Shown here: positions 1 to 64,000 of the stretch, piece after piece
How positions within the stretch are numbered: the first letter of the stretch is position 1
How the letters are laid out: every line of letters begins with the position of its first letter
IMG/VR virus record: IMGVR_UViG_3300021960_000023
Coordinates: 62,001 to 126,000 of that record
DNA: 64,000 bases
Reading direction: 5' to 3' (one strand)
DNA from: a virus
Program-made: the position numbers and the translations under genes
The notes under the pieces: model-generated
The model's database searches: none
What the model was told of the DNA's origin: nothing
The model's input: only the letters and a program-made list of their open reading frames with translations

Positions 1-23
1 CTTAAAAATTAGGATAAAAAAAC

Positions 24-341
24 ATGAGTAGAGAAACTCAGGCGACCAAACTTTCGCGTATAGAGGCGGATGCTACCGCAAGATTTGATCGTATAGAAAA
101 CAAAATGGACAAACTGTCCGAAGCAATCATCGCGCTTGCGAGGGCAGAAGAAAAGATTTTAACTCTTACATCTTTCAGTAAACAACAATCTGAACAGATT
201 CAAAGGGTTATAAATAGGGTTGATAGTATAGAAGAACTGGTTACATCCAATGCTTCAACTATCAATATTATTAACAAGATATTCTGGATTATCATGGCCT
301 CAGCGGCCACTGTGATTACTGGAATGCTTATATTGCAATAG
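24..341 (+). CDS. Small coiled-coil protein with C-terminal membrane anchor
   Basis: A 105-residue protein of unknown function. Residues about 10-80 are charged and heptad-like, suggesting a coiled coil. Residues about 84-104 form one hydrophobic segment (IFWIIMASAATVITGMLIL), so the protein is probably tail-anchored in the inner membrane with the coil in the cytoplasm. An AGGA-type ribosome site lies just upstream. The 23 bases before it include an in-frame-looking AAT TAG that may be the end of a gene outside the window. No family was recognised. Confidence 0.7.
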   Translation: MSRETQATKLSRIEADATARFDRIENKMDKLSEAIIALARAEEKILTLTSFSKQQSEQIQRVINRVDSIEELVTSNASTINIINKIFWIIMASAATVITGMLILQ

Positions 342-353
342 AGGAAAATATAA

Positions 354-1193
354 ATGAATAATTTATGGAACGATGACCTAACTCAAAGCATTGCTAGCAC
401 AGTAAACGATGTACTAGAAGGTAAAAAGAGTTATAAAAAAGAAGAAATGGATCCAAAAGATCATGTCAAATCTGGCAAAGATGGTGGATTCGATGTTGTA
501 GATGCTAATGGCGACGTAGTTAAATCTTTCGGTAAGAAAGAAGAAGCTGAAGGTTATGCTATTAAAAACCACGACAAATTAATGTCTGCTAAAAACGAAG
601 TAGCAGAACCAGAACCAAAAGGCGAGAAGGAATTCAAAGCTAAGCATAAGGTTAAAAAGTCTGGCGACAAAGAAGACGGTACTAACATGAAAGAAGAGAT
701 TACTATCTCTATTGATTACATGCATAAGATCGACGAAAAGCTTAAGCCAGGAAAAGGTAAAGAAACAATCGATGTAGATTACATTGGTGATAAAGGTCTT
801 ACCAAAAAACTAGAAAGCAAGTTTAAAGTAAAGATTAAACAAACTGGTTCTACAACAGCTGATATAACAGGCGAGAAGAAAAATATTCTATCTTTCATGA
901 AATCAGATGCTTATATGATGGATGATGGAGATATCGAAGAACTATTTCCAGAACTATTAGAATCTGTTTCTCCAGAGATGGCAGACGAACTTCCAGCAGC
1001 TGGTAAAGAAACTGGTTACATGGACGAAGAAGAAAAAGATCTTTCTCCAGCTCAGAAAAAATATCAAGCGTTTTTTAAGAAAGCTCTTAAGAAATTTGAC
1101 GCTGAATCACCAGCTGATTTAGACGACGAAAAGAAAAAAGAATTCTTTAACTACATTGATAAAAATTATAAAGGCGACAACGAAAGCGACTAA
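354..1193 (+). CDS. Lysine/glutamate-rich phage protein, unknown
   Basis: A 279-residue, very hydrophilic protein with alternating Lys and Glu/Asp blocks, no cysteine and no membrane segment. Residues about 40-75 look like a small folded unit (GKDGGFDVVDANGD). The C-terminal about 50 residues (LSPAQKKYQAFFKKAL ... FFNYIDKNY) form a second helical unit of a kind I associate with proteins of marine T4-like phages. A virion-internal or scaffold-like role would suit the composition, but that is inference. GAGG lies 8 nt before the ATG. Confidence 0.65.
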   Translation: MNNLWNDDLTQSIASTVNDVLEGKKSYKKEEMDPKDHVKSGKDGGFDVVDANGDVVKSFGKKEEAEGYAIKNHDKLMSAKNEVAEPEPKGEKEFKAKHKVKKSGDKEDGTNMKEEITISIDYMHKIDEKLKPGKGKETIDVDYIGDKGLTKKLESKFKVKIKQTGSTTADITGEKKNILSFMKSDAYMMDDGDIEELFPELLESVSPEMADELPAAGKETGYMDEEEKDLSPAQKKYQAFFKKALKKFDAESPADLDDEKKKEFFNYIDKNYKGDNESD

Positions 1194-1205
1194 ACAGGAA
1201 AAAAA

Positions 1206-1661
1206 ATGAAAACATTTAAAGAAATGAAACAATACATTCAGGTACATGAAAGGTTTAAAGCTAAACCGCCTATGTCAGGTATGCACTTAACAGGGTTTGA
1301 GGGCAAATTAAAACTAAATCAACAATCTGGGCACGAAGATAATCATAGTGATGCAGTTATTAAGGACTTCAAAGCTGCGGTTAAAATAGTAGATAAACAT
1401 CTTAAAAAATTAGGAATGAAATCTGTTCCTGAAGTTTTTGTTGGACCTAAAGACGTTGCAAAAGAAAAAGGCGTTAAGGTTGGAGCATTTGCTAGTGATT
1501 TTGCTATTAGCGTATATCCAGGATTTCGAGATGGCCCTAAATTGCCATCTGGTAAAAAAGATTCTGAAATTAATTTAGACCCAATGGTAGCTGAATTAGG
1601 CAAGCTAAAATCCTTCGTCAACTTTCCAAGAAGCGACTGGAGCGATAACTGGGACAAATAA
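1206..1661 (+). CDS. Hypothetical protein
   Basis: A 151-residue soluble basic protein following the previous gene by 12 nt, with an AGGAAAAAA ribosome site. It opens with MKTFKEMKQYI, an N-terminus like the short amphipathic starts of many marine T4-like phage proteins. The middle (VIKDFKAAVKIVDKHLKKLG) is predicted helical. There is no cysteine or catalytic motif that I recognise. Co-directional with flanking genes and probably in the same transcript. Confidence 0.6.
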   Translation: MKTFKEMKQYIQVHERFKAKPPMSGMHLTGFEGKLKLNQQSGHEDNHSDAVIKDFKAAVKIVDKHLKKLGMKSVPEVFVGPKDVAKEKGVKVGAFASDFAISVYPGFRDGPKLPSGKKDSEINLDPMVAELGKLKSFVNFPRSDWSDNWDK

Positions 1662-1679
1662 GCTATCATAGATAGTTAC

Positions 1680-2051
1680 ATGATGAAAATATTTGACGAG
1701 CTAAACGCTAAGAACTTTAAACTGTTCGCAGCCAAACATTATAGCAATCCAGAATGCACTGATGCATCTGAGTTTGAAGAAGATCTTTCTAGATTTAAAT
1801 ATCTAAAAAGGTTATTAAGACGATATGAAGAAGCAGAAGATTTACAGGAACGACTGATTCTTAACCATATAATTGTCTTATATAATGTATTTGGAATAAA
1901 AGCTGCGAACAAAATGATGTGGTATAAAATACAACCAGAATACTGGCATTATATAAAACCGTTCTTAGTATTTTTAAATTATCTACCTGAACAGGAAAAG
2001 GTAGATGTACCATTAGATCCATTAATAGTAGAGAGGTTACGAAATATATAA
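1680..2051 (+). CDS. Conserved T4-like marine phage protein (DUF7207-like)
   Basis: A 123-residue, helix-rich, acidic protein. The N-terminal pattern FDELNAKNFKLFAAKHY, the segment FKYLKRLLRRYEEAEDL and the short C-terminal PLIVERLRNI resemble a small protein family conserved in T4-like cyanophages and pelagiphages (from memory DUF7207). The function is unknown. The stop codon overlaps the next start (TAATG), so it is translationally coupled to the next gene. Confidence 0.65.
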   Translation: MMKIFDELNAKNFKLFAAKHYSNPECTDASEFEEDLSRFKYLKRLLRRYEEAEDLQERLILNHIIVLYNVFGIKAANKMMWYKIQPEYWHYIKPFLVFLNYLPEQEKVDVPLDPLIVERLRNI

Positions 2052-2638
2052 TGGGAATATTATCAAGAGCAGCAGATTTAGGATATGCATTTAGATTCCT
2101 AAAACTTTTGACCACTAAGTGGGAAAAGCTACCTGCCTATGAATTAGGTATAATTGATAAGCGTGGACGTAATATTAAAAAAGCAAAAGAGCTTACAACC
2201 CCAGAAGAAAAATCTGCATATACTATTTTTCATAGATTAGTATTTAATGTTAAAAGATTAATACAATTAGTTCCTGGTGGTAAATCTACCTTAGGTTCTT
2301 ATGCAGCAGCTTTATTTTTAATTAAAGAACATACGGGTATGTCTGACAATAAGATAGAAGAAGTATTAGGTAAAGCTCTTGATGGTGATTTAGATAATTC
2401 TATTACAGAAAGTACTTGGTTTATAAAAGAGGGAATGCTAAACCCTGGTGTGTATTGTTTAACTAAAGACATAGTTTCATATAATACAGGTGAAATCATA
2501 GCACAAAAGAATTCAAAAGTAAAAGTAGATGAACATTCTGATCCATATTCCTCAATATTTGGTCATAACATCTATGAGGTTAAACACGTTTTAACAAAAC
2601 AAAACTTATATATAAGTAATGAGGATATAAAAAGATGA
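2051..2638 (+). CDS. Conserved T4-like marine phage protein
   Basis: A 195-residue soluble protein. The opening (RAADLGYAFRFLKLLTTKW), the central IFHRLVFNVKRLI and the SYAAALFLIKEHTG segment match a protein I recall as conserved among T4-like cyanomyophages, where it stays hypothetical. The C-terminal half (about 125-195) looks beta-rich. It overlaps the previous gene by one base and the following one by four (ATGA). Confidence 0.65.
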   Translation: MGILSRAADLGYAFRFLKLLTTKWEKLPAYELGIIDKRGRNIKKAKELTTPEEKSAYTIFHRLVFNVKRLIQLVPGGKSTLGSYAAALFLIKEHTGMSDNKIEEVLGKALDGDLDNSITESTWFIKEGMLNPGVYCLTKDIVSYNTGEIIAQKNSKVKVDEHSDPYSSIFGHNIYEVKHVLTKQNLYISNEDIKR

Positions 2639-2871
2639 GACGAACATTTCAAGAATATATAAAACAATGGGAAGATTCCGCAGCTAATAGCGTCGGAAAT
2701 GGTGGTGTTTCCATGCCTTCTGATATGATGCCAAAAGATAAACATAAGAAACACAAAGATAATAATAAAATCCAAAAAAGAATCTATGACGGACGTACTA
2801 AAGAAGGGCGTAAATTTGTAGAAAGGATTATGGCTAAAAGAGCAGCAAGAGAAGCAGCTAAGAATAAATAA
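2635..2871 (+). CDS. Small basic conserved phage protein
   Basis: A 78-residue, strongly basic protein. It carries NSVGNGGVSMPSDM at about residues 19-32, a glycine-rich motif seen in small conserved proteins of T4-like marine phages, and a Lys/Arg-rich C-terminus that could bind nucleic acid (inference). Start and stop overlap the neighbours (ATGA upstream, TAATG downstream), indicating coupled translation. Function unknown. Confidence 0.6.
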   Translation: MRRTFQEYIKQWEDSAANSVGNGGVSMPSDMMPKDKHKKHKDNNKIQKRIYDGRTKEGRKFVERIMAKRAAREAAKNK

Positions 2872-3152
2872 TGAGAAAATATTTTGTTATAATAGGTAAT
2901 TTTTTATCCAGAGCCTGGCAATTCTTACTTTCCTTATTCGAGGAACATCAGCACTTACATGTAACCCATGCGAAATATAATTCCGAAGGTGAAGTGGTAG
3001 ATGTATTAATTAAATCATTTAAAGTCCGTAAGTTTTATAAAAAAACTCCAAAGCACATGAAGTTTAAGACAATGGAAGGAACATTCGTAGAGCTAAATGC
3101 AGCTACGCCTATGGATTACATGACAGAATCAATGTTAAAGTCGGAGATATAA
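2871..3152 (+). CDS. Hypothetical protein with hydrophobic N-terminus
   Basis: A 93-residue protein. Residues about 4-22 are hydrophobic (FVIIGNFLSRAWQFLLSLF) and could be a membrane or amphipathic anchor. The remainder is a small basic, probably beta-strand domain. It sits directly before the spanin genes, one base after the previous gene, so it may belong to the lysis operon, but no lysis signature is visible. Confidence 0.55.
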   Translation: MRKYFVIIGNFLSRAWQFLLSLFEEHQHLHVTHAKYNSEGEVVDVLIKSFKVRKFYKKTPKHMKFKTMEGTFVELNAATPMDYMTESMLKSEI

Positions 3153-3153
3153 T

Positions 3154-3549
3154 ATGCAACAATTTTTTATAGCAATAATATTAGTATTAGGTTTAGGATG
3201 TTGGTGGCTATACAGCGAAAACCAAACCCTTACATTTAATAATATGCAATTAGAAGTAGCAATAACTCAACAAGAGGAAGCTATGGAAGCGATGAGAGAA
3301 TCGTATGAAAAACAAGGTGAAAGCCTTAATCAAATGATGAGTAGGAATGCTCAGATAGAAGCTGAAAAGAACAGATACATGGATATATTTAAAAGACATG
3401 ATTTAAACAAATTAGCTATAGCAAAACCTGGTTTATTAGAAACCAAAGTGAATAGAGGTACAAAAAATGTTTTTGACACAATTGAAAACGACAGCCGTGA
3501 GTTGGACTCGCTTGACGATCCTTCCGGCGATATTAATCCTAACAACTAG
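3154..3549 (+). CDS. i-spanin (Rz-like inner-membrane spanin subunit)
   Basis: A 131-residue protein with an N-terminal signal-anchor (about residues 3-20) followed by a long periplasmic coiled coil (about 25-85) and the segment RHDLNKLAIAKPGLLE typical of spanin-like proteins of marine T4-like phages. i-spanins sit in the inner membrane and, with an outer-membrane lipoprotein partner, fuse the two membranes at the last step of lysis. The partner gene begins inside this one in another frame (83-bp overlap), the classic Rz/Rz1 layout. It is followed by a lipase, so this is a lysis cassette. Confidence 0.82.
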   Translation: MQQFFIAIILVLGLGCWWLYSENQTLTFNNMQLEVAITQQEEAMEAMRESYEKQGESLNQMMSRNAQIEAEKNRYMDIFKRHDLNKLAIAKPGLLETKVNRGTKNVFDTIENDSRELDSLDDPSGDINPNN

Positions 3550-4063
3550 TTGTTCGACATTCGGGGTTAAACCTATCCAGGTTAGTTCCAAGCCGGTAGA
3601 GATTAATATTATCCAACCAGCAATGCCACGTGGTATTGATTTAGAAGATATTAAATGGAACGTAGTTTCAACTGCACCTATTGCTAATCCATGTGTTAAG
3701 AATAGTGACTCAGACCCAGACAAACCAGGTGCTAGAGAAAAAGAAGATCATCCAGATGGATTATTAAAAGAAGATGGTACGCCAGTAAGAGTGTGCAAGA
3801 ACGGAAAAGAAAATCCAGAATGGCCAGAAGGTTATTCTTATTTAGATCAATTCTTAGACAACAATAGAAAATTAAATAATGGTGATGTGGTTTTTATGGC
3901 TATATCAGTAGGTGATTATGAAATTATGAGTGGTAATATGCAAGAGCTTCGTAGGTACATAAGAGAAGTACAAGAGGTTGTGGTTTATTATCGTAATGTT
4001 ACAATCAAAACTCCAAAAGGCGACGTAGATGCAGTTGGGGTAAAAGCTAAGGTAAAACAATAA
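3467..4063 (+). CDS. o-spanin (Rz1-like outer-membrane lipoprotein)
   Basis: A 198-residue protein starting inside the i-spanin gene in a different frame. It has a hydrophobic signal peptide (about 14-28) ending in LTTSC, giving a lipid-modified Cys29 after signal peptidase II cleavage. The motif VEINIIQPAMPRGIDLEDI follows at about 45-65 and is typical of o-spanins in marine myoviruses. It is longer than lambda Rz1, with an extra C-terminal domain (about 110-198). Expected in the outer membrane, facing the periplasm, contacting the i-spanin coil. Its stop overlaps the lipase start (TAATG). Confidence 0.8.
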   Translation: MFLTQLKTTAVSWTRLTILPAILILTTSCSTFGVKPIQVSSKPVEINIIQPAMPRGIDLEDIKWNVVSTAPIANPCVKNSDSDPDKPGAREKEDHPDGLLKEDGTPVRVCKNGKENPEWPEGYSYLDQFLDNNRKLNNGDVVFMAISVGDYEIMSGNMQELRRYIREVQEVVVYYRNVTIKTPKGDVDAVGVKAKVKQ

Positions 4064-4821
4064 TGGCAAGCACAAAACATAAAGAAGAAATGACCCAAAT
4101 GGAAAGAGCACTAATAGGTGCAAAGCTATCTGCACATGCTTATAAGACAGAGAAACAAGCAATTGCAGCTACAAAGAAAATGGGATTTCCATGGTGTAAA
4201 TTAATATCTAAAGATGGAGCAGAATGTTTAGTCGTAAAAGATAGAAACGATTTATGGTTTGCATTTAGAGGAACAGAACCTAGTAAACTAAACGACGTTA
4301 TGGCGGACTTAAATGTAATTAAGAATTCGGCTATGGCAGGCGGCAAAGTTCATGGCGGATTCCAGCAAGAGGTTAATGACCTTTGGATGGATATATTAGC
4401 AGAGATAGAACATAACCAACAATTAAAAATACAGAAAGACATTTATATGACCGGACATTCTTTAGGTGCAGCAATGGCAACAATCGCAGCCACTCGTCAC
4501 CAACCGGTTGAACTATTCACATTCGGATCACCAAGAGTTGGTGGACATAAATTTATTAAAAATATAAAATGCCCACACTTAAGGTTTATGAATAACAACG
4601 ATATCGTGGCACGAATCCCACCAGCATGGCTAGGGTTTACACACCACGGAGAGATGATTTACTTTAACAGGTTTGGCGAAAAGCAAGATAAACCAACATG
4701 GAAAGATATGTTCCATGGTATGTTAAATAGTTGGAAGAGATGGAAATTCTTTGATGGCATAGTAGATCACGGTATGCCAAACTATGTGAAAGCAATTGCT
4801 AAGCTTGCAAAGGTAAAGTAA
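4063..4821 (+). CDS. Class 3 lipase-family alpha/beta hydrolase
   Basis: A 252-residue alpha/beta hydrolase of the lipase class 3 family. The nucleophile elbow GHSLG puts the catalytic serine at S133. D180 (NNNDIVARIPP) and H236 (IVDHGMPNY) complete the expected triad, and the oxyanion strand DLWFAFRGTEP (about 62-72) is present. There is no signal peptide, so it stays cytoplasmic unless released by holin holes. Location straight after the spanins suggests a role in membrane breakdown at lysis, for example on phospholipids; the substrate is not known. The family assignment is firm, the lysis role is inference. Confidence 0.85.
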   Translation: MASTKHKEEMTQMERALIGAKLSAHAYKTEKQAIAATKKMGFPWCKLISKDGAECLVVKDRNDLWFAFRGTEPSKLNDVMADLNVIKNSAMAGGKVHGGFQQEVNDLWMDILAEIEHNQQLKIQKDIYMTGHSLGAAMATIAATRHQPVELFTFGSPRVGGHKFIKNIKCPHLRFMNNNDIVARIPPAWLGFTHHGEMIYFNRFGEKQDKPTWKDMFHGMLNSWKRWKFFDGIVDHGMPNYVKAIAKLAKVK

Positions 4822-4823
4822 TT

Positions 4824-5144
4824 GTGTATTTGCTTTTCATCCTAACAGTAAAGTCTATATTTACTTCTGTTGTAGGTTCCAAATTTTATAAATGGTATCA
4901 AACAACAACCCTCGGGATTAGATCTCAAAAGCGTTTAGATGACTTTATGGAATACTTATCTAACAAGTATGACATAGAGCTAATTAAACAGCAATCCAAA
5001 TTTGAAGCGGACTATCCGTTAATTATGAAGAGAATAGAAGAGCTAGAAAAAATAGCCCATCCGAAATGTGGCATCGAAAGCTTTGATGGTTATCAAGATA
5101 TAATTGATAGCATCGAAGCATGTAATAAAAAACACGATAAATAA
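4824..5144 (+). CDS. Hypothetical membrane-anchored protein (GTG start)
   Basis: A 106-residue protein that begins with GTG, two bases after the lipase stop. Residues about 1-18 (YLLFILTVKSIFTSVVG) are hydrophobic and likely a signal anchor. The rest is a charged helix (about 35-85) with two cysteines near the end. Its place at the end of the lysis cassette hints at a linked role, but no family is recognised. The early promoter of nrdA begins 4 nt after its stop. Confidence 0.55.
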   Translation: MYLLFILTVKSIFTSVVGSKFYKWYQTTTLGIRSQKRLDDFMEYLSNKYDIELIKQQSKFEADYPLIMKRIEELEKIAHPKCGIESFDGYQDIIDSIEACNKKHDK

Positions 5145-5147
5145 ATA

Positions 5148-5176
5148 TTTACTTTCTCACGAAAGTATGATATAAT
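5148..5176 (+). promoter_or_regulatory. Early sigma70-like promoter for nrdA, spacer with inverted repeat
   Basis: -35 TTTACT at 5148-5153, a 17-bp spacer, -10 TATAAT at 5171-5176. The predicted start (about 5183) is 2 nt before the nrdA ATG. The spacer region contains a perfect inverted repeat, TACTTTC-TCAC-GAAAGTA (5050-series positions 5150-5167), a possible operator. Unlike the other eight early promoters it lacks GG before TATAAT. Confidence 0.75.
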
Positions 5177-5184
5177 ATATTATT

Positions 5185-7485
5185 ATGAACGGAACTAATG
5201 TAATGGAAATTAAAGTCGCTAAACGAGATGGAACACATCAAACTTTTGATTTAGATAAAGTACACAAAGTATTGGAATGGGCAGTAGAAGACATAACAGG
5301 TGTTTCTATGTCCGAGATAGAAATAAAAGCCAATATCCAATTGTACGATAAAATCCCAGCTTATGATATACATGAGCTATTAATTAAATCAGCAGCTGAG
5401 CTTATCTCAGAACACACCCCAAATTATCAATTTGTAGCAGCAAGGTTAATATCCTATAAGCTAAGAAAAGAAGCTTATGGTCAATACAAACCTTTGCCAC
5501 TTGTTGATATTATAAAACGAAATATTAATTTAGGAGTATATGATAATGCTATTCTAAATAGTTATTCAGAAAATGAATTAAACGAATTAGATGCTTATAT
5601 TAAACACGACCGAGATGATAACTTTACCTATGCAGGTATGGAACAATTTAGAGGTAAGTACTTAGTCCAAGATAGAAGCACTAAAGACATATATGAAACT
5701 CCACAGGTTTTGTATATGATGGTTGCGGCAACTTTGTTTGCTAAATATAATGAAGGAAGAATAAAATATGTTAAAGATTATTATGATGCAATATCTCAAT
5801 TCTATATCTCTTTACCTACGCCGATTATGGCTGGTGTACGTACTCCAACCCGTCAGTTTTCAAGTTGTGTGCTTATTGAATCTGGCGACAGTCTTGATTC
5901 TATCAATGCTACTGCAACTTCCATAGTAAGATATATCTCTAAGAAAGCTGGTATAGGCATCGGTACGGGCTCCGTACGTGCTGCAGGAGCGCGCGTAGGC
6001 GATGGTTCAATAGTTCATACGGGTTTAATTCCATTTTTAAAGTACTTTCAATCGGCCGTTAAGTCGTGCTCGCAGGGAGGCGTACGCGGGGGCGCGGCGA
6101 CCGTGTACCTACCATTATGGCATTATGAGTTTGAAGATCTTGTTGTATTAAAAAATAACAAAGGTACTGAAGAGAATAGGGTTAGGCATATGGATTATGC
6201 TTTCCAATTAAACAAACTAATGTATGAAAGACTTATAACTGGTGGTAATATAACATTGTTTGATCCTAATGACGTACCAGGACTATACGATGCATTCTAT
6301 GAAGACCAAGACAAGTTTAAAGAACTATATGAAAAGTATGAACGTGCATATAGTGTAAGAAAGAAAACATTACCTGCTTTAGAAGTATTCCAAGCTTTAT
6401 TGACAGAAAGAAAAGATACTGGTAGAATATATATTATGAACGTAGATCATGCGAATGAGCACGGTTCATTTAAACCAGATTTAGCTCCTATCCGTATGAG
6501 TAATTTATGTTGTGAAATTGATTTACCAACTAAGCCTTTAGAATATCCAGATGATCCAAATGGTGAAATATCTTTGTGTACTCTGTCTGCTATTAATTGG
6601 GGATTAATTAATGCACCACATGAATTTAAAAAGTATTGTAATCTAGCAGTTAGAGCATTAGATGAACTATTAGATTATCAAGACTATCCTATTCAGGCAG
6701 CTAAAAAAGGTACTATGAATCGTAGACCTCTAGGTATAGGTATTATTAACCTTGCTTATTTCTTAGCTAAGCGTGGATTAAAATATGACGAATCTGCATT
6801 TGAAGTTGTAGATGAATATGCAGAAGCATGGAGTTATTACTTAATTAAAGCTTCTTCTAAGCTAGCACGAAAAAAAGGTGCATGTTTATTAAATAATCAA
6901 ACAAAATACGCGTCTGGAGAGTTGCCAATCGATACATATAAGAGTGCGATAGATAATTTAACAGAGCATAAAACACGCATGCCATGGGAAGAGCTCAGAA
7001 CTGATCTCAAAGAAAATGGCATTCGTAATTCGACTCTCATGGCATTAATGCCCGCAGAAACAAGCGCACAGATTTCTAATAGTACAAATGGTATTGAACC
7101 ACCAAGAGCTTTAGTATCTTACAAGCAATCTAAGGATGGGGTAATGGCACAGGTAGTGCCTGGGTATCATCACCTTAAAAACAAGTATGACCTTTTATGG
7201 GATCAAAAATCCCCAGATGGTTATTTAAAGATCTGCGCTATTTTACAGAAATATATAGATCAAGGTATATCTGTAAACACATCTTATAATCCAGAACATT
7301 ATGAGGATAATAAGATACCAATGTCTGCTATGATCCAAGATCTAGTGACAGCTTACAAGTATGGTTTAAAACAACTATACTATTTTAACACACATGACGG
7401 CTCAGGCGAAATGAAAGACATTGAATTGCCCGAGCTTGATATTACAATTGAAGATGACGAGGACTGCGAAAGCTGCAAAATATGA
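5185..7485 (+). CDS. nrdA: Ribonucleoside-diphosphate reductase, large (alpha) subunit
   Basis: Class Ia ribonucleotide reductase catalytic subunit, 766 residues; it reduces ribonucleoside diphosphates to make DNA precursors. Residues about 7-95 form an ATP-cone-like domain. Active-site cysteines are C228 (FSSC) and C442 in N440-L-C-C-E444, with E444 the general base. Radical-transfer tyrosines Y732-Y733 (LYYFN) and the C-terminal redox pair C761-E-S-C764 are present, so the enzyme looks complete. It overlaps nrdB by 4 nt (ATGA) and glutaredoxin lies further down the same operon. An alternative start is the ATG at 5203. Two GC-rich patches with unusual codon use lie inside (5957-6000, 6052-6110). 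Confidence 0.97.
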   Translation: MNGTNVMEIKVAKRDGTHQTFDLDKVHKVLEWAVEDITGVSMSEIEIKANIQLYDKIPAYDIHELLIKSAAELISEHTPNYQFVAARLISYKLRKEAYGQYKPLPLVDIIKRNINLGVYDNAILNSYSENELNELDAYIKHDRDDNFTYAGMEQFRGKYLVQDRSTKDIYETPQVLYMMVAATLFAKYNEGRIKYVKDYYDAISQFYISLPTPIMAGVRTPTRQFSSCVLIESGDSLDSINATATSIVRYISKKAGIGIGTGSVRAAGARVGDGSIVHTGLIPFLKYFQSAVKSCSQGGVRGGAATVYLPLWHYEFEDLVVLKNNKGTEENRVRHMDYAFQLNKLMYERLITGGNITLFDPNDVPGLYDAFYEDQDKFKELYEKYERAYSVRKKTLPALEVFQALLTERKDTGRIYIMNVDHANEHGSFKPDLAPIRMSNLCCEIDLPTKPLEYPDDPNGEISLCTLSAINWGLINAPHEFKKYCNLAVRALDELLDYQDYPIQAAKKGTMNRRPLGIGIINLAYFLAKRGLKYDESAFEVVDEYAEAWSYYLIKASSKLARKKGACLLNNQTKYASGELPIDTYKSAIDNLTEHKTRMPWEELRTDLKENGIRNSTLMALMPAETSAQISNSTNGIEPPRALVSYKQSKDGVMAQVVPGYHHLKNKYDLLWDQKSPDGYLKICAILQKYIDQGISVNTSYNPEHYEDNKIPMSAMIQDLVTAYKYGLKQLYYFNTHDGSGEMKDIELPELDITIEDDEDCESCKI

Positions 7486-8552
7486 TATTAAAGAAAAATA
7501 AAAAATCCCATTTAGAAAAGAATATGTTTTTGGATGAAGAAGTAGATATCCAAAGATTCGATATTTTAAAATATCCAGCACTAGATAAGATTACAGAAAA
7601 ACAACTAGGATTCTTTTGGAGACCAGAAGAAGTAGATGTGTCAAAAGACAAAAAAGATTTTAACGGACTAACTTTAAATGAACAACATATTTTCACATCT
7701 AATCTCAAAAGGCAAATTTTACTGGACTCTGTACAAGGTCGGGCACCGAACCTTGCTTTCCTTCCTATTGCTTCGTTACCCGAGATTGAGAATTGGATTG
7801 AAACTTGGAGCTTTTTTGAAACTATTCATAGTCGTAGCTACACCCATATTATTAGGAATATCTATCCTAACCCTTCTACTGTTTTTGACGGCATGCTTGA
7901 TGTAAAAGAAATACTAGAATGTGGAAATGACATAGCACAATACTATGATGATCTAATCGATTGTAATAGTTCAGCTACAAATAGAATGCAGCACAAACAA
8001 GCTTTATGGATGTGTATGTTATCAGCAAATGCACTAGAAGGAATTAGATTCTATGTATCCTTCGCGTGCTCGTGGGCGTTCGCGGAACTTAAAAAGATGG
8101 AAGGCAATGCTAAGATCATTAAGTTTATCGCAAGAGACGAGAATGTGCATTTGGCGGCGACCACAACCATAATTAAAAATATGTTAAAAGAAGATCCAGA
8201 CTTTGTTAAGATACAAAAACAAACAGAAAATGAATCAGTAAATTTATTCGTAAGAGTTATTGAACAAGAAAAAGAATGGGCTAAGTTCTTATTTAAAAAT
8301 GGTTCAATGATTGGTTTAAATGAACAAATACTATGTGATTATATAGAGTGGATTGGATGTAAACGTATGAGAGCAATAGGATTACCTTGTCCTTATACCG
8401 TATCTAAAATGAATCCATTACCATGGACTGAAAAGTGGATTGGCGGTGGTAACGTACAAGTTGCTCCACAAGAAACAGAAATAACATCTTATATAACTGG
8501 CGGTGTTAAACAAGATGTTGATGATAAAACTTTATCTGGATTAAGCTTATGA
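7482..8552 (+). CDS. nrdB: Ribonucleoside-diphosphate reductase, small (beta) subunit
   Basis: A 356-residue class Ia beta subunit that houses the di-iron/tyrosyl-radical cofactor. The motif E113-T-I-H116-S-R-S-Y120-T-H supplies metal ligands E113 and H116 and the radical tyrosine Y120. A second ligand set is DENVH (about 225). The radical tyrosine is kept, so this is not a radical-less NrdB type. Length is usual for the family. Start overlaps the nrdA stop; the stop overlaps the next gene start. A short GC-rich patch (8061-8088) encodes FACSWAFAE. Confidence 0.97.
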   Translation: MILKKNKKSHLEKNMFLDEEVDIQRFDILKYPALDKITEKQLGFFWRPEEVDVSKDKKDFNGLTLNEQHIFTSNLKRQILLDSVQGRAPNLAFLPIASLPEIENWIETWSFFETIHSRSYTHIIRNIYPNPSTVFDGMLDVKEILECGNDIAQYYDDLIDCNSSATNRMQHKQALWMCMLSANALEGIRFYVSFACSWAFAELKKMEGNAKIIKFIARDENVHLAATTTIIKNMLKEDPDFVKIQKQTENESVNLFVRVIEQEKEWAKFLFKNGSMIGLNEQILCDYIEWIGCKRMRAIGLPCPYTVSKMNPLPWTEKWIGGGNVQVAPQETEITSYITGGVKQDVDDKTLSGLSL

Positions 8553-8767
8553 TGGATAAAATAGTAGAAAAAAGCATGCAGCGAAAAGCTGACCGCCAAA
8601 ACAAGCTTTTGCAATACGTGAATTTATCACCTAGCGAAAGCTGGATGGAAAGATTAGAAAACGTTCATCCAATGAAACAAATATTTTGGGCTTCGGTCAT
8701 ACAAGTAAGTGTATTTGGATTTATGTTGGTTTCTTTTAGTTTGATAAATTTATATTTAAAAGGATAA
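8549..8767 (+). CDS. Small single-pass membrane protein
   Basis: A 72-residue protein with a basic N-terminal half and one hydrophobic segment at about 47-68 (IFWASVIQVSVFGFMLVSFSLI), so probably N-in in the inner membrane. It overlaps nrdB by 4 nt (ATGA) and precedes the cytochrome c gene by 4 nt. It could be a membrane partner of the cytochrome, but only position supports that. Family not recognised. Confidence 0.6.
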   Translation: MMDKIVEKSMQRKADRQNKLLQYVNLSPSESWMERLENVHPMKQIFWASVIQVSVFGFMLVSFSLINLYLKG

Positions 8768-8771
8768 TAAT

Positions 8772-9212
8772 ATGAAAGAATTAGGAATGAGTTTAGTAGG
8801 ATGTTTAGCAATAGGATTATTCTTTGTTGCTAAAGTATATCCAAATCTTGAGTATACTGGTTATAGCAGTAACCAATCTTGTACTGGTGAATGCTATGAA
8901 GAATATGTTAAAGTGAATGGAACATCAGTAGAAATAGAACAAAAAAAGAAAGCACTAGCTGCGGGTGATCCGTTTAGTTCAATTAAACCTTTATGGGCTG
9001 GTTGTGCTGCATGTCATGGAGTAGATGGTGGCGGAGGTGTAGGACCTAAACTTGCTGGTCAATCATCAGACTATATAATTAATAGACTTACAGCATACAA
9101 GAACAACGAACAGGTAGGACCAATGAGTGCTATGATGTGGGGTCAAGCAGGTATGCTATCAGATAATGATATAGATACTATAGGAAAATTCATACAGGAG
9201 ACAATGAAATGA
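8772..9212 (+). CDS. Class I c-type cytochrome
   Basis: A 146-residue cytochrome c-like protein. The N-terminus (about 4-22) is a signal anchor that would place the haem domain in the periplasm. The haem-binding motif is C78-A-A-C81-H82. Downstream are GGVGPKLAGQ, the helix RLTAYKNNEQVGPM and AMMWGQAGMLSDNDI, which supplies a methionine axial ligand (M118 to M128 region). An extra CTGEC pair (C37, C41) lies before the haem domain. Haem attachment would depend on host Ccm machinery. It sits between nrdB and glutaredoxin, overlapping the latter by 4 nt. A role in keeping host respiration going during infection is inference. Full length, no damage seen. Confidence 0.9.
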   Translation: MKELGMSLVGCLAIGLFFVAKVYPNLEYTGYSSNQSCTGECYEEYVKVNGTSVEIEQKKKALAAGDPFSSIKPLWAGCAACHGVDGGGGVGPKLAGQSSDYIINRLTAYKNNEQVGPMSAMMWGQAGMLSDNDIDTIGKFIQETMK

Positions 9213-9442
9213 TAGAGATTTATGGAAAAAAACCATGTCCTTTCTGTGATAGAGCAATACAGCTTTGTGAAAAAGAAAATTTAGAATACACATATAAACT
9301 ATTGGGCAAAGATTTTAACAGAGAAGAAATGCTAGAAATATTTCCTAATGCAAGAACCTTTCCTCAGATAAAGATAGAAGGAAAATCAATTGGTGGATAT
9401 ACGGAGCTAGTAGAATGGCACGGAGATCCGCGATATGGATAA
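9209..9442 (+). CDS. grx: Glutaredoxin
   Basis: A 77-residue thioredoxin-fold protein with active site C10-P-F-C13, cis-proline motif TFPQIKI (about 49-55) and the glutathione-binding GGYTEL. In T4-like phages glutaredoxin (NrdC in T4) supplies electrons to ribonucleotide reductase, and the operon position after nrdA-nrdB fits that role. It overlaps the cytochrome gene by 4 nt and the next small gene by 8 nt. Confidence 0.93.
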   Translation: MIEIYGKKPCPFCDRAIQLCEKENLEYTYKLLGKDFNREEMLEIFPNARTFPQIKIEGKSIGGYTELVEWHGDPRYG

Positions 9443-9584
9443 TATTATAATCGATTGTGAATTTTGTTTTATACGTACAGTTATAAAAGTAGAGGATGAT
9501 CAGGCTATAGCTAAGTACTGCCCGATATGTGGAGAGACTCCAGAGATCGAAACCGACGAGGAAGAGCTTTTATTTGATTCATAA
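9435..9584 (+). CDS. Small zinc-ribbon protein
   Basis: A 49-residue protein, MDNIIIDCEFC at the start, overlapping the glutaredoxin 3' end by 8 nt. Two cysteine pairs, C8-x2-C11 and C29-x2-C32, form a plausible four-cysteine zinc ribbon, followed by an acidic tail ending LLFDS. Such mini zinc ribbons are common and functionally unassigned in T4-like marine phages. The stop codon overlaps the late promoter of the next gene. Confidence 0.65.
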   Translation: MDNIIIDCEFCFIRTVIKVEDDQAIAKYCPICGETPEIETDEEELLFDS

Positions 9585-9587
9585 ATA
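9580..9587 (+). promoter_or_regulatory. Late promoter (CATAAATA), leaderless layout
   Basis: CATAAATA lies exactly 13 nt before the ATG at 9593. With T4 late-promoter geometry the transcript would start at the A of that ATG. It overlaps the stop codon of the zinc-ribbon gene. Confidence 0.6.
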
Positions 9588-9592
9588 CTATT

Positions 9593-10015
9593 ATGGATTG
9601 GATATATAAAGGCAAAACATTCGTACCACCAGAAGACTTCTCTCCCGAGAAGATGTATGGATTCATTTATCAGATAAGAAATACTGAGAATGATATGAAG
9701 TACATAGGCAAGAAATTCTTTTGGAGTAAGAAAACCCTCCCACCTTTAAAGGGACAAAAAAGAAAAAGAAGATCAATCGTTGAATCTGATTGGCGTAAGT
9801 ATTGCGGTTCTTCCAAAAGATTAGTAGAAGATATAGCCGAAGTAGGACTGGATAAGTTCCACAGAGAGATACTTTATATTGGTACTATGAAAGGAGAACT
9901 AGCCTACATGGAAGCTAAACTCCAGTTTGATCATGAGGTATTACTAAAAGATGACTATTATAATGGCATTATTAATATCAGATTGGGATCAAATAGTGTA
10001 AATATATTGAAATAA
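9593..10015 (+). CDS. GIY-YIG endonuclease-family protein (SegE-like)
   Basis: A 140-residue protein with a degenerate GIY-YIG nuclease core: YGFIYQIRN (about 21-29) followed by MKYIGKKFFW (about 36-45) and SDWRKYCGSS, where Tyr, Arg and Lys of the family recur. The C-terminal GIINIRLGS matches the conserved end of the small SegE-like proteins widespread in T4-like phages. These are free-standing nuclease relatives; activity is not shown. No Shine-Dalgarno precedes the ATG, which fits the leaderless late promoter 13 nt upstream. Confidence 0.75.
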   Translation: MDWIYKGKTFVPPEDFSPEKMYGFIYQIRNTENDMKYIGKKFFWSKKTLPPLKGQKRKRRSIVESDWRKYCGSSKRLVEDIAEVGLDKFHREILYIGTMKGELAYMEAKLQFDHEVLLKDDYYNGIINIRLGSNSVNILK

Positions 10016-10019
10016 AAGG

Positions 10020-10048
10020 TTTACATTGGCTTAAAACTATGGTATAAT
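10020..10048 (+). promoter_or_regulatory. Early sigma70-like promoter, leaderless layout
   Basis: -35 TTTACA at 10020-10025, 17-bp spacer, -10 TATAAT at 10043-10048 preceded by TGG. The ATG at 10055 is 7 nt after the last base of the -10, so the predicted +1 is the start codon itself. Confidence 0.75.
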
Positions 10049-10054
10049 ACATAC

Positions 10055-10480
10055 ATGGTAAAAGATAATATAATACAGTTTCCAACCCCAGAGCAAGTTA
10101 GCAAAAAAGAAGCAGAAGAGATTATAAATCAAGCTTCAAATGAATGCAATGAACTAGCCCAACATCTTTGTCATGTACTAGCAGAAGAGATATTTGCAGC
10201 AGACCATTACTTTGAAGATGCGGAATACTTCGATGAGACTTATCAGGAGTCTCGAGACATATATGTTATAACAAACTTAATTAACGCAATGTTATTAAGA
10301 CAACTAGAAATACCACACACATTACAAAGATCGCTAGATAAGCTTTACATTAAGATAAAGCAGTTAGCACAATTACCAGAGCAAGACTTCGAGGTAAGCT
10401 TTGACCCTGAGTTCGAGGTAACATTCGAACCAGATTTTGATATAAATGATGAGGATGATAAGGATGATACAGATACATAA
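10055..10480 (+). CDS. Hypothetical acidic protein
   Basis: A 141-residue protein with a helical core (about 15-110) and a very acidic tail (about 115-141) built of FEVSFDPEFEVTFEPDFD-type repeats and a final Asp run. The start is fixed by the early promoter just upstream; there is no Shine-Dalgarno. Its 3' end overlaps the ligase gene by 35 nt in another frame. An acidic tail can mimic DNA or bind basic partners, but nothing in the sequence names a partner. Confidence 0.6.
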   Translation: MVKDNIIQFPTPEQVSKKEAEEIINQASNECNELAQHLCHVLAEEIFAADHYFEDAEYFDETYQESRDIYVITNLINAMLLRQLEIPHTLQRSLDKLYIKIKQLAQLPEQDFEVSFDPEFEVTFEPDFDINDEDDKDDTDT

Positions 10481-11576
10481 GTTACCCACACTTTACAAAA
10501 GGGATTCAACAGGAAAAATTAGGGAATGGACTCAGTCATACCAAACAGGTATAACTCCAGGCACATTTACTATCTCTGGGGTAAAGAATGGCAAAATGGT
10601 TCAAAGCGGATTAAATAGTTCTGAAGCTAAAAACGTAGGTAGATCTAATGCTACTACAGCAGATGAACAAGCACAGAAAGAAGCCGAAGCCAAATGGCAA
10701 ATAAACCTAGATGGTGAATATTTCCAAACAATAGATTCAGTAGATACTTACGATAAGTTTAAACCTATGTTGGCTCAAGACTATACTAAACGTCCACAAG
10801 ATTTTGGTTGGTCACAGCCTAAGCTAGATGGTATTAGATGTATTGCTAGAAAAGATGGATTATATACTAGAGCAGGTAAAGAGATTACAACATGCGATCA
10901 CATATTCCAAGAACTAAAACCTTTCTTTGAATCACAACCAAATATGATATTAGATGGTGAACTATATAACCACGAGCTTAAATCAGACTTTAACAAGATT
11001 ACTTCTTTAGTTAGAAAAGTAAAACCTAGTAGCTTAGAAAAAGAAGAATGCTATAAACTAGTTCAATATCATGTATATGATGTTTATGATCCATCGTTTA
11101 AAGAATGGAACTTCGAACAAAGAATACATTTTGTGCATATTATGATTCCAGGTAAAACTTGTAAAGCAGTAGAAACAACACAAACTAAAACACAAGATCA
11201 ACTAGATGCTTTATATTCTGCTTATACTGAACATGGATATGAAGGTCAAATGGTTCGTAATAATACACCTTATGAAAACAAAAGGTCTAAGAATCTTCTT
11301 AAAAGAAAAGAATTTATCACTGAAGAATTTAACGTATTAGAAGTTATGGAAGGTGATGGAAATTGGGCAGGTTATGCTAAACACTTTAGATTAGAACTAG
11401 GAGATGGAAGAGAATTTAAAAGTGGCGTAAGAGGTAATTTCGATACACTAAAAGAACTATTAAACAACCCTGACAAACCTACTTGGGTCACTGTTAGATA
11501 TTTTGAAAAAACACCAGATGGCATTCCCCGCTTTCCGGTTGTAATTGATTGGGGAAAAGGTAAAAGGATAGATTAA
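10446..11576 (+). CDS. ATP-dependent DNA ligase
   Basis: A 376-residue ligase that seals nicks using ATP, the role of gp30 in T4. Motif I is KLDGIR, with the AMP-accepting lysine at about residue 127. Motif Ia-like LYTRAGKEI, motif III-like ILDGELY, motif IV-like EGQMVR and the motif V lysines LLKRKEF follow in order, then an OB-fold domain. An N-terminal extension of about 75 residues (LYKRDSTGKIREW) resembles a WGR-like module. The start is uncertain: 10464 (MIQIHK), with GAGG 9 nt upstream, is as good as 10446. It overlaps the previous gene and ends TAATG on rnh. It is distinct from T4 gp30 in size. Confidence 0.9.
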   Translation: MMRMIRMIQIHKLPTLYKRDSTGKIREWTQSYQTGITPGTFTISGVKNGKMVQSGLNSSEAKNVGRSNATTADEQAQKEAEAKWQINLDGEYFQTIDSVDTYDKFKPMLAQDYTKRPQDFGWSQPKLDGIRCIARKDGLYTRAGKEITTCDHIFQELKPFFESQPNMILDGELYNHELKSDFNKITSLVRKVKPSSLEKEECYKLVQYHVYDVYDPSFKEWNFEQRIHFVHIMIPGKTCKAVETTQTKTQDQLDALYSAYTEHGYEGQMVRNNTPYENKRSKNLLKRKEFITEEFNVLEVMEGDGNWAGYAKHFRLELGDGREFKSGVRGNFDTLKELLNNPDKPTWVTVRYFEKTPDGIPRFPVVIDWGKGKRID

Positions 11577-12430
11577 TGATTATAGTAGATTATTCACAGA
11601 TTGCTCTTAGCAATATAATAGTACAAAAGATAGATGATAAAGACCTAATTAGGCATATGATTCTAAACTCTCTGCGTATGTACAACAAAAAATATAGAGA
11701 TGAATACGGCCAAATGGTCTTAGCATGCGATGGTTTTAATACCTGGAGAAAAGATTTCTTTCCAGAATATAAAGGTGCACGTAAAAAGAATAGAGCTAAA
11801 TCTGACTTAGATTGGAATAACATCTTTACATCTTTAAATGAAATAAGAGAAGAGATTAAACAAAACTTCCCATGGAAAGTATTACACCTAGATGGTACTG
11901 AAGCAGATGATATTATTGGTACACTAACTAATCAAACCCAAGAGTTTGGTCAGCATGAACCAGTTATGATTATATCATCGGACAAAGACTTTATACAATT
12001 ACATAAGTTTAATAATGTAAAACAATTTAGCCCAATACAAAAGAAGTTAGTTCAAGATCCTCACCCTATTACATATAAGTGGAATCATATCATGCGTGGC
12101 GACTCAGGCGATGGTATACCCAACGTCTTATCACCAGATGATACGTTTATGACTGAATCACACCAGAATCAATTAAGACAAACTAGAGTCGATGAATGGA
12201 TAAATAACTTAGATAACCTAAGAGAATTAATGGGGGATGAAATATATCGTAACTTCCAAAGGAATCAAACGTTAATTGATTTTGACTTTATTCCAGAAGC
12301 TATCCAAAATAACATTATAAATACTTTTAACGAGACAAAACCAGCACCAAGAATGAAGGTATTGACTTACTTAATAAACAACAGATGCAATCAATTGATT
12401 GAATGCGTAGAGGAATTTTACAATGGCTAA
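11576..12430 (+). CDS. rnh: RNase H / 5'-3' nuclease (T4 rnh-like)
   Basis: A 284-residue FEN-like nuclease that removes RNA primers and flaps during lagging-strand synthesis. Acidic metal-binding motifs are visible in order: IVDYSQ (N-terminus), LACDGFNTWRKDFFPEYKG (about 43-61), GTEADDIIGTL (about 103-113), SSDKDF (about 134-139) and RGDSGDGIPN (about 175-184, helix-hairpin-helix region). It directly follows ligase (TAATG), so the pair can process and seal Okazaki fragments. Confidence 0.92.
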   Translation: MIIVDYSQIALSNIIVQKIDDKDLIRHMILNSLRMYNKKYRDEYGQMVLACDGFNTWRKDFFPEYKGARKKNRAKSDLDWNNIFTSLNEIREEIKQNFPWKVLHLDGTEADDIIGTLTNQTQEFGQHEPVMIISSDKDFIQLHKFNNVKQFSPIQKKLVQDPHPITYKWNHIMRGDSGDGIPNVLSPDDTFMTESHQNQLRQTRVDEWINNLDNLRELMGDEIYRNFQRNQTLIDFDFIPEAIQNNIINTFNETKPAPRMKVLTYLINNRCNQLIECVEEFYNG

Positions 12431-12905
12431 ATTATTAATACCTGAAGTACTAGAATTAGTATCAAAGGCAAAAACCAAAAAAGAAAAAGTTGAGATATTA
12501 CAAAAACATAATCATCCAGCTTTAAAAGATATTATAAGGGTCGCATGCGATGACGACGTAGTATCTTTATTACCAGAAGGCACCCCGCCTTATCAGAAAG
12601 ACGATGCACCTATAGGATATAGTGTATCATCTTTATATAAAGTACACAAACAATTTAAATACTTTTTTAAAGGACCAATTGGAAATCAAGTAAAGCCAGT
12701 CCGTAGAGAAAGTTTATTTATTAATGCATTAGAAAGTATACATCCGATAGAAGCAGAATTACTTTGTCTAGCAAAAGATAAAAAATCAGACTTAGATCCT
12801 AAGTTTTATAATGAAGTTTTCCCAGGGTTAATTGTTAAGGTTCATAAACCGAAAGCAGTTAAGAAAGCAACAAAAACTAAAAAGGAGAAAAAGCCTATGA
12901 AATAA
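12423..12905 (+). CDS. Conserved T4-like marine phage protein (DUF6433-like)
   Basis: A 160-residue protein. LELVSKAKTKKEKVEILQKH, the turn LLPEGTPPYQKDD and FKYFFKGPIGN match a family I recall as DUF6433, conserved in T4-like cyanophages and pelagiphages next to replication genes. The C-terminus is lysine-rich (about 140-160), as in nucleic-acid-associated proteins. It overlaps rnh by 8 nt. The function is unknown. Confidence 0.75.
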   Translation: MAKLLIPEVLELVSKAKTKKEKVEILQKHNHPALKDIIRVACDDDVVSLLPEGTPPYQKDDAPIGYSVSSLYKVHKQFKYFFKGPIGNQVKPVRRESLFINALESIHPIEAELLCLAKDKKSDLDPKFYNEVFPGLIVKVHKPKAVKKATKTKKEKKPMK

Positions 12906-12948
12906 ACTCTTAATTATGTAATTTTAACCGACAACAAAGGGAGATGAT

Positions 12949-13107
12949 ATGATTACATCCGAGCGACTTAAGAAAGATCAAAGGGAAGCGTTTCGCTATA
13001 AAAGGCGATTAAGGGAGAAAGGGAAAGATGGTAAAGCTTTTAGAATGGGAAAAAAAGCAATCAATCTAACTCATCACATTCGAGAATTACAAACAATAGG
13101 AGGATAG
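12949..13107 (+). CDS. Small basic protein
   Basis: A 52-residue, Arg/Lys-rich protein (MITSERLKKDQREAFRYK at the start) with a strong AAGGGAG ribosome site 5-7 nt upstream. No family is recognised. It fills most of the gap between the DUF6433-like gene and the folded leader at 13115, and its codon use and direction match the neighbours. Confidence 0.5.
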   Translation: MITSERLKKDQREAFRYKRRLREKGKDGKAFRMGKKAINLTHHIRELQTIGG

Positions 13108-13114
13108 ATTATTA

Positions 13115-13146
13115 GGGGAAGCCCTGGTAATCACTAGGGCGAACCC
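13115..13146 (+). ncRNA. Nested stem-loop in leader of next gene, unassigned
   Basis: Inner 7-bp stem GCCCTGG/CTAGGGC (13121-13127 with 13134-13140, one G-U pair) closing a 6-nt loop, flanked by an outer GGG/CCC pairing (13115-13118 with 13144-13146). It ends 6 nt before the next start codon and is not followed by a T run, so a leader element or translational control hairpin is more likely than a terminator. I could not match it to a known riboswitch. Confidence 0.4.
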
Positions 13147-13152
13147 ACAATT

Positions 13153-13362
13153 ATGATGACAACAAGCACAGAATTACACACCTATCAAAGAGGTGAAAGA
13201 AAATCAAAAGTCTTTCGTTCATACGAAGGATTCTACGTAGAATTTTACGTTGGTGGTAAACTAGTAGAGCGAAGAGCTTTATATGAACACTCAGAAACAT
13301 ATGCAGAAAATGCAGCAGAAAATTTTGTAGACGAGGTGATTACTTTAAATGAAGGAGAATAA
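13153..13362 (+). CDS. Hypothetical protein
   Basis: A 69-residue protein, beta-rich by pattern (SYEGFYVEFYVGGKLVERRAL), acidic at the C-terminus. It resembles short cyanophage proteins of unknown role. No clear Shine-Dalgarno is seen; a folded leader element lies directly upstream. Overlaps the next gene by 14 nt. Confidence 0.55.
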   Translation: MMTTSTELHTYQRGERKSKVFRSYEGFYVEFYVGGKLVERRALYEHSETYAENAAENFVDEVITLNEGE

Positions 13363-13642
13363 ATTTGATCCTAAAGAGCTAGCGAATTCAAAACGAATAT
13401 TTAAATCAGCAACTCCAAAATATACTCTTGATTGGTATATTAAATGGGTAGCTTCAGCATTTGTTTTATCAGCTATGTCAATTAGAGGAATAGAAGGATA
13501 TGCATTTACGGATGTGGTTCTATCTATGATAGGAATATCACTATGGCTTATCGTTAGTATTATATGGAACGATAGAGCTCTTATATTACTGAATGGTTTA
13601 GGACTAGGTTTACTATTAAGAACTTTTGCACAATCAATTTAG
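13349..13642 (+). CDS. Two-pass inner-membrane protein (DUF6552-like)
   Basis: A 97-residue protein with two or three hydrophobic segments (about 29-47, 54-72, 77-94) and a central IIWNDRALILLN motif. That pattern recalls a small membrane family conserved in T4-like cyanophages (DUF6552, from memory). GAAGGAG precedes the ATG inside the upstream gene. Function unknown; holin activity is possible for any such protein but nothing supports it. Confidence 0.6.
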   Translation: MKENKFDPKELANSKRIFKSATPKYTLDWYIKWVASAFVLSAMSIRGIEGYAFTDVVLSMIGISLWLIVSIIWNDRALILLNGLGLGLLLRTFAQSI

Positions 13643-13645
13643 GGG

Positions 13646-13674
13646 TTTACAAACACCTTGAACTGTGGTATAAT
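13646..13674 (+). promoter_or_regulatory. Early sigma70-like promoter, leaderless layout
   Basis: -35 TTTACA at 13646-13651, 17-bp spacer, extended -10 TGGTATAAT with TATAAT at 13669-13674. The predicted +1 (about 13681) is next to the ATG at 13682, which decides that start over an upstream ATG at 13658 that lies inside the promoter. Confidence 0.75.
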
Positions 13675-13681
13675 ATACATT

Positions 13682-14002
13682 ATGATTCAAATACTAAGAG
13701 AAATAACAGACTGGGGTAACCAGCAAATATCAAATGGCGACTATTATGTTAATAGTCATGGATATCTTATTGGCTATATGCCAAGAGGTAAAGCTTACAA
13801 AGAGTTTAAAAATCCAATAAAGCAGTTTTCCAAATCAAGACGTAAATTCCAACTTATTGGCGAATGGCCAGAAGAATTACCAGATGGAGCAATAACTGTG
13901 AAAGGCAGTAAAGGCAATACATACACAATCATCGATAACAAATGCTCTTGCCCCGGATTTAAATTCAGGGGTCAGTGCAAACACCTGGAGCAAGCAGCAT
14001 GA
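13682..14002 (+). CDS. SWIM zinc-finger protein
   Basis: A 106-residue protein whose C-terminus holds C-S-C-P-G-F-K-F-R-G-Q-C-K-H, the CxCx(n)CxH SWIM zinc finger that binds DNA or proteins. The N-terminal about 75 residues are unassigned. An ATG at 13658 would add eight residues, but it lies within the promoter and upstream of the predicted transcript start, so 13682 is chosen. Start of the next gene overlaps by 4 nt. Confidence 0.75.
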   Translation: MIQILREITDWGNQQISNGDYYVNSHGYLIGYMPRGKAYKEFKNPIKQFSKSRRKFQLIGEWPEELPDGAITVKGSKGNTYTIIDNKCSCPGFKFRGQCKHLEQAA

Positions 14003-14622
14003 ATATATTCGTATTAAACAATGATCCTATTATTGCAGCACAAGAACAATGCGACAAACATGTTGTAAAAATGATACTAGAATCCGGTCAAATGCTATCT
14101 ACAGCACACCGAATGCTAGATGCTACTGAAACACGTGGTCCATCTAAGTCAGGTAAAACAATGGTCAAGAAATGGATCTTTGAAAATGACGAAAGAGAAG
14201 ATACACTATACAAAGCAGTTCACATGTATCACCCATGCACAACTTGGACTATTGAATCTAAAGATAATTATATCTGGCATTACAAACACTTTGTTGCCTT
14301 ATGCGAAGAATATACTTACAGATATGGTAAAGTCCACGTAACAGATACAAGACTTAGAAAACCATTAGAAAGATTACCAGACAATATAGAAGATAATGGA
14401 TTAACACAATTTGCATTAGCAATGAAAGCTTTTCCCGATTGTATTACAGAATGTCCAGTAGAATCATATCAGAATTATTACCATACTAAATTAGCTTATA
14501 TGCCAATGGTATGGTCTAAAAGAAAACAACCAGAATGGTTTAATCCTAAGGCTTATGAAAAAAGCTTTAATAAAATAGACTGGGTAGGTCAAAATTGGGA
14601 GCAAGCAAATGCCAACGTATGA
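13999..14622 (+). CDS. Pyrimidine dimer DNA glycosylase-family protein (DenV-like)
   Basis: A 207-residue protein of the Pyr_excise superfamily that includes T4 endonuclease V. MNIFVLNNDP at the start, CDKHVVKMILESGQMLSTAHR (helical core, about residues 17-37) and the helix SYQNYYHTKLAYM fit a family common in marine phages. T4 DenV cuts at UV-induced pyrimidine dimers, a useful function for phages in sunlit water; this clade is more divergent and its activity is inferred. A start 24 nt upstream is possible, but ATGA coupling to the previous stop supports 13999. Confidence 0.75.
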   Translation: MNIFVLNNDPIIAAQEQCDKHVVKMILESGQMLSTAHRMLDATETRGPSKSGKTMVKKWIFENDEREDTLYKAVHMYHPCTTWTIESKDNYIWHYKHFVALCEEYTYRYGKVHVTDTRLRKPLERLPDNIEDNGLTQFALAMKAFPDCITECPVESYQNYYHTKLAYMPMVWSKRKQPEWFNPKAYEKSFNKIDWVGQNWEQANANV

Positions 14623-14860
14623 TTTTAAAAATTTAGAAACTGGTGAGATAGAGATAGATAGAATAATGACTATTGCTCAGATGGAAGAATATGTTAAAGA
14701 TCCTAATATCACACAACTTATCAATCCGCCTAAACATAATCTTATTGGCGGTAAAGATGGTGCAGTATTGAAACAAGCTGGAGATGGTTGGAAAGAGGTT
14801 CAAGATAGAATAAAAAGCGGTATGCCGCCAGCTGATAGAGGTTTAATTAATACGAAATAA
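14609..14860 (+). CDS. Small conserved phage protein, FmdB-like fold without cysteines
   Basis: An 83-residue protein opening MPTYDFKNLETGEI, the beginning typical of FmdB-type zinc-ribbon proteins, but lacking the cysteine pairs. This cysteine-free version is common in T4-like phages. The middle (MTIAQMEEYVKDPNI) and the conserved proline-lysine-rich loop match that group. Function unknown. Overlaps both neighbours. Confidence 0.65.
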   Translation: MPTYDFKNLETGEIEIDRIMTIAQMEEYVKDPNITQLINPPKHNLIGGKDGAVLKQAGDGWKEVQDRIKSGMPPADRGLINTK

Positions 14861-15516
14861 TGATAGAATATGATCCAATAGAAATCAATACTGATTTAGA
14901 ACAACACACAAAAAAGACTGGTAGGTATTATACCGATCCAGATGGTAATAGATATTATTCTGTTACAACAGTATTATCCATATTAAATAAAGCAGCTATA
15001 ATGGCATGGCGCAAGCGCGTAGGAAACGAAGAAGCAAATCGTATATCTTCGCAAGCTGCTACTCGTGGTACAAAAGTACACGATATGATAGAAAAATATA
15101 TTGTAGGAGAAGATTTTGCTAAGGATAATTTAGTAGCATTATCTAACTTTAAAGATATACAACCTATTATAGATAAGAATTTAACAAAAATCCATGCAGT
15201 CGAAGCAAGGTTATTCTCTAAGCATTTAGGGTTAGCTGGAACAGTAGATTGTGTAGGTATTTGGGATGGCAAACTTAGCATTATTGATTGGAAAACATCC
15301 AAGAAATTTAAAAAGAAAGAGTGGTGCGAAAACTACTTTATGCAAGCTTCCGCGTATGCAATTATGTGGGAAGAAAGAACTGGTATACCTATTACTAATT
15401 TGGTAGTAGCAATTGCTGGTGACGAAGGTACTCAGATCTTTATTGAACATAGAGATGACTGGGATAAAAAATTAATTGAAACTATAACAGAATATAATAG
15501 GAGAAAAAACAAATGA
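14860..15516 (+). CDS. PD-(D/E)XK superfamily nuclease (RecB-like exonuclease)
   Basis: A 218-residue nuclease-fold protein. RGTKVHDMIEKYI (about 69-81) is the first helix. GLAGTVDCVG (about 123-132) and LSIIDWKTSKK (about 137-147) give the D...DxK metal and catalytic residues, and QASAYAIMWEE (about 160-170) is the QxxxY helix of RecB/YqaJ-type exonucleases. It likely acts in phage recombination or host DNA degradation. TAATG junction upstream, ATGA downstream. Confidence 0.85.
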   Translation: MIEYDPIEINTDLEQHTKKTGRYYTDPDGNRYYSVTTVLSILNKAAIMAWRKRVGNEEANRISSQAATRGTKVHDMIEKYIVGEDFAKDNLVALSNFKDIQPIIDKNLTKIHAVEARLFSKHLGLAGTVDCVGIWDGKLSIIDWKTSKKFKKKEWCENYFMQASAYAIMWEERTGIPITNLVVAIAGDEGTQIFIEHRDDWDKKLIETITEYNRRKNK

Positions 15517-16016
15517 TAGGAGTAAACGAAACGTTCCCGACATTCCATATGAATGGAGTAGAAGGAGAAGAAATAGTAACAAGAAATAGTTCCGACTATA
15601 CTGGATGGAGAGTATTTTACTTTTACCCAAAAGACTTTACCTTTATTTGTCCGACAGAGATCTGTGCAATGGATAAATTACTTGGAGAAGCTATCGTGGT
15701 AGGATTTAGTGGAGACAATGAATTCTGTAAAAAAGCTTGGAAAGAATCTAACGAAGCGTTAGGTAATATCAGACATCCACTATTAGCAGATTGCGGATTA
15801 AAATTATCCCATGAACTAGGTATAGTAGACTTTGGAGCACTTGCATCTTTAAGAGCAACATACATTGTTGACCCAGAAGACAAGATCCAACATGTATCAG
15901 TAAATGCATTAGATACAGGAAGAAATGCAGATGAGGTTTTAAGAACTGTACAAGGTCTTAAAGCTGGCGGTTTAACAGGTTGCTCGTGGAATCCGGGTGA
16001 CGATTTTGTGGTATAA
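15513..16016 (+). CDS. Peroxiredoxin (AhpC/TSA family)
   Basis: A 167-residue peroxiredoxin that reduces peroxides. The peroxidatic cysteine is C46 in YPKDFTFICPTE, with the supporting Thr/Pro of PxxxTxxC. A resolving cysteine is likely C157 in the C-terminal GLTGCSWNPGDDF, typical of 2-Cys enzymes. No signal peptide, so cytoplasmic. It could protect the replication complex or ribonucleotide reductase radical from oxidants during infection (inference). It could draw electrons from host thioredoxin or the phage glutaredoxin. Confidence 0.92.
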   Translation: MIGVNETFPTFHMNGVEGEEIVTRNSSDYTGWRVFYFYPKDFTFICPTEICAMDKLLGEAIVVGFSGDNEFCKKAWKESNEALGNIRHPLLADCGLKLSHELGIVDFGALASLRATYIVDPEDKIQHVSVNALDTGRNADEVLRTVQGLKAGGLTGCSWNPGDDFVV

Positions 16017-16019
16017 AAT

Positions 16020-16229
16020 ATGGTAAATTACACAGGACCTTTATTAGAAGCTTTGATTGTAAAATTAGAAGGCGATATCGCAGTAGCAAAGGCTAACATT
16101 AATGTTTACAAAAGAAATGCTGCCGGCATCGGTGAGCATTCAGGTATAGTAGAATCTTTAGAGATAGAGATAGCTAAAATTGCTGAAGCAGATGATAAAA
16201 TTGAAACAATAAGAAAACATTTTATATAA
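16020..16229 (+). CDS. Small helical hypothetical protein
   Basis: A 69-residue, mostly helical protein (LLEALIVKLEGDIAVAKANI) with heptad-like spacing, likely a short coiled coil. It follows the peroxiredoxin gene by 3 nt. It has no recognisable family. Its 3' end contains the start of the tandem late/early promoter region for the next gene. Confidence 0.55.
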   Translation: MVNYTGPLLEALIVKLEGDIAVAKANINVYKRNAAGIGEHSGIVESLEIEIAKIAEADDKIETIRKHFI

Positions 16230-16232
16230 ATA
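16225..16232 (+). promoter_or_regulatory. Late promoter (TATAAATA), tandem with an early promoter
   Basis: TATAAATA overlaps the stop codon of the previous gene and lies 4 nt before the -35 of an early promoter. The predicted late start is about 16238, giving a 34-nt leader to the HAD gene at 16272, while the early promoter would give a leaderless form of the same message. Confidence 0.55.
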
Positions 16233-16236
16233 GTAG

Positions 16237-16265
16237 TTTACAAACCACTAAAACTGTGGTATAAT
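16237..16265 (+). promoter_or_regulatory. Early sigma70-like promoter, leaderless layout
   Basis: -35 TTTACA at 16237-16242, 17-bp spacer, extended -10 TGGTATAAT with TATAAT at 16260-16265. The ATG at 16272 is at the predicted +1. Confidence 0.75.
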
Positions 16266-16271
16266 ACTACT

Positions 16272-16868
16272 ATGATAAACTTTAAAACATATCTGTCGGA
16301 AGCGTCTAATAAAGGTTTAACGATCTTTGATATTGATGACACTATGTTTAAGACAAAAGCTAGAGTTAAGGTTATGCCTTCTGGCAAAGTTCTTACCCCA
16401 AAACAATTTAACACTTATAAATTAGGTAAAGGCGAAGAGTTTGACTTTGGTGAATTTAAATCAGCAGAGTTATTTAAACAAACTGCTGTGCCAATTGGTA
16501 AGATGATTAATAAGTTTAATGCTATTCTGAAAAACGCTGTTAGATCAGGATCAAAAGTTATCATAGTAACTGCTCGTGCAGATATGGACGACAAGAAACT
16601 TTTCCTAGATACATTTAGATCTCATGGGATAGATATTGATAAAGCACACATTATTCGAGCAGGTAATCTAGGTATGAAATCAAGTGCTGCAGCCAAAGCA
16701 CAAGTATTCAAACAATTTCTAGACACAAATGAATACAGCAGAATTAGGCTATTTGATGATGATAAGAGTAACTTAAAAGCATTGTTATCTCTCAAAAGCG
16801 ATTATAACGACATAGAGTTTGAAGCTTGGCTAGCGAATGACAAAGGTCAAATTAAAAAGGTGAGATAG
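16272..16868 (+). CDS. HAD-superfamily phosphatase-like protein
   Basis: A 198-residue HAD-fold protein: motif I F-D-I-D-D-T-M (about 19-25) supplies the nucleophile and acid/base aspartates, motif II is IIVTAR (about 98-103) and the acidic motif IV is LFDDDKSN (about 157-164). It belongs to a group widespread in T4-like cyanophages. The substrate is unknown; nucleotide or DNA-end phosphatase activity is plausible. Start is fixed by the promoter. Confidence 0.8.
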   Translation: MINFKTYLSEASNKGLTIFDIDDTMFKTKARVKVMPSGKVLTPKQFNTYKLGKGEEFDFGEFKSAELFKQTAVPIGKMINKFNAILKNAVRSGSKVIIVTARADMDDKKLFLDTFRSHGIDIDKAHIIRAGNLGMKSSAAAKAQVFKQFLDTNEYSRIRLFDDDKSNLKALLSLKSDYNDIEFEAWLANDKGQIKKVR

Positions 16869-16869
16869 T

Positions 16870-17082
16870 ATGCCCATTAAATTTAAAGAATCCCAAACAG
16901 TAAGGGATAGAAACACTGGTAAGTTAACAACAACAAATTACTGGATGAAAGGTATTTCGAAAGAAGAGTTATTTGAATATATCAATAACGACAACGGAAG
17001 AAATAAAATTAAACAAAAGTGTAGAAACGAATTAGTTCGTAGAGGTGTTGAAATAGTATATGTCCCGAAAGAAGGAATATGA
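16870..17082 (+). CDS. Small conserved phage protein
   Basis: A 70-residue basic protein (MPIKFKESQTVRDRNTGK ... RNELVRRG). The start, the Lys/Arg-rich body and the RNELVRRG end match a tiny protein I recall as conserved in T4-like cyanomyophages. No function is known. Overlaps a possible 36-residue gene at its 3' end. Confidence 0.65.
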   Translation: MPIKFKESQTVRDRNTGKLTTTNYWMKGISKEELFEYINNDNGRNKIKQKCRNELVRRGVEIVYVPKEGI

Positions 17083-17170
17083 TTGGATGCTTAAACCTAT
17101 TAGCGCAAGAGCTAAAAGAATTCGTGACGTTTCTAAAAAGGTAGATGCGTATAGAGCAGGTGTAAGATGA
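17060..17170 (+). CDS. Possible 36-residue basic protein
   Basis: A short open frame (MSRKKEYDWMLKPISARAK at the start) bridging two genes. It overlaps the upstream gene by 23 nt and the downstream one by 4 nt (ATGA), the coupling seen throughout the window, and it explains the otherwise empty gap at 17083-17166. There is no strong Shine-Dalgarno and no family match, so it remains tentative. Confidence 0.4.
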   Translation: MSRKKEYDWMLKPISARAKRIRDVSKKVDAYRAGVR

Positions 17171-17397
17171 GTATTAATAAAAGTAATTGGCATGGTGGAA
17201 AGGGTTCCAAAAGAAGAAACTCTAATGAATCCGCGTATGCTGACAATTGGGAAAAAATCTTTGGTAAAAAGAAGCCAGAAATAAAAGCTAGAAAGACTCA
17301 ACCCGAGCATTCAAAAACCCAAGTACATAAAGATAAGTCAAAACAGCTCCCTAGAAAGTATAAATATAACCATATAGAGGATAGCATAAGTACATGA
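17167..17397 (+). CDS. Small conserved basic phage protein
   Basis: A 76-residue Lys/Arg/Asn-rich protein. The core WHGGKGSKRRNSNES followed by YADNWEKIFGKK is a pattern I recognise from small proteins shared by many T4-like phages, where a GGKGD-type start precedes NWxxIFGK. It is likely unfolded apart from the helix at about 24-34. A late promoter lies in its 3' end. Confidence 0.6.
   Translation: MSINKSNWHGGKGSKRRNSNESAYADNWEKIFGKKKPEIKARKTQPEHSKTQVHKDKSKQLPRKYKYNHIEDSIST
17359..17366 (+). promoter_or_regulatory. Late promoter (TATAAATA) inside a coding region
   Basis: TATAAATA within the end of the preceding gene; predicted start about 17372, 22 nt before the ATG at 17394, leaving an AGAGG ribosome site in the leader. 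It would drive the two following virion-type genes. Confidence 0.55.
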
Positions 17398-17660
17398 GTA
17401 TAGACATAGATAAGTTTGATTTTGGGTTTACTGCAGTAGATGAATCTGAATTAGAAGCGGTACAAAAAACTACTGCTAAATTAGAATCATCAGATAGTGA
17501 ATCAGCCGCGTTAGAGGACAAATTAAATAAACTCTATAATGCTATATTACCTTTATTAAGTAATTTAAAAATGAATCCAGAAAAAGAATATATACTTTGG
17601 CCGAATAGGGTAGAAAAAGTAGAAGAATTCGAAGACATGATATCGGAGATAATTAAATAA
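17394..17660 (+). CDS. Conserved T4-like marine phage protein
   Basis: An 88-residue acidic protein. FDFGFTAVDESELEAVQ at the start and LYNAILPLLSNLK followed by YILWPNRVEKVEEF are recognisable as a small conserved family of T4-like cyanophages and pelagiphages. A helical hairpin is likely. The function is unknown; it lies under a late promoter, in line with a structural or assembly role. Confidence 0.7.
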   Translation: MSIDIDKFDFGFTAVDESELEAVQKTTAKLESSDSESAALEDKLNKLYNAILPLLSNLKMNPEKEYILWPNRVEKVEEFEDMISEIIK

Positions 17661-18409
17661 TGCCACAAGTACCAACTACTAATATTTCAATGTCAGCTAT
17701 TAATGCTGAGCAAGCTGGGGTTGATAGTACTAATTTAAGAGTATTATCGACTACTGGCGCTATAACTACAGGGCAAGCGATTGCTACTCTTGATGGTACA
17801 GCACCGCATAGCATGAATGAGTTTGCTGGATATTTACATACCTCTATAGGTAGTTTCCCAAGCTTAAACGACTGGGATACAAATAACATCCGTCAAGTTT
17901 CTTCTGGTGGTTATGATAATGCACAAACTTTTTGTTCAATATCCTTTAATAACGAACAGTCGAACAATAGGGTTAAAGTAACATATTACGGCGGAACAAA
18001 TGCATCCATTGCAACCACATATACTAAATATATAGACTATACTGGGTATACAGGAACTATTAAAGTACAATATAATAGCACTGGTTCTTTTCTTGGTAAT
18101 CCTGGTACTTCTTACTATTATCCACCTTTTGGGTGGCCTGGTCATGCAAGTAATAGCACAACCATCTCTTATACTAATTCCGGGGCTAAAAAGAATCAAG
18201 CGACTGATTATGATATACCAACAAGTGGAGACGTTCAATTTAAATGGCTAGTGGTAACAAATGCTACGCGAAACCAAAGCCAACAAAGATACACAACGCA
18301 TAATGGCGTAACTTTTAAAGTTAGTTTTACATCTGGTGGAGATGTTTATGACACTACTTCGGGTTCAAAAAACATTACGAATAATGCCATTAAAGGTATG
18401 CAGCTTTAA
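17660..18409 (+). CDS. Putative virion structural protein
   Basis: A 249-residue, Ser/Thr/Gly/Tyr-rich protein with few charged residues, typical of beta-structured virion proteins. The N-terminus (VPTTNISMSAINAEQAG) resembles phage tail or neck appendage starts in marine phages; the C-terminal about 150 residues look like one beta-sandwich. It is expressed from a late promoter with its upstream neighbour (TAATG junction) and precedes lysozyme. The precise virion role is not evident. Confidence 0.6.
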   Translation: MPQVPTTNISMSAINAEQAGVDSTNLRVLSTTGAITTGQAIATLDGTAPHSMNEFAGYLHTSIGSFPSLNDWDTNNIRQVSSGGYDNAQTFCSISFNNEQSNNRVKVTYYGGTNASIATTYTKYIDYTGYTGTIKVQYNSTGSFLGNPGTSYYYPPFGWPGHASNSTTISYTNSGAKKNQATDYDIPTSGDVQFKWLVVTNATRNQSQQRYTTHNGVTFKVSFTSGGDVYDTTSGSKNITNNAIKGMQL

Positions 18410-18413
18410 TACG

Positions 18414-18421
18414 TATAAATA
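18414..18421 (+). promoter_or_regulatory. Late promoter (TATAAATA) of the lysozyme gene
   Basis: TATAAATA with a predicted start at about 18427. This lies after the ATG at 18423, so translation should begin downstream, at the TTG at 18450, which has a GAGG ribosome site at 18438-18441. Confidence 0.6.
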
Positions 18422-18449
18422 AATGGTAAACATAAAAGAGGATTTAAAA

Positions 18450-18890
18450 TTGGATATTAATAAATTAAGAGAACAACTCATCATAGATGAAGGACAAGTG
18501 AATGAAATATATAATGATCACCTTGGTTATCCTACATTCGGCATTGGCCATCTCGTCTTGGAAGGAGACGCAGAACATGGGGCTTCGGTTGGCACTCCAG
18601 TCACAGAAGAACGTGTTAAAGCATGTTTTGAAAAAGACGTAGAAACAGTAATTGGAGATTGTAAAATATTACATGATGCTTGGGATGGATATCCTGAAGA
18701 AGCTAAACAAGTAATAGCTAACATGATGTTCAATATGGGTAGAACAAGGTTAAGTAAATTTAAAAAACATAATACCGCACTGCAAAGTGGGGATTGGAAA
18801 ACAGCCGCTGCAGAAGGAAGAGATTCCAGATGGTATAAACAAGTGACAAATCGAGCAGAACGATTAATGTCAAGATTAGAGGAAATATAA
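18450..18890 (+). CDS. e: T4-type lysozyme (endolysin)
   Basis: A T4-lysozyme-family muramidase (glycoside hydrolase family 24) that cuts the host cell wall for lysis. The catalytic pattern E-x8-D-x5-T is present (IDEGQVNEIYNDHLGYPTFG; E14, D23, T29 from the TTG start), with GIGH right after. The C-terminal lobe (NMMFNMG ... RWYKQVTNRAERL) is complete. There is no signal peptide, so release needs a holin. The first ATG (18423) would add nine residues but lies before the predicted transcript start, so the TTG at 18450 is preferred. Confidence 0.88.
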   Translation: MDINKLREQLIIDEGQVNEIYNDHLGYPTFGIGHLVLEGDAEHGASVGTPVTEERVKACFEKDVETVIGDCKILHDAWDGYPEEAKQVIANMMFNMGRTRLSKFKKHNTALQSGDWKTAAAEGRDSRWYKQVTNRAERLMSRLEEI

Positions 18891-18891
18891 A

Positions 18892-19143
18892 ATGTCAGTA
18901 CTAAGATTATTAGGATCAGAAGGCAATTTAGGTTCAGCATCTAATGTAGGTTTTGCTAAGTTAGTAAGAGTACTAAATAACAAAACATCTGTACAAGTTA
19001 TCACACATAAAAACGCTGGTGGTACTACACTAGCTACAGTTACTTTAGCAGCCGGAGAAGTTGCTATGATAGCAAAGTCCGGATCAGATACATTAACAGG
19101 CGCAGCAACTTCACTAGCAGTTAGTGTTGGGTTTGCCAATTAA
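18892..19143 (+). CDS. Small conserved virion-type protein
   Basis: An 83-residue, beta-rich protein with no aromatic core beyond one Phe cluster and an IgG-like strand pattern (SVQVITHKNAGGTTLATVTL then AAGEVAMIAKSGSDTL). Short proteins of this pattern are found in many marine phages near structural genes and may be decoration or fibre-associated proteins. It follows lysozyme by one base and is likely co-transcribed. Confidence 0.6.
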   Translation: MSVLRLLGSEGNLGSASNVGFAKLVRVLNNKTSVQVITHKNAGGTTLATVTLAAGEVAMIAKSGSDTLTGAATSLAVSVGFAN

Positions 19144-19148
19144 GAAAA

Positions 19149-19583
19149 ATGGCTTACTCAAGTAAGGTAGTAGATCGATTCGAAGATGTACTAAAGAATC
19201 CTGCCAAACATGGTGTTGGTAGATTCGACCCCAACGATCCAAATGTTGTAACCGGTATGACTGGTGCTCCAGCATGCGGCGATGTTATGAAGTTGGATCT
19301 TAAATTAAATCCAGACACAGAAGAAATACTAGATGTTAAATTTAAAACATATGGGTGTGGAAGTGCAATTGCATCATCTACACTTTTTGTTGAAATGCTT
19401 AAAGGTAAAACAATTGCAGAAGCAAAACTTATTAAAGATAAAGACATTGCAGCAGCACTTGAATTACCTCCAATCAAACTCCACTGTTCTGTATTAGCAG
19501 AAGATTCAATTAGACAAGCAATTACTAAATGGGAAGAAAAAGTTTCTCATCGTAAACACAATCAACATGATAGATCTAACTGA
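19149..19583 (+). CDS. iscU: IscU-type iron-sulfur cluster scaffold
   Basis: A 144-residue IscU/NifU-N protein on which [2Fe-2S] clusters are assembled. The three ligand cysteines are present: C43 (PACGD), C70 (GCGSAIASS) and C113 (KLHCSVLAED), as is the neighbouring aspartate D45. LPPIK at 106-110 matches the HscA/Hsc66 chaperone recognition motif (LPPVK in E. coli), so it could plug into host Isc machinery. No cysteine desulfurase is seen nearby. Overlaps IscA by 17 nt, a host-derived pair in the virus. Confidence 0.93.
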   Translation: MAYSSKVVDRFEDVLKNPAKHGVGRFDPNDPNVVTGMTGAPACGDVMKLDLKLNPDTEEILDVKFKTYGCGSAIASSTLFVEMLKGKTIAEAKLIKDKDIAAALELPPIKLHCSVLAEDSIRQAITKWEEKVSHRKHNQHDRSN

Positions 19584-19884
19584 TGCTGCGATCAGTCAGG
19601 CGATTAGCCAAACGGAGAATAATGGCAACGATACTATTCGAGTTGGCATTACTGGCGGCGGGTGTACTGGTTATAAGTATGTTATCCGTTTCGCTGGCTC
19701 TATTCATTCAACAGATCACATCCTAGATTACGGCAAGTTTTCTATAGTAATAGATGAGGATTCTCTTCCTCTTTTAAAAGGTTCTACTCTTGACTATGTT
19801 CAGGAAGGACTTAATCAATCATATAAGATAATCAATCCCCAAGAAACTGCATCCTGCGGTTGCGGTGTTAGTATTTCATTCTAG
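19567..19884 (+). CDS. iscA: A-type iron-sulfur carrier (IscA/HesB family)
   Basis: A 105-residue A-type carrier that passes Fe-S clusters to target proteins. C33 (GGGCTGYKY) and the C-terminal C97-G-C99 (SCGCG) are the three conserved ligands. HesB-like proteins occur in cyanophages; here one is paired with its scaffold IscU. Possible clients in the window are not obvious, as the class Ia reductase uses a di-iron rather than an Fe-S centre. A late promoter for the next operon starts 13 nt after the stop. Confidence 0.92.
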   Translation: MIDLTDAAISQAISQTENNGNDTIRVGITGGGCTGYKYVIRFAGSIHSTDHILDYGKFSIVIDEDSLPLLKGSTLDYVQEGLNQSYKIINPQETASCGCGVSISF

Positions 19885-19896
19885 CACTTTAAATTA

Positions 19897-19904
19897 TATA
19901 AATA
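19897..19904 (+). promoter_or_regulatory. Late promoter, extended form TATAAATAGATACATGG, leaderless layout
   Basis: TATAAATA followed by GATAC then ATG at 19910: the start codon is exactly 13 nt from the first promoter base, i.e. at the expected +1. No Shine-Dalgarno precedes the ATG. The same extended sequence recurs at 41360 and, up to ACAT, at 62660. It heads the curli-like operon. Confidence 0.7.
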
Positions 19905-19909
19905 GATAC

Positions 19910-20203
19910 ATGGAAATATTTGAACTGATTATGGAAGTAGGTGCACCTGTTGCAGGCGCATTACTTATGGGTTATTTTATATTCCTAATATTAAAACAGA
20001 TATTAGGTGGCTTGGTTGATTCGATTGCGACTTTAACTATGTTCTGTAAGAGCTTAGAAACAAGAGTTACAACAATGAACAACGAGATGATTAAAATAGA
20101 TCTATTAGTAAGTAGTGCATTAGAGCTTACTCCACCTGTCGATAGAGTTGCTAGAGCAAGTAACTTTGTTGAAGATGGCAAAATAGACGCAAGGAGAGAT
20201 TAA
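19910..20203 (+). CDS. TM plus coiled-coil protein A, first gene of curli-like operon
   Basis: A 97-residue protein with one membrane segment (about 9-30, APVAGALLMGYFIFLILKQI) followed by a helical, heptad-like region (about 35-65). An in-frame ATG at 19865 lies upstream of the late promoter, so 19910 is the start. It resembles the next gene in design (GYFIF near the start, then a coil) and is likely its paralogue. Function unknown; it may form a membrane assembly with it. Confidence 0.65.
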   Translation: MEIFELIMEVGAPVAGALLMGYFIFLILKQILGGLVDSIATLTMFCKSLETRVTTMNNEMIKIDLLVSSALELTPPVDRVARASNFVEDGKIDARRD

Positions 20204-20204
20204 A

Positions 20205-20519
20205 ATGGAAGAGGTAGCTTTAGTTACTAGTAGCGATCCAACCATAGTATCACTTATTAATGATTATGGTTTTCCAATCGTACTTGCTGTCGGAATGGGA
20301 TATTTTATCTACTACGTATGGCAATTTATTTCCAATGAACTGGAACCTGAAATAGAAAAAATGCACTTTGCATTAATCAGGTTAATTGATCAGGTAAGAA
20401 TGCTTGATCAAGATATGATTAGATTACAGCAAAAAGTAAATGTTGTTCTCGAATATAGGGAAAGACAAAAATTCCTAGAAGAAGCAGAAGGAAAAATAAA
20501 GAATGAAGAAACCACCTAG
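20205..20519 (+). CDS. TM plus coiled-coil protein B, paralogue-like
   Basis: A 104-residue protein: membrane segment at about 22-42 (FPIVLAVGMGYFIYYVWQF), then a heptad-rich region (about 50-90, RLIDQVRMLDQDMIRLQQKV). The order and the MGYFI motif mirror the previous gene, pointing to tandem duplication and divergence. It overlaps csgF by 17 nt. Its place right before csgF-csgG suggests, but does not prove, involvement in the same envelope system. Confidence 0.6.
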   Translation: MEEVALVTSSDPTIVSLINDYGFPIVLAVGMGYFIYYVWQFISNELEPEIEKMHFALIRLIDQVRMLDQDMIRLQQKVNVVLEYRERQKFLEEAEGKIKNEETT

Positions 20520-21069
20520 CGCAGGAATGAATCCCTGGTTATTAACCGGAGTTATGTTTGTAGCAATCTTGCTACTTTCTTCTGTCAATATAAAGGCAGA
20601 TGAGCTTGTACACGAATTTAAGAATCCGTCCTTTTCGGGGATTGGAAGTTCTGCCCATTACCTAACAGTAGAGAACCAAGAGAAATCTAGAAGAGATGCT
20701 ATCAAAAAAGATATAGAAGCAGCTCTAAAACAGGCAGAAAGAGATGCAGAGAATACCACACTTGCTAAATTTATGCGTAACCTCGAAAGTAGGATTTACG
20801 CACAACTATCTAAACAACTGGTAGAAGAGTTATTTAAAACATGTTCAGTAGAAGCAGTAGCAGCTGGAACTTGTTCAGAAACAACATTCGGTAGTTTTGT
20901 ATTAGAAGGTAATACAATAACATATCAAAAAACAATGTGTGATGCATCCCTTTGGGCTTGTACTCAAGGAGATGATGTTATTGTTATGACAATCGTGGCA
21001 GAAGATGGAACAGAAACTCAAATAGTAATACCAATAGGTGCGGGGACAGTAGGCAGTGGAGATGGTTAG
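20503..21069 (+). CDS. csgF: CsgF-like curli assembly factor
   Basis: A 188-residue exported protein. After a signal peptide (hydrophobic about 11-28, cleavage likely after A32) the mature start DELVHEFKNPSFSG carries the CsgF hallmark NPSFxG, then the helix with QEKSRRDAI. CsgF binds the CsgG pore and anchors curli subunits at the surface in E. coli. The C-terminal part (about 110-188) has four cysteines that could form disulfides. Overlaps csgG by 14 nt. Confidence 0.85.
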   Translation: MKKPPSAGMNPWLLTGVMFVAILLLSSVNIKADELVHEFKNPSFSGIGSSAHYLTVENQEKSRRDAIKKDIEAALKQAERDAENTTLAKFMRNLESRIYAQLSKQLVEELFKTCSVEAVAAGTCSETTFGSFVLEGNTITYQKTMCDASLWACTQGDDVIVMTIVAEDGTETQIVIPIGAGTVGSGDG

Positions 21070-22027
21070 AAATCTATTTTTAATATCATTACTTGGCTTA
21101 CTTGCCAGTTGTGCCTCTGTTGTACCTCCAGGAGGATTAAAATCTACTGGTTGCAATCCTAATTTAAATTTACAATGTGTAGAAGAACCACAAGTGGTTG
21201 AAATGCCTACACATAAAGAATTAAGAAGTTTACCGTCACCAGCTAAACCGGTTGTTGTAGCTGTATATCAATATATGGACAAGACTGGGCAAAGAAAACA
21301 GAAAGGTAATGCAGCAATGTTTAGTACTGCAGTATCACAGGGCGGTGAAACAATGCTAATCGATGCATTGAAAAGTGCTGGTGAAGGAACGTGGTTTAGA
21401 GTGGTAGAAAGAGTAGGATTAGATCACCTTACTCGAGAACGACAGATCGTTCGTACTACTAGAGAACAGTATAACACTGATGGAAAAGATGAAACAGGTC
21501 TTGCTCCATTATTGTTCGCTGGAATTATTCTTGAAGGCGGTATCATAGGTTTTGATACTAATATTGAGACAGGAGGAATAGGAGCTAGAACGCTTGGTGT
21601 TGGTTACTCACAACAATACCGAAGAGATATAGTTACAGTATCCCTCCGAGCAGTGAGTACTTTAACTGGAGAAATCCTATTAAATGTACAGACATCAAAA
21701 ACTATTCTGTCGATCGCAGATGGTTATGATGTATTTAAATTCGTTGACTTAGATACCCAATTGATAGAGATCGAAGATGGTATGACAGAAAACGAATCAG
21801 TAACACGGTCGCTTCGCTCAACAATTGAAGCAGCTGTGTTGGAAATAATCTATCAGGGAGATGAACGAGGATTCTGGGAAATCAATTGGCCAGTAAATAA
21901 AATAATAGAAGGTAAAGTTGGTGAGATTATCGACGAAGCTGAAATTATTCTTACTAAGCCTATTGAAAAATCAGATCTACCTATTGAAGTTCCTACTCCT
22001 GATAATATAGAGGAAATAAGAGGATGA
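21056..22027 (+). CDS. csgG: CsgG-like curli secretion channel lipoprotein
   Basis: A 323-residue lipoprotein. The signal peptide ends LLASC, giving acylated C19. The body (VVVAVYQYMDKTGQ ... WFRVVERVGLDHLTRERQIVR ... GGIIGFDTNIETGGIGARTLGVG ... VTVSLRAVSTLTGEIL) follows the CsgG order: the nucleotide-free alpha/beta core, the transmembrane hairpins and the C-terminal helix. In E. coli CsgG is a nonameric outer-membrane pore for curli subunits. Slightly longer than E. coli CsgG because of a C-terminal tail. Start may be M1 or M3. Confidence 0.93.
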   Translation: MEMVRNLFLISLLGLLASCASVVPPGGLKSTGCNPNLNLQCVEEPQVVEMPTHKELRSLPSPAKPVVVAVYQYMDKTGQRKQKGNAAMFSTAVSQGGETMLIDALKSAGEGTWFRVVERVGLDHLTRERQIVRTTREQYNTDGKDETGLAPLLFAGIILEGGIIGFDTNIETGGIGARTLGVGYSQQYRRDIVTVSLRAVSTLTGEILLNVQTSKTILSIADGYDVFKFVDLDTQLIEIEDGMTENESVTRSLRSTIEAAVLEIIYQGDERGFWEINWPVNKIIEGKVGEIIDEAEIILTKPIEKSDLPIEVPTPDNIEEIRG

Positions 22028-22752
22028 AAATGTTTAAAAGATATATCGCATTTTTAATTTTATTATGCCCTGTGGTTTTATTTGCCGGAGTAAACGATAA
22101 CGAAGTTAAGCTTGACCAGGCTGGTGACACACTTAAATTATACATTGACCAAATAGGTTATGGTAATAAGATTTGTGGAACTATTTCATCTGGAGCTTGT
22201 GCTAGTGATTGGACACTAACCGGTAATACCGTAACAATGGATATTGATATGATTGGTAATCTAAACCAAATCTTCGGTCCAACCTTATTTGATAGTACTG
22301 ATGTTGACTTAAAGTTAACTGGTAATAGCAATATATGGGATTGGAACGTAGGCTATGGTGGAAGTGCTGATAGTTCAACATTAGATGTAGACATTACTGG
22401 AAACTCAAATACATTCGATATAGACTGGGCTTATTCAGCTTCAGCCGAAAGATTGGATTTTGATTTAGATATTACTGGTAGTTCAAACGTCTGGAATATT
22501 GATATTGAAAACGATGATGCAACTTGGAATGTTGATGTTGTAGGAAGTTCGAATAACTTCTTAACAACCCAATCCGATGGTGCTTATAATTCAATCACTA
22601 TGGAATACATAGGTTCGAATGGAGACATCGATATATTACAATCTTCAGGTACATGCCCAACGGGTATATCTGGATGTTACGGAGTTATAAATGCAGATTT
22701 TGATTCAGAGAATGCAATTATTGACATTAAGCAAAAAGATACTGGCGACTAG
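22024..22752 (+). CDS. Curlin-like secreted repeat protein 1
   Basis: A 242-residue exported protein (signal peptide about 1-21, cleaved after FAG). It contains about six degenerate repeats of about 25-40 residues with the pattern L-x-I-T-G-x-S-N-x-W/F-x-I-D, rich in Asn, Asp, Gly and Ser, very like the curlin/amyloid repeat architecture though the Q/N ladder is weaker than in CsgA. Two Cys pairs are present. It follows csgG with a 4-nt overlap, so it is the probable substrate of that channel. Calling it CsgA-like is inference from repeats and context. Confidence 0.75.
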   Translation: MKMFKRYIAFLILLCPVVLFAGVNDNEVKLDQAGDTLKLYIDQIGYGNKICGTISSGACASDWTLTGNTVTMDIDMIGNLNQIFGPTLFDSTDVDLKLTGNSNIWDWNVGYGGSADSSTLDVDITGNSNTFDIDWAYSASAERLDFDLDITGSSNVWNIDIENDDATWNVDVVGSSNNFLTTQSDGAYNSITMEYIGSNGDIDILQSSGTCPTGISGCYGVINADFDSENAIIDIKQKDTGD

Positions 22753-23854
22753 TTTATTAGTTAGTTCTTTTGCTTTTGCAGATAATATTGGTGATATAAC
22801 AGAACACAAGGGCAGTGGTGGGATTACTCGCGAAGGTGAGAGCTTTACCACTGAACTTGGACTAGGTGTTCAACAACTGGACGCAATTGAAACGGCTAAA
22901 GGTCGGATTAAATTGACATTCCTAGATGATACAGTATTAAGGTTAGTAGAACACACAGAGGTTATACTAACTGAATACTATTTTGATCCAAATAATACTA
23001 AGAAAAATACTCTTGGTATGAAGTTTGTATCAGGTACTGCACGATTCGCTACGGGCGGATTAGGATTAGTACCAAAAGAGAATATAGTAATAACAACCCC
23101 AACAGCTACCATAGCAGTTAGGGGAACAGATTTTACTACTACTGTGGATGAATTAGGCCGAAGTTTAGTTATACTTCTACCGGAAACAGAATGTACAATC
23201 GATGGAGATTGTTCACCATCTGGATCTATCACAGTAACAAATGAAGGCGGTACAGTAGCTTTAACCGAAGCATACCAAGCAACAATGGTATCAAGCTTTG
23301 ATAAAATACCTACGCAGCCCGTTACATTAGATAATATAAATTTAAATATGATAGACAATATGTTTATCGTTTCTCCACCCCAGGAAATAAAAGAGGTGGT
23401 AGAAGAAGAAAGTAAAGGCTCAGACACTAGTACTTCTTTACTAGATTTTACTGAGCTAGATCAGGATTTATTAAAAGAAGAATGGGAAGAAGAAGATTTA
23501 GAATATACTGAACTTGATATGGATCTATTGGATGTAGATTTCTTACAAGATGTTTTAGTTGCTATTGAAGAAGTTAATATATTAAAACGTAGTACTCAGT
23601 CAGCTAACAATTCATCAGGTACAGCTGATATTCAAGGAACCATTTTAGGCTTTGATAAAGATACACAATATAATACTATCATAGATCAAGGTATGGGACA
23701 GATATGGTTTTATAGAGAGGTGAATGGAATCATTTCTGTAAAAATACCTATAGATAGTAACACAACATTAAGGAGCGAGAATGAGGGGAAAGAAAACCTT
23801 ATCACTGTTGGCGATGGTCAGTCTATCGTTATCGTCATACGTCAAGGCGGGTGA
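22712..23854 (+). CDS. FecR-domain periplasmic protein
   Basis: About 380 residues with a signal peptide (LSKKILATSLLVSSFAFA). A FecR-type domain spans about 25-180: GDITEHKGSGGITREGES, LTFLDDTVLRLVEHTEV, VSGTARFATGG and the hallmark TPTATIAVRGTDF. The C-terminal half is acidic and unassigned. FecR domains sense or relay surface signals and in marine bacteria often sit by CHASE2 cyclases. Starts at 22691 or TTG 22721 are possible. It overlaps the curlin 1 gene by 41 nt and the next by 74 nt, in other frames. Confidence 0.85.
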   Translation: MQLLTLSKKILATSLLVSSFAFADNIGDITEHKGSGGITREGESFTTELGLGVQQLDAIETAKGRIKLTFLDDTVLRLVEHTEVILTEYYFDPNNTKKNTLGMKFVSGTARFATGGLGLVPKENIVITTPTATIAVRGTDFTTTVDELGRSLVILLPETECTIDGDCSPSGSITVTNEGGTVALTEAYQATMVSSFDKIPTQPVTLDNINLNMIDNMFIVSPPQEIKEVVEEESKGSDTSTSLLDFTELDQDLLKEEWEEEDLEYTELDMDLLDVDFLQDVLVAIEEVNILKRSTQSANNSSGTADIQGTILGFDKDTQYNTIIDQGMGQIWFYREVNGIISVKIPIDSNTTLRSENEGKENLITVGDGQSIVIVIRQGG

Positions 23855-24593
23855 TGAACACAACCACGTAGAAATAGACCAAGTTAGTTCTAGTGATAAC
23901 TTTAACCTGACTATAGAACAGATCGGGTATGAAACCCATGCAAGATTCTCTTTTGACCACAATAACAATACTGTAAATCTTTTACAATCAGGAAACAATA
24001 TGTATTTTGGATATTCAGATGCATGGGGTTCTGGTTATAGTTGGGGTGGGGATTTAGATGGATTACGTAATGAGATAGATGTAAGACAAAAATGTTCTGT
24101 GACTGTTTGTAATGCTAATGATTTCCAATTTCACGTTTGGGGTGATGACAATAAAGTCGTATTCGGACAAGGATATGAAAACAATAATAGTACTACACCA
24201 AACTGGAATTATGACGGGACAGAGCCAGGTGGAAATTTTGTTAGATTAGATATTCACGGGGACAATAACGAATTTAAGGGAAGTCAAAAGCAGGATACGA
24301 ATACTATATCCCATTCTATAATAGCAAATATATACACTGATAATAATGATGTATACGTTAAACAAATGCAAAATGGAAACAAATCATTTACTCTTACAAT
24401 TAGAAATTCGCATGGTAATGAAGTTGACGTTGTACAGAAAAATGACGGAGCTCATACAGCAACAGTAAATTTATTAGGATCACAGCCAACAGATTTATCT
24501 TTAACACAATCAGGTAGTACAACCCAATCATATACGTTATCCCAAAATTGCGTGACAGTTGGTGGTTGTAGTATATCAGTAACACAGAATTAG
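23781..24593 (+). CDS. Curlin-like secreted repeat protein 2
   Basis: A 270-residue exported protein with a strong AAGGAG ribosome site that lies inside the fecR gene. The signal peptide (about 6-23) ends VKAG. The mature part has repeated N-x-V/L-x-x-x-Q-x-G/N-x-x-N units (VEIDQVSSSDNFNLTIEQIG, NTVNLLQSGNNMYF, NEVDVVQKNDGAHTA and SLTQSGSTTQSYTL), the Gln/Asn ladder of curlin repeats. A likely second amyloid-type subunit for CsgG. It overlaps fecR by 74 nt, a long overlap that encodes its signal peptide. Confidence 0.8.
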   Translation: MRGKKTLSLLAMVSLSLSSYVKAGDEHNHVEIDQVSSSDNFNLTIEQIGYETHARFSFDHNNNTVNLLQSGNNMYFGYSDAWGSGYSWGGDLDGLRNEIDVRQKCSVTVCNANDFQFHVWGDDNKVVFGQGYENNNSTTPNWNYDGTEPGGNFVRLDIHGDNNEFKGSQKQDTNTISHSIIANIYTDNNDVYVKQMQNGNKSFTLTIRNSHGNEVDVVQKNDGAHTATVNLLGSQPTDLSLTQSGSTTQSYTLSQNCVTVGGCSISVTQN

Positions 24594-24615
24594 TATTGCA
24601 TAGTATAACACTTTT

Positions 24616-26463
24616 ATGAAATATATAACAACGATTTGGACAAGTATTGCACTTTGTATTGCACTTTTAGGCATAAGAGTTTTAGACCCAGTTTTAGTAG
24701 AACAATTAAGATTAAATAGTTTCGATCAATATATTCAGAGCTTACCCGACAAGGAATCCGATGTTGTTCTACTATCATTCGGAGAAGAAACTCTAGCTAC
24801 ATATGGCCAATACCCTTTTCCAAGACATACCTACGCACAACTGATATCAGATCTAAGAGCTGCTAACGCTGGGATGATTGGGTTTACTATTATGTTTCCA
24901 GAAGCAGATAGGTTTGGTGGTGATGAGGTATTTATTTCCTGGGTAAACAATAACGGAGTCATTCTCGCGCAAGACGCGTCCTCTCGCGGGCGCTCGGATA
25001 CGGCCCCGTACGTGGGTACGGCCACGCTCGGCGAGGGCGACGCGTACGACTTTGTTCCTAAATATAGTGGGTTAGTAACAAATATAAAAGAATTAGAAGA
25101 CGCTGCATGGGGTGTAGGATTAATAAATGCAGGTCAAGAAGTAGATAATATAACAAGACGGATTCCTTTATTGTCCCAAATAAACGGACAGTTATATCCA
25201 TCAATGCCTTTAGAAATCATAAGAGTAATACAAGATAAAAAGTCTTATTCACTAAAAGCAAACTATGATGGTATAGAAAATGTAATGATTCCACCATATG
25301 AACCTATTCAAACAGATTACAATAGTTCTATATGGTTAAATATGAATTATACTCATAAAGAATATGAATACGGTAAAGATGTATTACCTAATCTTCAAGG
25401 TCAAACAGTCTTGGTTGGTCTAACAGCAAGTGGCCTTGCTTCTCAAATACCAACTCCTCAAGGTTTGTTCTCTGCTCACCAATTGCAGGCGTCGGCACTT
25501 CAGACTGTGATAGATGGGAATTCGATATCTCGTCCTGGTTGGACATACTTAGTTGAATTGTTAGCTCTCGCCATAGGATCGGTTCTGATTGTTCTAGGGA
25601 TATATCAGATGTCTGTCTTGACAGGTGCTGTATTCTCCGCCGTGATCGTGCTTGGCTACTCTGTATATGTTTGGTACGTCTGGACCTCAATGGGTATACT
25701 CCTTGATCTAACCTATCCTATAATAGTATATATACTTTCTTTTTCCTCAGCCGCATTTAATAATTTTTATATACAATTTAAATTAAGACAACAGATTAAA
25801 GGTCAATTCTCTACATACCTTTCTCCAGATATGGTTAACATGCTAGTCAAAGATCCTAGCTTAATGAAGCTCGGTGGTGATAGAAAAGAAATGACATTCC
25901 TCTTTATGGATATATGTGGTTTTACCCCTATCTCGGAATACTATAAGAACAATGATGATCCAGAAGGATTAGTAGAATTAGTCAATGAATTCCTAGATGC
26001 TATGACTACTATCATCTTATCCAACGGCGGAACCATCGATAAATATATGGGTGACTGTATAATGGCATTTTGGAATGCTCCATTACCTTGTAAGAACCAT
26101 GCTGAAATGGCAGTTAAGTCAGCAATAGAAATAGAAGAAAAAACAAATGAACTTAAAGAACTTTATAAAGAACGTGGCCTTCCCGATATTAACGTTGGCA
26201 CTGGTGTTAACACCGGCGATTGCATTGTTGGTAATATGGGTAGTAAATCCAGATTTGATTATTCGGTCATTGGAGATGCAGTCAACCTTGCCGCCAGGCT
26301 CGAGGCTACCGCGGCTCGTCATGAGTATGTAGAATACAAAACCATTATATCATCCTTCACACAACAACTTCTTCCTCAGGGTTATGTCTCTCATAACATC
26401 GGAACCATCAAGGTTAAGGGTAAAGAAGAAGAAATCACTATATATTCCCCTAAAAAGAAATAG
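24616..26463 (+). CDS. CHASE2-domain class III adenylate cyclase
   Basis: A 615-residue membrane enzyme. One N-terminal TM (about 7-24), an extracytoplasmic CHASE2 sensor (about 30-300: VVLLSFGEETLATYGQYPFPR, NITRRIPLL), about three TMs (310-385), then a class III cyclase domain (about 425-600). Catalytic residues are all present: metal D432 (FMDICGF) and D480 (DKYMGD), adenine-selecting K476 and D548, N557 and R561 (DAVNLAARLEA). It should make cAMP from ATP on sensing a periplasmic signal. The FecR neighbour is a usual partner. A 90-nt patch (24961-25050) has 71% GC. Full-length, no lesion. Confidence 0.95.
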   Translation: MKYITTIWTSIALCIALLGIRVLDPVLVEQLRLNSFDQYIQSLPDKESDVVLLSFGEETLATYGQYPFPRHTYAQLISDLRAANAGMIGFTIMFPEADRFGGDEVFISWVNNNGVILAQDASSRGRSDTAPYVGTATLGEGDAYDFVPKYSGLVTNIKELEDAAWGVGLINAGQEVDNITRRIPLLSQINGQLYPSMPLEIIRVIQDKKSYSLKANYDGIENVMIPPYEPIQTDYNSSIWLNMNYTHKEYEYGKDVLPNLQGQTVLVGLTASGLASQIPTPQGLFSAHQLQASALQTVIDGNSISRPGWTYLVELLALAIGSVLIVLGIYQMSVLTGAVFSAVIVLGYSVYVWYVWTSMGILLDLTYPIIVYILSFSSAAFNNFYIQFKLRQQIKGQFSTYLSPDMVNMLVKDPSLMKLGGDRKEMTFLFMDICGFTPISEYYKNNDDPEGLVELVNEFLDAMTTIILSNGGTIDKYMGDCIMAFWNAPLPCKNHAEMAVKSAIEIEEKTNELKELYKERGLPDINVGTGVNTGDCIVGNMGSKSRFDYSVIGDAVNLAARLEATAARHEYVEYKTIISSFTQQLLPQGYVSHNIGTIKVKGKEEEITIYSPKKK

Positions 26464-26467
26464 TTTC

Positions 26468-26483
26468 GTCACAATCTCGTGAA
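26468..26483 (+). promoter_or_regulatory. GTCAC/GTGAA inverted half-sites upstream of early promoter
   Basis: GTCAC (26468-26472) and GTGAA (26479-26483) are inverted, 11 bp apart start to start, just after the cyclase stop and 15 nt before the -35. They resemble the GTGAC set at 27158. A regulator site is inferred only. Confidence 0.35.
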
Positions 26484-26498
26484 CTTTGCAAAAAAAGG

Positions 26499-26527
26499 TT
26501 TACATCCATGCTGTTTTACGGTATAAT
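26499..26527 (+). promoter_or_regulatory. Early sigma70-like promoter with normal leader
   Basis: -35 TTTACA at 26499-26504, 17-bp spacer, -10 TATAAT at 26522-26527 preceded by CGG. The predicted start is about 26534, with a 23-nt leader holding AAGGAG before the ATG at 26557. It shares CAAAAAAAGGTTTACA with the promoter at 27204. Confidence 0.75.
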
Positions 26528-26556
26528 ACACCTATATTCAACAAAAAGGAGTTAAT

Positions 26557-26652
26557 ATGAAAACATTAAAAAAGCACGGATTACTAGATTCTGATTTTCT
26601 AGGGCCAATGATTACTTTGGCAGTATTTCTAATTATAGGAGAGATAGTATAA
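26557..26652 (+). CDS. 31-residue membrane peptide
   Basis: A tiny gene with its own early promoter and the ribosome site AAGGAGTTAAT. The product MKTLKKHGLLDSD then FLGPMITLAVFLIIGEIV has one hydrophobic segment (about 14-31), so it is a likely single-pass inner-membrane peptide made early. The stop overlaps the next start (TAATG). Being the first gene after the promoter makes it more than a random frame. Confidence 0.55.
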   Translation: MKTLKKHGLLDSDFLGPMITLAVFLIIGEIV

Positions 26653-27092
26653 TGAAAATAATATTTGACGTAGACGGAACACTTTTGGATATCGAACACA
26701 GAAGACATTTCGTAGAAGGTCCTAATAAAGACTGGGATACATTTATGGATCCAGCAGAAATGTTTAAGGACATTCCAAATCAACCAGTAGTTGATATAGC
26801 CATAGCTATGGAAAAAGCTGGACATGAAATAATCGTAGTTTCAGCAAGAAACGAAAGACATAGAACAGTTACAGAAAACAGTCTTAACAGTGCTGGTGTA
26901 TTTAGATCAGCTCTTTTTCTAAGACCAGATGGTGACTTTAGAACAGATAGTGAATTTAAGCAAGAAGTTCTTGACAGTCTTATTGCTAACGATTGGAAAC
27001 CTGATTTGGTCTTCGATGACAGAAATCAAGTGGTTAACATGTGGAGACAAAACGGTCTTACATGTGTACAAGTTGCAGAAGGTGACTTCTAA
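26652..27092 (+). CDS. HAD-type phosphatase, PseT 3'-phosphatase-like
   Basis: A 146-residue HAD protein. Motif I is F-D-V-D-G-T-L (about 5-11), motif II IIVVSARN (about 59-66) and the acidic motif FDDRNQVVNMWR (about 121-132), the order and spacing of the 3'-phosphatase domain of T4 polynucleotide kinase (PseT). No kinase domain is attached. It may trim 3'-phosphates from DNA or tRNA ends, or act on nucleotides. Confidence 0.8.
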   Translation: MKIIFDVDGTLLDIEHRRHFVEGPNKDWDTFMDPAEMFKDIPNQPVVDIAIAMEKAGHEIIVVSARNERHRTVTENSLNSAGVFRSALFLRPDGDFRTDSEFKQEVLDSLIANDWKPDLVFDDRNQVVNMWRQNGLTCVQVAEGDF

Positions 27093-27157
27093 GATGGGAC
27101 GAGTGGGTGTAATGCGTAAGGCTTTAAATAGCGAACCGTTTCCCAGAATCCTTTCTT

Positions 27158-27194
27158 GTGACGTAACTGTGACAATTCGTGACGAAATAGTCAC
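27158..27194 (+). promoter_or_regulatory. Four phased GTGAC/GTCAC half-sites upstream of early promoter
   Basis: GTGAC at 27158, 27169 and 27179 and the inverted GTCAC at 27190: spacings 11, 10 and 11 bp, about one helical turn each. The last two form a perfect inverted repeat GTGAC-N6-GTCAC ending 9 nt before the -35. This looks like an operator; the regulator is unknown. Confidence 0.5.
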
Positions 27195-27203
27195 AAAAAA
27201 AGG

Positions 27204-27232
27204 TTTACAAACTACCAAAACTACGGTATAAT
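27204..27232 (+). promoter_or_regulatory. Early sigma70-like promoter with normal leader
   Basis: -35 TTTACA at 27204-27209, 17-bp spacer, -10 TATAAT at 27227-27232 preceded by CGG. The predicted start is about 27239, with AAGGAGTTAAA before the ATG at 27264. Confidence 0.75.
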
Positions 27233-27263
27233 ACATACATCATTTAAAAATTAAGGAGTTAAA

Positions 27264-27764
27264 ATGAAATTAGTAATTAACACACAATATAGAGAAAACT
27301 ACGCGGCTCATGACGAAGATTATGTTCACGGTGTTTCTGAAGCATATTGGAAATTCAAAGGCGGTACTACTTACGTGGTTCCTAATTTTACGGATTCCGT
27401 AAACATCACAGAGGTTATGAAAAACCTTACTACTCTTATCGAGTACGGTAATGCTGGTTCAGAGGAATATATCCTCGGTTACGAAATCTTTGAAGATAAC
27501 GCAAAGGTCTGTGAAAACTGGGAAACTGTTACTCAGGTATTTTATAATACGGATAATGTTACTGCTCTTAAGGTTACAGATAACCGCGAAGATGGTTGGA
27601 TGAGATCAGAGATCTTGGAAAAGACCGAAGCTTGGACTATGCTTCCTGAATCAAAAAGAGGAAAATATGCAGCATCTTACCTAATGCGTGATGGTGACAT
27701 TTGTGAAAGCCAAAAAGATCTTGAAAACTGGTTCGATACATGCGGCCAAGTGGAGGTAGTATAA
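27264..27764 (+). CDS. Hypothetical early protein
   Basis: A 166-residue acidic protein, first gene of a four-gene early operon. No family is recognised. The N-terminus MKLVINTQYRENYAAHDEDY and the aromatic-rich core (EAYWKFKGGTTYVVPNF) suggest an alpha/beta fold. No membrane segment. Codons here use more C/T-rich choices than the flanking genes (for example CTT, GGT, TCC), visible at 27300-27700. It has an excellent ribosome site (AAGGAG). Confidence 0.6.
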   Translation: MKLVINTQYRENYAAHDEDYVHGVSEAYWKFKGGTTYVVPNFTDSVNITEVMKNLTTLIEYGNAGSEEYILGYEIFEDNAKVCENWETVTQVFYNTDNVTALKVTDNREDGWMRSEILEKTEAWTMLPESKRGKYAASYLMRDGDICESQKDLENWFDTCGQVEVV

Positions 27765-27991
27765 TGAGAATTAGTACCTATTTAATGACTGTCGATCCTT
27801 TAGATGCAGGCGGTATGCTAGAATTAGAAACCATTAGAAAAGCTTTAAAGATCGCAGGTAATGTATTTGGTCTACACGTAAGAGGAAGAGGACCAAGAAA
27901 AGAAGCTGGTCTAAAAGATGGTAAAAATTATACATCGTATTTACCTCTTAGACATGCAACAAGATACGATGTTTATTTAAGGAGAAGATAA
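27764..27991 (+). CDS. Small basic hypothetical protein
   Basis: A 75-residue protein starting MRISTYLMTVDP, translationally coupled to its neighbour (TAATG). An upstream in-frame ATG at 27740 would lie inside that gene and has no ribosome site. The middle (LHVRGRGPRKEAGLKDGK) is basic and could bind nucleic acid. Family unknown. Confidence 0.55.
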   Translation: MRISTYLMTVDPLDAGGMLELETIRKALKIAGNVFGLHVRGRGPRKEAGLKDGKNYTSYLPLRHATRYDVYLRRR

Positions 27992-28185
27992 TGGAAAGAT
28001 ATTTAATAACAACAGAGTCATACGTATATGCTAAAGACGAGAAAGCTGCAAAGTCACTCGCAGGATATATTCAAGGCAAACAAAGAAAGTCATATGACAA
28101 CCAATGTCATGTAACAAAATTAGAGTACGCCCCGTTTGGTGGTGGATTCTCAGACAAGAATTTAATCGAAGGAGAGATACTATAA
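27991..28185 (+). CDS. Small conserved-looking hypothetical protein
   Basis: A 64-residue protein (MERYLITTESYVYAKDEKAA at the start) with a beta-alpha-beta-type pattern common in small T4-like phage proteins, in which a YLITxxSYVYA strand is followed by a DEKAAK helix. One-base overlaps join it to both neighbours. Function unknown. Confidence 0.55.
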   Translation: MERYLITTESYVYAKDEKAAKSLAGYIQGKQRKSYDNQCHVTKLEYAPFGGGFSDKNLIEGEIL

Positions 28186-28451
28186 TGCATCAGTCCAAAT
28201 ATAGGGTATCAGTTAACAAAGTTAATAATGGTGTTCAACACATATATTCATTTCCAAATGGTTATGGAGCTAGTGTAATTAAACATGATGGTAGCTATGG
28301 TGGTAACCTAGGACTATGGGAATTAGCTGTATTAGATGATGAAGGATCTTTATGTTATTCTACACCTATTACATCTGATGTTATAGGACATCTTTCCGAT
28401 GAGGAAGTTATTTTGAAATTAAATGAAATTAGGGGTTTACAAACATCGTAA
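28185..28451 (+). CDS. Hypothetical protein
   Basis: An 88-residue protein starting MHQSKYRVSVNKVNN, coupled to the previous gene (TAATG); an upstream ATG at 28104 is less likely. Beta-strand-rich, with GYGASVIKHDGSYGGNLGLWELAVL at its centre. The end of the gene overlaps the -35 and spacer of the next promoter. Unknown function. Confidence 0.55.
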   Translation: MHQSKYRVSVNKVNNGVQHIYSFPNGYGASVIKHDGSYGGNLGLWELAVLDDEGSLCYSTPITSDVIGHLSDEEVILKLNEIRGLQTS

Positions 28452-28464
28452 ACTATGGTATAAT
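28436..28464 (+). promoter_or_regulatory. Early sigma70-like promoter inside a gene end
   Basis: -35 TTTACA at 28436-28441, 17-bp spacer, extended -10 TGGTATAAT with TATAAT at 28459-28464. It overlaps the last codons and the stop (28449-28451) of the previous gene. The leader to 28499 has AAGGAGTTAAT. Confidence 0.72.
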
Positions 28465-28498
28465 ACACCCTACAAACAAATATTAATAAGGAGTTAAT

Positions 28499-28816
28499 AT
28501 GAATAGATTAGAATTAATCAAACAAGCGGCACTAAAAGCCAAAGCAAAAAAAGAAAAAACCACAGTCGAAGAACTAAAATTCCAAGAAACAGTTCGTAAC
28601 CTCGACAAGCGTAAAGCTAAAATCAAAGAAGAAATGAAACTACATAAGAAGCTTACTGCTTCGGTAAAGAAAGCTGGCAAACAAACCGCTAGCTCTTTAG
28701 AATGTTTTGCTCCAGAAAATATGTATTATTCAGAAAAAGATACTAATCGTTTTTTAGAAAACTCATCTTACATGGATGCATATAATGCTAATAGATCAGC
28801 AGATGGAGATTACTAA
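28499..28816 (+). CDS. Lysine-rich helical protein
   Basis: A 105-residue, very basic protein. Residues about 2-58 form a long charged helix (AALKAKAKKEKTTVEELKF), the rest is acidic/aromatic (YYSEKDTNRFLENSSYMDAY). A DNA-associated or anti-host early protein is possible, as such small early proteins often bind host factors, but there is no direct evidence. Good ribosome site. Confidence 0.55.
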   Translation: MNRLELIKQAALKAKAKKEKTTVEELKFQETVRNLDKRKAKIKEEMKLHKKLTASVKKAGKQTASSLECFAPENMYYSEKDTNRFLENSSYMDAYNANRSADGDY

Positions 28817-28995
28817 TGAGAGAAGTTTTATTTAATTATGGTGATGCTAAAATCCTTAAGGATAAGTCACCAGGTGGGATACCAAGATGGATTGTACAAT
28901 GGAATGACGGTTCTATGCAAATATATAATGCAGCTTGGTACCACCTAAAAACAGTTAAAGGTTTTGTAGTTAAAACCTTAGGAGAAATGAAATGA
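28816..28995 (+). CDS. 59-residue hypothetical protein
   Basis: A small protein starting MREVLFNYGDAKIL, with TAATG coupling upstream and a 4-nt ATGA overlap downstream. Beta-rich with a notable run of aromatic residues (RWIVQWNDGSMQIYNAAWYHL). The coupling on both sides and the codon use support a real gene. Function unknown. Confidence 0.55.
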   Translation: MREVLFNYGDAKILKDKSPGGIPRWIVQWNDGSMQIYNAAWYHLKTVKGFVVKTLGEMK

Positions 28996-29261
28996 GTCAA
29001 TATGATAGCAGAGTCGAAAAACAAAGATTAAAGATAGAAGCTGAAGAATGGGCCAAAGGTGTTAAATCACTACACGCACATTCATTGGATTCAATGCACT
29101 ATGACAATCGACCACAGGATACCGAAGATGGTAAAAATGTTATGGATATAGAGTTCAATGACGGAAGCGTTAAAAGAACTTTACAAAATGGTGAAGTAGT
29201 TATATTAGGAAAAGCCTTAAGAGGTAAAGAATTACTAAATCAATTTATTAGAAATCAATAA
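28992..29261 (+). CDS. Hypothetical protein
   Basis: An 89-residue soluble protein: an N-terminal charged helix (VEKQRLKIEAEEWAKG), a His-rich linker (SLHAHSLDSMHYD), then a beta-hairpin unit VMDIEFNDGSVKRTLQNGEVVIL. No known family. Ends 5 nt before the next promoter's -35. Confidence 0.55.
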   Translation: MSQYDSRVEKQRLKIEAEEWAKGVKSLHAHSLDSMHYDNRPQDTEDGKNVMDIEFNDGSVKRTLQNGEVVILGKALRGKELLNQFIRNQ

Positions 29262-29265
29262 GGGG

Positions 29266-29294
29266 TTTACATCTCTTAGAAATTGTGGTATAAT
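29266..29294 (+). promoter_or_regulatory. Early sigma70-like promoter, leaderless layout
   Basis: -35 TTTACA at 29266-29271, 17-bp spacer, extended -10 TGGTATAAT with TATAAT at 29289-29294. Predicted +1 is about 29301, next to the ATG at 29302. Confidence 0.75.
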
Positions 29295-29301
29295 ATATAT
29301 T

Positions 29302-29658
29302 ATGAGTACAACAAACTTTTACATGGGTTCATTAAGATATGGACCATCTGGGAAAAAAAGAAAGAAGCATGCGGCTAACCCAGTTAAAAAAACAAGGCCA
29401 AAGTTCATACCTATGGAAATAGATCCTGTTAAACAGGCAGCAGCATTAAAAGCTGCAGATATCAAAGAGCAAGAAAGAGTAGATTTTCTACAAAGACTTT
29501 CCAAGACTCAAAATGATAACATGGGTAAAAAAGAAAATCTCCAATATACCGGAGAAAGAAAATTAGTAGGTATTGCAACAATGCATAAGTCAAATGCAGT
29601 ACCAATCTTCGAAGACGATAAGGAACACGCTATAGATATAGCACGTATGCGAAGATGA
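29302..29658 (+). CDS. Conserved T4-like marine phage protein
   Basis: A 118-residue basic protein. The C-terminus YTGERKLVGIATMHKSNAVPIFEDD, ending HAIDIARMRR, is a strongly conserved ending I recall from T4-like cyanomyophages. The N-terminal half is Lys-rich and low in structure. No Shine-Dalgarno is present, in keeping with the leaderless promoter. Function unknown. Confidence 0.65.
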   Translation: MSTTNFYMGSLRYGPSGKKRKKHAANPVKKTRPKFIPMEIDPVKQAAALKAADIKEQERVDFLQRLSKTQNDNMGKKENLQYTGERKLVGIATMHKSNAVPIFEDDKEHAIDIARMRR

Positions 29659-29666
29659 ACAATTTC

Positions 29667-29717
29667 GGGGTATGTCGCTCTTTAACTCCTTATCTTTCAG
29701 AATGCGACCTCTGCCCC
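29667..29717 (+). ncRNA. Two-tier hairpin in an 80-nt intergenic gap
   Basis: Outer GGGG/CCCC (29667-29670 with 29714-29717) and inner GTCGC/GCGAC (29674-29678 with 29704-29708) pairs enclose a 25-nt pyrimidine-rich loop. There is no T run after it, so it is not a clear terminator. It lies 19 nt before the next gene's ATG and could be a leader control element. Too short for tRNA. The rest of the 29659-29736 gap holds only the AAGGAA ribosome site. Confidence 0.4.
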
Positions 29718-29736
29718 ACTTTATTATAAGGAAATT

Positions 29737-30918
29737 ATGGCACTTAAAAAATTAAATAAGAAAAGAATCTCGATGAGGAAAGATAGAGTTTCTTTAGATG
29801 CAAAGATGATGGGTCCAGAACCTCTCTTCACAGAAGAAGATGGACACATGGACATTGAAGAACAATACGATGGAAAGATTGGCCGAAAATGGGCTAAAGC
29901 TTCCAGATGGTATAATTACTTTTATCAAAACAAAGATTACCTTCCACACGCAGTAGACTTTCTAAGAGATGTATATGGTTGGGATGATGATAAGTTAAAA
30001 GTCTTTTTACGTTTACCCGATTATACAATTAGAAGAGTCGGTGGGGTTGGCGTTATATGGTCAAGAGGTTACAAATATGATCCATTGTTTATCGAAGGCT
30101 TTAAACCTATTACTGATGAACTATATGAAAAAGCTACTTTATTAGAAGAGCAAAGAGTAGAAGCAGTAAAAGAAAAACCTAAAATGCCTAGTATACAAGA
30201 AAGAACTAGAGCAAAGGTATTAGAAACCATTTATATGGAATTTGATGTTAACGTAGTTGATGAATGGATGGAAGGTAATTATAAAGTTGACTTCGAAGCA
30301 TTCTCTCTATTTAAAAACTTTGGATTAAAAGGTAATGCTATTTCTATATTCCAAGACATGATCGATGTAGAATATCTAGGACTAAAAGAAGCATACGATA
30401 AAACATGTCCTGATTGTGTAGAAGCTTATTCACACATTACGAAAGGCAATAAAAAGAAAATGCTCAACGTATACGACAATATTTATTCTGACCTTGATAA
30501 ACTTAAAGATAGCTTTAAAGCGACGCGTAAGGCGCGTGTACGTGTCCCTAGGAGCAACGAACAACAGGTATCTAAGTTAAACTATATGAAAGAAGACTTA
30601 GCAGCTAAGTTAACATCTATTAATCCTATCCTTATTCCAACCGCATCTAAGCTATATGTTTATAATGTTAAACAAGGTAAGCTTGCAGAATACACTGCAT
30701 TAGATGCTAAGGGTTTCGAGATCGCTGGATCTACTATTAAGAACTATGATACTAAACTAAGTAAAATAACTAAGTTAAGAAAGCCAGAGGAAATACTACC
30801 GCTTATTCTAAACAAAACAGAAAAGCAAATACTAAAAGTATGGAAAGGATTAACAACAAAGATTTATGAACCAACAGGCCGAATCAACAAGGACTGTATT
30901 TTAATGAGAGTAATATAA
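29737..30918 (+). CDS. Conserved protein upstream of gp33, unknown
   Basis: A 393-residue soluble protein. Residues about 55-90 (WYNYFYQNKDYLPHAVDFL) and a CPDC pair at about 227-230 stand out; the C-terminal about 120 residues are Lys-rich and repetitive (KLSKITKLRKPEEILPLILNK). I recall long proteins of this type beside gp33 and gp59 in T4-like marine phages, unassigned. The C-terminal ends IKKDCILMRVI-like with an overlapping TAATG start for gp33. A GC-rich stretch (30520-30548) encodes KATRKARVRVP. Confidence 0.6.
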   Translation: MALKKLNKKRISMRKDRVSLDAKMMGPEPLFTEEDGHMDIEEQYDGKIGRKWAKASRWYNYFYQNKDYLPHAVDFLRDVYGWDDDKLKVFLRLPDYTIRRVGGVGVIWSRGYKYDPLFIEGFKPITDELYEKATLLEEQRVEAVKEKPKMPSIQERTRAKVLETIYMEFDVNVVDEWMEGNYKVDFEAFSLFKNFGLKGNAISIFQDMIDVEYLGLKEAYDKTCPDCVEAYSHITKGNKKKMLNVYDNIYSDLDKLKDSFKATRKARVRVPRSNEQQVSKLNYMKEDLAAKLTSINPILIPTASKLYVYNVKQGKLAEYTALDAKGFEIAGSTIKNYDTKLSKITKLRKPEEILPLILNKTEKQILKVWKGLTTKIYEPTGRINKDCILMRVI

Positions 30919-31157
30919 TGGATATATTAAATGAAAAGATTATGACTAAGAAAAGATTTAGTACAGCAGTAGAAGAGCTAGTTGCTAAAAACAAAATGTC
31001 ATATATGGATGCTATGAACTACGTGATAGAAAAAAGAGGTATGGATTATGGAAACATAAAGAAACTACTATCTGATTCTTTAAAAGAAAAAGTTACAGCA
31101 GAAGCCCAGGGGTTAAACCTAATCAGAGATAAGAAAGGTAATACATTACCAGTATGA
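30918..31157 (+). CDS. gp33: gp33-like late transcription co-activator
   Basis: A 79-residue protein. TKKRFSTAVEELVAKNKMSY then MDAMNYVIEKRGMDY and LKEKVTAEAQGLNLI match the helical pattern of gp33 in T4-like cyanophages. T4 gp33 links the sliding clamp to RNA polymerase carrying the late sigma factor gp55, so that TATAAATA promoters fire. The many such promoters in this window make that role coherent. Overlaps gp59 by 4 nt. Confidence 0.7.
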   Translation: MDILNEKIMTKKRFSTAVEELVAKNKMSYMDAMNYVIEKRGMDYGNIKKLLSDSLKEKVTAEAQGLNLIRDKKGNTLPV

Positions 31158-31744
31158 TGCAACCTTTTGATGCATATAGTATGTACAATGCACTTAAGCT
31201 GCATTTCGAACAAGACAGCTATGATGCAGTTAAATACAATTTTAAATCTAACGTAAGTCCTAAATCGTTCTTTGCTAGGAAAGATAAATACTTCTTTGCC
31301 AAACTAGCTAAGACTTATGACGATAAACTCTTACAGTATTATATAGCTAACTTTAAGAATGGGATTAGTTACGTTGGGGATATGCTAAACGAAGGTGGTG
31401 AAACTAACTTTAAGCAGCATATGAAAGTTCGCGAGTCAATACATCGTGAGTTTCAAAAAGATATAAATAGTTTAATAGATATGGATATACAGTTTGATGA
31501 TTTGTTTATGACAAAGCAAACGCATCCATTGATAGTAAAATTATTGATGAGAGAAGAGATTAGTTTAGAGACTGTTGTTATTCTGGATTCAATATTAGGG
31601 TTTATGAAACGTGAAGGATCTAAGATAACTGAGACAATTATTTGGCCAGATATCTCTAGAAAGATTATGAAGTATAAACCTTTTGTAGACTTTAATAAAG
31701 ATAAATGCGTAAGTATTATCAAAAAAGGGTTTACAAAACCATAG
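31154..31744 (+). CDS. gp59: gp59-like helicase loader
   Basis: A 196-residue, helix-rich basic protein. The start FDAYSMYNALKLHFEQDSYDAVKYN is the signature of gp59, which loads the gp41 replicative helicase on forks coated with gp32. The internal FFARKDKYFFAKLAKTY and YIANFKNGISYVGDM segments also fit. Located directly before gp32, with which it interacts in T4. The start could be the second ATG (31157). The gp32 promoter lies in its 3' end. Confidence 0.85.
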   Translation: MMQPFDAYSMYNALKLHFEQDSYDAVKYNFKSNVSPKSFFARKDKYFFAKLAKTYDDKLLQYYIANFKNGISYVGDMLNEGGETNFKQHMKVRESIHREFQKDINSLIDMDIQFDDLFMTKQTHPLIVKLLMREEISLETVVILDSILGFMKREGSKITETIIWPDISRKIMKYKPFVDFNKDKCVSIIKKGFTKP

Positions 31745-31758
31745 GAGTGTGGTATAAT
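31730..31758 (+). promoter_or_regulatory. Early sigma70-like promoter of gp32
   Basis: -35 TTTACA at 31730-31735, 17-bp spacer, extended -10 TGGTATAAT with TATAAT at 31753-31758. Overlaps the stop of gp59. The predicted start near 31765 leaves a leader of about 57 nt before gp32, with GGAG at 31810-31813. Confidence 0.75.
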
Positions 31759-31772
31759 ATACTCATTATATT

Positions 31773-31820
31773 ATGAACAAAGTGGATAATTCAACAATAC
31801 AGTGTACATGGAGAAAATAA
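31773..31820 (+). CDS. Possible 15-codon leader peptide before gp32
   Basis: ATG at 31773 opens a 15-codon frame (MNKVDNSTIQCTWRK) in the gp32 leader, ending 1 nt before the gp32 start codon. It has no Shine-Dalgarno but begins within 8 nt of the predicted transcript start. It could influence gp32 translation; T4 gp32 is translationally self-regulated. Weak evidence. Confidence 0.25.
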   Translation: MNKVDNSTIQCTWRK

Positions 31821-31821
31821 A

Positions 31822-32730
31822 ATGTCATTCGAAAACTTAAAGAGCGCACGAGGCTCATCAATCGATAAACTCGTAAAAGCTGCAGAAGCAGTATCCACCC
31901 CAAAAGCGGACAACTCATCTTATGGTGATGATCGTCTTTGGAAACCTACAAGAGATAAAGCAGGAAACGGTTACGCGGTAATCAGATTCTTACCTGCCAA
32001 AGAAGGTGAAGATCTTCCTTGGGTAAGATACTGGGATCACGGATTTAAAGGTCCTAATGGTCTATGGTACATAGAGAAATCATTAACCTCTATTAATCAA
32101 CCAGACCCTGTCTCAGAACAAAATACTGTTCTTTGGAATACTGGTAGAGATGAGGATAAAGCTATTGCACGTGAAAGGAAAAGACGTTTACATTATGTTT
32201 CAAACATTCTAGTAATCAGTGATCCTGAACACCCAGAAAATAATGGAAAGGTATTCCTTTACCAATTCGGTAAAAGAATCTTCGACAAAGTTATGGAAGC
32301 TATGCAACCACAATTCGCCGATGAGCAACCTTGTAATCCATACGACTTCTGGGAAGGCGCTGACTTTAAAATTAAAATCAGAAAAGTAGATGGATGGGTT
32401 AACTATGATAAATCAGAGTTCTCAAGTCCTTCAGCATTATTTGATAGTAATGAAGCAGAGCTAGAAAGTGTATATGGGAAACTACATTCATTAAGTGAAT
32501 TCACTGATCCTAAATCATATAAATCATATGACGAACTTAAAGCCAAACTTAATAAAGTATTAGGTGTTGATGCTGGAATTACTGCCGATATGGCAACTAT
32601 GACTAGCGCTCCTGTTCCAACAATGGAACAAACACCTTCAATGATAGAAGAATCTCCAGCAATGGAAACCTCTTCTAGCGATGAAGATGATACGTTAAGT
32701 TACTTTAATAAATTAGCTAACGAGAGTTAA
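31822..32730 (+). CDS. gp32: gp32 single-stranded DNA-binding protein
   Basis: A 302-residue protein. Basic N-terminus, then the core (GYAVIRFLPAKEGEDLPWVRYW, RRLHYVSNILVISDPEHPENNGKVFLYQFGKRIFDKV) typical of T4-like gp32, and an acidic flexible tail ending EDDTLSYFNKLANES that recruits partners. It coats single-stranded DNA in replication and recombination. The zinc-binding Cys cluster of T4 gp32 is not evident; a lone Cys remains at PCNPYDFW. It ends the early gene block at a terminator. Confidence 0.93.
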   Translation: MSFENLKSARGSSIDKLVKAAEAVSTPKADNSSYGDDRLWKPTRDKAGNGYAVIRFLPAKEGEDLPWVRYWDHGFKGPNGLWYIEKSLTSINQPDPVSEQNTVLWNTGRDEDKAIARERKRRLHYVSNILVISDPEHPENNGKVFLYQFGKRIFDKVMEAMQPQFADEQPCNPYDFWEGADFKIKIRKVDGWVNYDKSEFSSPSALFDSNEAELESVYGKLHSLSEFTDPKSYKSYDELKAKLNKVLGVDAGITADMATMTSAPVPTMEQTPSMIEESPAMETSSSDEDDTLSYFNKLANES

Positions 32731-32751
32731 CTAATAGATCTTACGATCGGA

Positions 32752-32777
32752 AGGGGTGCGAAAGCGCCCCTTTTTTT
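32752..32777 (+). terminator. Rho-independent terminator after gp32
   Basis: 8-bp stem AGGGGTGC/GCGCCCCT with a GAAA loop (32752-32771), then seven T (32771-32777). It ends at the stop codon of the convergent tape-measure gene, thereby separating the plus early genes from the minus late block. Confidence 0.9.
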
Positions 32778-34584
32778 ATCTGCTGGTTACAGATCCAAGA
32801 ACAGAAGTTGCTCTTGTAATTGGACTTTGTACTACTGTTGATCGAATAGAAGTAGCATTAGTAACATTACCACCTGTTGCGTTAGTAATTACTGCGCTTA
32901 CAGATTGACCTGCAGATTTCTGTGCTTCATTGGATTGTGACTTTGCTAATATCTCACTGCCATCTACTGTAGTTTTCGGATCTACCTGGCTCGATATATC
33001 TGGCATTTCACCTGATAACATTTTTTCCATATCAGCATCTGTTTGTCCTGTATCTGGACCTTTCTCTGCCGCAGCTGCTTCATTCTTAGCTCTTATCTCA
33101 TCAGCTGCTCTTTTACCTCTTCCGGTATCAAGACCCTTAGAGATAGCATCTAATGCTGACGTGTCGAAATCATCTCCAAATAACCATTTGGCTGCTCTCT
33201 TACCTAAGAAGGATATCATTTTTCTTGGGATGTATGTAATCCCATTTACGATCGATGCTAAGAAGTCAACAAAATATAACATTGCAACTTTTAACGTATC
33301 CATTATACTTGCGCCAGGTCCTAATGAATCTTGTAGCTTTTTAAACCCGAAGTATAAACCACCTATTAATGCCATGATAGCTAATATAGGTACTAGTATT
33401 GGAGCCATCGCAACCACTATTGGTGTTATCGCTGTCATCATACTCATAAATGCAGCATATAGAGTTGGGATAAATGTTCCCATCATAAAGATTCTAAATA
33501 CCCTAGCTGCTTTTAGTGCAGTACCAATAACCTTAATTAACTTACCACCAAACAATAATGCTAATGATCCAACTAATAGACCAAAGGTTCCCATGTTTTC
33601 TGAAAATAGTGATCCAGCTTCTTCAAAGTCACCACGTAAAAGAGCAGAGATCGTATTAAATACAATAGAAGCTTTCTCTATTATATCAACCATGATTGCT
33701 TGGAATTTTTCTGGATCTAAGAACATTAAAGCTAAACCAGTTAGTCCAGCTAGAAGTCCTGCTCCTTTAGCTCCTGCGGAAACCGTTTCATCGAACTTAT
33801 CACCAAACTCTTCGAAACCTTTAGCCATTTGGAATAATCTAGAGTTAGCTTCTTCGTTAAGCTTTCGTGCCTCTCTTCTGTTTTCTTCTGATTCTGCACC
33901 TTTTGCTATTTCAGCAAGTTGAGCATTAGCAAGTTCTATCCCTCTATCATCACCATCTTCTATTGCTGATTTTAGATCTTCGTTTGCTTTATTATATGAA
34001 TCTTGTAATTCTTTAACTTCACCCTTTAGGTTTCTTCCGAAAGCTCCGCCAAGTTTTTTTAATGATCTTTGTAGATCTTTATTTAAAGTATCATCATCTA
34101 AAACTTTTTTACTTTCTTCAAGCTTTGATATAATACCTTTTACGCCTTCAAGATTATTTTTACTCTCTTGATCGTTCCAAGTTGTTTGTAATTTTAAAAG
34201 ATCACTAGATTGTGATTCAATAGCGGTTAGTTCTTTTAATCTATTATCTAAGGTTTTGTCAGTTTTAGATCCGGCAAGAAGTTCAACAGAAGCATTCAAA
34301 GCCTTCTGCATTTTTTCTGCAGATTTATATTCTCCTGTTGCTCTTAACTCATCTATTTTTAGCTGAGCATCTTGCATTTTAACAAGAGCATCTGCTTTGA
34401 CCTGTGCTCGTTTAGATGCTCCGTCCGTGGCATTGATTAACTTATTAAGATGTTTATTCGTAGATACAACTTCTTTCTTAGTATCTTTCTCTACTTTTTT
34501 ATCTTCCTTCTTTGACTTTGCCGGCTCTTTTCTTTCTGCTATCGGCTTTTGCTTTGAAGTTGTAGGTTTTTTATCGTCTGCCAT
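32776..34584 (-). CDS. gp29: Tail tape-measure / baseplate hub protein (gp29-like)
   Basis: A 602-residue protein transcribed leftward. N-terminal about 1-45 is Lys/Glu-rich; about 60-260 is long helical coil; about 275-470 has several hydrophobic helices (GLLAGLTGLALMF, GLLVGSLALLFG, PIVVAMAPILVPILAIMAL), the pattern of tape measures that thread the tail and act on the host membrane; the C-terminus is low-complexity. In T4, gp29 sets tail length. It is the last gene of the minus block; its stop overlaps the T run of the gp32 terminator. Confidence 0.8.
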   Translation of the reverse strand: MADDKKPTTSKQKPIAERKEPAKSKKEDKKVEKDTKKEVVSTNKHLNKLINATDGASKRAQVKADALVKMQDAQLKIDELRATGEYKSAEKMQKALNASVELLAGSKTDKTLDNRLKELTAIESQSSDLLKLQTTWNDQESKNNLEGVKGIISKLEESKKVLDDDTLNKDLQRSLKKLGGAFGRNLKGEVKELQDSYNKANEDLKSAIEDGDDRGIELANAQLAEIAKGAESEENRREARKLNEEANSRLFQMAKGFEEFGDKFDETVSAGAKGAGLLAGLTGLALMFLDPEKFQAIMVDIIEKASIVFNTISALLRGDFEEAGSLFSENMGTFGLLVGSLALLFGGKLIKVIGTALKAARVFRIFMMGTFIPTLYAAFMSMMTAITPIVVAMAPILVPILAIMALIGGLYFGFKKLQDSLGPGASIMDTLKVAMLYFVDFLASIVNGITYIPRKMISFLGKRAAKWLFGDDFDTSALDAISKGLDTGRGKRAADEIRAKNEAAAAEKGPDTGQTDADMEKMLSGEMPDISSQVDPKTTVDGSEILAKSQSNEAQKSAGQSVSAVITNATGGNVTNATSIRSTVVQSPITRATSVLGSVTSR

Positions 34585-34593
34585 TAGTTAGTC

Positions 34594-34977
34594 CTAATCT
34601 GGGTTACTGTCACCGTGTTCTTTTGCTGCACTTGATGTATATAAACCGAACCAAGCTGCGCCTGCACCTACTAAGATACTGATTAAGCCTGATTGCTCAA
34701 GTGATGGTTCTGGTAATTCCATAAACCAGAATGTAGCATAATATAATAAGTACATGTAAATAGATAAGAATAGTCTCGGTATAACTCTCCATGCATCTAG
34801 TGTTTTAGCTGCAAAGACCCATTTTTGCCACGGGTTCTTCCTATCATTTGTTGTTAATTCAAAAATTTCTTGTTTTAATTCACCAATCTCGGTAACCATA
34901 GCCATAAACTTTTTAAGGTCTATTTCTACTTCATTACGATCCATGTCACCTTGAAACTGTCCTGTTGGTTGATTCAT
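34594..34977 (-). CDS. Two-TM membrane protein, holin candidate
   Basis: A 127-residue protein. The cytoplasmic N-terminus (about 1-50) is acidic and helical; NPWQKWVFAAKTLDAWRVIPRL leads into two hydrophobic segments (about 68-88 and 98-115, GLISILVGAGAAWFGLYT) and a short polar tail. This resembles a conserved membrane family of T4-like cyanophages. Small size, two TMs and the lack of another candidate make it the best holin in the window for releasing the lysozyme, but this is inference. Confidence 0.6.
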   Translation of the reverse strand: MNQPTGQFQGDMDRNEVEIDLKKFMAMVTEIGELKQEIFELTTNDRKNPWQKWVFAAKTLDAWRVIPRLFLSIYMYLLYYATFWFMELPEPSLEQSGLISILVGAGAAWFGLYTSSAAKEHGDSNPD

Positions 34978-34978
34978 T

Positions 34979-35182
34979 TTATTTCCTCATTTTAGCTTGC
35001 TGTTGTTGCAACCTTTCGTTCTCCTTTTGGATATGATCCTGCAGGAGAGCAATGTAAATTTCCCTCTCCCATGGCATCATATTTTCCAATTCGGTTAACG
35101 AATAACCGTGATGCTGCATCATTGCAAAGTTAGTCTTGTAATGGTTTACAAGGCTATCATGCGAGAGGCCTAAGTAAAAAAA
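34979..35182 (-). CDS. gp51: gp51-like domain reached by -1 frameshift from gp26
   Basis: An open segment in the -1 frame relative to gp26, from the slippery run of seven T (minus strand, 35182-35176) to TAA at 34979. After the shift it encodes 65 residues: YLGLSHDSLVNHYKTNFAMM, then QHHGYSLTELENMMPWERE and a Gln-rich helical end. The part before the first ATG pair is clearly protein-like, and there is no start codon with a ribosome site, so it is best read as the C-terminus of a gp26-gp51 fusion of 300 residues. An ATG at Met19 of the segment is the only independent start. T4 gp51 is a hub assembly factor. Confidence 0.72.
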   Translation of the reverse strand, partial: FFYLGLSHDSLVNHYKTNFAMMQHHGYSLTELENMMPWEREIYIALLQDHIQKENERLQQQQAKMRK

Positions 35183-35880
35183 CTTTGAAGACCTTTTAGT
35201 TCTACTTTGTTTTCTTTACTACACTTAATACATTTATACTCTATATCATGAGTTAATGTTGGAACTGTTTCAAAGAAAGCAGATATCAATTTGAATTGTG
35301 GTGCGGTTAAGTTATTCACAAATGCCTCAACAGATTCTCTTGGTTCGTCTTTCGTATCATATACTCCATCATCATCAAATATTGTATCAATACAATCAAT
35401 AACTAAATCAAACGCACCTTCTGCTTTCGCTAGGTGGGATTCATCATATTTTTCTATATCCATTATTCCAGGATATCTAAGCGTTACGCCTATATCCTTA
35501 TCTATAATAACGGTGTTAGATTCTGGAAGATCTGTTAGATTTATTTCTTCTAAATTAACTCGGACTGGTGTAACGGAATTACACGTTTCATCTAAGCATT
35601 TAAGTTCTAAATCTACGATCTCGCCAACAGACTTTGAACGTAAGGCTAAAAACATTTTTTCGAAATCAAAAAGTGTAAAATGATTCATGTCTAGTTTCTC
35701 ATATACACAATCTTCGATTATATCTTTTAAAGTTCTAATAATCATTTTTTGATCTTTCGATTCTAAAGCAATCATTAAAAGTTTTTCTTCCTTTACATTA
35801 TAAGGTCTGTATTCTATTTGTTCTCCTGTACTCGGCAAAATTGTCGTGTACCTAGAACTATTCACTACTGGCAAAGCCAT
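35170..35880 (-). CDS. gp26: gp26-like baseplate hub / tail assembly protein
   Basis: A 236-residue protein of the T4 baseplate protein family (gp26-like, PF12322). The start MALPVVNSSRYTTILPSTGE, the helical YNVKEEKLLMIALESKD and the C-terminal IEYKCIKCSKENKVELKGLQSFFT are characteristic; four cysteines in two places (CLDETC, CIKC) may bind zinc. The end codes for FF-Thr-stop across seven T, where a -1 shift would fuse it with the gp51-like segment. Confidence 0.85.
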   Translation of the reverse strand: MALPVVNSSRYTTILPSTGEQIEYRPYNVKEEKLLMIALESKDQKMIIRTLKDIIEDCVYEKLDMNHFTLFDFEKMFLALRSKSVGEIVDLELKCLDETCNSVTPVRVNLEEINLTDLPESNTVIIDKDIGVTLRYPGIMDIEKYDESHLAKAEGAFDLVIDCIDTIFDDDGVYDTKDEPRESVEAFVNNLTAPQFKLISAFFETVPTLTHDIEYKCIKCSKENKVELKGLQSFFT

Positions 35881-35891
35881 AATTTATTCTC

Positions 35892-36527
35892 CTAAGTAAT
35901 AGTATTAATTGCGCTTCTTATTGCTGAACCTGTAGAACTCAAAGGTCCTTCAGGCACGAATCTATCGTAAGCAAAAGTTACGCTCATTTCAGTTACTGCA
36001 TCTGTTTGGGCATTATCTAAAGCAATGCCTTCATAACTTACAGGATAAGCCTTTAAAAGCTTAACTCCATAGACCGGAATGTTCTTCTGGTTCAGTTGCT
36101 GTATTATCACGTCAACAGAATAATCATTTTTAAATCCTGTGACATATGATTCGGTATTAAATATGCCTGACTGCCATTGTTCAAGCATATTTCTCATATA
36201 ATAATCATTTGTTAAATGGAATGTCATAGTAACATCCTCATCAATAAATGTATATGGGTATTTGTTTTGTTGTTTGTCGTGATCGTGCTCAAATGTAGAT
36301 AATGTTCTACCTGGCATATTAACTGATTTACATAAGATAGATATATCTCTTGGATCGTTAAGTAAATTACCAGCGCTAAAATTTCCTGATAATAGCGAGC
36401 TTACGATTTGTTGTGGATTAATGTTTAATAAAGAAACTGCAGGAGGTGCAAAAATAACATTGAATCTATTAGCTGGGGCTAATCCACCTTTCTTTGCTAT
36501 TGTTGATTTTAAATTTTCAATATTCAT
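35892..36527 (-). CDS. Tail-tube-fold protein (gp19 superfamily)
   Basis: A 211-residue protein with GGLAPANRFNVIFAPP, ISILCKSVNMPGRTLSTFEH, YPYTFIDEDVTMTFHLTNDYY and EMSVTFAYDRF, the strands and loops of T4 gp19-type tail-tube subunits. Position among hub genes (near gp48, gp26) suggests it may be the tube initiator (gp54) rather than the main tube protein, but the sequence alone does not separate them. Confidence 0.75.
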   Translation of the reverse strand: MNIENLKSTIAKKGGLAPANRFNVIFAPPAVSLLNINPQQIVSSLLSGNFSAGNLLNDPRDISILCKSVNMPGRTLSTFEHDHDKQQNKYPYTFIDEDVTMTFHLTNDYYMRNMLEQWQSGIFNTESYVTGFKNDYSVDVIIQQLNQKNIPVYGVKLLKAYPVSYEGIALDNAQTDAVTEMSVTFAYDRFVPEGPLSSTGSAIRSAINTIT

Positions 36528-36529
36528 TA

Positions 36530-37117
36530 TTACCCTCTAATGATTTTATTAGAATCAGCCCAAACTGCTGATTTACCTTTCTTCTTAAATTGTTCTGTTG
36601 GTAAGAATATAGCTATTTCCCATTCTGCCATAGGTACACGAACTATCTTTGAAGCTACGTGACCTGTTAGATAGTGTTTAAAGCAAGGTTTAAATTCTTT
36701 AAACTTTTTACTTGATTGCAATAAATTATATCTAGCTTTTATTCTACTTTTATCTGTTATCTTTTTTGGCGCTGTTTTCATTAGCTCATCTAAAAACTTA
36801 GCTCTTACTCTCGGATTTAAATAATGTAAATTTAATCCGTAGAATCCACCAGGTGCAGGTTCAACCATTAGCACTAATGGAAATCTATCATAGTAAGGCA
36901 ATTCTTCTTTATATTTAGGATCGTAAAAATACATGTACATATTTCCAAATACCGTTTTTGTTACTGGATCTAATGCGTCATCTTTTAATAAAGATGTACG
37001 ATTTACCTGACCTAATTTTTTTATATTAGCCTGAAACCATTTCTTGCTTTCTTCTGTTCTAGCAGTTATGCCAGCTCGGAATGCGCCTAATTCTAATGTA
37101 TCAAATAAACTTGCCAT
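36530..37117 (-). CDS. Conserved T4-like structural protein (possible gp2-type DNA end protector)
   Basis: A 195-residue basic protein. LPYYDRFPLVLMVEPAPGGFYGLNLHYLNPRVRAKFLDEL (split: LPYYDRFPLV, GGFYGLNLHYLNP) and FKPCFKHYLTGHV are strongly conserved features I recall from T4-like cyanophages, next to gp4. In some annotations this neighbour of gp4 is called gp2, the DNA end protector; I cannot confirm. The ATG is 13 nt from CATAAATA on this strand, hence a leaderless late gene. Confidence 0.65.
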   Translation of the reverse strand: MASLFDTLELGAFRAGITARTEESKKWFQANIKKLGQVNRTSLLKDDALDPVTKTVFGNMYMYFYDPKYKEELPYYDRFPLVLMVEPAPGGFYGLNLHYLNPRVRAKFLDELMKTAPKKITDKSRIKARYNLLQSSKKFKEFKPCFKHYLTGHVASKIVRVPMAEWEIAIFLPTEQFKKKGKSAVWADSNKIIRG

Positions 37118-37121
37118 AGTA

Positions 37122-37574
37122 CTATTTATGCTTTCCTGTTAGTAGTTTGATCCCTAAATTCTTTAAAGTATCTTCTGTCCACACCTGGAACTTCCACCCT
37201 TTATGTTCAGCAAACTGTGATGCAGCATTCCATTTATCTGTATTTTTAATAAATGTGGTTACTTCTCTTAAATGTTTCTTGGTTTTTCTTCCGCCTTTTG
37301 GTGGAACCGTTTCTTTCTTCGGTTTAATTTCAACTAAATATACATCACCATTGGTCATTTCTATTAATAAGTCAACAAAATAACGGTGTATTCTTCCGTC
37401 CACTTGCCATTTATATGGTACAACTACTTCTTCACTGTTCCAAAAACGTATGTTTGGATTAGCTTCGCACCATTTAAACGCTTGTCTTTCCCATAAAGAT
37501 CTATATTGTACTTTACTTGCATCGCCTGCATACTTTGATTTGTTTTTTATTGTGTATTTGCCTTTGTAACTCAT
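37122..37574 (-). CDS. gp4: gp4-like head completion nuclease-fold protein
   Basis: 150 residues starting MSYKGKYTIKNKSKYAGD. The pattern YRSLWERQAFKWCEANPNI, NSEEVVVPYKW, RYFVDLLIEM and VEIKPKKET is the gp4 (gp50) head completion family, a TnsA-like endonuclease fold in which D of VDL and E-x-K of EIKPK would bind metal. Longer frames upstream lie beyond the late promoter, so 37574 is the start. Leader 29 nt with AGG. Its start codon overlaps the -10 of the gp48 promoter on the other strand. Confidence 0.88.
   Translation of the reverse strand: MSYKGKYTIKNKSKYAGDASKVQYRSLWERQAFKWCEANPNIRFWNSEEVVVPYKWQVDGRIHRYFVDLLIEMTNGDVYLVEIKPKKETVPPKGGRKTKKHLREVTTFIKNTDKWNAASQFAEHKGWKFQVWTEDTLKNLGIKLLTGKHK
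37123..37130 (-). promoter_or_regulatory. Late promoter (CATAAATA), leaderless layout
   Basis: On the minus strand CATAAATA begins 13 nt before the ATG at 37117, the same geometry as at 9580. It lies in the 3' end of gp4. Confidence 0.6.
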
Positions 37575-37581
37575 ATAAATA
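37574..37581 (+). promoter_or_regulatory. Late promoter of gp48, overlapping gp4 start codon
   Basis: TATAAATA on the plus strand; predicted start 37587, 29 nt before gp48's ATG, with AGG in the leader. Its first base is part of the gp4 start codon on the other strand. Confidence 0.75.
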
Positions 37582-37608
37582 AACCTATAATAATTAATTT
37601 TATACAGG

Positions 37609-37616
37609 TATTTATA
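37609..37616 (-). promoter_or_regulatory. Late promoter of gp4, overlapping gp48 start codon
   Basis: TATAAATA on the minus strand; predicted start 37603, 29 nt before gp4's ATG. Its first base is the A of the gp48 ATG. The two leaders overlap by 17 nt in antisense. Confidence 0.75.
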
Positions 37617-38446
37617 TGGCTTCAATATTAACTTTCCCAAGAACTCTTCGCAGTGCAGCGGATGATAAAATGCCACATATTGGATTTTCTCTTACTGGTA
37701 AAAATAAACCAGATGCTACAGAAATAGATAGAGTACATTTATTCATTCCATCTGGATTTTCAGTAAAAGACGGTGCGTCATTTCAAGGTTTAGAGCTTGG
37801 TACTATTAATGCTATGAAACAAGTTGCTGATACCGTAAAGAAAGGCGAAAGTGTTGATTCTTCAGATATATTTTCAGGTACAGATGCTACTGTAATGGGA
37901 ATGAAAGCTATTGAAGGTCTTACAGGTGGAGCAGGTGGTGCATCAGCAAAAGCTGCTATGGATCAAGGCGTTGCTTTTAACCCACAAACAGCATTGGCAT
38001 TTGATGGTGTTGAATTAAGAACATTTTCCTTTGCGTTTAAGTTAGTACCAGAATCAAAAGAAGAAGCAGAAGACGCAAGACGAATAGAAAACTTTTTTAG
38101 AAAATACTTATACCCAGAAGCTGCAGGAGCTTTTTCACTTAAGTATCCTCCTAAATTTAAAATACAATTCTTTGTTGGTGAAGAAGAAAACACATATATG
38201 CCAATGATACACGATTGCTATTTATCTGGGGTTCAGGCAAACTTTAATCCAGACGGTAATTCATTCTATATAGATGGACAACCAACTGCCATTGAATTAT
38301 CATTAGAATTCTCAGAAGCGAAACAACTTACAAGAAATGATTTATATATTAAGAGCACAGGAGGTAGTGATCCTGAATATGATTACACAAGACCAGGATC
38401 ATTCCCAAATGAATCTTCAGCTGGTAAATCCGGAGGTCAAGGATAA
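37616..38446 (+). CDS. gp48: gp48-like baseplate tail-tube cap
   Basis: A 276-residue protein. MASILTFPRTLRSAADDKMP at the start, a Gly/Ala-rich middle (about 90-120), and the tube-fold C-terminus (FDGVELRTFSFAFKLVPES, IQFFVGEEENTYMPMIHDCYL, AIELSLEFSEAKQLTRNDL) match T4 gp48, which with gp54 starts the tail tube on the hub. Head of the rightward baseplate operon; TAATG junction to gp53. Confidence 0.85.
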   Translation: MASILTFPRTLRSAADDKMPHIGFSLTGKNKPDATEIDRVHLFIPSGFSVKDGASFQGLELGTINAMKQVADTVKKGESVDSSDIFSGTDATVMGMKAIEGLTGGAGGASAKAAMDQGVAFNPQTALAFDGVELRTFSFAFKLVPESKEEAEDARRIENFFRKYLYPEAAGAFSLKYPPKFKIQFFVGEEENTYMPMIHDCYLSGVQANFNPDGNSFYIDGQPTAIELSLEFSEAKQLTRNDLYIKSTGGSDPEYDYTRPGSFPNESSAGKSGGQG

Positions 38447-39285
38447 TGGCATTCTTTAAACAATTTCCTAAAGTACAATATGACTTCGAAAGAAATGGAA
38501 TAGTACAAAACGTGGTTAACATTTACAGAAGTGTTAGACCTTTACAAAATTTTATTGATGACTCTACTGCATATACTTTTTATGAAATTAAAAATGGCGA
38601 AAGGCCTGATATAGTTTCACAAAGGTTATATGATAACCCAAATTATTATTGGACGTTCTTTATTGTAAATGATATACTACATGATGGTATGCGTGCATGG
38701 CCAATGAGCCAAGAAGATCTATTTGATTACTTAGAAGTTGAATATGAAGGTTATGTTATTAATACTAACCCGAGTATTGTTCGAAACACTGATGGTATTA
38801 TAACTAAGTTTACAGATAGTTTAGCTGGTTCAGTTCCAAATGTTTCAAATGGAGCATTTAATATGGGTGAAACTGTTACAGGTTCTATATCCGGATTCAG
38901 TGGTCAACTAACTAAAAAGAATGTAGATTTAAATCAATTGGTAATACAAAACGTAAATTCAAAAGCACCACTTGGTGATCCAGAAGCTATAAGCGGTGGT
39001 ACTGAATTGTTAATTGGTCAAACCTCAGGTGATTCTGTTGGTACTTATCAAGCATACAAATATTCAGAAGCACCACATCATTATTATATAACTGGTGATA
39101 AAGAAAAAAGACAAGTGACAAATGCACAATTCATACAAGGTGGAGAACCTTCCTCCAATTTAAGTTTCCAAACAAATAGATCTTATGTGAATGAATTAAA
39201 CGAGGAAAGGTCCAGAATAAGGGTGGTTGATCCAGCCTATATAGATCGATTTGCAGATGAGTTTGAGAAAATATTAAATGTCTAG
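38446..39285 (+). CDS. gp53: gp53-like baseplate wedge protein
   Basis: A 279-residue protein. FFKQFPKVQYDFERNGIVQN then FYEIKNGERPDIVSQRLYDNPNYYWTFFI (split in two conserved parts) are hallmark gp53 sequences with a LysM-like fold in the middle. In T4, gp53 staples adjacent wedges around the hub. The region about 110-200 is variable and beta-rich, the end is helical. Overlaps the next gene by 8 nt. Confidence 0.9.
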   Translation: MAFFKQFPKVQYDFERNGIVQNVVNIYRSVRPLQNFIDDSTAYTFYEIKNGERPDIVSQRLYDNPNYYWTFFIVNDILHDGMRAWPMSQEDLFDYLEVEYEGYVINTNPSIVRNTDGIITKFTDSLAGSVPNVSNGAFNMGETVTGSISGFSGQLTKKNVDLNQLVIQNVNSKAPLGDPEAISGGTELLIGQTSGDSVGTYQAYKYSEAPHHYYITGDKEKRQVTNAQFIQGGEPSSNLSFQTNRSYVNELNEERSRIRVVDPAYIDRFADEFEKILNV

Positions 39286-40591
39286 TGTAAGCAGTAGATC
39301 CGTCGAAGGCGTTGATGGAAATATAACCCCTGATTCTTATATATTGGAATCAGTTAAGTTCTTTCCTAACTCTGGTAAAAAAGAAATTGATATTAAATCT
39401 TTCGTACAACAACTAGAATTCTATGAAGATATTAATACGCCTTTTATTGAAGGTATCATTTATATACAAGATGCTGCTAACTTCCTAGAAGAACAAAAAG
39501 TAAATGGTAATGAAAGATTAGAGGTTAAAGTAAAAAGAACTCCTCTCGATGGTACACAAGAAAAAGTTTCTAAATTCGAATTAACGTTATATATTGCAGA
39601 AGTATTTAACTTTGTTCGAGAAGCACCAGGTAAACAATTCTATAAATTTAGAGTCGTATCAGAACAGTTATATAATAACCAAGGTAAAACATTACAAAGA
39701 TCTTTTCAAGGATCTATAGGTAAATTAGTAAAAGACATTTGTAAGAAAGATCTTAAGATAAATGCTAAACTAAACCTAGACACTAAAGATATTATTAAAG
39801 GGGTTTATCCAACGCTAAGACCTATTCAAGCTATTAATTGGTTATTGAAAAATGCATACGATAACGGTACACCTTATTATTTCTATGAAACATTAAAAGA
39901 TGGATTACATTTTAATTCATTAGAGAATTTATACGAGCAAGAACAATATGAGGAATATGAATTCCTTCCTTATTTTAAACATGACATCGGAACAAGTGGT
40001 TCTTATAACGAAATAAGAAAAAGAATAATAGCTTTTGGTAGTGATTTAGGTATGGGTAAGTTAAATGATGTTGGTTCGGGTGCGTACGCGAGCACGCTCC
40101 ATACGGTCGACCTCGCGAAGAAATCATATAAGAAAACATTTTATAACTACGATTCAGCTAACCCAAAAAAATTAAACAAAAATAAACCATTTAGCGATAA
40201 CACTAAAATCTTAGATAGAAACTTAGTTGATCTAAAAGAAGGAAAGAACTATTTTATTTCTTTAAATAGTGAAGCATTTCCTTTACACAAAAATTACCAC
40301 GGTCCAGCTTATACCACAATATTAAAATCAGAATCACATTTACAAACATTAGGATTTAATACCCACACGATAGCTTTACCAGGGGATTTTGGTTTATGTG
40401 TTGGATCTAAAATAGGTATTGTTACAATCAAGCCGACAACAATAGAAGATGCAGATCAAGCCCCAGTTATGTTAGATAAATACACAGGTGGAAATTACTT
40501 AGTCACAAGAATAGTACATAAGTTTGATGACTTCTATACACAAAAATTAACTATACAAAGAGATTCAAGTGGGGTAAGTGTAGATGCGTAA
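39278..40591 (+). CDS. gp27: gp27-like baseplate hub protein
   Basis: A 437-residue protein. FVQQLEFYEDINTPFIEGIIYIQD near residue 40-65 is the first tube-like domain; RIVHKFDDFYTQKLTIQRDS near the end is the second. This is the gp27/gpD type of hub protein that forms the central trimer below the tail tube and holds the gp5 spike. A GC-rich patch (40075-40124) encodes GSGAYASTLHTVDLAK. Overlaps the gp5-like gene by 8 nt. Confidence 0.78.
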   Translation: MSSVSSRSVEGVDGNITPDSYILESVKFFPNSGKKEIDIKSFVQQLEFYEDINTPFIEGIIYIQDAANFLEEQKVNGNERLEVKVKRTPLDGTQEKVSKFELTLYIAEVFNFVREAPGKQFYKFRVVSEQLYNNQGKTLQRSFQGSIGKLVKDICKKDLKINAKLNLDTKDIIKGVYPTLRPIQAINWLLKNAYDNGTPYYFYETLKDGLHFNSLENLYEQEQYEEYEFLPYFKHDIGTSGSYNEIRKRIIAFGSDLGMGKLNDVGSGAYASTLHTVDLAKKSYKKTFYNYDSANPKKLNKNKPFSDNTKILDRNLVDLKEGKNYFISLNSEAFPLHKNYHGPAYTTILKSESHLQTLGFNTHTIALPGDFGLCVGSKIGIVTIKPTTIEDADQAPVMLDKYTGGNYLVTRIVHKFDDFYTQKLTIQRDSSGVSVDA

Positions 40592-41351
40592 TGATATGTT
40601 TGTAGATGGAACCTTTACTTGGTTCATGGGTGTTATAGAAAATGTAATAGATCCTAAAAAAAGAAATAGAGTAAAGGTAAGATGCTTTGGTTATCACACC
40701 GACGATAAGGCATTATTAGCAACTTCTGATTTACCGTGGGCAACAGTTATGATGCCAAACACTTCTCCAAGTGTAGATGGTATAGGAATGAATCACCAGC
40801 TATTAACAGGAAGTTGGGTGATTGGATTCTTTAGAGATGGACCAAGTGCACAAGACCCTATTGTAATGGGTAGTTTAGCTTCATTCACAGAAGAAGCACC
40901 AGATCAATCTAGGGGCTTTACAGGCAACTACGGTAATACCGCAGGCAAAGAAGATCTGCCTACAGAGGTTGATCTGTTTAATGAAAATCAAGTTATTAAA
41001 ACCATGGGTGGGCATTTAATTGAATTAGATAATACCTTAGGTCTAGAAAGAATTAATGTTAAGCATTTTTCTGGAACAACTATATTAATTGATCCAGCCG
41101 GTGGAATACAAATCGATGCGGTAAATGATGTAGTTAATATAGATGGTAACGTAACTGTTACGGGTTATATACATGCTTCAGGAGATATTTCAACTGCTGC
41201 AGGAAATGATATCACTCTCGCATCTCATACGCACACGGAAGTACCTGGAACTGGTGGACAAGCTTCACCTAACCCTGCAACACAAGAAACAACTGCTGGT
41301 AATGGCGGCGCGGGTCCTGTTGTACCTGAAGAAGAATCCGAATCCACCTGA
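40584..41351 (+). CDS. gp5: gp5-like tail spike without lysozyme domain
   Basis: A 255-residue protein: an N-terminal OB-fold (FTWFMGVIENVIDPKKRNRVKV, VIGFFRDGPSAQDPIVMGSL) as in gp5/VgrG, then a short beta-helix stalk (INVKHFSGTTILIDPAGGIQIDAVNDVVNIDGNVTV) and a low-complexity end. T4 gp5 is about 575 residues with a lysozyme domain in the middle; that domain is absent here. The C-terminal His-rich SHTHTEV resembles the metal-binding tip of such spikes. ATG at 40584 or 40596. Confidence 0.8.
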   Translation: MRNDMFVDGTFTWFMGVIENVIDPKKRNRVKVRCFGYHTDDKALLATSDLPWATVMMPNTSPSVDGIGMNHQLLTGSWVIGFFRDGPSAQDPIVMGSLASFTEEAPDQSRGFTGNYGNTAGKEDLPTEVDLFNENQVIKTMGGHLIELDNTLGLERINVKHFSGTTILIDPAGGIQIDAVNDVVNIDGNVTVTGYIHASGDISTAAGNDITLASHTHTEVPGTGGQASPNPATQETTAGNGGAGPVVPEEESEST

Positions 41352-41359
41352 TAAAAGAG

Positions 41360-41367
41360 TATAAATA
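41360..41367 (+). promoter_or_regulatory. Late promoter, extended TATAAATAGATACATGG, leaderless layout
   Basis: Same extended sequence as at 19897. The ATG at 41373 lies exactly at the predicted +1 and has no Shine-Dalgarno. Confidence 0.7.
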
Positions 41368-41372
41368 GATAC

Positions 41373-41834
41373 ATGGCAAATGAAACATCACCTTTAATAC
41401 AATCCGACGCTAGTGTTAGTAAATCTATCTCTAAGTCAAAAATTGTTGCAAGAAGAAAAGGATATAGGGATTTAGACCTAGCATTAAAGATACATCCAAT
41501 TAGAAAAGATTTAAATATATTAAAGGATGATAATGCTATTAAGAATGCAGTAAGAAATTTATTAATAAGTAATGCATTCGAGCGTCCGTTTCAACCACAA
41601 CTTGGTGCTAATCTAAGAGGTTTATTATTTGAACCAGCAGATGCTATAACCAAGATAGCTATAAAAGAAAATGTAAGTAATGTGATTAAAGATTATGAAC
41701 CGAGAGTTAAATTACTTTCAGTTGCTATAAACGATTTATCTGATCAGAATGCTTATAGATTAACAGTTAAATTTTTAATAAAAGAATATGACACAAACGA
41801 ATCTGTGGAAATATTACTACGAAGGTTAAGATAA
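41373..41834 (+). CDS. gp25: gp25-like baseplate wedge subunit
   Basis: A 153-residue protein of the GPW/gp25 family. The hallmark IKNAVRNLLISNAFERPFQ (about 63-81) then GANLRGLLFEPAD is complete. gp25 joins wedge to sheath initiation and is related to a type VI secretion component (TssE). Late promoter with leaderless geometry; next gene begins 1 nt after its stop. Confidence 0.95.
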   Translation: MANETSPLIQSDASVSKSISKSKIVARRKGYRDLDLALKIHPIRKDLNILKDDNAIKNAVRNLLISNAFERPFQPQLGANLRGLLFEPADAITKIAIKENVSNVIKDYEPRVKLLSVAINDLSDQNAYRLTVKFLIKEYDTNESVEILLRRLR

Positions 41835-41835
41835 A

Positions 41836-43683
41836 ATGGCAAGTAATTTAAAAGTCACCGAACTAGATTTTGATCAGATCAAAACTAATCTAAAAAACTT
41901 CCTAAAAACACAATCAGAGTTTACTGATTATGATTTTGATGGATCAGGCATGAGTGTATTACTAGATGTTCTAGCATATAATACACATTACAATGCAATG
42001 AATGCTCACTTCTCTTTGAATGAAGCATTCTTAGATTCCGCACAAATAAGAGGAAACGTTGTAACAAGAGCAAAACTATTAGGTTATGTTCCTCGTTCTA
42101 TTCTATCACCAAGAGCTACTGTTACTTTTGTAGTTAATGTAAATGGAGTAGATGGAACTATCCCAACTACGCTTACGTTAAAAAGAGGAACTAAATTAAA
42201 TACCTTAGTAGATGGTGAAGAGTTTCAGTACGTTGTATTAGACAATCACACAGCAACTATATCGGATAACATATTTACGTTTTCTAATATTATTATTGCA
42301 GAAGGTTCTTTTAAAACTTTAAAATATAGGGTTGATAACGATATAGAGAATCAGAAATTTCAACTCTCAGACTCAGATGCAGATACTTCTACGTTAAGAG
42401 TTAGAGTACAAGACAACGAAGAAAGCTCAGCCTTTGATATATACACAAAATTCGAATCATTAAAATCAGTTGATTCAACAACAAAGACTTATTACTTACA
42501 AGAAAATTCAAATGAATATTTTGAAATATATTTTGGTGATGGAGTAACGGGTTATAAACCTATTAATAATAACATCGTAACTTTGGATTACATTTATACA
42601 AATGGAAAAGATTCTAACGGCGCTAATACATTTTTTAAAGTAGATAATATTGAGGGTTTTGAGAATATAACTATTACAACAATCGTAAAAGCAGCAGGTG
42701 GTGTTGATGCAGAAACAACAGAAAGTATTCGATTCAATGCACCATTAACATTTACTTCCCAAAACAGAGCGGTTACATCGGACGATTATTCTGCTATTAT
42801 TAAAAAATCATTTACTAATATCGATTCTATTTCTACTTGGGGTGGTGAAGACAATGATCCACCTGATTACGGTAAAGCTTATATAGCTATTAAACCTCTT
42901 ACATCTACTATATTAACTACAGCAGAAAAGAATGAAATCAAAGATACAATTTTAAAAGGAAAGAACGTAGTTAGTATTACGCCAGAGATTTTAGATCCTA
43001 ACTTTACTTATTTAGAATTAGATGTATTTTTTAAATATAATCCTAACCTTACAGATAGATCTAGTTCGGACTTACAATCCGTTGTAAGAGATACAATAAG
43101 CGATTACAACTTTAATAACTTAAATAAATTCGATGGTGTGTTTAGGCATTCCCAATTATTAAAGAACATTGATAACGCAGATCCATCAATTCAAAACAGT
43201 ACTGTTAGACCTCGTATGTTTCAAAACATACCAGCAACAACTAACATAACTACGAATAACTTTTCATTAACGTTTACTTCGCCTTTTTATCAATCAGGAG
43301 AATCAACCAAGCATATTATATCTTCTACTGCATTTACTATTAATGGTGAAGATCATTACTTTGGTGATGAACCTATTACAGGATCAACAAGCAGAAAGGT
43401 TATAGTATATAAGGTTGTATCAGGTTCAAACGTAATTGTTATTTCAGACGCAGGAATAGTTAACGTAGACAGTGGAACAATTACATTAAATAGTTTTGCA
43501 CCAGCTACTAATACAACTATTCGAATAACAGTTATACCAAACTCATTAGACTTAGCGCCAAAAAGAGATCAATTACTTTCTATTGAAAACACAAGAGTAA
43601 CAATTACTCCTGAAGTTGATACGATATCAGTAAGTGGATCCGCTGGTTCTATTCGATACACAACTACCCCAAGACTTAAATAA
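41836..43683 (+). CDS. gp6: gp6-like baseplate wedge subunit
   Basis: A 615-residue protein. The N-terminus (LKVTELDFDQIKTNLKNFLK, FTDYDFDGSGMSVLLDVLAYN) and FLDSAQIRGNVVTRAKLLGYVPRS are the conserved start of gp6, and the gpJ-like region (EIYFGDGVTGYKPINNN, FTSQNRAVTSDDY) follows. gp6 is the ring-forming core of the wedges that drives baseplate opening. TAATG junction to the next gene. Confidence 0.93.
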   Translation: MASNLKVTELDFDQIKTNLKNFLKTQSEFTDYDFDGSGMSVLLDVLAYNTHYNAMNAHFSLNEAFLDSAQIRGNVVTRAKLLGYVPRSILSPRATVTFVVNVNGVDGTIPTTLTLKRGTKLNTLVDGEEFQYVVLDNHTATISDNIFTFSNIIIAEGSFKTLKYRVDNDIENQKFQLSDSDADTSTLRVRVQDNEESSAFDIYTKFESLKSVDSTTKTYYLQENSNEYFEIYFGDGVTGYKPINNNIVTLDYIYTNGKDSNGANTFFKVDNIEGFENITITTIVKAAGGVDAETTESIRFNAPLTFTSQNRAVTSDDYSAIIKKSFTNIDSISTWGGEDNDPPDYGKAYIAIKPLTSTILTTAEKNEIKDTILKGKNVVSITPEILDPNFTYLELDVFFKYNPNLTDRSSSDLQSVVRDTISDYNFNNLNKFDGVFRHSQLLKNIDNADPSIQNSTVRPRMFQNIPATTNITTNNFSLTFTSPFYQSGESTKHIISSTAFTINGEDHYFGDEPITGSTSRKVIVYKVVSGSNVIVISDAGIVNVDSGTITLNSFAPATNTTIRITVIPNSLDLAPKRDQLLSIENTRVTITPEVDTISVSGSAGSIRYTTTPRLK

Positions 43684-46061
43684 TGTCACACGATAAAGAA
43701 TATAGCTCACCAGGATACGTAGAAACCGTAGTGTCTTCTAAGAAGAAAACAAAAGAGCATATTAATTATAAACAATTAGTTCCATCAGAGATATTACAAA
43801 ACTCCTCTAGGATGGAATCTTTGATGAAGTCATATTATACCTTTATGAATTTAGAGGAGTTTATATATTCACAAACTAAAACATTTACAGATGTTGTGCT
43901 AGATGATAAAGCAGTATTTAGAATATTGGATCCAAAAAACGAGAATGATGAATTCTTTACAGATGAAACAGGTGCTGAATCTACATTAGTTATAACTGAT
44001 ACCGATGGAACAACTACCCCAATCTCTTTAGATCCACAAAACGTAGCAATTACAAATGGTAATGAATTACCTGGAACCTTAGCTATAGAAACATCTGAAA
44101 TTGGTAAAACATATACTGTTACTGGTTTATCAACACATAATTCTAAAACAGCAACATTAACTACAGTGATTAAAAACTGGGTTGGACCAGGACCTTCGAA
44201 CGTAATGAATACAATCGAAGAAGCTATGGATATAGATGGCAATGCTTCTAACTATTTAGAGTTTATGCAAAAAGAAATAGCATCAGCTATTCCAAGAGAC
44301 GTAACAGTTAACAAAAGAAATTTATATAAGAATATAATTGATTTTTATAAAGTAAGGGGATCAAGTGATAGTATAGAAATATTCTTTAGATTATTATTTA
44401 ATGAAGTGGTAGAAGTAGAAAGACCTTACGATAAAACATTAATACCTTCAAGTGGTAACTGGGATTCAGGATCAAATGCATTCTTGGATAACAAAGGATT
44501 TTTATCAGATAGAATAAGAATACAAGATAGTTTAAGATATCAAAAGTTTAGTTATTTAATTAAAACTGGTAAAAATATTTCTGATTGGTCAGATGCTTTT
44601 ACAAGATTAGTTCATCCAGCAGGTTTTAAATTCTTTGGCGAGATTTTATTGCTATTAAACTTTGTTAATATAGGTACGGTAAACAATAAAAAAATGATGA
44701 GTACTCTGGCCAGATTATTTTCTGCAATGCCAGGTATACAACCAGGTGTAATTGGGGTTGAAGATTTACCAGTATTAGTGGAAATGTTTGCATCTGCTTT
44801 CTTACCACAGGTCACAGCGAATATTCACCAAAGTGCTACACTTTCTACCTCATTAAAGAATGGGGTAATTACCGGATCATCTATTACTAATGGTGGTACT
44901 GGATATATAGTAAATCCAACACTGACATTCTCTGATGGCTCTAGTGGAAAAACAATTCCTGTAGGTGCCGCGGCGGGGACAGATGGTTTTGGTACCGTAA
45001 ATTCTATTGGATTAGGTGATGGTGGAAGAGATTTCCAAGCACCAACTGCAACATTTTCTGCACCAGAACAACATGTATTTAATGGATCAAGTTCATCTAT
45101 AGTGAGTACATCAGCTAACACTATAACATTAACTGCTCCACAAGCAGCAGTATTCCAGGCAAATGATCAACTAACATATACAGCTGATGTTGGTGCAATA
45201 CCAGGTTTAGTATCTGGAACAGCTTATTTTGTTAAAACTAAAGTGGGTAATGCTATAACCTTATCCGCAACAGTAGGTGGAGCAGTAATTAGTCTAACAG
45301 GGGTAGGAAGTGGAGCAGTTCACAAATTCCAAGGTGTAACAGCTACAGCAACATTTGTAAAAACAGATGGTTTACTTGATGTTGTAACGATAGATCAACC
45401 TGGATTTGGATATTCATCTGCACCGACTGTTGGACTCAATGGTACTGGTACTAATATGAATAATCCAGTTGTGACACTTACTATTGATTCTAAGGGAAGA
45501 GTCAATGGTGTAACTATTTCAGATAGGGGTTCTGGTTTCAACACTATATTCTTAACCCCAACAGGTAATACAAACGTAGGTAAAATAGCTGCTATAAATA
45601 TAATTGAAGGCGAACCTAAAAATTATAGAGTTGCTCCTACGTTAATAATTGATCCTCCGACTGCTAAAGATGCAGATGGAGAATTATCAGGAACAAATGT
45701 ACAGGCAGTAGCTACATTACCTTTAGATGGTAATGGAAACTTAACTGGCTCAGCAGCAATATCTAATTTTGGTAATGGTTATATATCAGAACCCCAAATT
45801 AGATTAGGAAGTCAAGTACATAACGAAATTCGTGCTAAGGATGTACAAGATATATTAATACTATATCTAAACCATAAGGAAGATCGTAGTGAAACACTTG
45901 ATGAAACACATCTATTTGATCTAAAAGCCCCGTTTGATACAACGGCAAGGTTATACGATCAAAATGGAACTTTAGAACATTTTGGGTCCACAGAGATCCA
46001 AAACATGAATACAACTAGTATAAATAGATATAACGTGAACAGTTTTGTTCATACAGATTAG
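43683..46061 (+). CDS. gp7: gp7-like baseplate wedge protein with repeat insert
   Basis: A 792-residue protein. SRMESLMKSYYTFMNLEEFIY (about 40-60), FYKVRGSSDSIEIFFRLLFNE (about 220-240) are conserved starts of the gp7-type wedge protein of T4-like marine phages. The C-terminal half (about 395-720) carries about five G-x-G-Y/F-x(3)-P-T/Q repeat modules (GGTGYIVNPTLTF, GFGYSSAPTV, GSGFNTIFLTPTG, NGYISEPQI), likely beta-prism units for attachment. Shorter than T4 gp7 (1032). Confidence 0.8.
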   Translation: MSHDKEYSSPGYVETVVSSKKKTKEHINYKQLVPSEILQNSSRMESLMKSYYTFMNLEEFIYSQTKTFTDVVLDDKAVFRILDPKNENDEFFTDETGAESTLVITDTDGTTTPISLDPQNVAITNGNELPGTLAIETSEIGKTYTVTGLSTHNSKTATLTTVIKNWVGPGPSNVMNTIEEAMDIDGNASNYLEFMQKEIASAIPRDVTVNKRNLYKNIIDFYKVRGSSDSIEIFFRLLFNEVVEVERPYDKTLIPSSGNWDSGSNAFLDNKGFLSDRIRIQDSLRYQKFSYLIKTGKNISDWSDAFTRLVHPAGFKFFGEILLLLNFVNIGTVNNKKMMSTLARLFSAMPGIQPGVIGVEDLPVLVEMFASAFLPQVTANIHQSATLSTSLKNGVITGSSITNGGTGYIVNPTLTFSDGSSGKTIPVGAAAGTDGFGTVNSIGLGDGGRDFQAPTATFSAPEQHVFNGSSSSIVSTSANTITLTAPQAAVFQANDQLTYTADVGAIPGLVSGTAYFVKTKVGNAITLSATVGGAVISLTGVGSGAVHKFQGVTATATFVKTDGLLDVVTIDQPGFGYSSAPTVGLNGTGTNMNNPVVTLTIDSKGRVNGVTISDRGSGFNTIFLTPTGNTNVGKIAAINIIEGEPKNYRVAPTLIIDPPTAKDADGELSGTNVQAVATLPLDGNGNLTGSAAISNFGNGYISEPQIRLGSQVHNEIRAKDVQDILILYLNHKEDRSETLDETHLFDLKAPFDTTARLYDQNGTLEHFGSTEIQNMNTTSINRYNVNSFVHTD
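46019..46026 (+). promoter_or_regulatory. Late promoter (TATAAATAGATA) inside gp7 end
   Basis: TATAAATA followed by GATA, as in the other extended late promoters. Predicted start about 46032, 41 nt before gp8, leaving AGAGGAAA as ribosome site. Confidence 0.6.
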
Positions 46062-46072
46062 AGGAAACGAAA

Positions 46073-47662
46073 ATGACAGCAATAGTCACATCAAAATTCA
46101 GAACAGTTAACGCTGAGAATTTTAAGGAAGATATCGGAGCAAATAGCGTATATGTAGCTATTGGTAAACCAGATGTCTGGTCTTTTACAACATCAGATAC
46201 AACTGATACAACCCCATTTACCCCAAATGATCATAGTGATGACATTGGTGAAGCAAGAGCAAACCTTATGGCTATGCAAAAAGTTTCGTCAACAGACGTT
46301 ACTCATGTCGTACCAAGATACACATGGGCTACTGGATCAGTGTATTATGCATGGGATTCTAACGATGGAGCAATATTTGATAAAAAATTCTATGTAATTA
46401 CATCAGAGTTTAAAGTTTATAAATGTATCATTGCACCAGCAACAGCATCTACTGTTCAACCAACACAAACATTAACTGCACCAACAGCAGAATCAGATGG
46501 TTATACATGGAAATATATGTATACCTTAACTGTTGCAGATTCAGAAAAATTCCTAACCACTTCATACCTACCAGTTAAGACCGTTTCCCTTGGTGGACAA
46601 GGTACAGTATTAGGAGCAGTTTCTTCAAGCGCGACTGTTATACTATCAGAAATTAATTCAAAAATACATACTGGAATGACAGTATCGGGTACAGGAATCT
46701 CTGGAACACCAACAGTTCTATCTATTGCAGGTTCAGTACTCACTTTATCAGCAGCACAATCTATATCAAATGCAGTTATTTTAACTTTTGCATATGCTAC
46801 CGATGGAGCAGCAGAATTAGCTTTATCAGAAGGAGATTATGCACAATATCTTAACCAAAAGGCTTCAAGAGACGTTGCAAATGCAGCTGGTATCGAGAGA
46901 ATAGAAATTAGTAATGGCGGTGGAGATTACTCTGCAAAACCTACTGTAACTATTACAGGTGACGGAACAGGCGCAACAGTATCTGCCGGTAATATTACAA
47001 TGAGTGGTTCTGGTTCAACACAAAGTGTTGCTAGTATTACTTTAAACAATAAAGGTAATGATTATACTTTTGCAGATATTTCTTTCTCAACAGGTTCAGC
47101 ATCAGCTAATGCTACAATCGCACCACCAACAGGGCATGGAACAGATCCAGTATCAGAATTAGGTGGATTCTTCGTAGGTATTAATACACAACTATCCGGC
47201 ACAGGCGGAGCAGGTGCAGACTTAACTGTTGGTAATGACTTTAGACAAATATCTTTAATTAAAAACCCAACTAATTATGGAACAACAACTATATCAACAG
47301 CTTCTACATTAAAAGCTATGAGCTATTTAGATTTTGCCGATGGCGTAACAGTAGCTAATTACACAGTGGATGAATTACTAGTTGGTGGAACATCAGGAGC
47401 TCAGGCTTACGTAGTTTCTATAGATAGTGGGACTGGATTTATTTACTACACACAAAATAGTAAAACCGGATATGGGAATTTTGCAAATGGCGAAACAGTT
47501 ACTGGACAAACCTCTTCTACAGCAGGAGCATTACACACGAGTGCAAATGGTAATCCAGAAGTTAATCGTAGTTCAGGTGAAATGTTATTCCTAGAAAACA
47601 GAAATCCTATTAATAGAACAACTACACAGATTGAAGATATAAAAGTAATTATAGAATTCTAA
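46073..47662 (+). CDS. gp8: gp8-like baseplate wedge protein
   Basis: A 529-residue protein. The start (MTAIVTSKFRTVNAENFKED), SVYVAIGKPDVW, DGYTWKYMYTLT and the ending EMLFLENRNPINRTTTQIED are hallmarks of gp8 of T4-like marine phages. In the middle (about 285-345) are the same G-x-G-x-Y-x(3)-P modules as in gp7 (NGGGDYSAKPTVTI). T4 gp8 is 334 residues, so this version is enlarged by inserts at about 180-250 and 280-350. Confidence 0.88.
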   Translation: MTAIVTSKFRTVNAENFKEDIGANSVYVAIGKPDVWSFTTSDTTDTTPFTPNDHSDDIGEARANLMAMQKVSSTDVTHVVPRYTWATGSVYYAWDSNDGAIFDKKFYVITSEFKVYKCIIAPATASTVQPTQTLTAPTAESDGYTWKYMYTLTVADSEKFLTTSYLPVKTVSLGGQGTVLGAVSSSATVILSEINSKIHTGMTVSGTGISGTPTVLSIAGSVLTLSAAQSISNAVILTFAYATDGAAELALSEGDYAQYLNQKASRDVANAAGIERIEISNGGGDYSAKPTVTITGDGTGATVSAGNITMSGSGSTQSVASITLNNKGNDYTFADISFSTGSASANATIAPPTGHGTDPVSELGGFFVGINTQLSGTGGAGADLTVGNDFRQISLIKNPTNYGTTTISTASTLKAMSYLDFADGVTVANYTVDELLVGGTSGAQAYVVSIDSGTGFIYYTQNSKTGYGNFANGETVTGQTSSTAGALHTSANGNPEVNRSSGEMLFLENRNPINRTTTQIEDIKVIIEF

Positions 47663-47670
47663 TATAAATA
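47663..47670 (+). promoter_or_regulatory. Late promoter (TATAAATA) with short leader
   Basis: Directly after the gp8 stop. Predicted start 47676, 14 nt before the ATG at 47690, with AACAGG as ribosome site. Confidence 0.65.
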
Positions 47671-47689
47671 TTAGAAACAGGTAAAAAAT

Positions 47690-50600
47690 ATGGCAACAAG
47701 CAAAGTTAAAAACTATAACATCCCACCATACTACGATGATTTTGATGAAACAAAAAATTATCATAGGATCTTATTTAGACCAGGATATGCAGTACAAGCA
47801 AGAGAATTAACACAATTACAAACTGCTTTGCAATCTCAGATAGATCGATATGGTCAGTATGCATTTAAAGATGGTTCAAGGGTATTGGATGGTAAGGTTA
47901 CAGTTAATACTAAGTATGACTTTATTAAACTTAAATCTTCTTTTGATCACAGCGTTGGAGGATCATTAAATACAGATACTTACTTATCAGACTTTTTAGG
48001 ATCAACTATTACTGGTTATGCTAATGGTACAAACAAAGTTACCGCAAAGGTAATAGGATTTGAAACTAAAACAGATGCTTCTAATCCAAACACTTTATAT
48101 ATTTCATATGAAAGTAAAGGTGGAAATGATAGAGACGTTGGTACGTTCGTAGGTGATGAAGAAATTATTTCGGATGCAAATACAGTTTCAGGTAATGTTC
48201 GATACGGTGAATTAGTTGCTAATAGTGGCACACCAACAGGATATGGTTCAGCTGTTAACGTAGAGCAAGGCGTATACTTTATTGCAGGTACATTTGTTTA
48301 TGTAGAAGCACAATCTTTAATTTTAGATAAGTATACAAATACCCCAAGTTATATTGTTGGTTTATCAGTCACAGAGAATTTAGTTTCTTCTGATACTTCT
48401 GGCCATTCAGCATTGGTTGATAATGCTGCAGGTACTCCTAACTTTGCAGCTCCAGGCGCAAATAGATATCAGATCTCCACATCTTTAGTAAAAGAACCTT
48501 TAGCAATTGCTTCTAGATCAACAGGAAATTATATTCCATTGGTCACAGTGGAATTAGGAAAAGTCCAATTCGATAAAACAGATAAGAATAATGACACTGC
48601 CCTTACTCGTAGATTAGCAAGACGTACTTTTGAAGAGTCTGGAAATTACGCAGTACAACCTTTTGAATTAAACATTAGAGAATATTTAAATGATGGTTCA
48701 AATAAAGGATATAAAACAAATACACAAATCGTAGCAGACGGAGATGCAGGAAGTAATTCAGCTGGTACAACATTTGGTTCTTCTAGATTAGCAGTTGGTG
48801 TAGAACCATCAGTAGCTTACGTGAAAGGATTCAGGAATGAAAACCTTGCAACTAAATATGTTAAAGTAGAAAAGCCAAGAGGAGCAGATGCTACTAATGA
48901 TGTTAATAATGCTACAACACAAATTAGATTAGGAAATTATATTAGATTAACTAATTCAACTATTTCTGGTATACCAGATATTAATAATTTCACGCCAATT
49001 ACTTTACTGAATCAATCTGGTTCTAATATTGGAACTTGTCGTGCAAGAGGTATGGAACAACCTATAATAGGTACAAGTGGATATACAGCATTATATATTT
49101 TTGATATTGCTATGACTGGCGGAGCTACATTTAATCAGGTAAGAGCAGTTTCACAAGCAGGTACACCAGCATTTTCAGCACATTTAATTAATAAGACTGG
49201 ATCAGTTGGTCCATCTCCACAACCATCTGCAAATTCAGATGCATTAATATATGATTCTGGTTTTAGTTCATTAGTATATAAATTACCATACGATGCAATA
49301 AAATCACTTAACACAGCAAGTGAAGATACTATCTTTAGATCAAAAGAATTGTTTACAGGAACTTCAGATGGATCAGGTAGTATAACATTCTCAGTATCGG
49401 GAACAAATACATTTGTTGATAGTGATGATAACTTAATTTTTGCAACAGGTGGAAACTTTGGACAACTAGCTAATTCCGGTGGAACGTATAACTATACTAC
49501 ATCGAACACAACTACACTTACAATTGGTGGACTTCCAACAAGTGCTGTTATTAAAGTATTAGCAACAGTGCAAAGAAACGAAGCAGCTATTCCCAAGACA
49601 AGAGTACCCAATGCAACAAAGGCAGCTACAGTAAGTTCTGGTTATATTGGATTAGCAAAAGCAGATATCATTCGAATAGTTTCTATCACAGATGGAAACA
49701 GCCTAGATGTTACAGAAAGATTTTCATTAGATAACGGCCAAAGAGATAATTATTACGGAGTAGGTAAAGCAGTTCTTAAACCTAACTTCCCAACTCCAAC
49801 CGGGACATGTACAGTCACATTTGATTATTATTCACACGGTGCAGGTAAATATTTCTCAGTAGATTCTTATCCAGCATTAGATTATAGTACTATACCAACT
49901 TTTACGGGTATTAATGGGGAATTACAACTAAGAGATTGTATTGACTTTAGACCAAGAAAAGATGATAACGATGCAAACTTTACTTCTTCTGGTTCAGCAT
50001 TAACTGTTGCACCACATCCATCTTCTACATTGACTGCAGATATAACATACTATATGTCACGTATCGATAAGCTATATGTAAACAGAGAAGGCGAATTCTT
50101 AATAGAAAAAGGTGTTCCATCAGATATTCCTAGTTCACCAGAAGTACCAGATGATGCAATGGCATTATATGACTTACAACTTAAGCCATACGTATTTTCT
50201 TTATCAGATATAAAACCTAGAATTATTGATAACAAACGTTATACAATGAGAGATATAGGTGGATTAGATAAACGTATTAAAAATTTAGAATATTATACTT
50301 CATTATCTTTGCTAGAACAAAGTGCAGCTGATGCTCATATAGTAGATGCAGCTGGATTAAGCAGATTCAAAAATGGATTCTTAGTAGATTCATTCCGTGG
50401 ACATCAAGTTGGTGATACTGCAAATAATGATTATCAGGTATCGATTGATAAGAATAATGGATTACTTAGACCTAAGTTTGATGAAAGAAGTGTTAACCTA
50501 ATTAGAAAAAGCGGTGATTCAGGTTCAGTAGTAATTAGTTCTTCATTAGCTCATTTACCTATAGCATCGAATACAACTATTATCGAACAACCGTACGCGA

Positions 50601-52963
50601 GCTCGTACGTAAACGTAAACCCGTATAACGTATTTTCCTGGGATGGTGTAGTTAAACTTTCACCAGACTCAGATGAATGGAAAGAAGTTGATCAGCGTCC
50701 AGCTATTTTAATCGACGATACTTCTCAATATGATCAGTTTGTTAAAATGGCTGAGGAACAAGGTATATTAGGTACAGTTTGGAACGAATGGGAAACAAAC
50801 TGGTCAGGCCAAGACATCCAAGAAACATTCCAAAGAGAACAAATTATTGGTGGTGGACCAAACGGGGAAAATATTAAAGAGACAACAACTACTACTACAA
50901 CCACAACTTCTAATCAGTCAAGAACAGGATTAAGAAGAGACGTTAGTTTTGATGTAGTTAAAAGAGAATCAGCTAGCAGAGTGGTAGAGGTTAACTTTAT
51001 ACCATTTATGAGATCAAGAGAGATATTCTTTTCAGCTCAAATGTTAAAACCAAATACTAAATTCTATGCATTCTTTGACGGATCAGATATTACAGCTTAT
51101 TCTAAGCAAAAAGCCTTTGAAGAGTTTGCAGGTAGATCTAATATTGTAAACCATAGAGATGCTACATCTCACCCTGATTCAAGTTCAGGCACATTGGTAT
51201 CAGACGGTAATGGTGATCTTGATGGTTCAATTATTATACCAAACAACTCAGCATTACAATTTAAAACAGGTTCAAGAGAATTTAGATTAACAGATTCTCC
51301 TACCAATACAATTGCCACAGAAACTTCTTCAGCAGAAGCACAATATCAGGCAAGAGGATTATTAGAATCTAAACAATCAACTATTACTTCTACAAAGGTT
51401 CCACAGTTATCAACACAGGAATTAAACGACGGAAGATCAATTGTAGAAACAGAAGTTTCAGAAACAGTAGAATGGATTGATCCAATTGCAGAATCAATAT
51501 TAATAACAGAACCAGGTGGGACATTTGCAACAAGCGTAGATATATTCTTCCAGAGTAAAAATGCTGAAAACATTCCAGTTAGATTAACAATCAGAGAAAT
51601 GGAAAATGGTTCACCAACGCAAAGAATTGTACCAGGAGCAGATAAAGTATTAGCACCAGGTTCAGTTAATATATCAGCAACAGCAGCTTCAGCAACAAAC
51701 TTTGTATTTGATCATCCAGTATTTTTAGAACAAGATCACGAATATGCAATCGTACTTACTTCTCAGTGTGATGATTATAATGTTTGGATTGCAGAAATGG
51801 GTAAATTTGATGTTGCAAATCAATCATTCAGAATTACTAAACAACCATATAACGGTGTATTCTTTAGTTCAGCTAATGCTTCCACTTGGACTGCAGAGCA
51901 AGCTAAAGATCTTAAGTTTAAATTAAACTCAGCGGTATTCCAGACATCAGGCGAAATAACATTAGTAAATGATATATTACCTGTTAGAACTTTACCATCT
52001 AACCCATTTACAACTGCATCCGGTGATGCTACAGTGACTGTAAATCATCCTAACCATGGTTTACCTAATAATAGTTCTAAGGTAACGTTTGATAATACAG
52101 ATAATGTTAACGGGCTTACAGGAGCTAGTCACATTGATGGACAACGAACTGTTACAGTAGTAGATCACGATTCTTATACGTTTGAAGCTGGAACAACAGC
52201 AAATGCAACTGGTTCAGGTGGTGGTACATCTGTAACCGCTACAGAAAACAGACACATTGATGTTATGAATAACTACATACAGAATTTAACTTTACCGAAT
52301 ACACAACTAAGGTTACATGCTACAACATATAGCGGTAAATCTATAAGTGGAACAGAAACGCCTTATCAAGCACAACCAGAGTTTGAAATATTACCGAATT
52401 CAAATGTTATATTTGCAGTTCCAAGGTTAATAGCTAATGCTGATAATGAATCACAACAAGGTAATAATAAAGGTTATGCATTAAGATGTTCAATGAGCAC
52501 AACTAAGACTAACTTAACTCCTCTTATTGATTTAAATAGAGCTTCAGTAGTTACAGTACAAAATAGAATCAACTCAGGATCAGCAACAGAAACTGCAGCA
52601 TCAGGCGGAAATAACCTTGCAAGATATATTACTAAAACAGTAGAACTGGCAGATGATGCAGATGTAATTACAGCTTTCCTAGCAGTAAATAGGCCTTCTG
52701 CTTCAAGCGTAGAATTATATTATAGAGTACTAACATCTGGTTCAGCTGCTTCAATGGTTGATACAACATGGGTATTAGCTACACCAACTGCTTCTATTTC
52801 TATTAACGATAACCCAGCGATATTTGAAGAAGTACAATATGATTTAGATCCATTAGGAGCTAACGTAAGTTTTGGTTCAATGCAATTTAAGATTGTAATG
52901 AGATCAACAAATACTTCAACTGTTCCATCAATAAGAGACTTTAGAGCCATTGCGGCAACGTAG
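47690..52963 (+). CDS. DUF4815-family large baseplate/tail protein
   Basis: A 1757-residue virion protein. The start NIPPYYDDFDETKNYHRILF and RPGYAVQARELTQLQTALQ are the DUF4815 signature found at baseplate edges of T4-like marine phages (comparable in place to gp9/gp10). It has a run of ten Thr-rich residues (TTTTTTTTTS near residue 1065) and a C-terminal beta-sandwich region. It likely joins long fibres to the wedges. A short GC-rich patch (50591-50630) encodes PYASSYVNVNPYN. Confidence 0.85.
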   Translation: MATSKVKNYNIPPYYDDFDETKNYHRILFRPGYAVQARELTQLQTALQSQIDRYGQYAFKDGSRVLDGKVTVNTKYDFIKLKSSFDHSVGGSLNTDTYLSDFLGSTITGYANGTNKVTAKVIGFETKTDASNPNTLYISYESKGGNDRDVGTFVGDEEIISDANTVSGNVRYGELVANSGTPTGYGSAVNVEQGVYFIAGTFVYVEAQSLILDKYTNTPSYIVGLSVTENLVSSDTSGHSALVDNAAGTPNFAAPGANRYQISTSLVKEPLAIASRSTGNYIPLVTVELGKVQFDKTDKNNDTALTRRLARRTFEESGNYAVQPFELNIREYLNDGSNKGYKTNTQIVADGDAGSNSAGTTFGSSRLAVGVEPSVAYVKGFRNENLATKYVKVEKPRGADATNDVNNATTQIRLGNYIRLTNSTISGIPDINNFTPITLLNQSGSNIGTCRARGMEQPIIGTSGYTALYIFDIAMTGGATFNQVRAVSQAGTPAFSAHLINKTGSVGPSPQPSANSDALIYDSGFSSLVYKLPYDAIKSLNTASEDTIFRSKELFTGTSDGSGSITFSVSGTNTFVDSDDNLIFATGGNFGQLANSGGTYNYTTSNTTTLTIGGLPTSAVIKVLATVQRNEAAIPKTRVPNATKAATVSSGYIGLAKADIIRIVSITDGNSLDVTERFSLDNGQRDNYYGVGKAVLKPNFPTPTGTCTVTFDYYSHGAGKYFSVDSYPALDYSTIPTFTGINGELQLRDCIDFRPRKDDNDANFTSSGSALTVAPHPSSTLTADITYYMSRIDKLYVNREGEFLIEKGVPSDIPSSPEVPDDAMALYDLQLKPYVFSLSDIKPRIIDNKRYTMRDIGGLDKRIKNLEYYTSLSLLEQSAADAHIVDAAGLSRFKNGFLVDSFRGHQVGDTANNDYQVSIDKNNGLLRPKFDERSVNLIRKSGDSGSVVISSSLAHLPIASNTTIIEQPYASSYVNVNPYNVFSWDGVVKLSPDSDEWKEVDQRPAILIDDTSQYDQFVKMAEEQGILGTVWNEWETNWSGQDIQETFQREQIIGGGPNGENIKETTTTTTTTTSNQSRTGLRRDVSFDVVKRESASRVVEVNFIPFMRSREIFFSAQMLKPNTKFYAFFDGSDITAYSKQKAFEEFAGRSNIVNHRDATSHPDSSSGTLVSDGNGDLDGSIIIPNNSALQFKTGSREFRLTDSPTNTIATETSSAEAQYQARGLLESKQSTITSTKVPQLSTQELNDGRSIVETEVSETVEWIDPIAESILITEPGGTFATSVDIFFQSKNAENIPVRLTIREMENGSPTQRIVPGADKVLAPGSVNISATAASATNFVFDHPVFLEQDHEYAIVLTSQCDDYNVWIAEMGKFDVANQSFRITKQPYNGVFFSSANASTWTAEQAKDLKFKLNSAVFQTSGEITLVNDILPVRTLPSNPFTTASGDATVTVNHPNHGLPNNSSKVTFDNTDNVNGLTGASHIDGQRTVTVVDHDSYTFEAGTTANATGSGGGTSVTATENRHIDVMNNYIQNLTLPNTQLRLHATTYSGKSISGTETPYQAQPEFEILPNSNVIFAVPRLIANADNESQQGNNKGYALRCSMSTTKTNLTPLIDLNRASVVTVQNRINSGSATETAASGGNNLARYITKTVELADDADVITAFLAVNRPSASSVELYYRVLTSGSAASMVDTTWVLATPTASISINDNPAIFEEVQYDLDPLGANVSFGSMQFKIVMRSTNTSTVPSIRDFRAIAAT

Positions 52964-52971
52964 GATACATT

Positions 52972-53190
52972 ATGCCAAGAAAGAAAAAAGAAAACCAAGT
53001 AGAAATAATTGATCAACCTGATCTAGTTAAAGATACTACTTCACAAGCAGTTATAAATAATAACACATCTGCTTTATTAAACCGAAGAGCACAAATGAAT
53101 GCTTTAAGAGTTAAAGATCAAGAGTTAGATGATATTAAAAAAGACATCAAAGAATTACAAGCTTTGGTTAAAAAATTAGGTAAAGGATAA
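52972..53190 (+). CDS. Small coiled-coil protein between baseplate and fibre genes
   Basis: A 72-residue charged protein: Lys-rich start MPRKKKENQ, then a heptad-like helix (ALRVKDQELDDIKKDIKELQALVKKLGKG). A short protein in this place recurs in T4-like marine phages; it could act as a fibre trimerisation or assembly factor. The stop overlaps the next start (TAATG). Confidence 0.6.
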   Translation: MPRKKKENQVEIIDQPDLVKDTTSQAVINNNTSALLNRRAQMNALRVKDQELDDIKKDIKELQALVKKLGKG

Positions 53191-56100
53191 TGGCCGAAAA
53201 TAAAGAAACCAGAATATTAAAATCAAGTTCCATTGAAGAACTCAGACAAAAGTCTAATGAGATTTCCTTTGGATTAGGGGATAAAACTTTATTAGATTCA
53301 GATATATCTGATAAGGTATTTAGTCATACGGCAGCAGCTGGTGATTATTTAGTTTCTCCTGCAACTACAAGGTTTGAATATAAACCTGAAGAGACAATTG
53401 ATAATACTGCAGGATATATCCTTTTAACTGGAAGTCCTACGGTTGGTGCAGGTTTTTCAGCAGGTTCAGCGGTCACACAAAGTGGAGGATATTCCGCTAC
53501 TATAGTAAGTGCTTCTACTAATAAAATTCTTGTAAAGAACTCCAGTGGAACATTTAGTTCTAGTTCTACATTAACAGCTGGTTCAAGTACAATTGCAGGT
53601 TCTGCTATTCGAAGCTTAGTTGCTGAATCATACAAAAAAGCAGAAGTAATTGTAAAAGTAGGATCAACAGTTTATACCCAAGACTCTACCTCTACTACTG
53701 GATTTCATATACCAAATCATGCAGGATCAGTCACACTTACTGGAAGTCCTGATGTATCGGATTTTGAAGAAGGCGCAGTTGCATATCAAGGATCAAACCT
53801 TGCAAATGCTACTTGGCAAGGAACAATTTTAGATTGTTCTTCTACATTATTAAGAACAAAAACAGTTTCTGGTTCATTTAGCGCATCAACACAAATAAAA
53901 GTTGATGGTGGTACAGATACAATTGCAGGATCAAACCATGGCGATATAACAAACGAAGATGTAACATTTGGAAAACTTATTGAATTTAATACTCCGTTAA
54001 GTGTAAATGATGCAGTTGTAATTACATCAACAAATTTAGTAGATGCTATTAACGAAGTACAAGATGATATTGGTACAATCAGTTCATTAGCTTCTGGTAT
54101 ATCAAATAGAACAGACTTAGTAAATGCTACCAACTCTCTTAAAACAGAAATCGGTACAGCTTCTCTAGACACATCAGCAAATTCATTAAGAGGTGCAGTT
54201 AATGAACTACACACAGAAATAGTTTCTAATGATACTGATATAGCTACAATCAATACTAAGCTTGGAACAATTACAGCAGGAGCATTTGGAACGACAGCAT
54301 CGACAGTAAGTACTGCAATCGCAGAATTACATACTGACGTAGATGCTAGATTGATGTTAACGAAAGGAACATCACAAACAATTAATGGTAATATATCATT
54401 TAGTAACGGTAAAACATTTACATTCCCATCGGGATCTACACTAGATATAAGACAAGGTTCTATATTAACTGGATCTGGTGGTGGTGAATTAACATTTGAT
54501 ACCGCATTCTTAACCCTGATAGCTAATGATACAACAGCAGCTGTTAACCAATTTGGTCTGGAAGGACGAAGAGTTGGTTCAGGTAAAGATGTAAGAATAC
54601 AATTTAATGAAACCCAAGTCACTGGAAACAAAGAAGCAAGAGCATGGCAGTTACAAGGATTAGATGATTCTAATGCTTCAAACACTGCCGATATAGTTAC
54701 ATTCTATAATGCTAAAGAATTAGTTTCCAGTAATACAGAAACAGGTATTGATGTAACATGGGATTCAACAAATCAAAACTTTGATTTTGCTTTATCAGCA
54801 GATCCAACTATTACATTGGCTGGCGATTTAGGTGGAACAGCAACATTAACTAATTTAACAAGTGCTACATTAACAGCAACTATTCAGGCTGGTTCAGTTG
54901 AGAATAGTATGTTAGCTGGTGGTATTACTAATGCTAATTTAGCTGGTAGTATTGCAAATGCTAAATTAGCTAATCCAAGTATTACAGTAAGTGATGGATC
55001 AAATACAAGTCCAGTTGCTTTAGGTGGAACATTAACATTCGCAGGAACATCAGGCGAAGTAACGGTAGCAGAAAATGCTGGAACAGTTACAGTTGGATTA
55101 CCTGATAACGTAACAGTTGGTGGTAACTTAACAATTACTGGTAACTTAGATGTTAACGGAACACAAACAACTATTAATACATCAACATTAGAAATAGATG
55201 ATACATTAGTATTAATGGGAGCTTCAAATTCAGAACCAACAACAGGTGGTTTCGGTTTAGAAACAAGAAGCTTCACGGGCGTAGGCACGCACTCGAATAA
55301 TGCAGCAAACGTAACTGGTTCACACTCTATTGTATATAACTTTGCAACAGATAGATGGGAAGCAGATGGTTCATTAATATTATCAAGTGCTACCCAAGGT
55401 GCACCTAAAATTGAAGGACAGTTATTTGAATCCAATGATAATTTACAATTCTCAGCTGGCTCAGGTTTAACCGAATCAGTTTCAGTATCAGGTCTTAACA
55501 CAACCGTTACATATACAAACTCAGATAAAGGTTCTGATGTAATGACCTTTAAAAATGTAGCTTCAAGTTCAGGTACTGCGGTTGCAGATAATAATACTGA
55601 CACACTTACTATACTAGGTGGTAATGATTTATCAACATCAGTAAGTGGAGACACATTAACGATTCAACATGATAACTCGGGCGCAAATGCAGGAAGTTAT
55701 GGAGCACAACATACTGTTCCAAGCATTACAGTAGATGCAAGAGGTCACGTAACAAGTATTTCTAATAATAGTGCAATCACACTTTCTTCATTAGGTTATA
55801 CAGGTCAAACAAACGCAAATAATTATTCATTTAATATTGACGGTGATAGTGGAACATCTAACGTTATATCCTCTGGAGAAACATTTGAGATAGAAGGTGG
55901 AACTCACTGTTCAACCGTAGTTGAATCTAACAAAATTATTATTAATTCTGTAAATACCGAATATGACACATCCACTGGGTTAACAGATAATAACTTTACA
56001 AATGCATTAAAAACTAAACTAGATAATATAGCAGGCAGTGCGAATAACTATTCATTTTTAATTGGGTGTAATGGAACAAGTGGAACTTCTACAATAAACA

Positions 56101-56846
56101 ATGGTAATACTTTAACTGTTAATGGTGCAGGAGCAACCAGTGTTACTAGATCGGGTGATGCATTCACTATTACTTCTACAAATAATACATATACAAGTTC
56201 AAGTTTTACTATTACCGATCTATCTGGATTCCCTGGAGGATCTACGGGATTCTTAAGAGCAGACGGATCATTCCAAACACCAAATTATCCAAGCGTACCA
56301 GGTGTTGGTGATAATGGATTAACACAAAAGAACTTTACAACCACTTTATTTAATAAACTAAACGGTATAACTGGAGGAGCAACAGCAAATACAGGTACAG
56401 TTACAAATGTAACCGGATCAAATGGTATAAGTGTATCAAGTGGAACAACAACTCCTGGTATAAGCTTAGCTGGAACTTATTCTGGAACATGGGCAGTTTC
56501 GGGAGCGATTACAGCTACAGGTGATATTACATCATCCGTTTCTGATTCTCAATTAAAAGACAGAAAAGCTAATATTGATAATGCATTAGAAAAAGTAGAA
56601 CAAATAAATGGATTCTATTTTAATTACAATGATACAGCAGTAGAACTACTAGATGCAGATAAAGAAGAGATGCAAGTTGGTGTATCAGCTCAGGAAATAG
56701 CTAAAGTAATGCCAGAGGTAGTTAAACCAGCACCAATAAATCCAGAGAAATATAAAACAGTACAATATGAAAGATTAGTACCGTTATTGATAGAAGCAAT
56801 AAAAGAGTTAAATGCTGAAATCAAAGAACTAAAAAAGCATAAATAA
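53190..56846 (+). CDS. Long tail fibre with S74 chaperone domain
   Basis: A 1218-residue fibre. N-terminal about 1-60 helical for virion attachment, then many beta-rich repeats (TLTVGNLTITG-type, NLDVNGTQTTINTSTLEIDD near 650). The C-terminal about 110 residues form a peptidase S74 intramolecular chaperone: the catalytic Ser-Lys pair in S-D-S-Q-L-K, then the helix EQINGFYFNYN, QVGVSAQEIAKVMPEVV and YERLVPLLIEAIKELN. S74 domains fold the trimer and then cleave themselves off. Likely receptor-binding. Confidence 0.9.
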   Translation: MAENKETRILKSSSIEELRQKSNEISFGLGDKTLLDSDISDKVFSHTAAAGDYLVSPATTRFEYKPEETIDNTAGYILLTGSPTVGAGFSAGSAVTQSGGYSATIVSASTNKILVKNSSGTFSSSSTLTAGSSTIAGSAIRSLVAESYKKAEVIVKVGSTVYTQDSTSTTGFHIPNHAGSVTLTGSPDVSDFEEGAVAYQGSNLANATWQGTILDCSSTLLRTKTVSGSFSASTQIKVDGGTDTIAGSNHGDITNEDVTFGKLIEFNTPLSVNDAVVITSTNLVDAINEVQDDIGTISSLASGISNRTDLVNATNSLKTEIGTASLDTSANSLRGAVNELHTEIVSNDTDIATINTKLGTITAGAFGTTASTVSTAIAELHTDVDARLMLTKGTSQTINGNISFSNGKTFTFPSGSTLDIRQGSILTGSGGGELTFDTAFLTLIANDTTAAVNQFGLEGRRVGSGKDVRIQFNETQVTGNKEARAWQLQGLDDSNASNTADIVTFYNAKELVSSNTETGIDVTWDSTNQNFDFALSADPTITLAGDLGGTATLTNLTSATLTATIQAGSVENSMLAGGITNANLAGSIANAKLANPSITVSDGSNTSPVALGGTLTFAGTSGEVTVAENAGTVTVGLPDNVTVGGNLTITGNLDVNGTQTTINTSTLEIDDTLVLMGASNSEPTTGGFGLETRSFTGVGTHSNNAANVTGSHSIVYNFATDRWEADGSLILSSATQGAPKIEGQLFESNDNLQFSAGSGLTESVSVSGLNTTVTYTNSDKGSDVMTFKNVASSSGTAVADNNTDTLTILGGNDLSTSVSGDTLTIQHDNSGANAGSYGAQHTVPSITVDARGHVTSISNNSAITLSSLGYTGQTNANNYSFNIDGDSGTSNVISSGETFEIEGGTHCSTVVESNKIIINSVNTEYDTSTGLTDNNFTNALKTKLDNIAGSANNYSFLIGCNGTSGTSTINNGNTLTVNGAGATSVTRSGDAFTITSTNNTYTSSSFTITDLSGFPGGSTGFLRADGSFQTPNYPSVPGVGDNGLTQKNFTTTLFNKLNGITGGATANTGTVTNVTGSNGISVSSGTTTPGISLAGTYSGTWAVSGAITATGDITSSVSDSQLKDRKANIDNALEKVEQINGFYFNYNDTAVELLDADKEEMQVGVSAQEIAKVMPEVVKPAPINPEKYKTVQYERLVPLLIEAIKELNAEIKELKKHK
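56838..56845 (+). promoter_or_regulatory. Possible late promoter (CATAAATA)
   Basis: CATAAATA overlapping the fibre stop, predicted start 56851, 15 nt before the ATG at 56866, with AAGG in the leader. Confidence 0.5.
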
Positions 56847-56865
56847 AAGACATAAGGTAAATTAA

Positions 56866-57201
56866 ATGGCAGTTTATTCGAACATGACAATCGACCAAGG
56901 AACAGATTTTAGTTCTGCAATCGATGTAACGGATGCAGATGGTGATGCAGTTAATTTGACAGGCTATACAGTTAAAGGTCAAATTAGAAAATCATATACA
57001 TCTAGTACTGCGGTTGATTTAACTTGTGCAGTTTCAAATGCAGCAGCTGGAATTATCAGCATTGCATTAACAGCAGCGCAGTCAAATGCGATGAAATACG
57101 GACGTTATCTCTACGATGTAGAAATGACAAGTTCCGGAGGGGCTAAAACAAGAGTTTTAGAAGGGCAAGTGGAAATTACACCTGGAGTTACGCAGATATA
57201 A
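56866..57201 (+). CDS. Small Ig-like virion protein
   Basis: A 111-residue single beta-sandwich: MTIDQGTDFSSAIDVTDADG, VKGQIRKSYTSSTAVDL and YLYDVEMTSSGGAKTRVLEGQVEITP form the strands of a BppU-N-type Ig fold, common in phage baseplate or fibre adaptors. Likely a linker between fibres. Overlaps the next gene by one base. Confidence 0.65.
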   Translation: MAVYSNMTIDQGTDFSSAIDVTDADGDAVNLTGYTVKGQIRKSYTSSTAVDLTCAVSNAAAGIISIALTAAQSNAMKYGRYLYDVEMTSSGGAKTRVLEGQVEITPGVTQI

Positions 57202-57416
57202 TGGCAAACTTAAAGGCAAAGATTCGATCTAATCCTAATAAGATTGTTGCACAAACCCTAAAAATAGGTAACGTATCTTTGGCGGATTTAACTGACGTAG
57301 ATACAGGGAATCTAGCAGATGGAGCAATGATCCAGTATAATGCTGGAACGAGTAAATTTAAAATGACAAACAGTTTAGATGGTAACAATCTAATTATAAA
57401 TTCAGGAACATACTAA
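57201..57416 (+). CDS. Small fibre-associated protein
   Basis: A 71-residue protein (MANLKAKIRSNPNKIVAQTL) whose C-terminus, DGAMIQYNAGTSKFKMTNSL and INSGTY, resembles the end of the next protein (GAIMQFNSSGVP, VDGGTY). These shared endings suggest a duplicated trimer-tip or attachment module. The role is unassigned. Confidence 0.6.
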   Translation: MANLKAKIRSNPNKIVAQTLKIGNVSLADLTDVDTGNLADGAMIQYNAGTSKFKMTNSLDGNNLIINSGTY

Positions 57417-57417
57417 T

Positions 57418-58959
57418 ATGGCAGCTTTAACAAGAATTAAAATATTAAATACCGCGTCCACAAGTTCGGCGCCAACTAATATTTACACAGGGGAAATGGC
57501 GTATTCTTACGTTACTGGAACCCAAGCAAATAATGGAGACAGGTTATACATTGGTACTGGTACTGAGAACCCATACGCTCCAAACGTAGACATTATCGGT
57601 GGTAAATACTTTACCGAAATGTTAAATCACGTACACGGTACGACAACAGCATCGAGTGCATTAATTACAGATGCTAACTCTCATGTTAGTGCTTTAAATA
57701 CAGCAACATTTAAAGTTGCAGCTACAGGGTCATTAGGATCTGCAGTTGGTATTACCAGTATCTTAGATGAAGATAATTTAGCTTCTGATAGTGCTACAGC
57801 ACTTGCTACTCAACAGTCAATTAAGGCTTACGTTGATACAATTGTAGATGCACAAGACTTAGATATTACTACGGATTCAGGTACAATAGCAATTGACCTT
57901 GATGATGAAACATTAACCATTTCAGGTGATACAGGTATATCAACAACTGCTAGTGGAAACGCTATTGAAATAGATCTAGATGATACAGCAGTAACAGCAG
58001 GATCTTACGGTTCACAAACAGCTATACCAACATTCACAGTTGATCAACAAGGTCGATTAACAGCTGCTTCAACAGTAACAGTTGCTACAGCATTAACAGT
58101 AGATGGTGATTCAGGAACAGGCGATGTATCCTTATTAACAGATGATTTAAGAATCGTTGGTACAGCTCAAGAAGTTACAACAGCGGTAGCTAAATCAGGT
58201 ACAGACGTAACGGTCACCGTTGGTTTACCAAATGACGTTACTATTGGATCAGATTTAACAGTTACAGATAACTTAGTTGTTAACGGGAACGTAACATTAG
58301 GTAATGCTACATCAGACACAGTTCAAACTGGCGGTAATTTAACAGTTGGTGGTGATCTTACAGTTAACGGTACAACAACATCAGTTAACTCAACTACTAC
58401 TACTTTAACAGATCCAGTTATTGAATTAGCTAAAGATACTTCTGCAGCAGATGGTCTTGATCGTGGTGTTAGTTTCAAATGGCATAACGGTTCAGCAGTT
58501 AAAACAGGTTTCTTTGGATTTGATATACAAACTCAAAGGTTCTCCTTCACTAACGATGAAGATCTATCAGGTGGAGATAATGCTTCCTCACCATGGCATG
58601 ATGCACAATTCGGTGGAGTTTACGCAGGTAATGTCCAAGTTGGTATTACAGGCGATAATGAGATCGATACAACCTCTGGCAATTTAACAATTGATTCAGC
58701 TGGTGGTACAACAACTATTGATGATATATTAACCGTAACAGGTGCAGCATCAGCAGCTAGTTTAACACTTACAACAGATTTAGCAGTAGCACATGGTGGT
58801 ACTGGATTAAGTTCATTCACTGGTAAAGGTGTATTTACATCTAACTCTGGTGGTACAGCAATTGATTTTGTTACATCTTCTGCAGAAGGTGCAATAATGC
58901 AGTTTAATAGTTCTGGTGTACCTATTGCTTCTGTCATCGTAGATGGTGGAACATACTAA
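57418..58959 (+). CDS. Putative fibre protein
   Basis: A 513-residue beta-rich protein. N-terminus ALTRIKILNTASTSSAP and EMAYSYVTGTQANNGDRLYIGTG are typical of marine T4-like fibres that begin with a GELA/EMAY attachment motif. The centre (TVTDNLVVNGNVTLGNA, TTTLTDPVIELAKD) shares the NLTVNGTTT module with the flanking fibres. It ends with VVHGGTG-type LAVAHGGTGLSSF, a common fibre motif. No chaperone domain. Confidence 0.75.
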   Translation: MAALTRIKILNTASTSSAPTNIYTGEMAYSYVTGTQANNGDRLYIGTGTENPYAPNVDIIGGKYFTEMLNHVHGTTTASSALITDANSHVSALNTATFKVAATGSLGSAVGITSILDEDNLASDSATALATQQSIKAYVDTIVDAQDLDITTDSGTIAIDLDDETLTISGDTGISTTASGNAIEIDLDDTAVTAGSYGSQTAIPTFTVDQQGRLTAASTVTVATALTVDGDSGTGDVSLLTDDLRIVGTAQEVTTAVAKSGTDVTVTVGLPNDVTIGSDLTVTDNLVVNGNVTLGNATSDTVQTGGNLTVGGDLTVNGTTTSVNSTTTTLTDPVIELAKDTSAADGLDRGVSFKWHNGSAVKTGFFGFDIQTQRFSFTNDEDLSGGDNASSPWHDAQFGGVYAGNVQVGITGDNEIDTTSGNLTIDSAGGTTTIDDILTVTGAASAASLTLTTDLAVAHGGTGLSSFTGKGVFTSNSGGTAIDFVTSSAEGAIMQFNSSGVPIASVIVDGGTY

Positions 58960-58960
58960 T

Positions 58961-58968
58961 TATAAATA
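58961..58968 (+). promoter_or_regulatory. Late promoter (TATAAATA)
   Basis: Directly after the previous stop; predicted start about 58974, with a leader of about 75 nt before the TTG start at 59049. Confidence 0.65.
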
Positions 58969-58975
58969 GTATTAT

Positions 58976-59027
58976 AACACATTAATATGTGTTTGTAAAC
59001 ATTTTTATTAATTTCTCTATATAGAGA
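58976..59027 (+). other. Paired hairpins in fibre leader
   Basis: Two perfect inverted repeats between fibre genes: AACACAT-TAAT-ATGTGTT (58976-58993, 7-bp stem) and the 14-bp palindrome TCTCTATATAGAGA (59014-59027). The first starts within 2 nt of the predicted late transcript start, so it may protect the 5' end or control translation. No T run follows, so these are not clear terminators. Confidence 0.4.
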
Positions 59028-59048
59028 TTGAACATATAGGAGCCAAAA

Positions 59049-62000
59049 TTGGCACGTAAAACGAACATACAACTGAGGCGTTCAGCAACAGCTGGAGGCA
59101 TTCCAACTACAAGTAATCTAGACTTAGGTGAATTAGCGCTTAATACCTACGACGGTAAAGCGTATATGAAGACCACGGAGTCTTCTCTTGATAGTATAAT
59201 TCAGATTGGCTCCGCAACAGATACTTATCATAAGATAAGAAAAGGTAATACAATAACTATTACCGTCACCGTTGCTACAAAAACAACATCGCACCCACAT
59301 CATGGATCTGGTTCAAGCTCAGCATACTTTTTAAATGGTATTGAATCACCTCATTTCCATATGGTTCCTGGGAACACATATAAGTTTGATCAAGCAGATA
59401 GTTCCAACTCTGGTCATCCATTAAGATTCTATTATGAAGCAAATAAATCAACTGCTTATAGTACAGGTATTACGACATCTGGAACGCCAGGAAGTTCAGG
59501 CGCGCATACAACTATTGTACCTACTGATGCTACTCCAATGGTATTACATTACCAATGTTCAGCACATGGATATATGGGTGGTAGATCAGATTATGCTACA
59601 AGAAACTTTACTGGATTTAATACAGGTGATTTAGCAGAAGGGACAAATCTATATTACACAGACGCTAGAGCAAGAGCCTCAATTAGTGTAAGTGGAGATT
59701 TATCCTATAATAGTTCAACAGGTGTTATATCTTTTACAGAAACAACAGCAGCTACAACTCGTGCATTAATATCAGTCACAGATGCTGGTGGAGATGGTTC
59801 ATTAGCATATAATAACACCACGGGCGTGATCACGTACACGGGTCCGAGCGCGAGCGAGGTGCGAGCGCACATCTCCGCGGGTACGGGCGTAACAGTTTCT
59901 AATGGTGCTATATCAATAGGACAAGCAGTTGCAACAACTTCTGATGTAACCTTTAATGATTTACAAGTAGATGGTAATACAATCATCACTGGTAACTTAA
60001 CGGTTAATGGAACAAGCACAACTTTAAACGTTGCAACATTAGATGTAGAAGATTTAAATATAACAGTTGGTAAAGCAGCAACAACAAGTTCAGCAACTAA
60101 CGGCGCAGGACTTACATTTGGTGCTTGGTCTTCAGGTACTATACCTACATTTACATGGGATCATTCTAACCAAAGATTTGCAGCTAACTATGCTATTGCA
60201 GCTAATATTACAGGTGCATTAACAGGTAATGCAGATACAGCTACTACATTAGCTACAGCAAGAACTATATCAGGTGTATCATTTAATGGTTCAGCTAATA
60301 TAACACTAAACACTTCTGCAATAACAGAAAATACTAATCTATACTATACCAATGCTCGAGCAGATGCTAGAATTGCAGCGGCAAGTTTACTAGATTTAAG
60401 TGATGTTGGTTCTGACGGAACAAACGGTCAAGTACTAACAACAGATGGTAGTGGTGGATTTACATTTACAACAGTAAGTGGTGGCGGTTCAGCAATAACT
60501 GTACAAGAAGAAGGTTCATCCTTAGCAACAGCAGCAGCAACAATTAACTTTGTGGGTGCTGGGGTAACAGCAACAGGTACTGGTGCGACTAAAACAATTA
60601 CTATTCCTGGCACAGGTACAGTATCAGAAGCATTTAAAACAATTTCAGTTTCAGGCCAATCAGACGTCGTAGCAGATACAGCAACAGATACATTAACATT
60701 AGTAGCTGGTTCTAATATGACACTTACTACTAGTGCTAGTGGAGATACAGTTACATTTGCATCTTCAGGAAGTGGTGGTGGTGGTTCAGCCTCAGCTTCA
60801 GACATAAGAACAAAATTTGTTTATACTACATCATCTAGTACAACCGCATTCAGTGGATCAGATGATAATTCAGCAACATTAAGTTATACATTAGGTGCAG
60901 TGGATGTTTACCTAAATGGTGTATTACAAAAGCTTACAACAGATTACGCCGAAACTAACACATCAACTATAACATTTGTTAATGCTATAGCATCAGGTAA
61001 CGTTGTAGAAATCATAGCTTATTATAGGACTATTGGTACAGGCAATTCTGTAGTGGATCAATTTACAGGTAATGGTTCAGCAACAGATTATACAGTTACA
61101 ACTGCACCAGTTTCAGAAAACAATCTATTAGTTTATATCGATGGTGTATACCAGCAGAAAACAGATTACACTGTATCTGGTACAACACTAGCATTTGATA
61201 CAGCACCAGCTAGTGGAGCAGTTATAGAAACTGTAGCGATGGTTGGTGCTATTACAGAACAAGCTAGCTTAACATTAACAGGTGCATTAACATCTGTAAG
61301 TGCAGATTTATCTGGTGACTTAACAGTTGCAGGTAATATATCATTAGATGGTTCAAATAAAGAATTAAGATTTTATGAAGGCTCAAATTATGTAGGGTTC
61401 GAAGCTCCAGCATTAAGTGCTGATAAAATTTGGGTATTACCAGCAGCAGACGGCACAGCAGGATATGCACTTAAGACAGATGGTTCTGGAAATCTAAGTT
61501 GGGGATTAGCTGGTGGTAATGCATTCGAAACAATTTCAGTATCAGGTCAAAGTGATGTTGTTGCTGATAGTTCATCTGATACATTAACTTTAGCTGCTGG
61601 AACAGGTCTTGCTATTACAACAGCAGCCGGTTCAGATACAATTACATTTACAAATACCGCAGTTGGTGCTAACGCATTTGGAACAATCGCAGTTAGTGGA
61701 CAATCAAATGTTGTTGCAGATTCAACTGCAGATACATTAACATTAGCGGCTGGGGCAGGTATAGTATTAACAACTGCAGCAGGTTCAGACACAGTTACAA
61801 TAGCAGGTGGATCAGGCTCAGTATTCACAACAGATTTATTTACAGCTTCAGGTTCACAGAATGCTTATACACTTTCAGTAGCTCCGGCTTCAGAAGATGA
61901 GATCATGGCTTTTGTGGAAGGTGTATATCAGAATAAAAATTCATACGCATTAAGTGGTACAACATTAACCTTTGATGCTGGTATAACAAACGGTCAAGAA

Positions 62001-62663
62001 GTTGTTGTACATCATATTGGTGCAGGCATAGTTGGAACAAGTCCAAACGTTGAAACGTTTACAGGAAATGGTTCAGCTTATTCATACACACTAAGTGTTG
62101 CACCACCTAATGAAAACTATTTACAAGTATTCTGGGATGGAGTATATCAGAACCATGATCAATACACAGTAAGTGGAACAACTTTAGACTTTGGTTCAGG
62201 TAACGTTCCGGCTAATGCAACAGCAATTGAAGTTGTTTACCCAAGTATAAATGGTATAGGAACACCAAGTGATGCATCAGTCACACCAGCTAAATTAAGC
62301 ACAGGCGCACCATCATGGGATGGTAATTCTAATTTCATAGTTGGTAATTCTTATGTAAGATCTGATAGTACTTCTGTTAGTGCAACCAGCGCAACGACAG
62401 TAGCTACACATGCAGTTGCTACATATAGAACAGTTAAATATCAAGTACAAATAACACAGGGTTCAGCATATCATTCAACAGAATTAAATGCAATACATGA
62501 TGGAACAACTGTATACTTAACAGAGTATGGAACAATCTTTAGTGGTTCTTCTCTTGCAACATTCGATGCAACAATTAGTTCAGGTAATATGTTATTACAG
62601 GTAACAATGGGGAGTTCTTCAAGTTCAACAATTAAAGTAATATCAAGTGCAATAAGTGTATAA
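59049..62663 (+). CDS. Long fibre with cupredoxin-like domain and tandem repeats (TTG start)
   Basis: A 1204-residue fibre starting with TTG after AGGAG. The start RKTNIQLRRSATAGGIPTTS followed by LDLGELALNTYDGK is the usual marine fibre attachment motif. Residues about 75-180 look like a cupredoxin: H123 (SGHPLRF), C170, H173 and M176 (YQCSAHGYMGG) match copper-ligand order. Three copies of ISVSGQSDVVADxxxDTLTL (from 60634, 61526, 61677) and four copies of a DGVYQxxxDYTVSGTTL unit follow. GC-rich patch at 59821-59890. Confidence 0.85.
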   Translation: MARKTNIQLRRSATAGGIPTTSNLDLGELALNTYDGKAYMKTTESSLDSIIQIGSATDTYHKIRKGNTITITVTVATKTTSHPHHGSGSSSAYFLNGIESPHFHMVPGNTYKFDQADSSNSGHPLRFYYEANKSTAYSTGITTSGTPGSSGAHTTIVPTDATPMVLHYQCSAHGYMGGRSDYATRNFTGFNTGDLAEGTNLYYTDARARASISVSGDLSYNSSTGVISFTETTAATTRALISVTDAGGDGSLAYNNTTGVITYTGPSASEVRAHISAGTGVTVSNGAISIGQAVATTSDVTFNDLQVDGNTIITGNLTVNGTSTTLNVATLDVEDLNITVGKAATTSSATNGAGLTFGAWSSGTIPTFTWDHSNQRFAANYAIAANITGALTGNADTATTLATARTISGVSFNGSANITLNTSAITENTNLYYTNARADARIAAASLLDLSDVGSDGTNGQVLTTDGSGGFTFTTVSGGGSAITVQEEGSSLATAAATINFVGAGVTATGTGATKTITIPGTGTVSEAFKTISVSGQSDVVADTATDTLTLVAGSNMTLTTSASGDTVTFASSGSGGGGSASASDIRTKFVYTTSSSTTAFSGSDDNSATLSYTLGAVDVYLNGVLQKLTTDYAETNTSTITFVNAIASGNVVEIIAYYRTIGTGNSVVDQFTGNGSATDYTVTTAPVSENNLLVYIDGVYQQKTDYTVSGTTLAFDTAPASGAVIETVAMVGAITEQASLTLTGALTSVSADLSGDLTVAGNISLDGSNKELRFYEGSNYVGFEAPALSADKIWVLPAADGTAGYALKTDGSGNLSWGLAGGNAFETISVSGQSDVVADSSSDTLTLAAGTGLAITTAAGSDTITFTNTAVGANAFGTIAVSGQSNVVADSTADTLTLAAGAGIVLTTAAGSDTVTIAGGSGSVFTTDLFTASGSQNAYTLSVAPASEDEIMAFVEGVYQNKNSYALSGTTLTFDAGITNGQEVVVHHIGAGIVGTSPNVETFTGNGSAYSYTLSVAPPNENYLQVFWDGVYQNHDQYTVSGTTLDFGSGNVPANATAIEVVYPSINGIGTPSDASVTPAKLSTGAPSWDGNSNFIVGNSYVRSDSTSVSATSATTVATHAVATYRTVKYQVQITQGSAYHSTELNAIHDGTTVYLTEYGTIFSGSSLATFDATISSGNMLLQVTMGSSSSSTIKVISSAISV

Positions 62664-62667
62664 ATAG
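62660..62667 (+). promoter_or_regulatory. Late promoter, extended TATAAATAGATACAT, normal leader
   Basis: Same extended sequence as at 19897 and 41360, but the ATG of that position is replaced by ATA; predicted start 62673 gives a 27-nt leader with GGAG before the ATG at 62700. Confidence 0.7.
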
Positions 62668-62699
62668 ATACATAATAACGATGGAGAGTGAAATCGTAA

Positions 62700-64000
62700 A
62701 TGGCTACAAATAAAAATTTCGAAGTAAAGAATGGTTTAACCATAGCAGGTACTGAGCGTATCTCATCTGCTGGTGCATTCACTGGTTCATTGGCAAGTAC
62801 TACTACTGCAACAACACAATCAGCAGCAGACAGCTCTACTAAAATAGCAACGACAGCATATACAGATGCTGCAATCACTGCATTAATTGGTGGAGCTCCA
62901 AGCGCCTTAAATGACCTTAATGAATTAGCCGCTGCAATCGCAGACGATGCAAACTATTCTACTACTCTTACCACAGCATTGGCTACTAAACTACCTTTAG
63001 CAGGTGGTACAATGACTGGGAACTTAACTGTTAATGCTATTGTAGATGCAGACAATTTTAAAATAAATAACGCACAAGGAACAGACGGACAACTATTAAC
63101 CTCCACAGGAAGTGGAGTGGCATGGGAAGATGCGCCAGCGAGTGGTCCAACATTTAAAACATTTGGTACATCTTCGATCATGGTTGGTGATAGTACTACA
63201 GGAACTATTAATGCTGCTGATTACAACACAGGTTTAGGTGTAGATGTTTTTGCGAATTTAACAAGTGGAGACCAAAATACTGCAATTGGTTTCGAGGCTG
63301 GAAATGGTATAACCACCCAGGGACAGAATACTTTAATAGGATATCAAGCAGGAAAACAAGTTGGCAATGCTGCAGAGTCCTGGGAAGCTCAAAGAAATAC
63401 CTTTATTGGATTCGGTGCTGGTCGTGATGTTGACGAAGGCCAAAAAGCTATTGCAATAGGTTATTATGCCATGATGAGTAGTACTGGTAGTACAACCGGT
63501 GATATAGCCATTGGCTATCAGGCAATGCAATATAGGGCTTCTAATAGTGGAGATAGTATTGCTATTGGTTCTAATGCGCACAGAGGCGATATAAATCAAG
63601 GATATCAAAATGCCAATAGAAATGTTGCAATCGGAAATAATGCTTTATCGGTGGTAGAAACTGGTGCCATACAAAATACGGTTGTTGGCTGGTGGGCAGG
63701 TCAGAATGTGACAACTGGTCCCAATAACACATTAATTGGTTCTGAAGCTGGACAGGCAGTATCAACAGGCCAACTCAATACTTTACTTGGATATCGTGCT
63801 GGTGAGCTGATTACTACAGGAAATTATAATATTGTCCTTGGTAGTTATGACGGTAATGAAGGCGGTTTAGATATAAGAACCGCTAGTAATCGCGTTGTAA
63901 TATCCGATGGCGCTGGTAATATTCGAATGTATATTGATAATACTGGCAAAGTTGGAATTAATGACACTAACCCATCACAAATGTTATCTGTATCAGGAAC
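62700..64000 (+). CDS. Tail fibre with YadA-head-like repeats (partial, runs off window)
   Basis: 433 codons visible, open at the window end. MATNKNFEVKNGLTIAGT at the start is the usual fibre opening in marine T4-like phages. A short linker (LAGGTMTGNLTVNA) leads, from about residue 190, into at least eight N-T-x-I-G-x-x-A-G repeats (IGFEAGNGITTQGQNTLIG, IGYQAM, VVGWWAGQNVTTG), the left-handed YadA/Hia head motif of trimeric adhesins. Then a KVGIND-type motif precedes a likely S74 end beyond the window. A receptor-binding fibre is likely. Confidence 0.85.
   Translation, partial: MATNKNFEVKNGLTIAGTERISSAGAFTGSLASTTTATTQSAADSSTKIATTAYTDAAITALIGGAPSALNDLNELAAAIADDANYSTTLTTALATKLPLAGGTMTGNLTVNAIVDADNFKINNAQGTDGQLLTSTGSGVAWEDAPASGPTFKTFGTSSIMVGDSTTGTINAADYNTGLGVDVFANLTSGDQNTAIGFEAGNGITTQGQNTLIGYQAGKQVGNAAESWEAQRNTFIGFGAGRDVDEGQKAIAIGYYAMMSSTGSTTGDIAIGYQAMQYRASNSGDSIAIGSNAHRGDINQGYQNANRNVAIGNNALSVVETGAIQNTVVGWWAGQNVTTGPNNTLIGSEAGQAVSTGQLNTLLGYRAGELITTGNYNIVLGSYDGNEGGLDIRTASNRVVISDGAGNIRMYIDNTGKVGINDTNPSQMLSVSG

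Follow-up and report, generated by a model that had tools for sequence, protein, structure and literature searches.

The gp26 locus of this phage raises the question of how a gp51-like domain, encoded just downstream of gp26 in another reading frame, comes to be translated. The window, the whole 64,000-nucleotide stretch of DNA that was analysed, comprises bases 62001–126000 of a 130,478-base IMG/VR virus record. Because the nearest counterparts of its baseplate wedge protein, ~40% identical, occur in the Pelagibacter phages Mosig and HTVC008M and the Methylophilales phages Melnitz, the source virus is classed, judging by protein similarity, as an unclassified, uncultured marine T4-like phage. 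Sequence comparison makes it highly probable that the gp26-gp51 locus encodes a tail assembly chaperone (TAC), made as two co-N-terminal proteins by −1 ribosomal frameshifting; the frameshifting is very likely, and the chaperone function is likely.

The gp26-gp51 junction in the window

On the minus strand of the window, the genes are arranged in the order tail tube (gp19-like), gp26, gp51, a 127-aa ORF and a 602-aa ORF. The gp19-like tail tube gene (35892–36527; PF06841, E=1e-7; PHROG_45, E=1e-36) lies directly upstream of gp26 (35170–35880), whose zero-frame product of 236 aa ends at a TAG codon at 35172–35170, matches PF12322 (T4_baseplate, E=2.4e-57) and PHROG_150 (baseplate hub, E=5.9e-59), and yields an AlphaFold2 model with a pLDDT of 92.6. 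The 127-aa ORF (34594–34977; PHROG_10198, E=5.6e-20) separates gp51 from the 602-aa ORF (32776–34584). The latter is a candidate tape measure protein by its position, size and central hydrophobic stretch; it has no match in Pfam, PHROGs or NCBIfam, and pairwise comparison gave no proof of this identity. In phiM12, the annotation of the gene in the equivalent position notes a similarity to tape measure proteins. The S-PM2 gene that follows gp51 (L017:3386–5709) matches NAD:arginine ADP-ribosyltransferase (PF01129, E=5e-6), which is odd for the tape-measure position.

The 3′ end of gp26 reads CTT CAA AGT TTT TTT ACT TAG. The T run is exactly seven bases long (35182–35176) and stands in the phase X XXY YYZ (T TTT TTT), confirming the coordinates, phase and length of the perfect slippery heptamer described in the first-pass annotation. 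A −1 slip opens FF-YLGLSHDSLVNHYKTNFAMMQHHGYSLTELENMMPWEREIYIALLQDHIQKENERLQQQQAKMRK, an extension (34979–35176) of 65 codons (35176–34982) closed by a TAA stop (34981–34979), with a predicted fusion length of 235+65=300 aa. The match to PHROG_634 (baseplate hub assembly catalyst, E=1.7e-28) covers the extension from its third residue onward, in agreement with the gp51-like character first ascribed to it. Upstream, the −1 frame is limited by a stop 43 nt before the gp26 end. Its first start is an ATG-ATG pair at 35122/35119, 18 codons in and ~48 nt past the gp26 stop, and no ribosome-binding site was found in the sequence ahead of this pair, as the same annotation had remarked. Most probably, gp51 is not a separate gene here.

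In-frame canonical heptamers number 99 in the 21,590 codons of the window's ORFs of at least 100 aa. Four of them are at most six codons from a stop, and a slip at just two of the four would open more than 15 additional codons. One of these two is the gp26 run; the other, AAAAAAC at 15504, was discarded as a normal gene overlap, the downstream gene having its own ATG. An identical junction is found in two independent metagenome contigs (L001 and L002), and all 15 of the nearest IMG/VR relatives (gp26 46–100% identical) keep AGTTTTTTTAC, one base, TAGGCCTCTC and a −1 gp51. By these comparisons, the junction is due to neither chance nor sequencing error.

Conservation of the putative slip site and coding constraint past the junction

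Beyond the nearest 15 relatives, two wider scans added 160 loci, and gp26 and gp51 were located independently by profiles in each locus. Of the 186 loci having both domains, 184 place gp51 in the −1 frame relative to gp26; T4 and Aes012 depart from this layout, the domains being fused in their gene 51. Inside the two-frame overlap, 183 of the 184 loci, not all of them independent, carry a T-TTT-TT heptamer completed by C (116), T (66) or G (1). The set includes the isolates S-PM2, S-SSM4, P-SSM2, Mosig, Melnitz, phiM12, RHph_I1_9, KVP40, Aeromonas 65, AS-zj and Stenotrophomonas Ps15. The alignment across pelagiphages and cyanophages suggested in the first-pass annotation thus reveals a conserved slippery run, phase and codon bias, which are also conserved in rhizobiophages, KVP40-type phages and Aeromonas T4-like phages.

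The codon context of the slip site was compared in 88 representatives (<65% identity), which were chosen as having the heptamer; only one of the 184 loci was left out for a true absence of the heptamer, and in three others the heptamer lies farther from the stop. The residue before Phe-Phe is Ser in 60 representatives, Asn in 13, Asp in 12, Ala in 2 and Gly in 1. The codon for this residue ends in T in all 88, where 50.7 would be expected from the codon use of each gene (P~1e-23), indicating that the slip site is kept beyond what the protein requires. Furthermore, counting from the first base of the first slip codon, the zero-frame stop follows at a distance of 6 or 9 nt in 85 of the 88.

A −1 gp51 without T-TTT-TTY was observed in the Ackermannviridae L024, L193 and L194 (Kuttervirus/Taipeivirus) and L192 (Vibrio YC), and in Vibrio K469 (L191). 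The heptamer-less junctions read GAA/GAG ATT TTC ATT TAA, GCT TTC ATG TAATG and CTT TTT GCG TAATG, and these phages may slip at a non-canonical site or use reinitiation.

The codons just past the slip site bear on whether gp51 could instead be made by termination and reinitiation, in which ribosomes would terminate at the end of gp26 and begin anew at a nearby start codon, yielding gp51 as a separate small protein. TAATG or TGATG overlaps occur in some lineages (KVP40, RHph_I1_9, Vibrio YC and K469), a start codon that could permit reinitiation lies at most three codons after the slip site in 19 loci of other lineages, and GenBank annotates gp51 separately in S-PM2, KVP40 and P-SSM2. In the window, however, the only start at hand would be the distant ATG pair that lacks a ribosome site. 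When single-base codon differences over the first 19 codons past the slip site are counted in 73 independent close pairs, the −1 frame has 312 synonymous and 113 non-synonymous changes, and the other two frames have 80/367 and 47/405, bearing out the initial impression that the stretch before the first Met pair is protein-like. The 70 loci without a start in the first 14 codons give 125/43 in the −1 frame versus 33/145 and 17/154, and a start with a nearby SD-like site is present in only 11 of 180 loci. Because the synonymous excess holds in the 70 start-less loci, the stretch before the ATG appears to be read as a −1-frame protein although nothing can start translation there, and this constraint is the main argument against reinitiation in the window lineage. 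Reinitiation would, moreover, require neither the invariant T before Phe-Phe nor the overlap of the two frames upstream of the stop, and we consider it improbable.

Alternatively, RNA polymerase could add or drop bases on the T run, placing part of the mRNA in the fused frame. Slippage in bacteria is known for homopolymer runs of ~9 A or T (PMC5009743), but the run comprises 6 T in 114 of 180 loci and 7 T in 45 and never exceeds 8, which is short for efficient slippage, and the strict codon phase together with an upstream SD-like element points to the ribosome, making transcriptional slippage very improbable. A one-base homopolymer error in what is truly one fused ORF, or a decaying gp51, is exceedingly improbable, even though homopolymers are prone to errors and a fused ORF is present in T4-type relatives: the −1 relation recurs across many datasets and isolate genomes (184 loci, most of which have six T and a C), both the gp26 and gp51 parts are under purifying selection, and the identical junction in independent contigs, with AGTTTTTTTAC kept in all 15 nearest relatives, excludes the sequencing error that the first-pass annotation had named as fatal to its reading.

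Candidate stimulators of frameshifting

The SD-like element of the relatives is located 12–16 nt upstream of the slip codons, often as GGAGGG and elsewhere as AGAGGT, and places AGG at −14 or −13 from the slip codons in 81 of the 88 representatives. Glu codons at the element are GAG in 33 of 43 cases versus 11.6 expected (P=1.4e-12), and its pairing with an E. coli-type anti-SD, which may not be that of the host, is stronger than a synonymous null (P=1.8e-6). Judging by these biases, the element is retained beyond the needs of the encoded protein and is likely a stimulator of −1 ribosomal frameshifting in the relatives. Its counterpart in the window is a weak AAAGGT (35191–35196), with a pairing energy of ~−3.8 kcal/mol versus −10.2 in S-SSM4, calculated with the E. 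coli-type anti-SD that may differ from the host's. The layout resembles that of E. coli dnaX (PMC5009743), in which an SD-like sequence upstream and a hairpin downstream flank a homopolymeric heptamer, but the genes are unrelated, and the dnaX site is A AAA AAG, is ~50% efficient and yields a shorter product. In the literature searchable here, no report of a dnaX-like internal SD was found for tail chaperones.

Downstream of the slip site, the first 60 nt are on average more stably folded than codon shuffles, with a mean z of −1.15 ± 0.17 (controls, −0.46 to +0.27). The structures vary from lineage to lineage, and the window lineage has no strong structure (z −0.76). The 4-bp hairpin that the first-pass annotation placed just past the run, AGGC (35171–35168)/GCCT (35154–35151), does exist (35151–35171). 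It is separated from the heptamer by a 4-nt spacer, and 92.7% of its cells are paired in 31 relatives, with three double changes, versus 18–61% in slid controls; it is weak, and is a candidate weak stimulator. A longer alternative candidate hairpin that the first-pass annotation does not mention, AGCCTTGTAA/TTACAAGACT (35132–35155; spacer, 20 nt), has 81.3% of cells paired versus 32–47% when slid, with 16 double-change cells; its 5′ arm overlaps the 4-bp hairpin, so that the two are mutually exclusive. Both show some covariation in excess of the slid controls, but since RNAalifold predicted no consensus structure for the window clade, they are only candidates.

A stem between the SD-like AGAGG and a downstream CCTCT was also considered and was rejected, as partner swaps between genomes show no covariation. 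TAGGCCTCTC (35172–35163, minus strand) hardly varies within the window clade, its Leu codons CTC/CTT included despite the AT-rich genome, and this nucleotide-level constraint is unaccounted for by the tested pairing between the SD-like element and downstream sequence.

Probable tail-chaperone assignment and the T4 branch

Window gp26 shares PF12322 with T4 gp26 and T4 gp51, and because the latter two are named T4 tail assembly chaperones (Vladimirov, Gautam and Davidson, Virology 2022;566:9–15, as cited in PMC10274946 and PMC12846349), window gp26 is identified as a probable TAC protein. T4 gp51 is needed for assembly and is absent from particles (PMC3004832). No solved structure is related to gp26 by sequence, and the best PDB match of the predicted gp26 fold is the HK97 tail assembly chaperone 2ob9 (probability 0.72–0.75; weak E=0.38–0.66). 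The proposal that gp26 and gp51 are a frameshift-made tail-chaperone pair, raised in the initial annotation, is supported by this weak fold resemblance, by the fused T4-type gene 51, and by the gene order, with the gp19-like tube gene directly upstream and the candidate tape measure gene one gene downstream.

Systems of this kind are already known, and the chaperone inference is not new as far as the citing papers relate it: with reference to Vladimirov et al. 2022, PMC10274946 describes T4-like phages with a short and a fused long copy rather than frameshifting, and PMC12846349 describes T4-like phages whose TAC-N genes contain poly-T slip sites. Possibly new are the breadth of conservation, the evidence of coding constraint and the SD-like element, and we found no literature on gp26/gp51 frameshifting in cyanophages or pelagiphages. 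The mechanism proposed here would provide gp26 and gp51, which have long been classed as components of the baseplate hub, with a specific and testable mode of expression, and suggests that gp51 is wrongly annotated as separate, or wrongly omitted, in many marine phage records.

Specifically, most ribosomes would end at the TAG and release the short gp26 form (TAC-N, 236 aa), while a minority, with the Phe codons TTT TTT in the P and A sites, would slip back one base. The slipped ribosomes, re-paired with TTT TTT in the −1 frame, would pass by the stop and translate the 65 codons, producing the 300-aa gp26-gp51 fusion as the long form (TAC-NC). The efficiency would be raised by the upstream SD-like sequence, in most relatives and only weakly here, and possibly by a downstream hairpin. 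By analogy with lambda gpG/gpGT, the domain common to both forms would coat the tape measure protein, the C-terminal domain would recruit tail tube subunits, and both forms would depart before the tail is completed.

The lambda slip site is GGGAAAG, whereas the site here is a T TTT TTY heptamer, gp26 is larger and bears CxxC motifs, and an SD-like element lies upstream in most relatives. The two loci are alike in encoding a short protein with a rare −1 extension, predicted in the case of the window, in having the slip site a few codons before the stop of the short ORF, and in lying between the tail tube and the tape-measure position, which is occupied here by a candidate gene (lambda G/GT frameshift: Levin 1993 and Xu 2004, as cited in PMC5009743). 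The TAC locus of the Vandenendeviridae and Andersonviridae, with a conserved GTTTTT (PMC12846349), likewise has a TAC-N gene that ends in a poly-T −1 site and a conserved long open −1 frame without a separate start; these are different phage families, likened to the gp26 locus by layout.

In T4, Aes012 and Thanatos-2, gene 51 (249 aa) is a fusion of a gp26-like protein and gp51, and gene 26 is the short form. Residues 1–201 of T4 gp51 match PF12322 at E=3.9e-52 (T4 gp26, E=8.8e-64), and the C-terminus of T4 gp51 matches the −1 extension. T4 genes 26 and 51 thus belong to the same family as the window locus and contain the same C-terminal domain, but they are two separate genes on opposite strands, and the slip site is lost in the gp26 genes of all three phages (T4, AAA GAG TTC TTT GAG). 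Read from the genes alone, the short and long co-N-terminal forms would be provided by the frameshift layout in the window and by duplication and fusion in T4, Aes012 and Thanatos-2. Because other Straboviridae (KVP40 and Aeromonas 65) retain the frameshift layout, duplication and fusion in T4-type phages looks derived, judging from the layout across lineages. A 2016 review (PMC5009743) described T4 as an exception to tail-chaperone frameshifting; as almost every T4 relative sampled outside the T4 branch has the frameshift layout, this exception, too, looks derived. As a joint scenario, whose chances we regard as evenly balanced, −1 frameshifting at U UUU UUY with a selected internal SD ~10 nt upstream would be ancestral in T4-like phages, the T4 branch would have replaced it by gene 26 and a fused gene 51, and the Ackermannviridae would have kept the layout with a non-canonical site. 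In Campylobacter phage CJLB-14, a single 246-aa ORF (L196:856–1596) apparently ends in a fused gp51-like domain and is perhaps another fused long form.

Elsewhere in the window, a peroxiredoxin-like ORF (15513–16016, plus strand), recognized by eye from the motif YPKDFTFICPTEI, overlaps an upstream nuclease-like ORF and is a possible auxiliary metabolic gene. Two large plus-strand ORFs, at 24616–26463 and 29737–30918, match only the unknown-function PHROGs phrog_35576 and phrog_11903, and distant relatives of the one at 29737–30918 occur in Caulobacter, Sinorhizobium and Pseudomonas phages.
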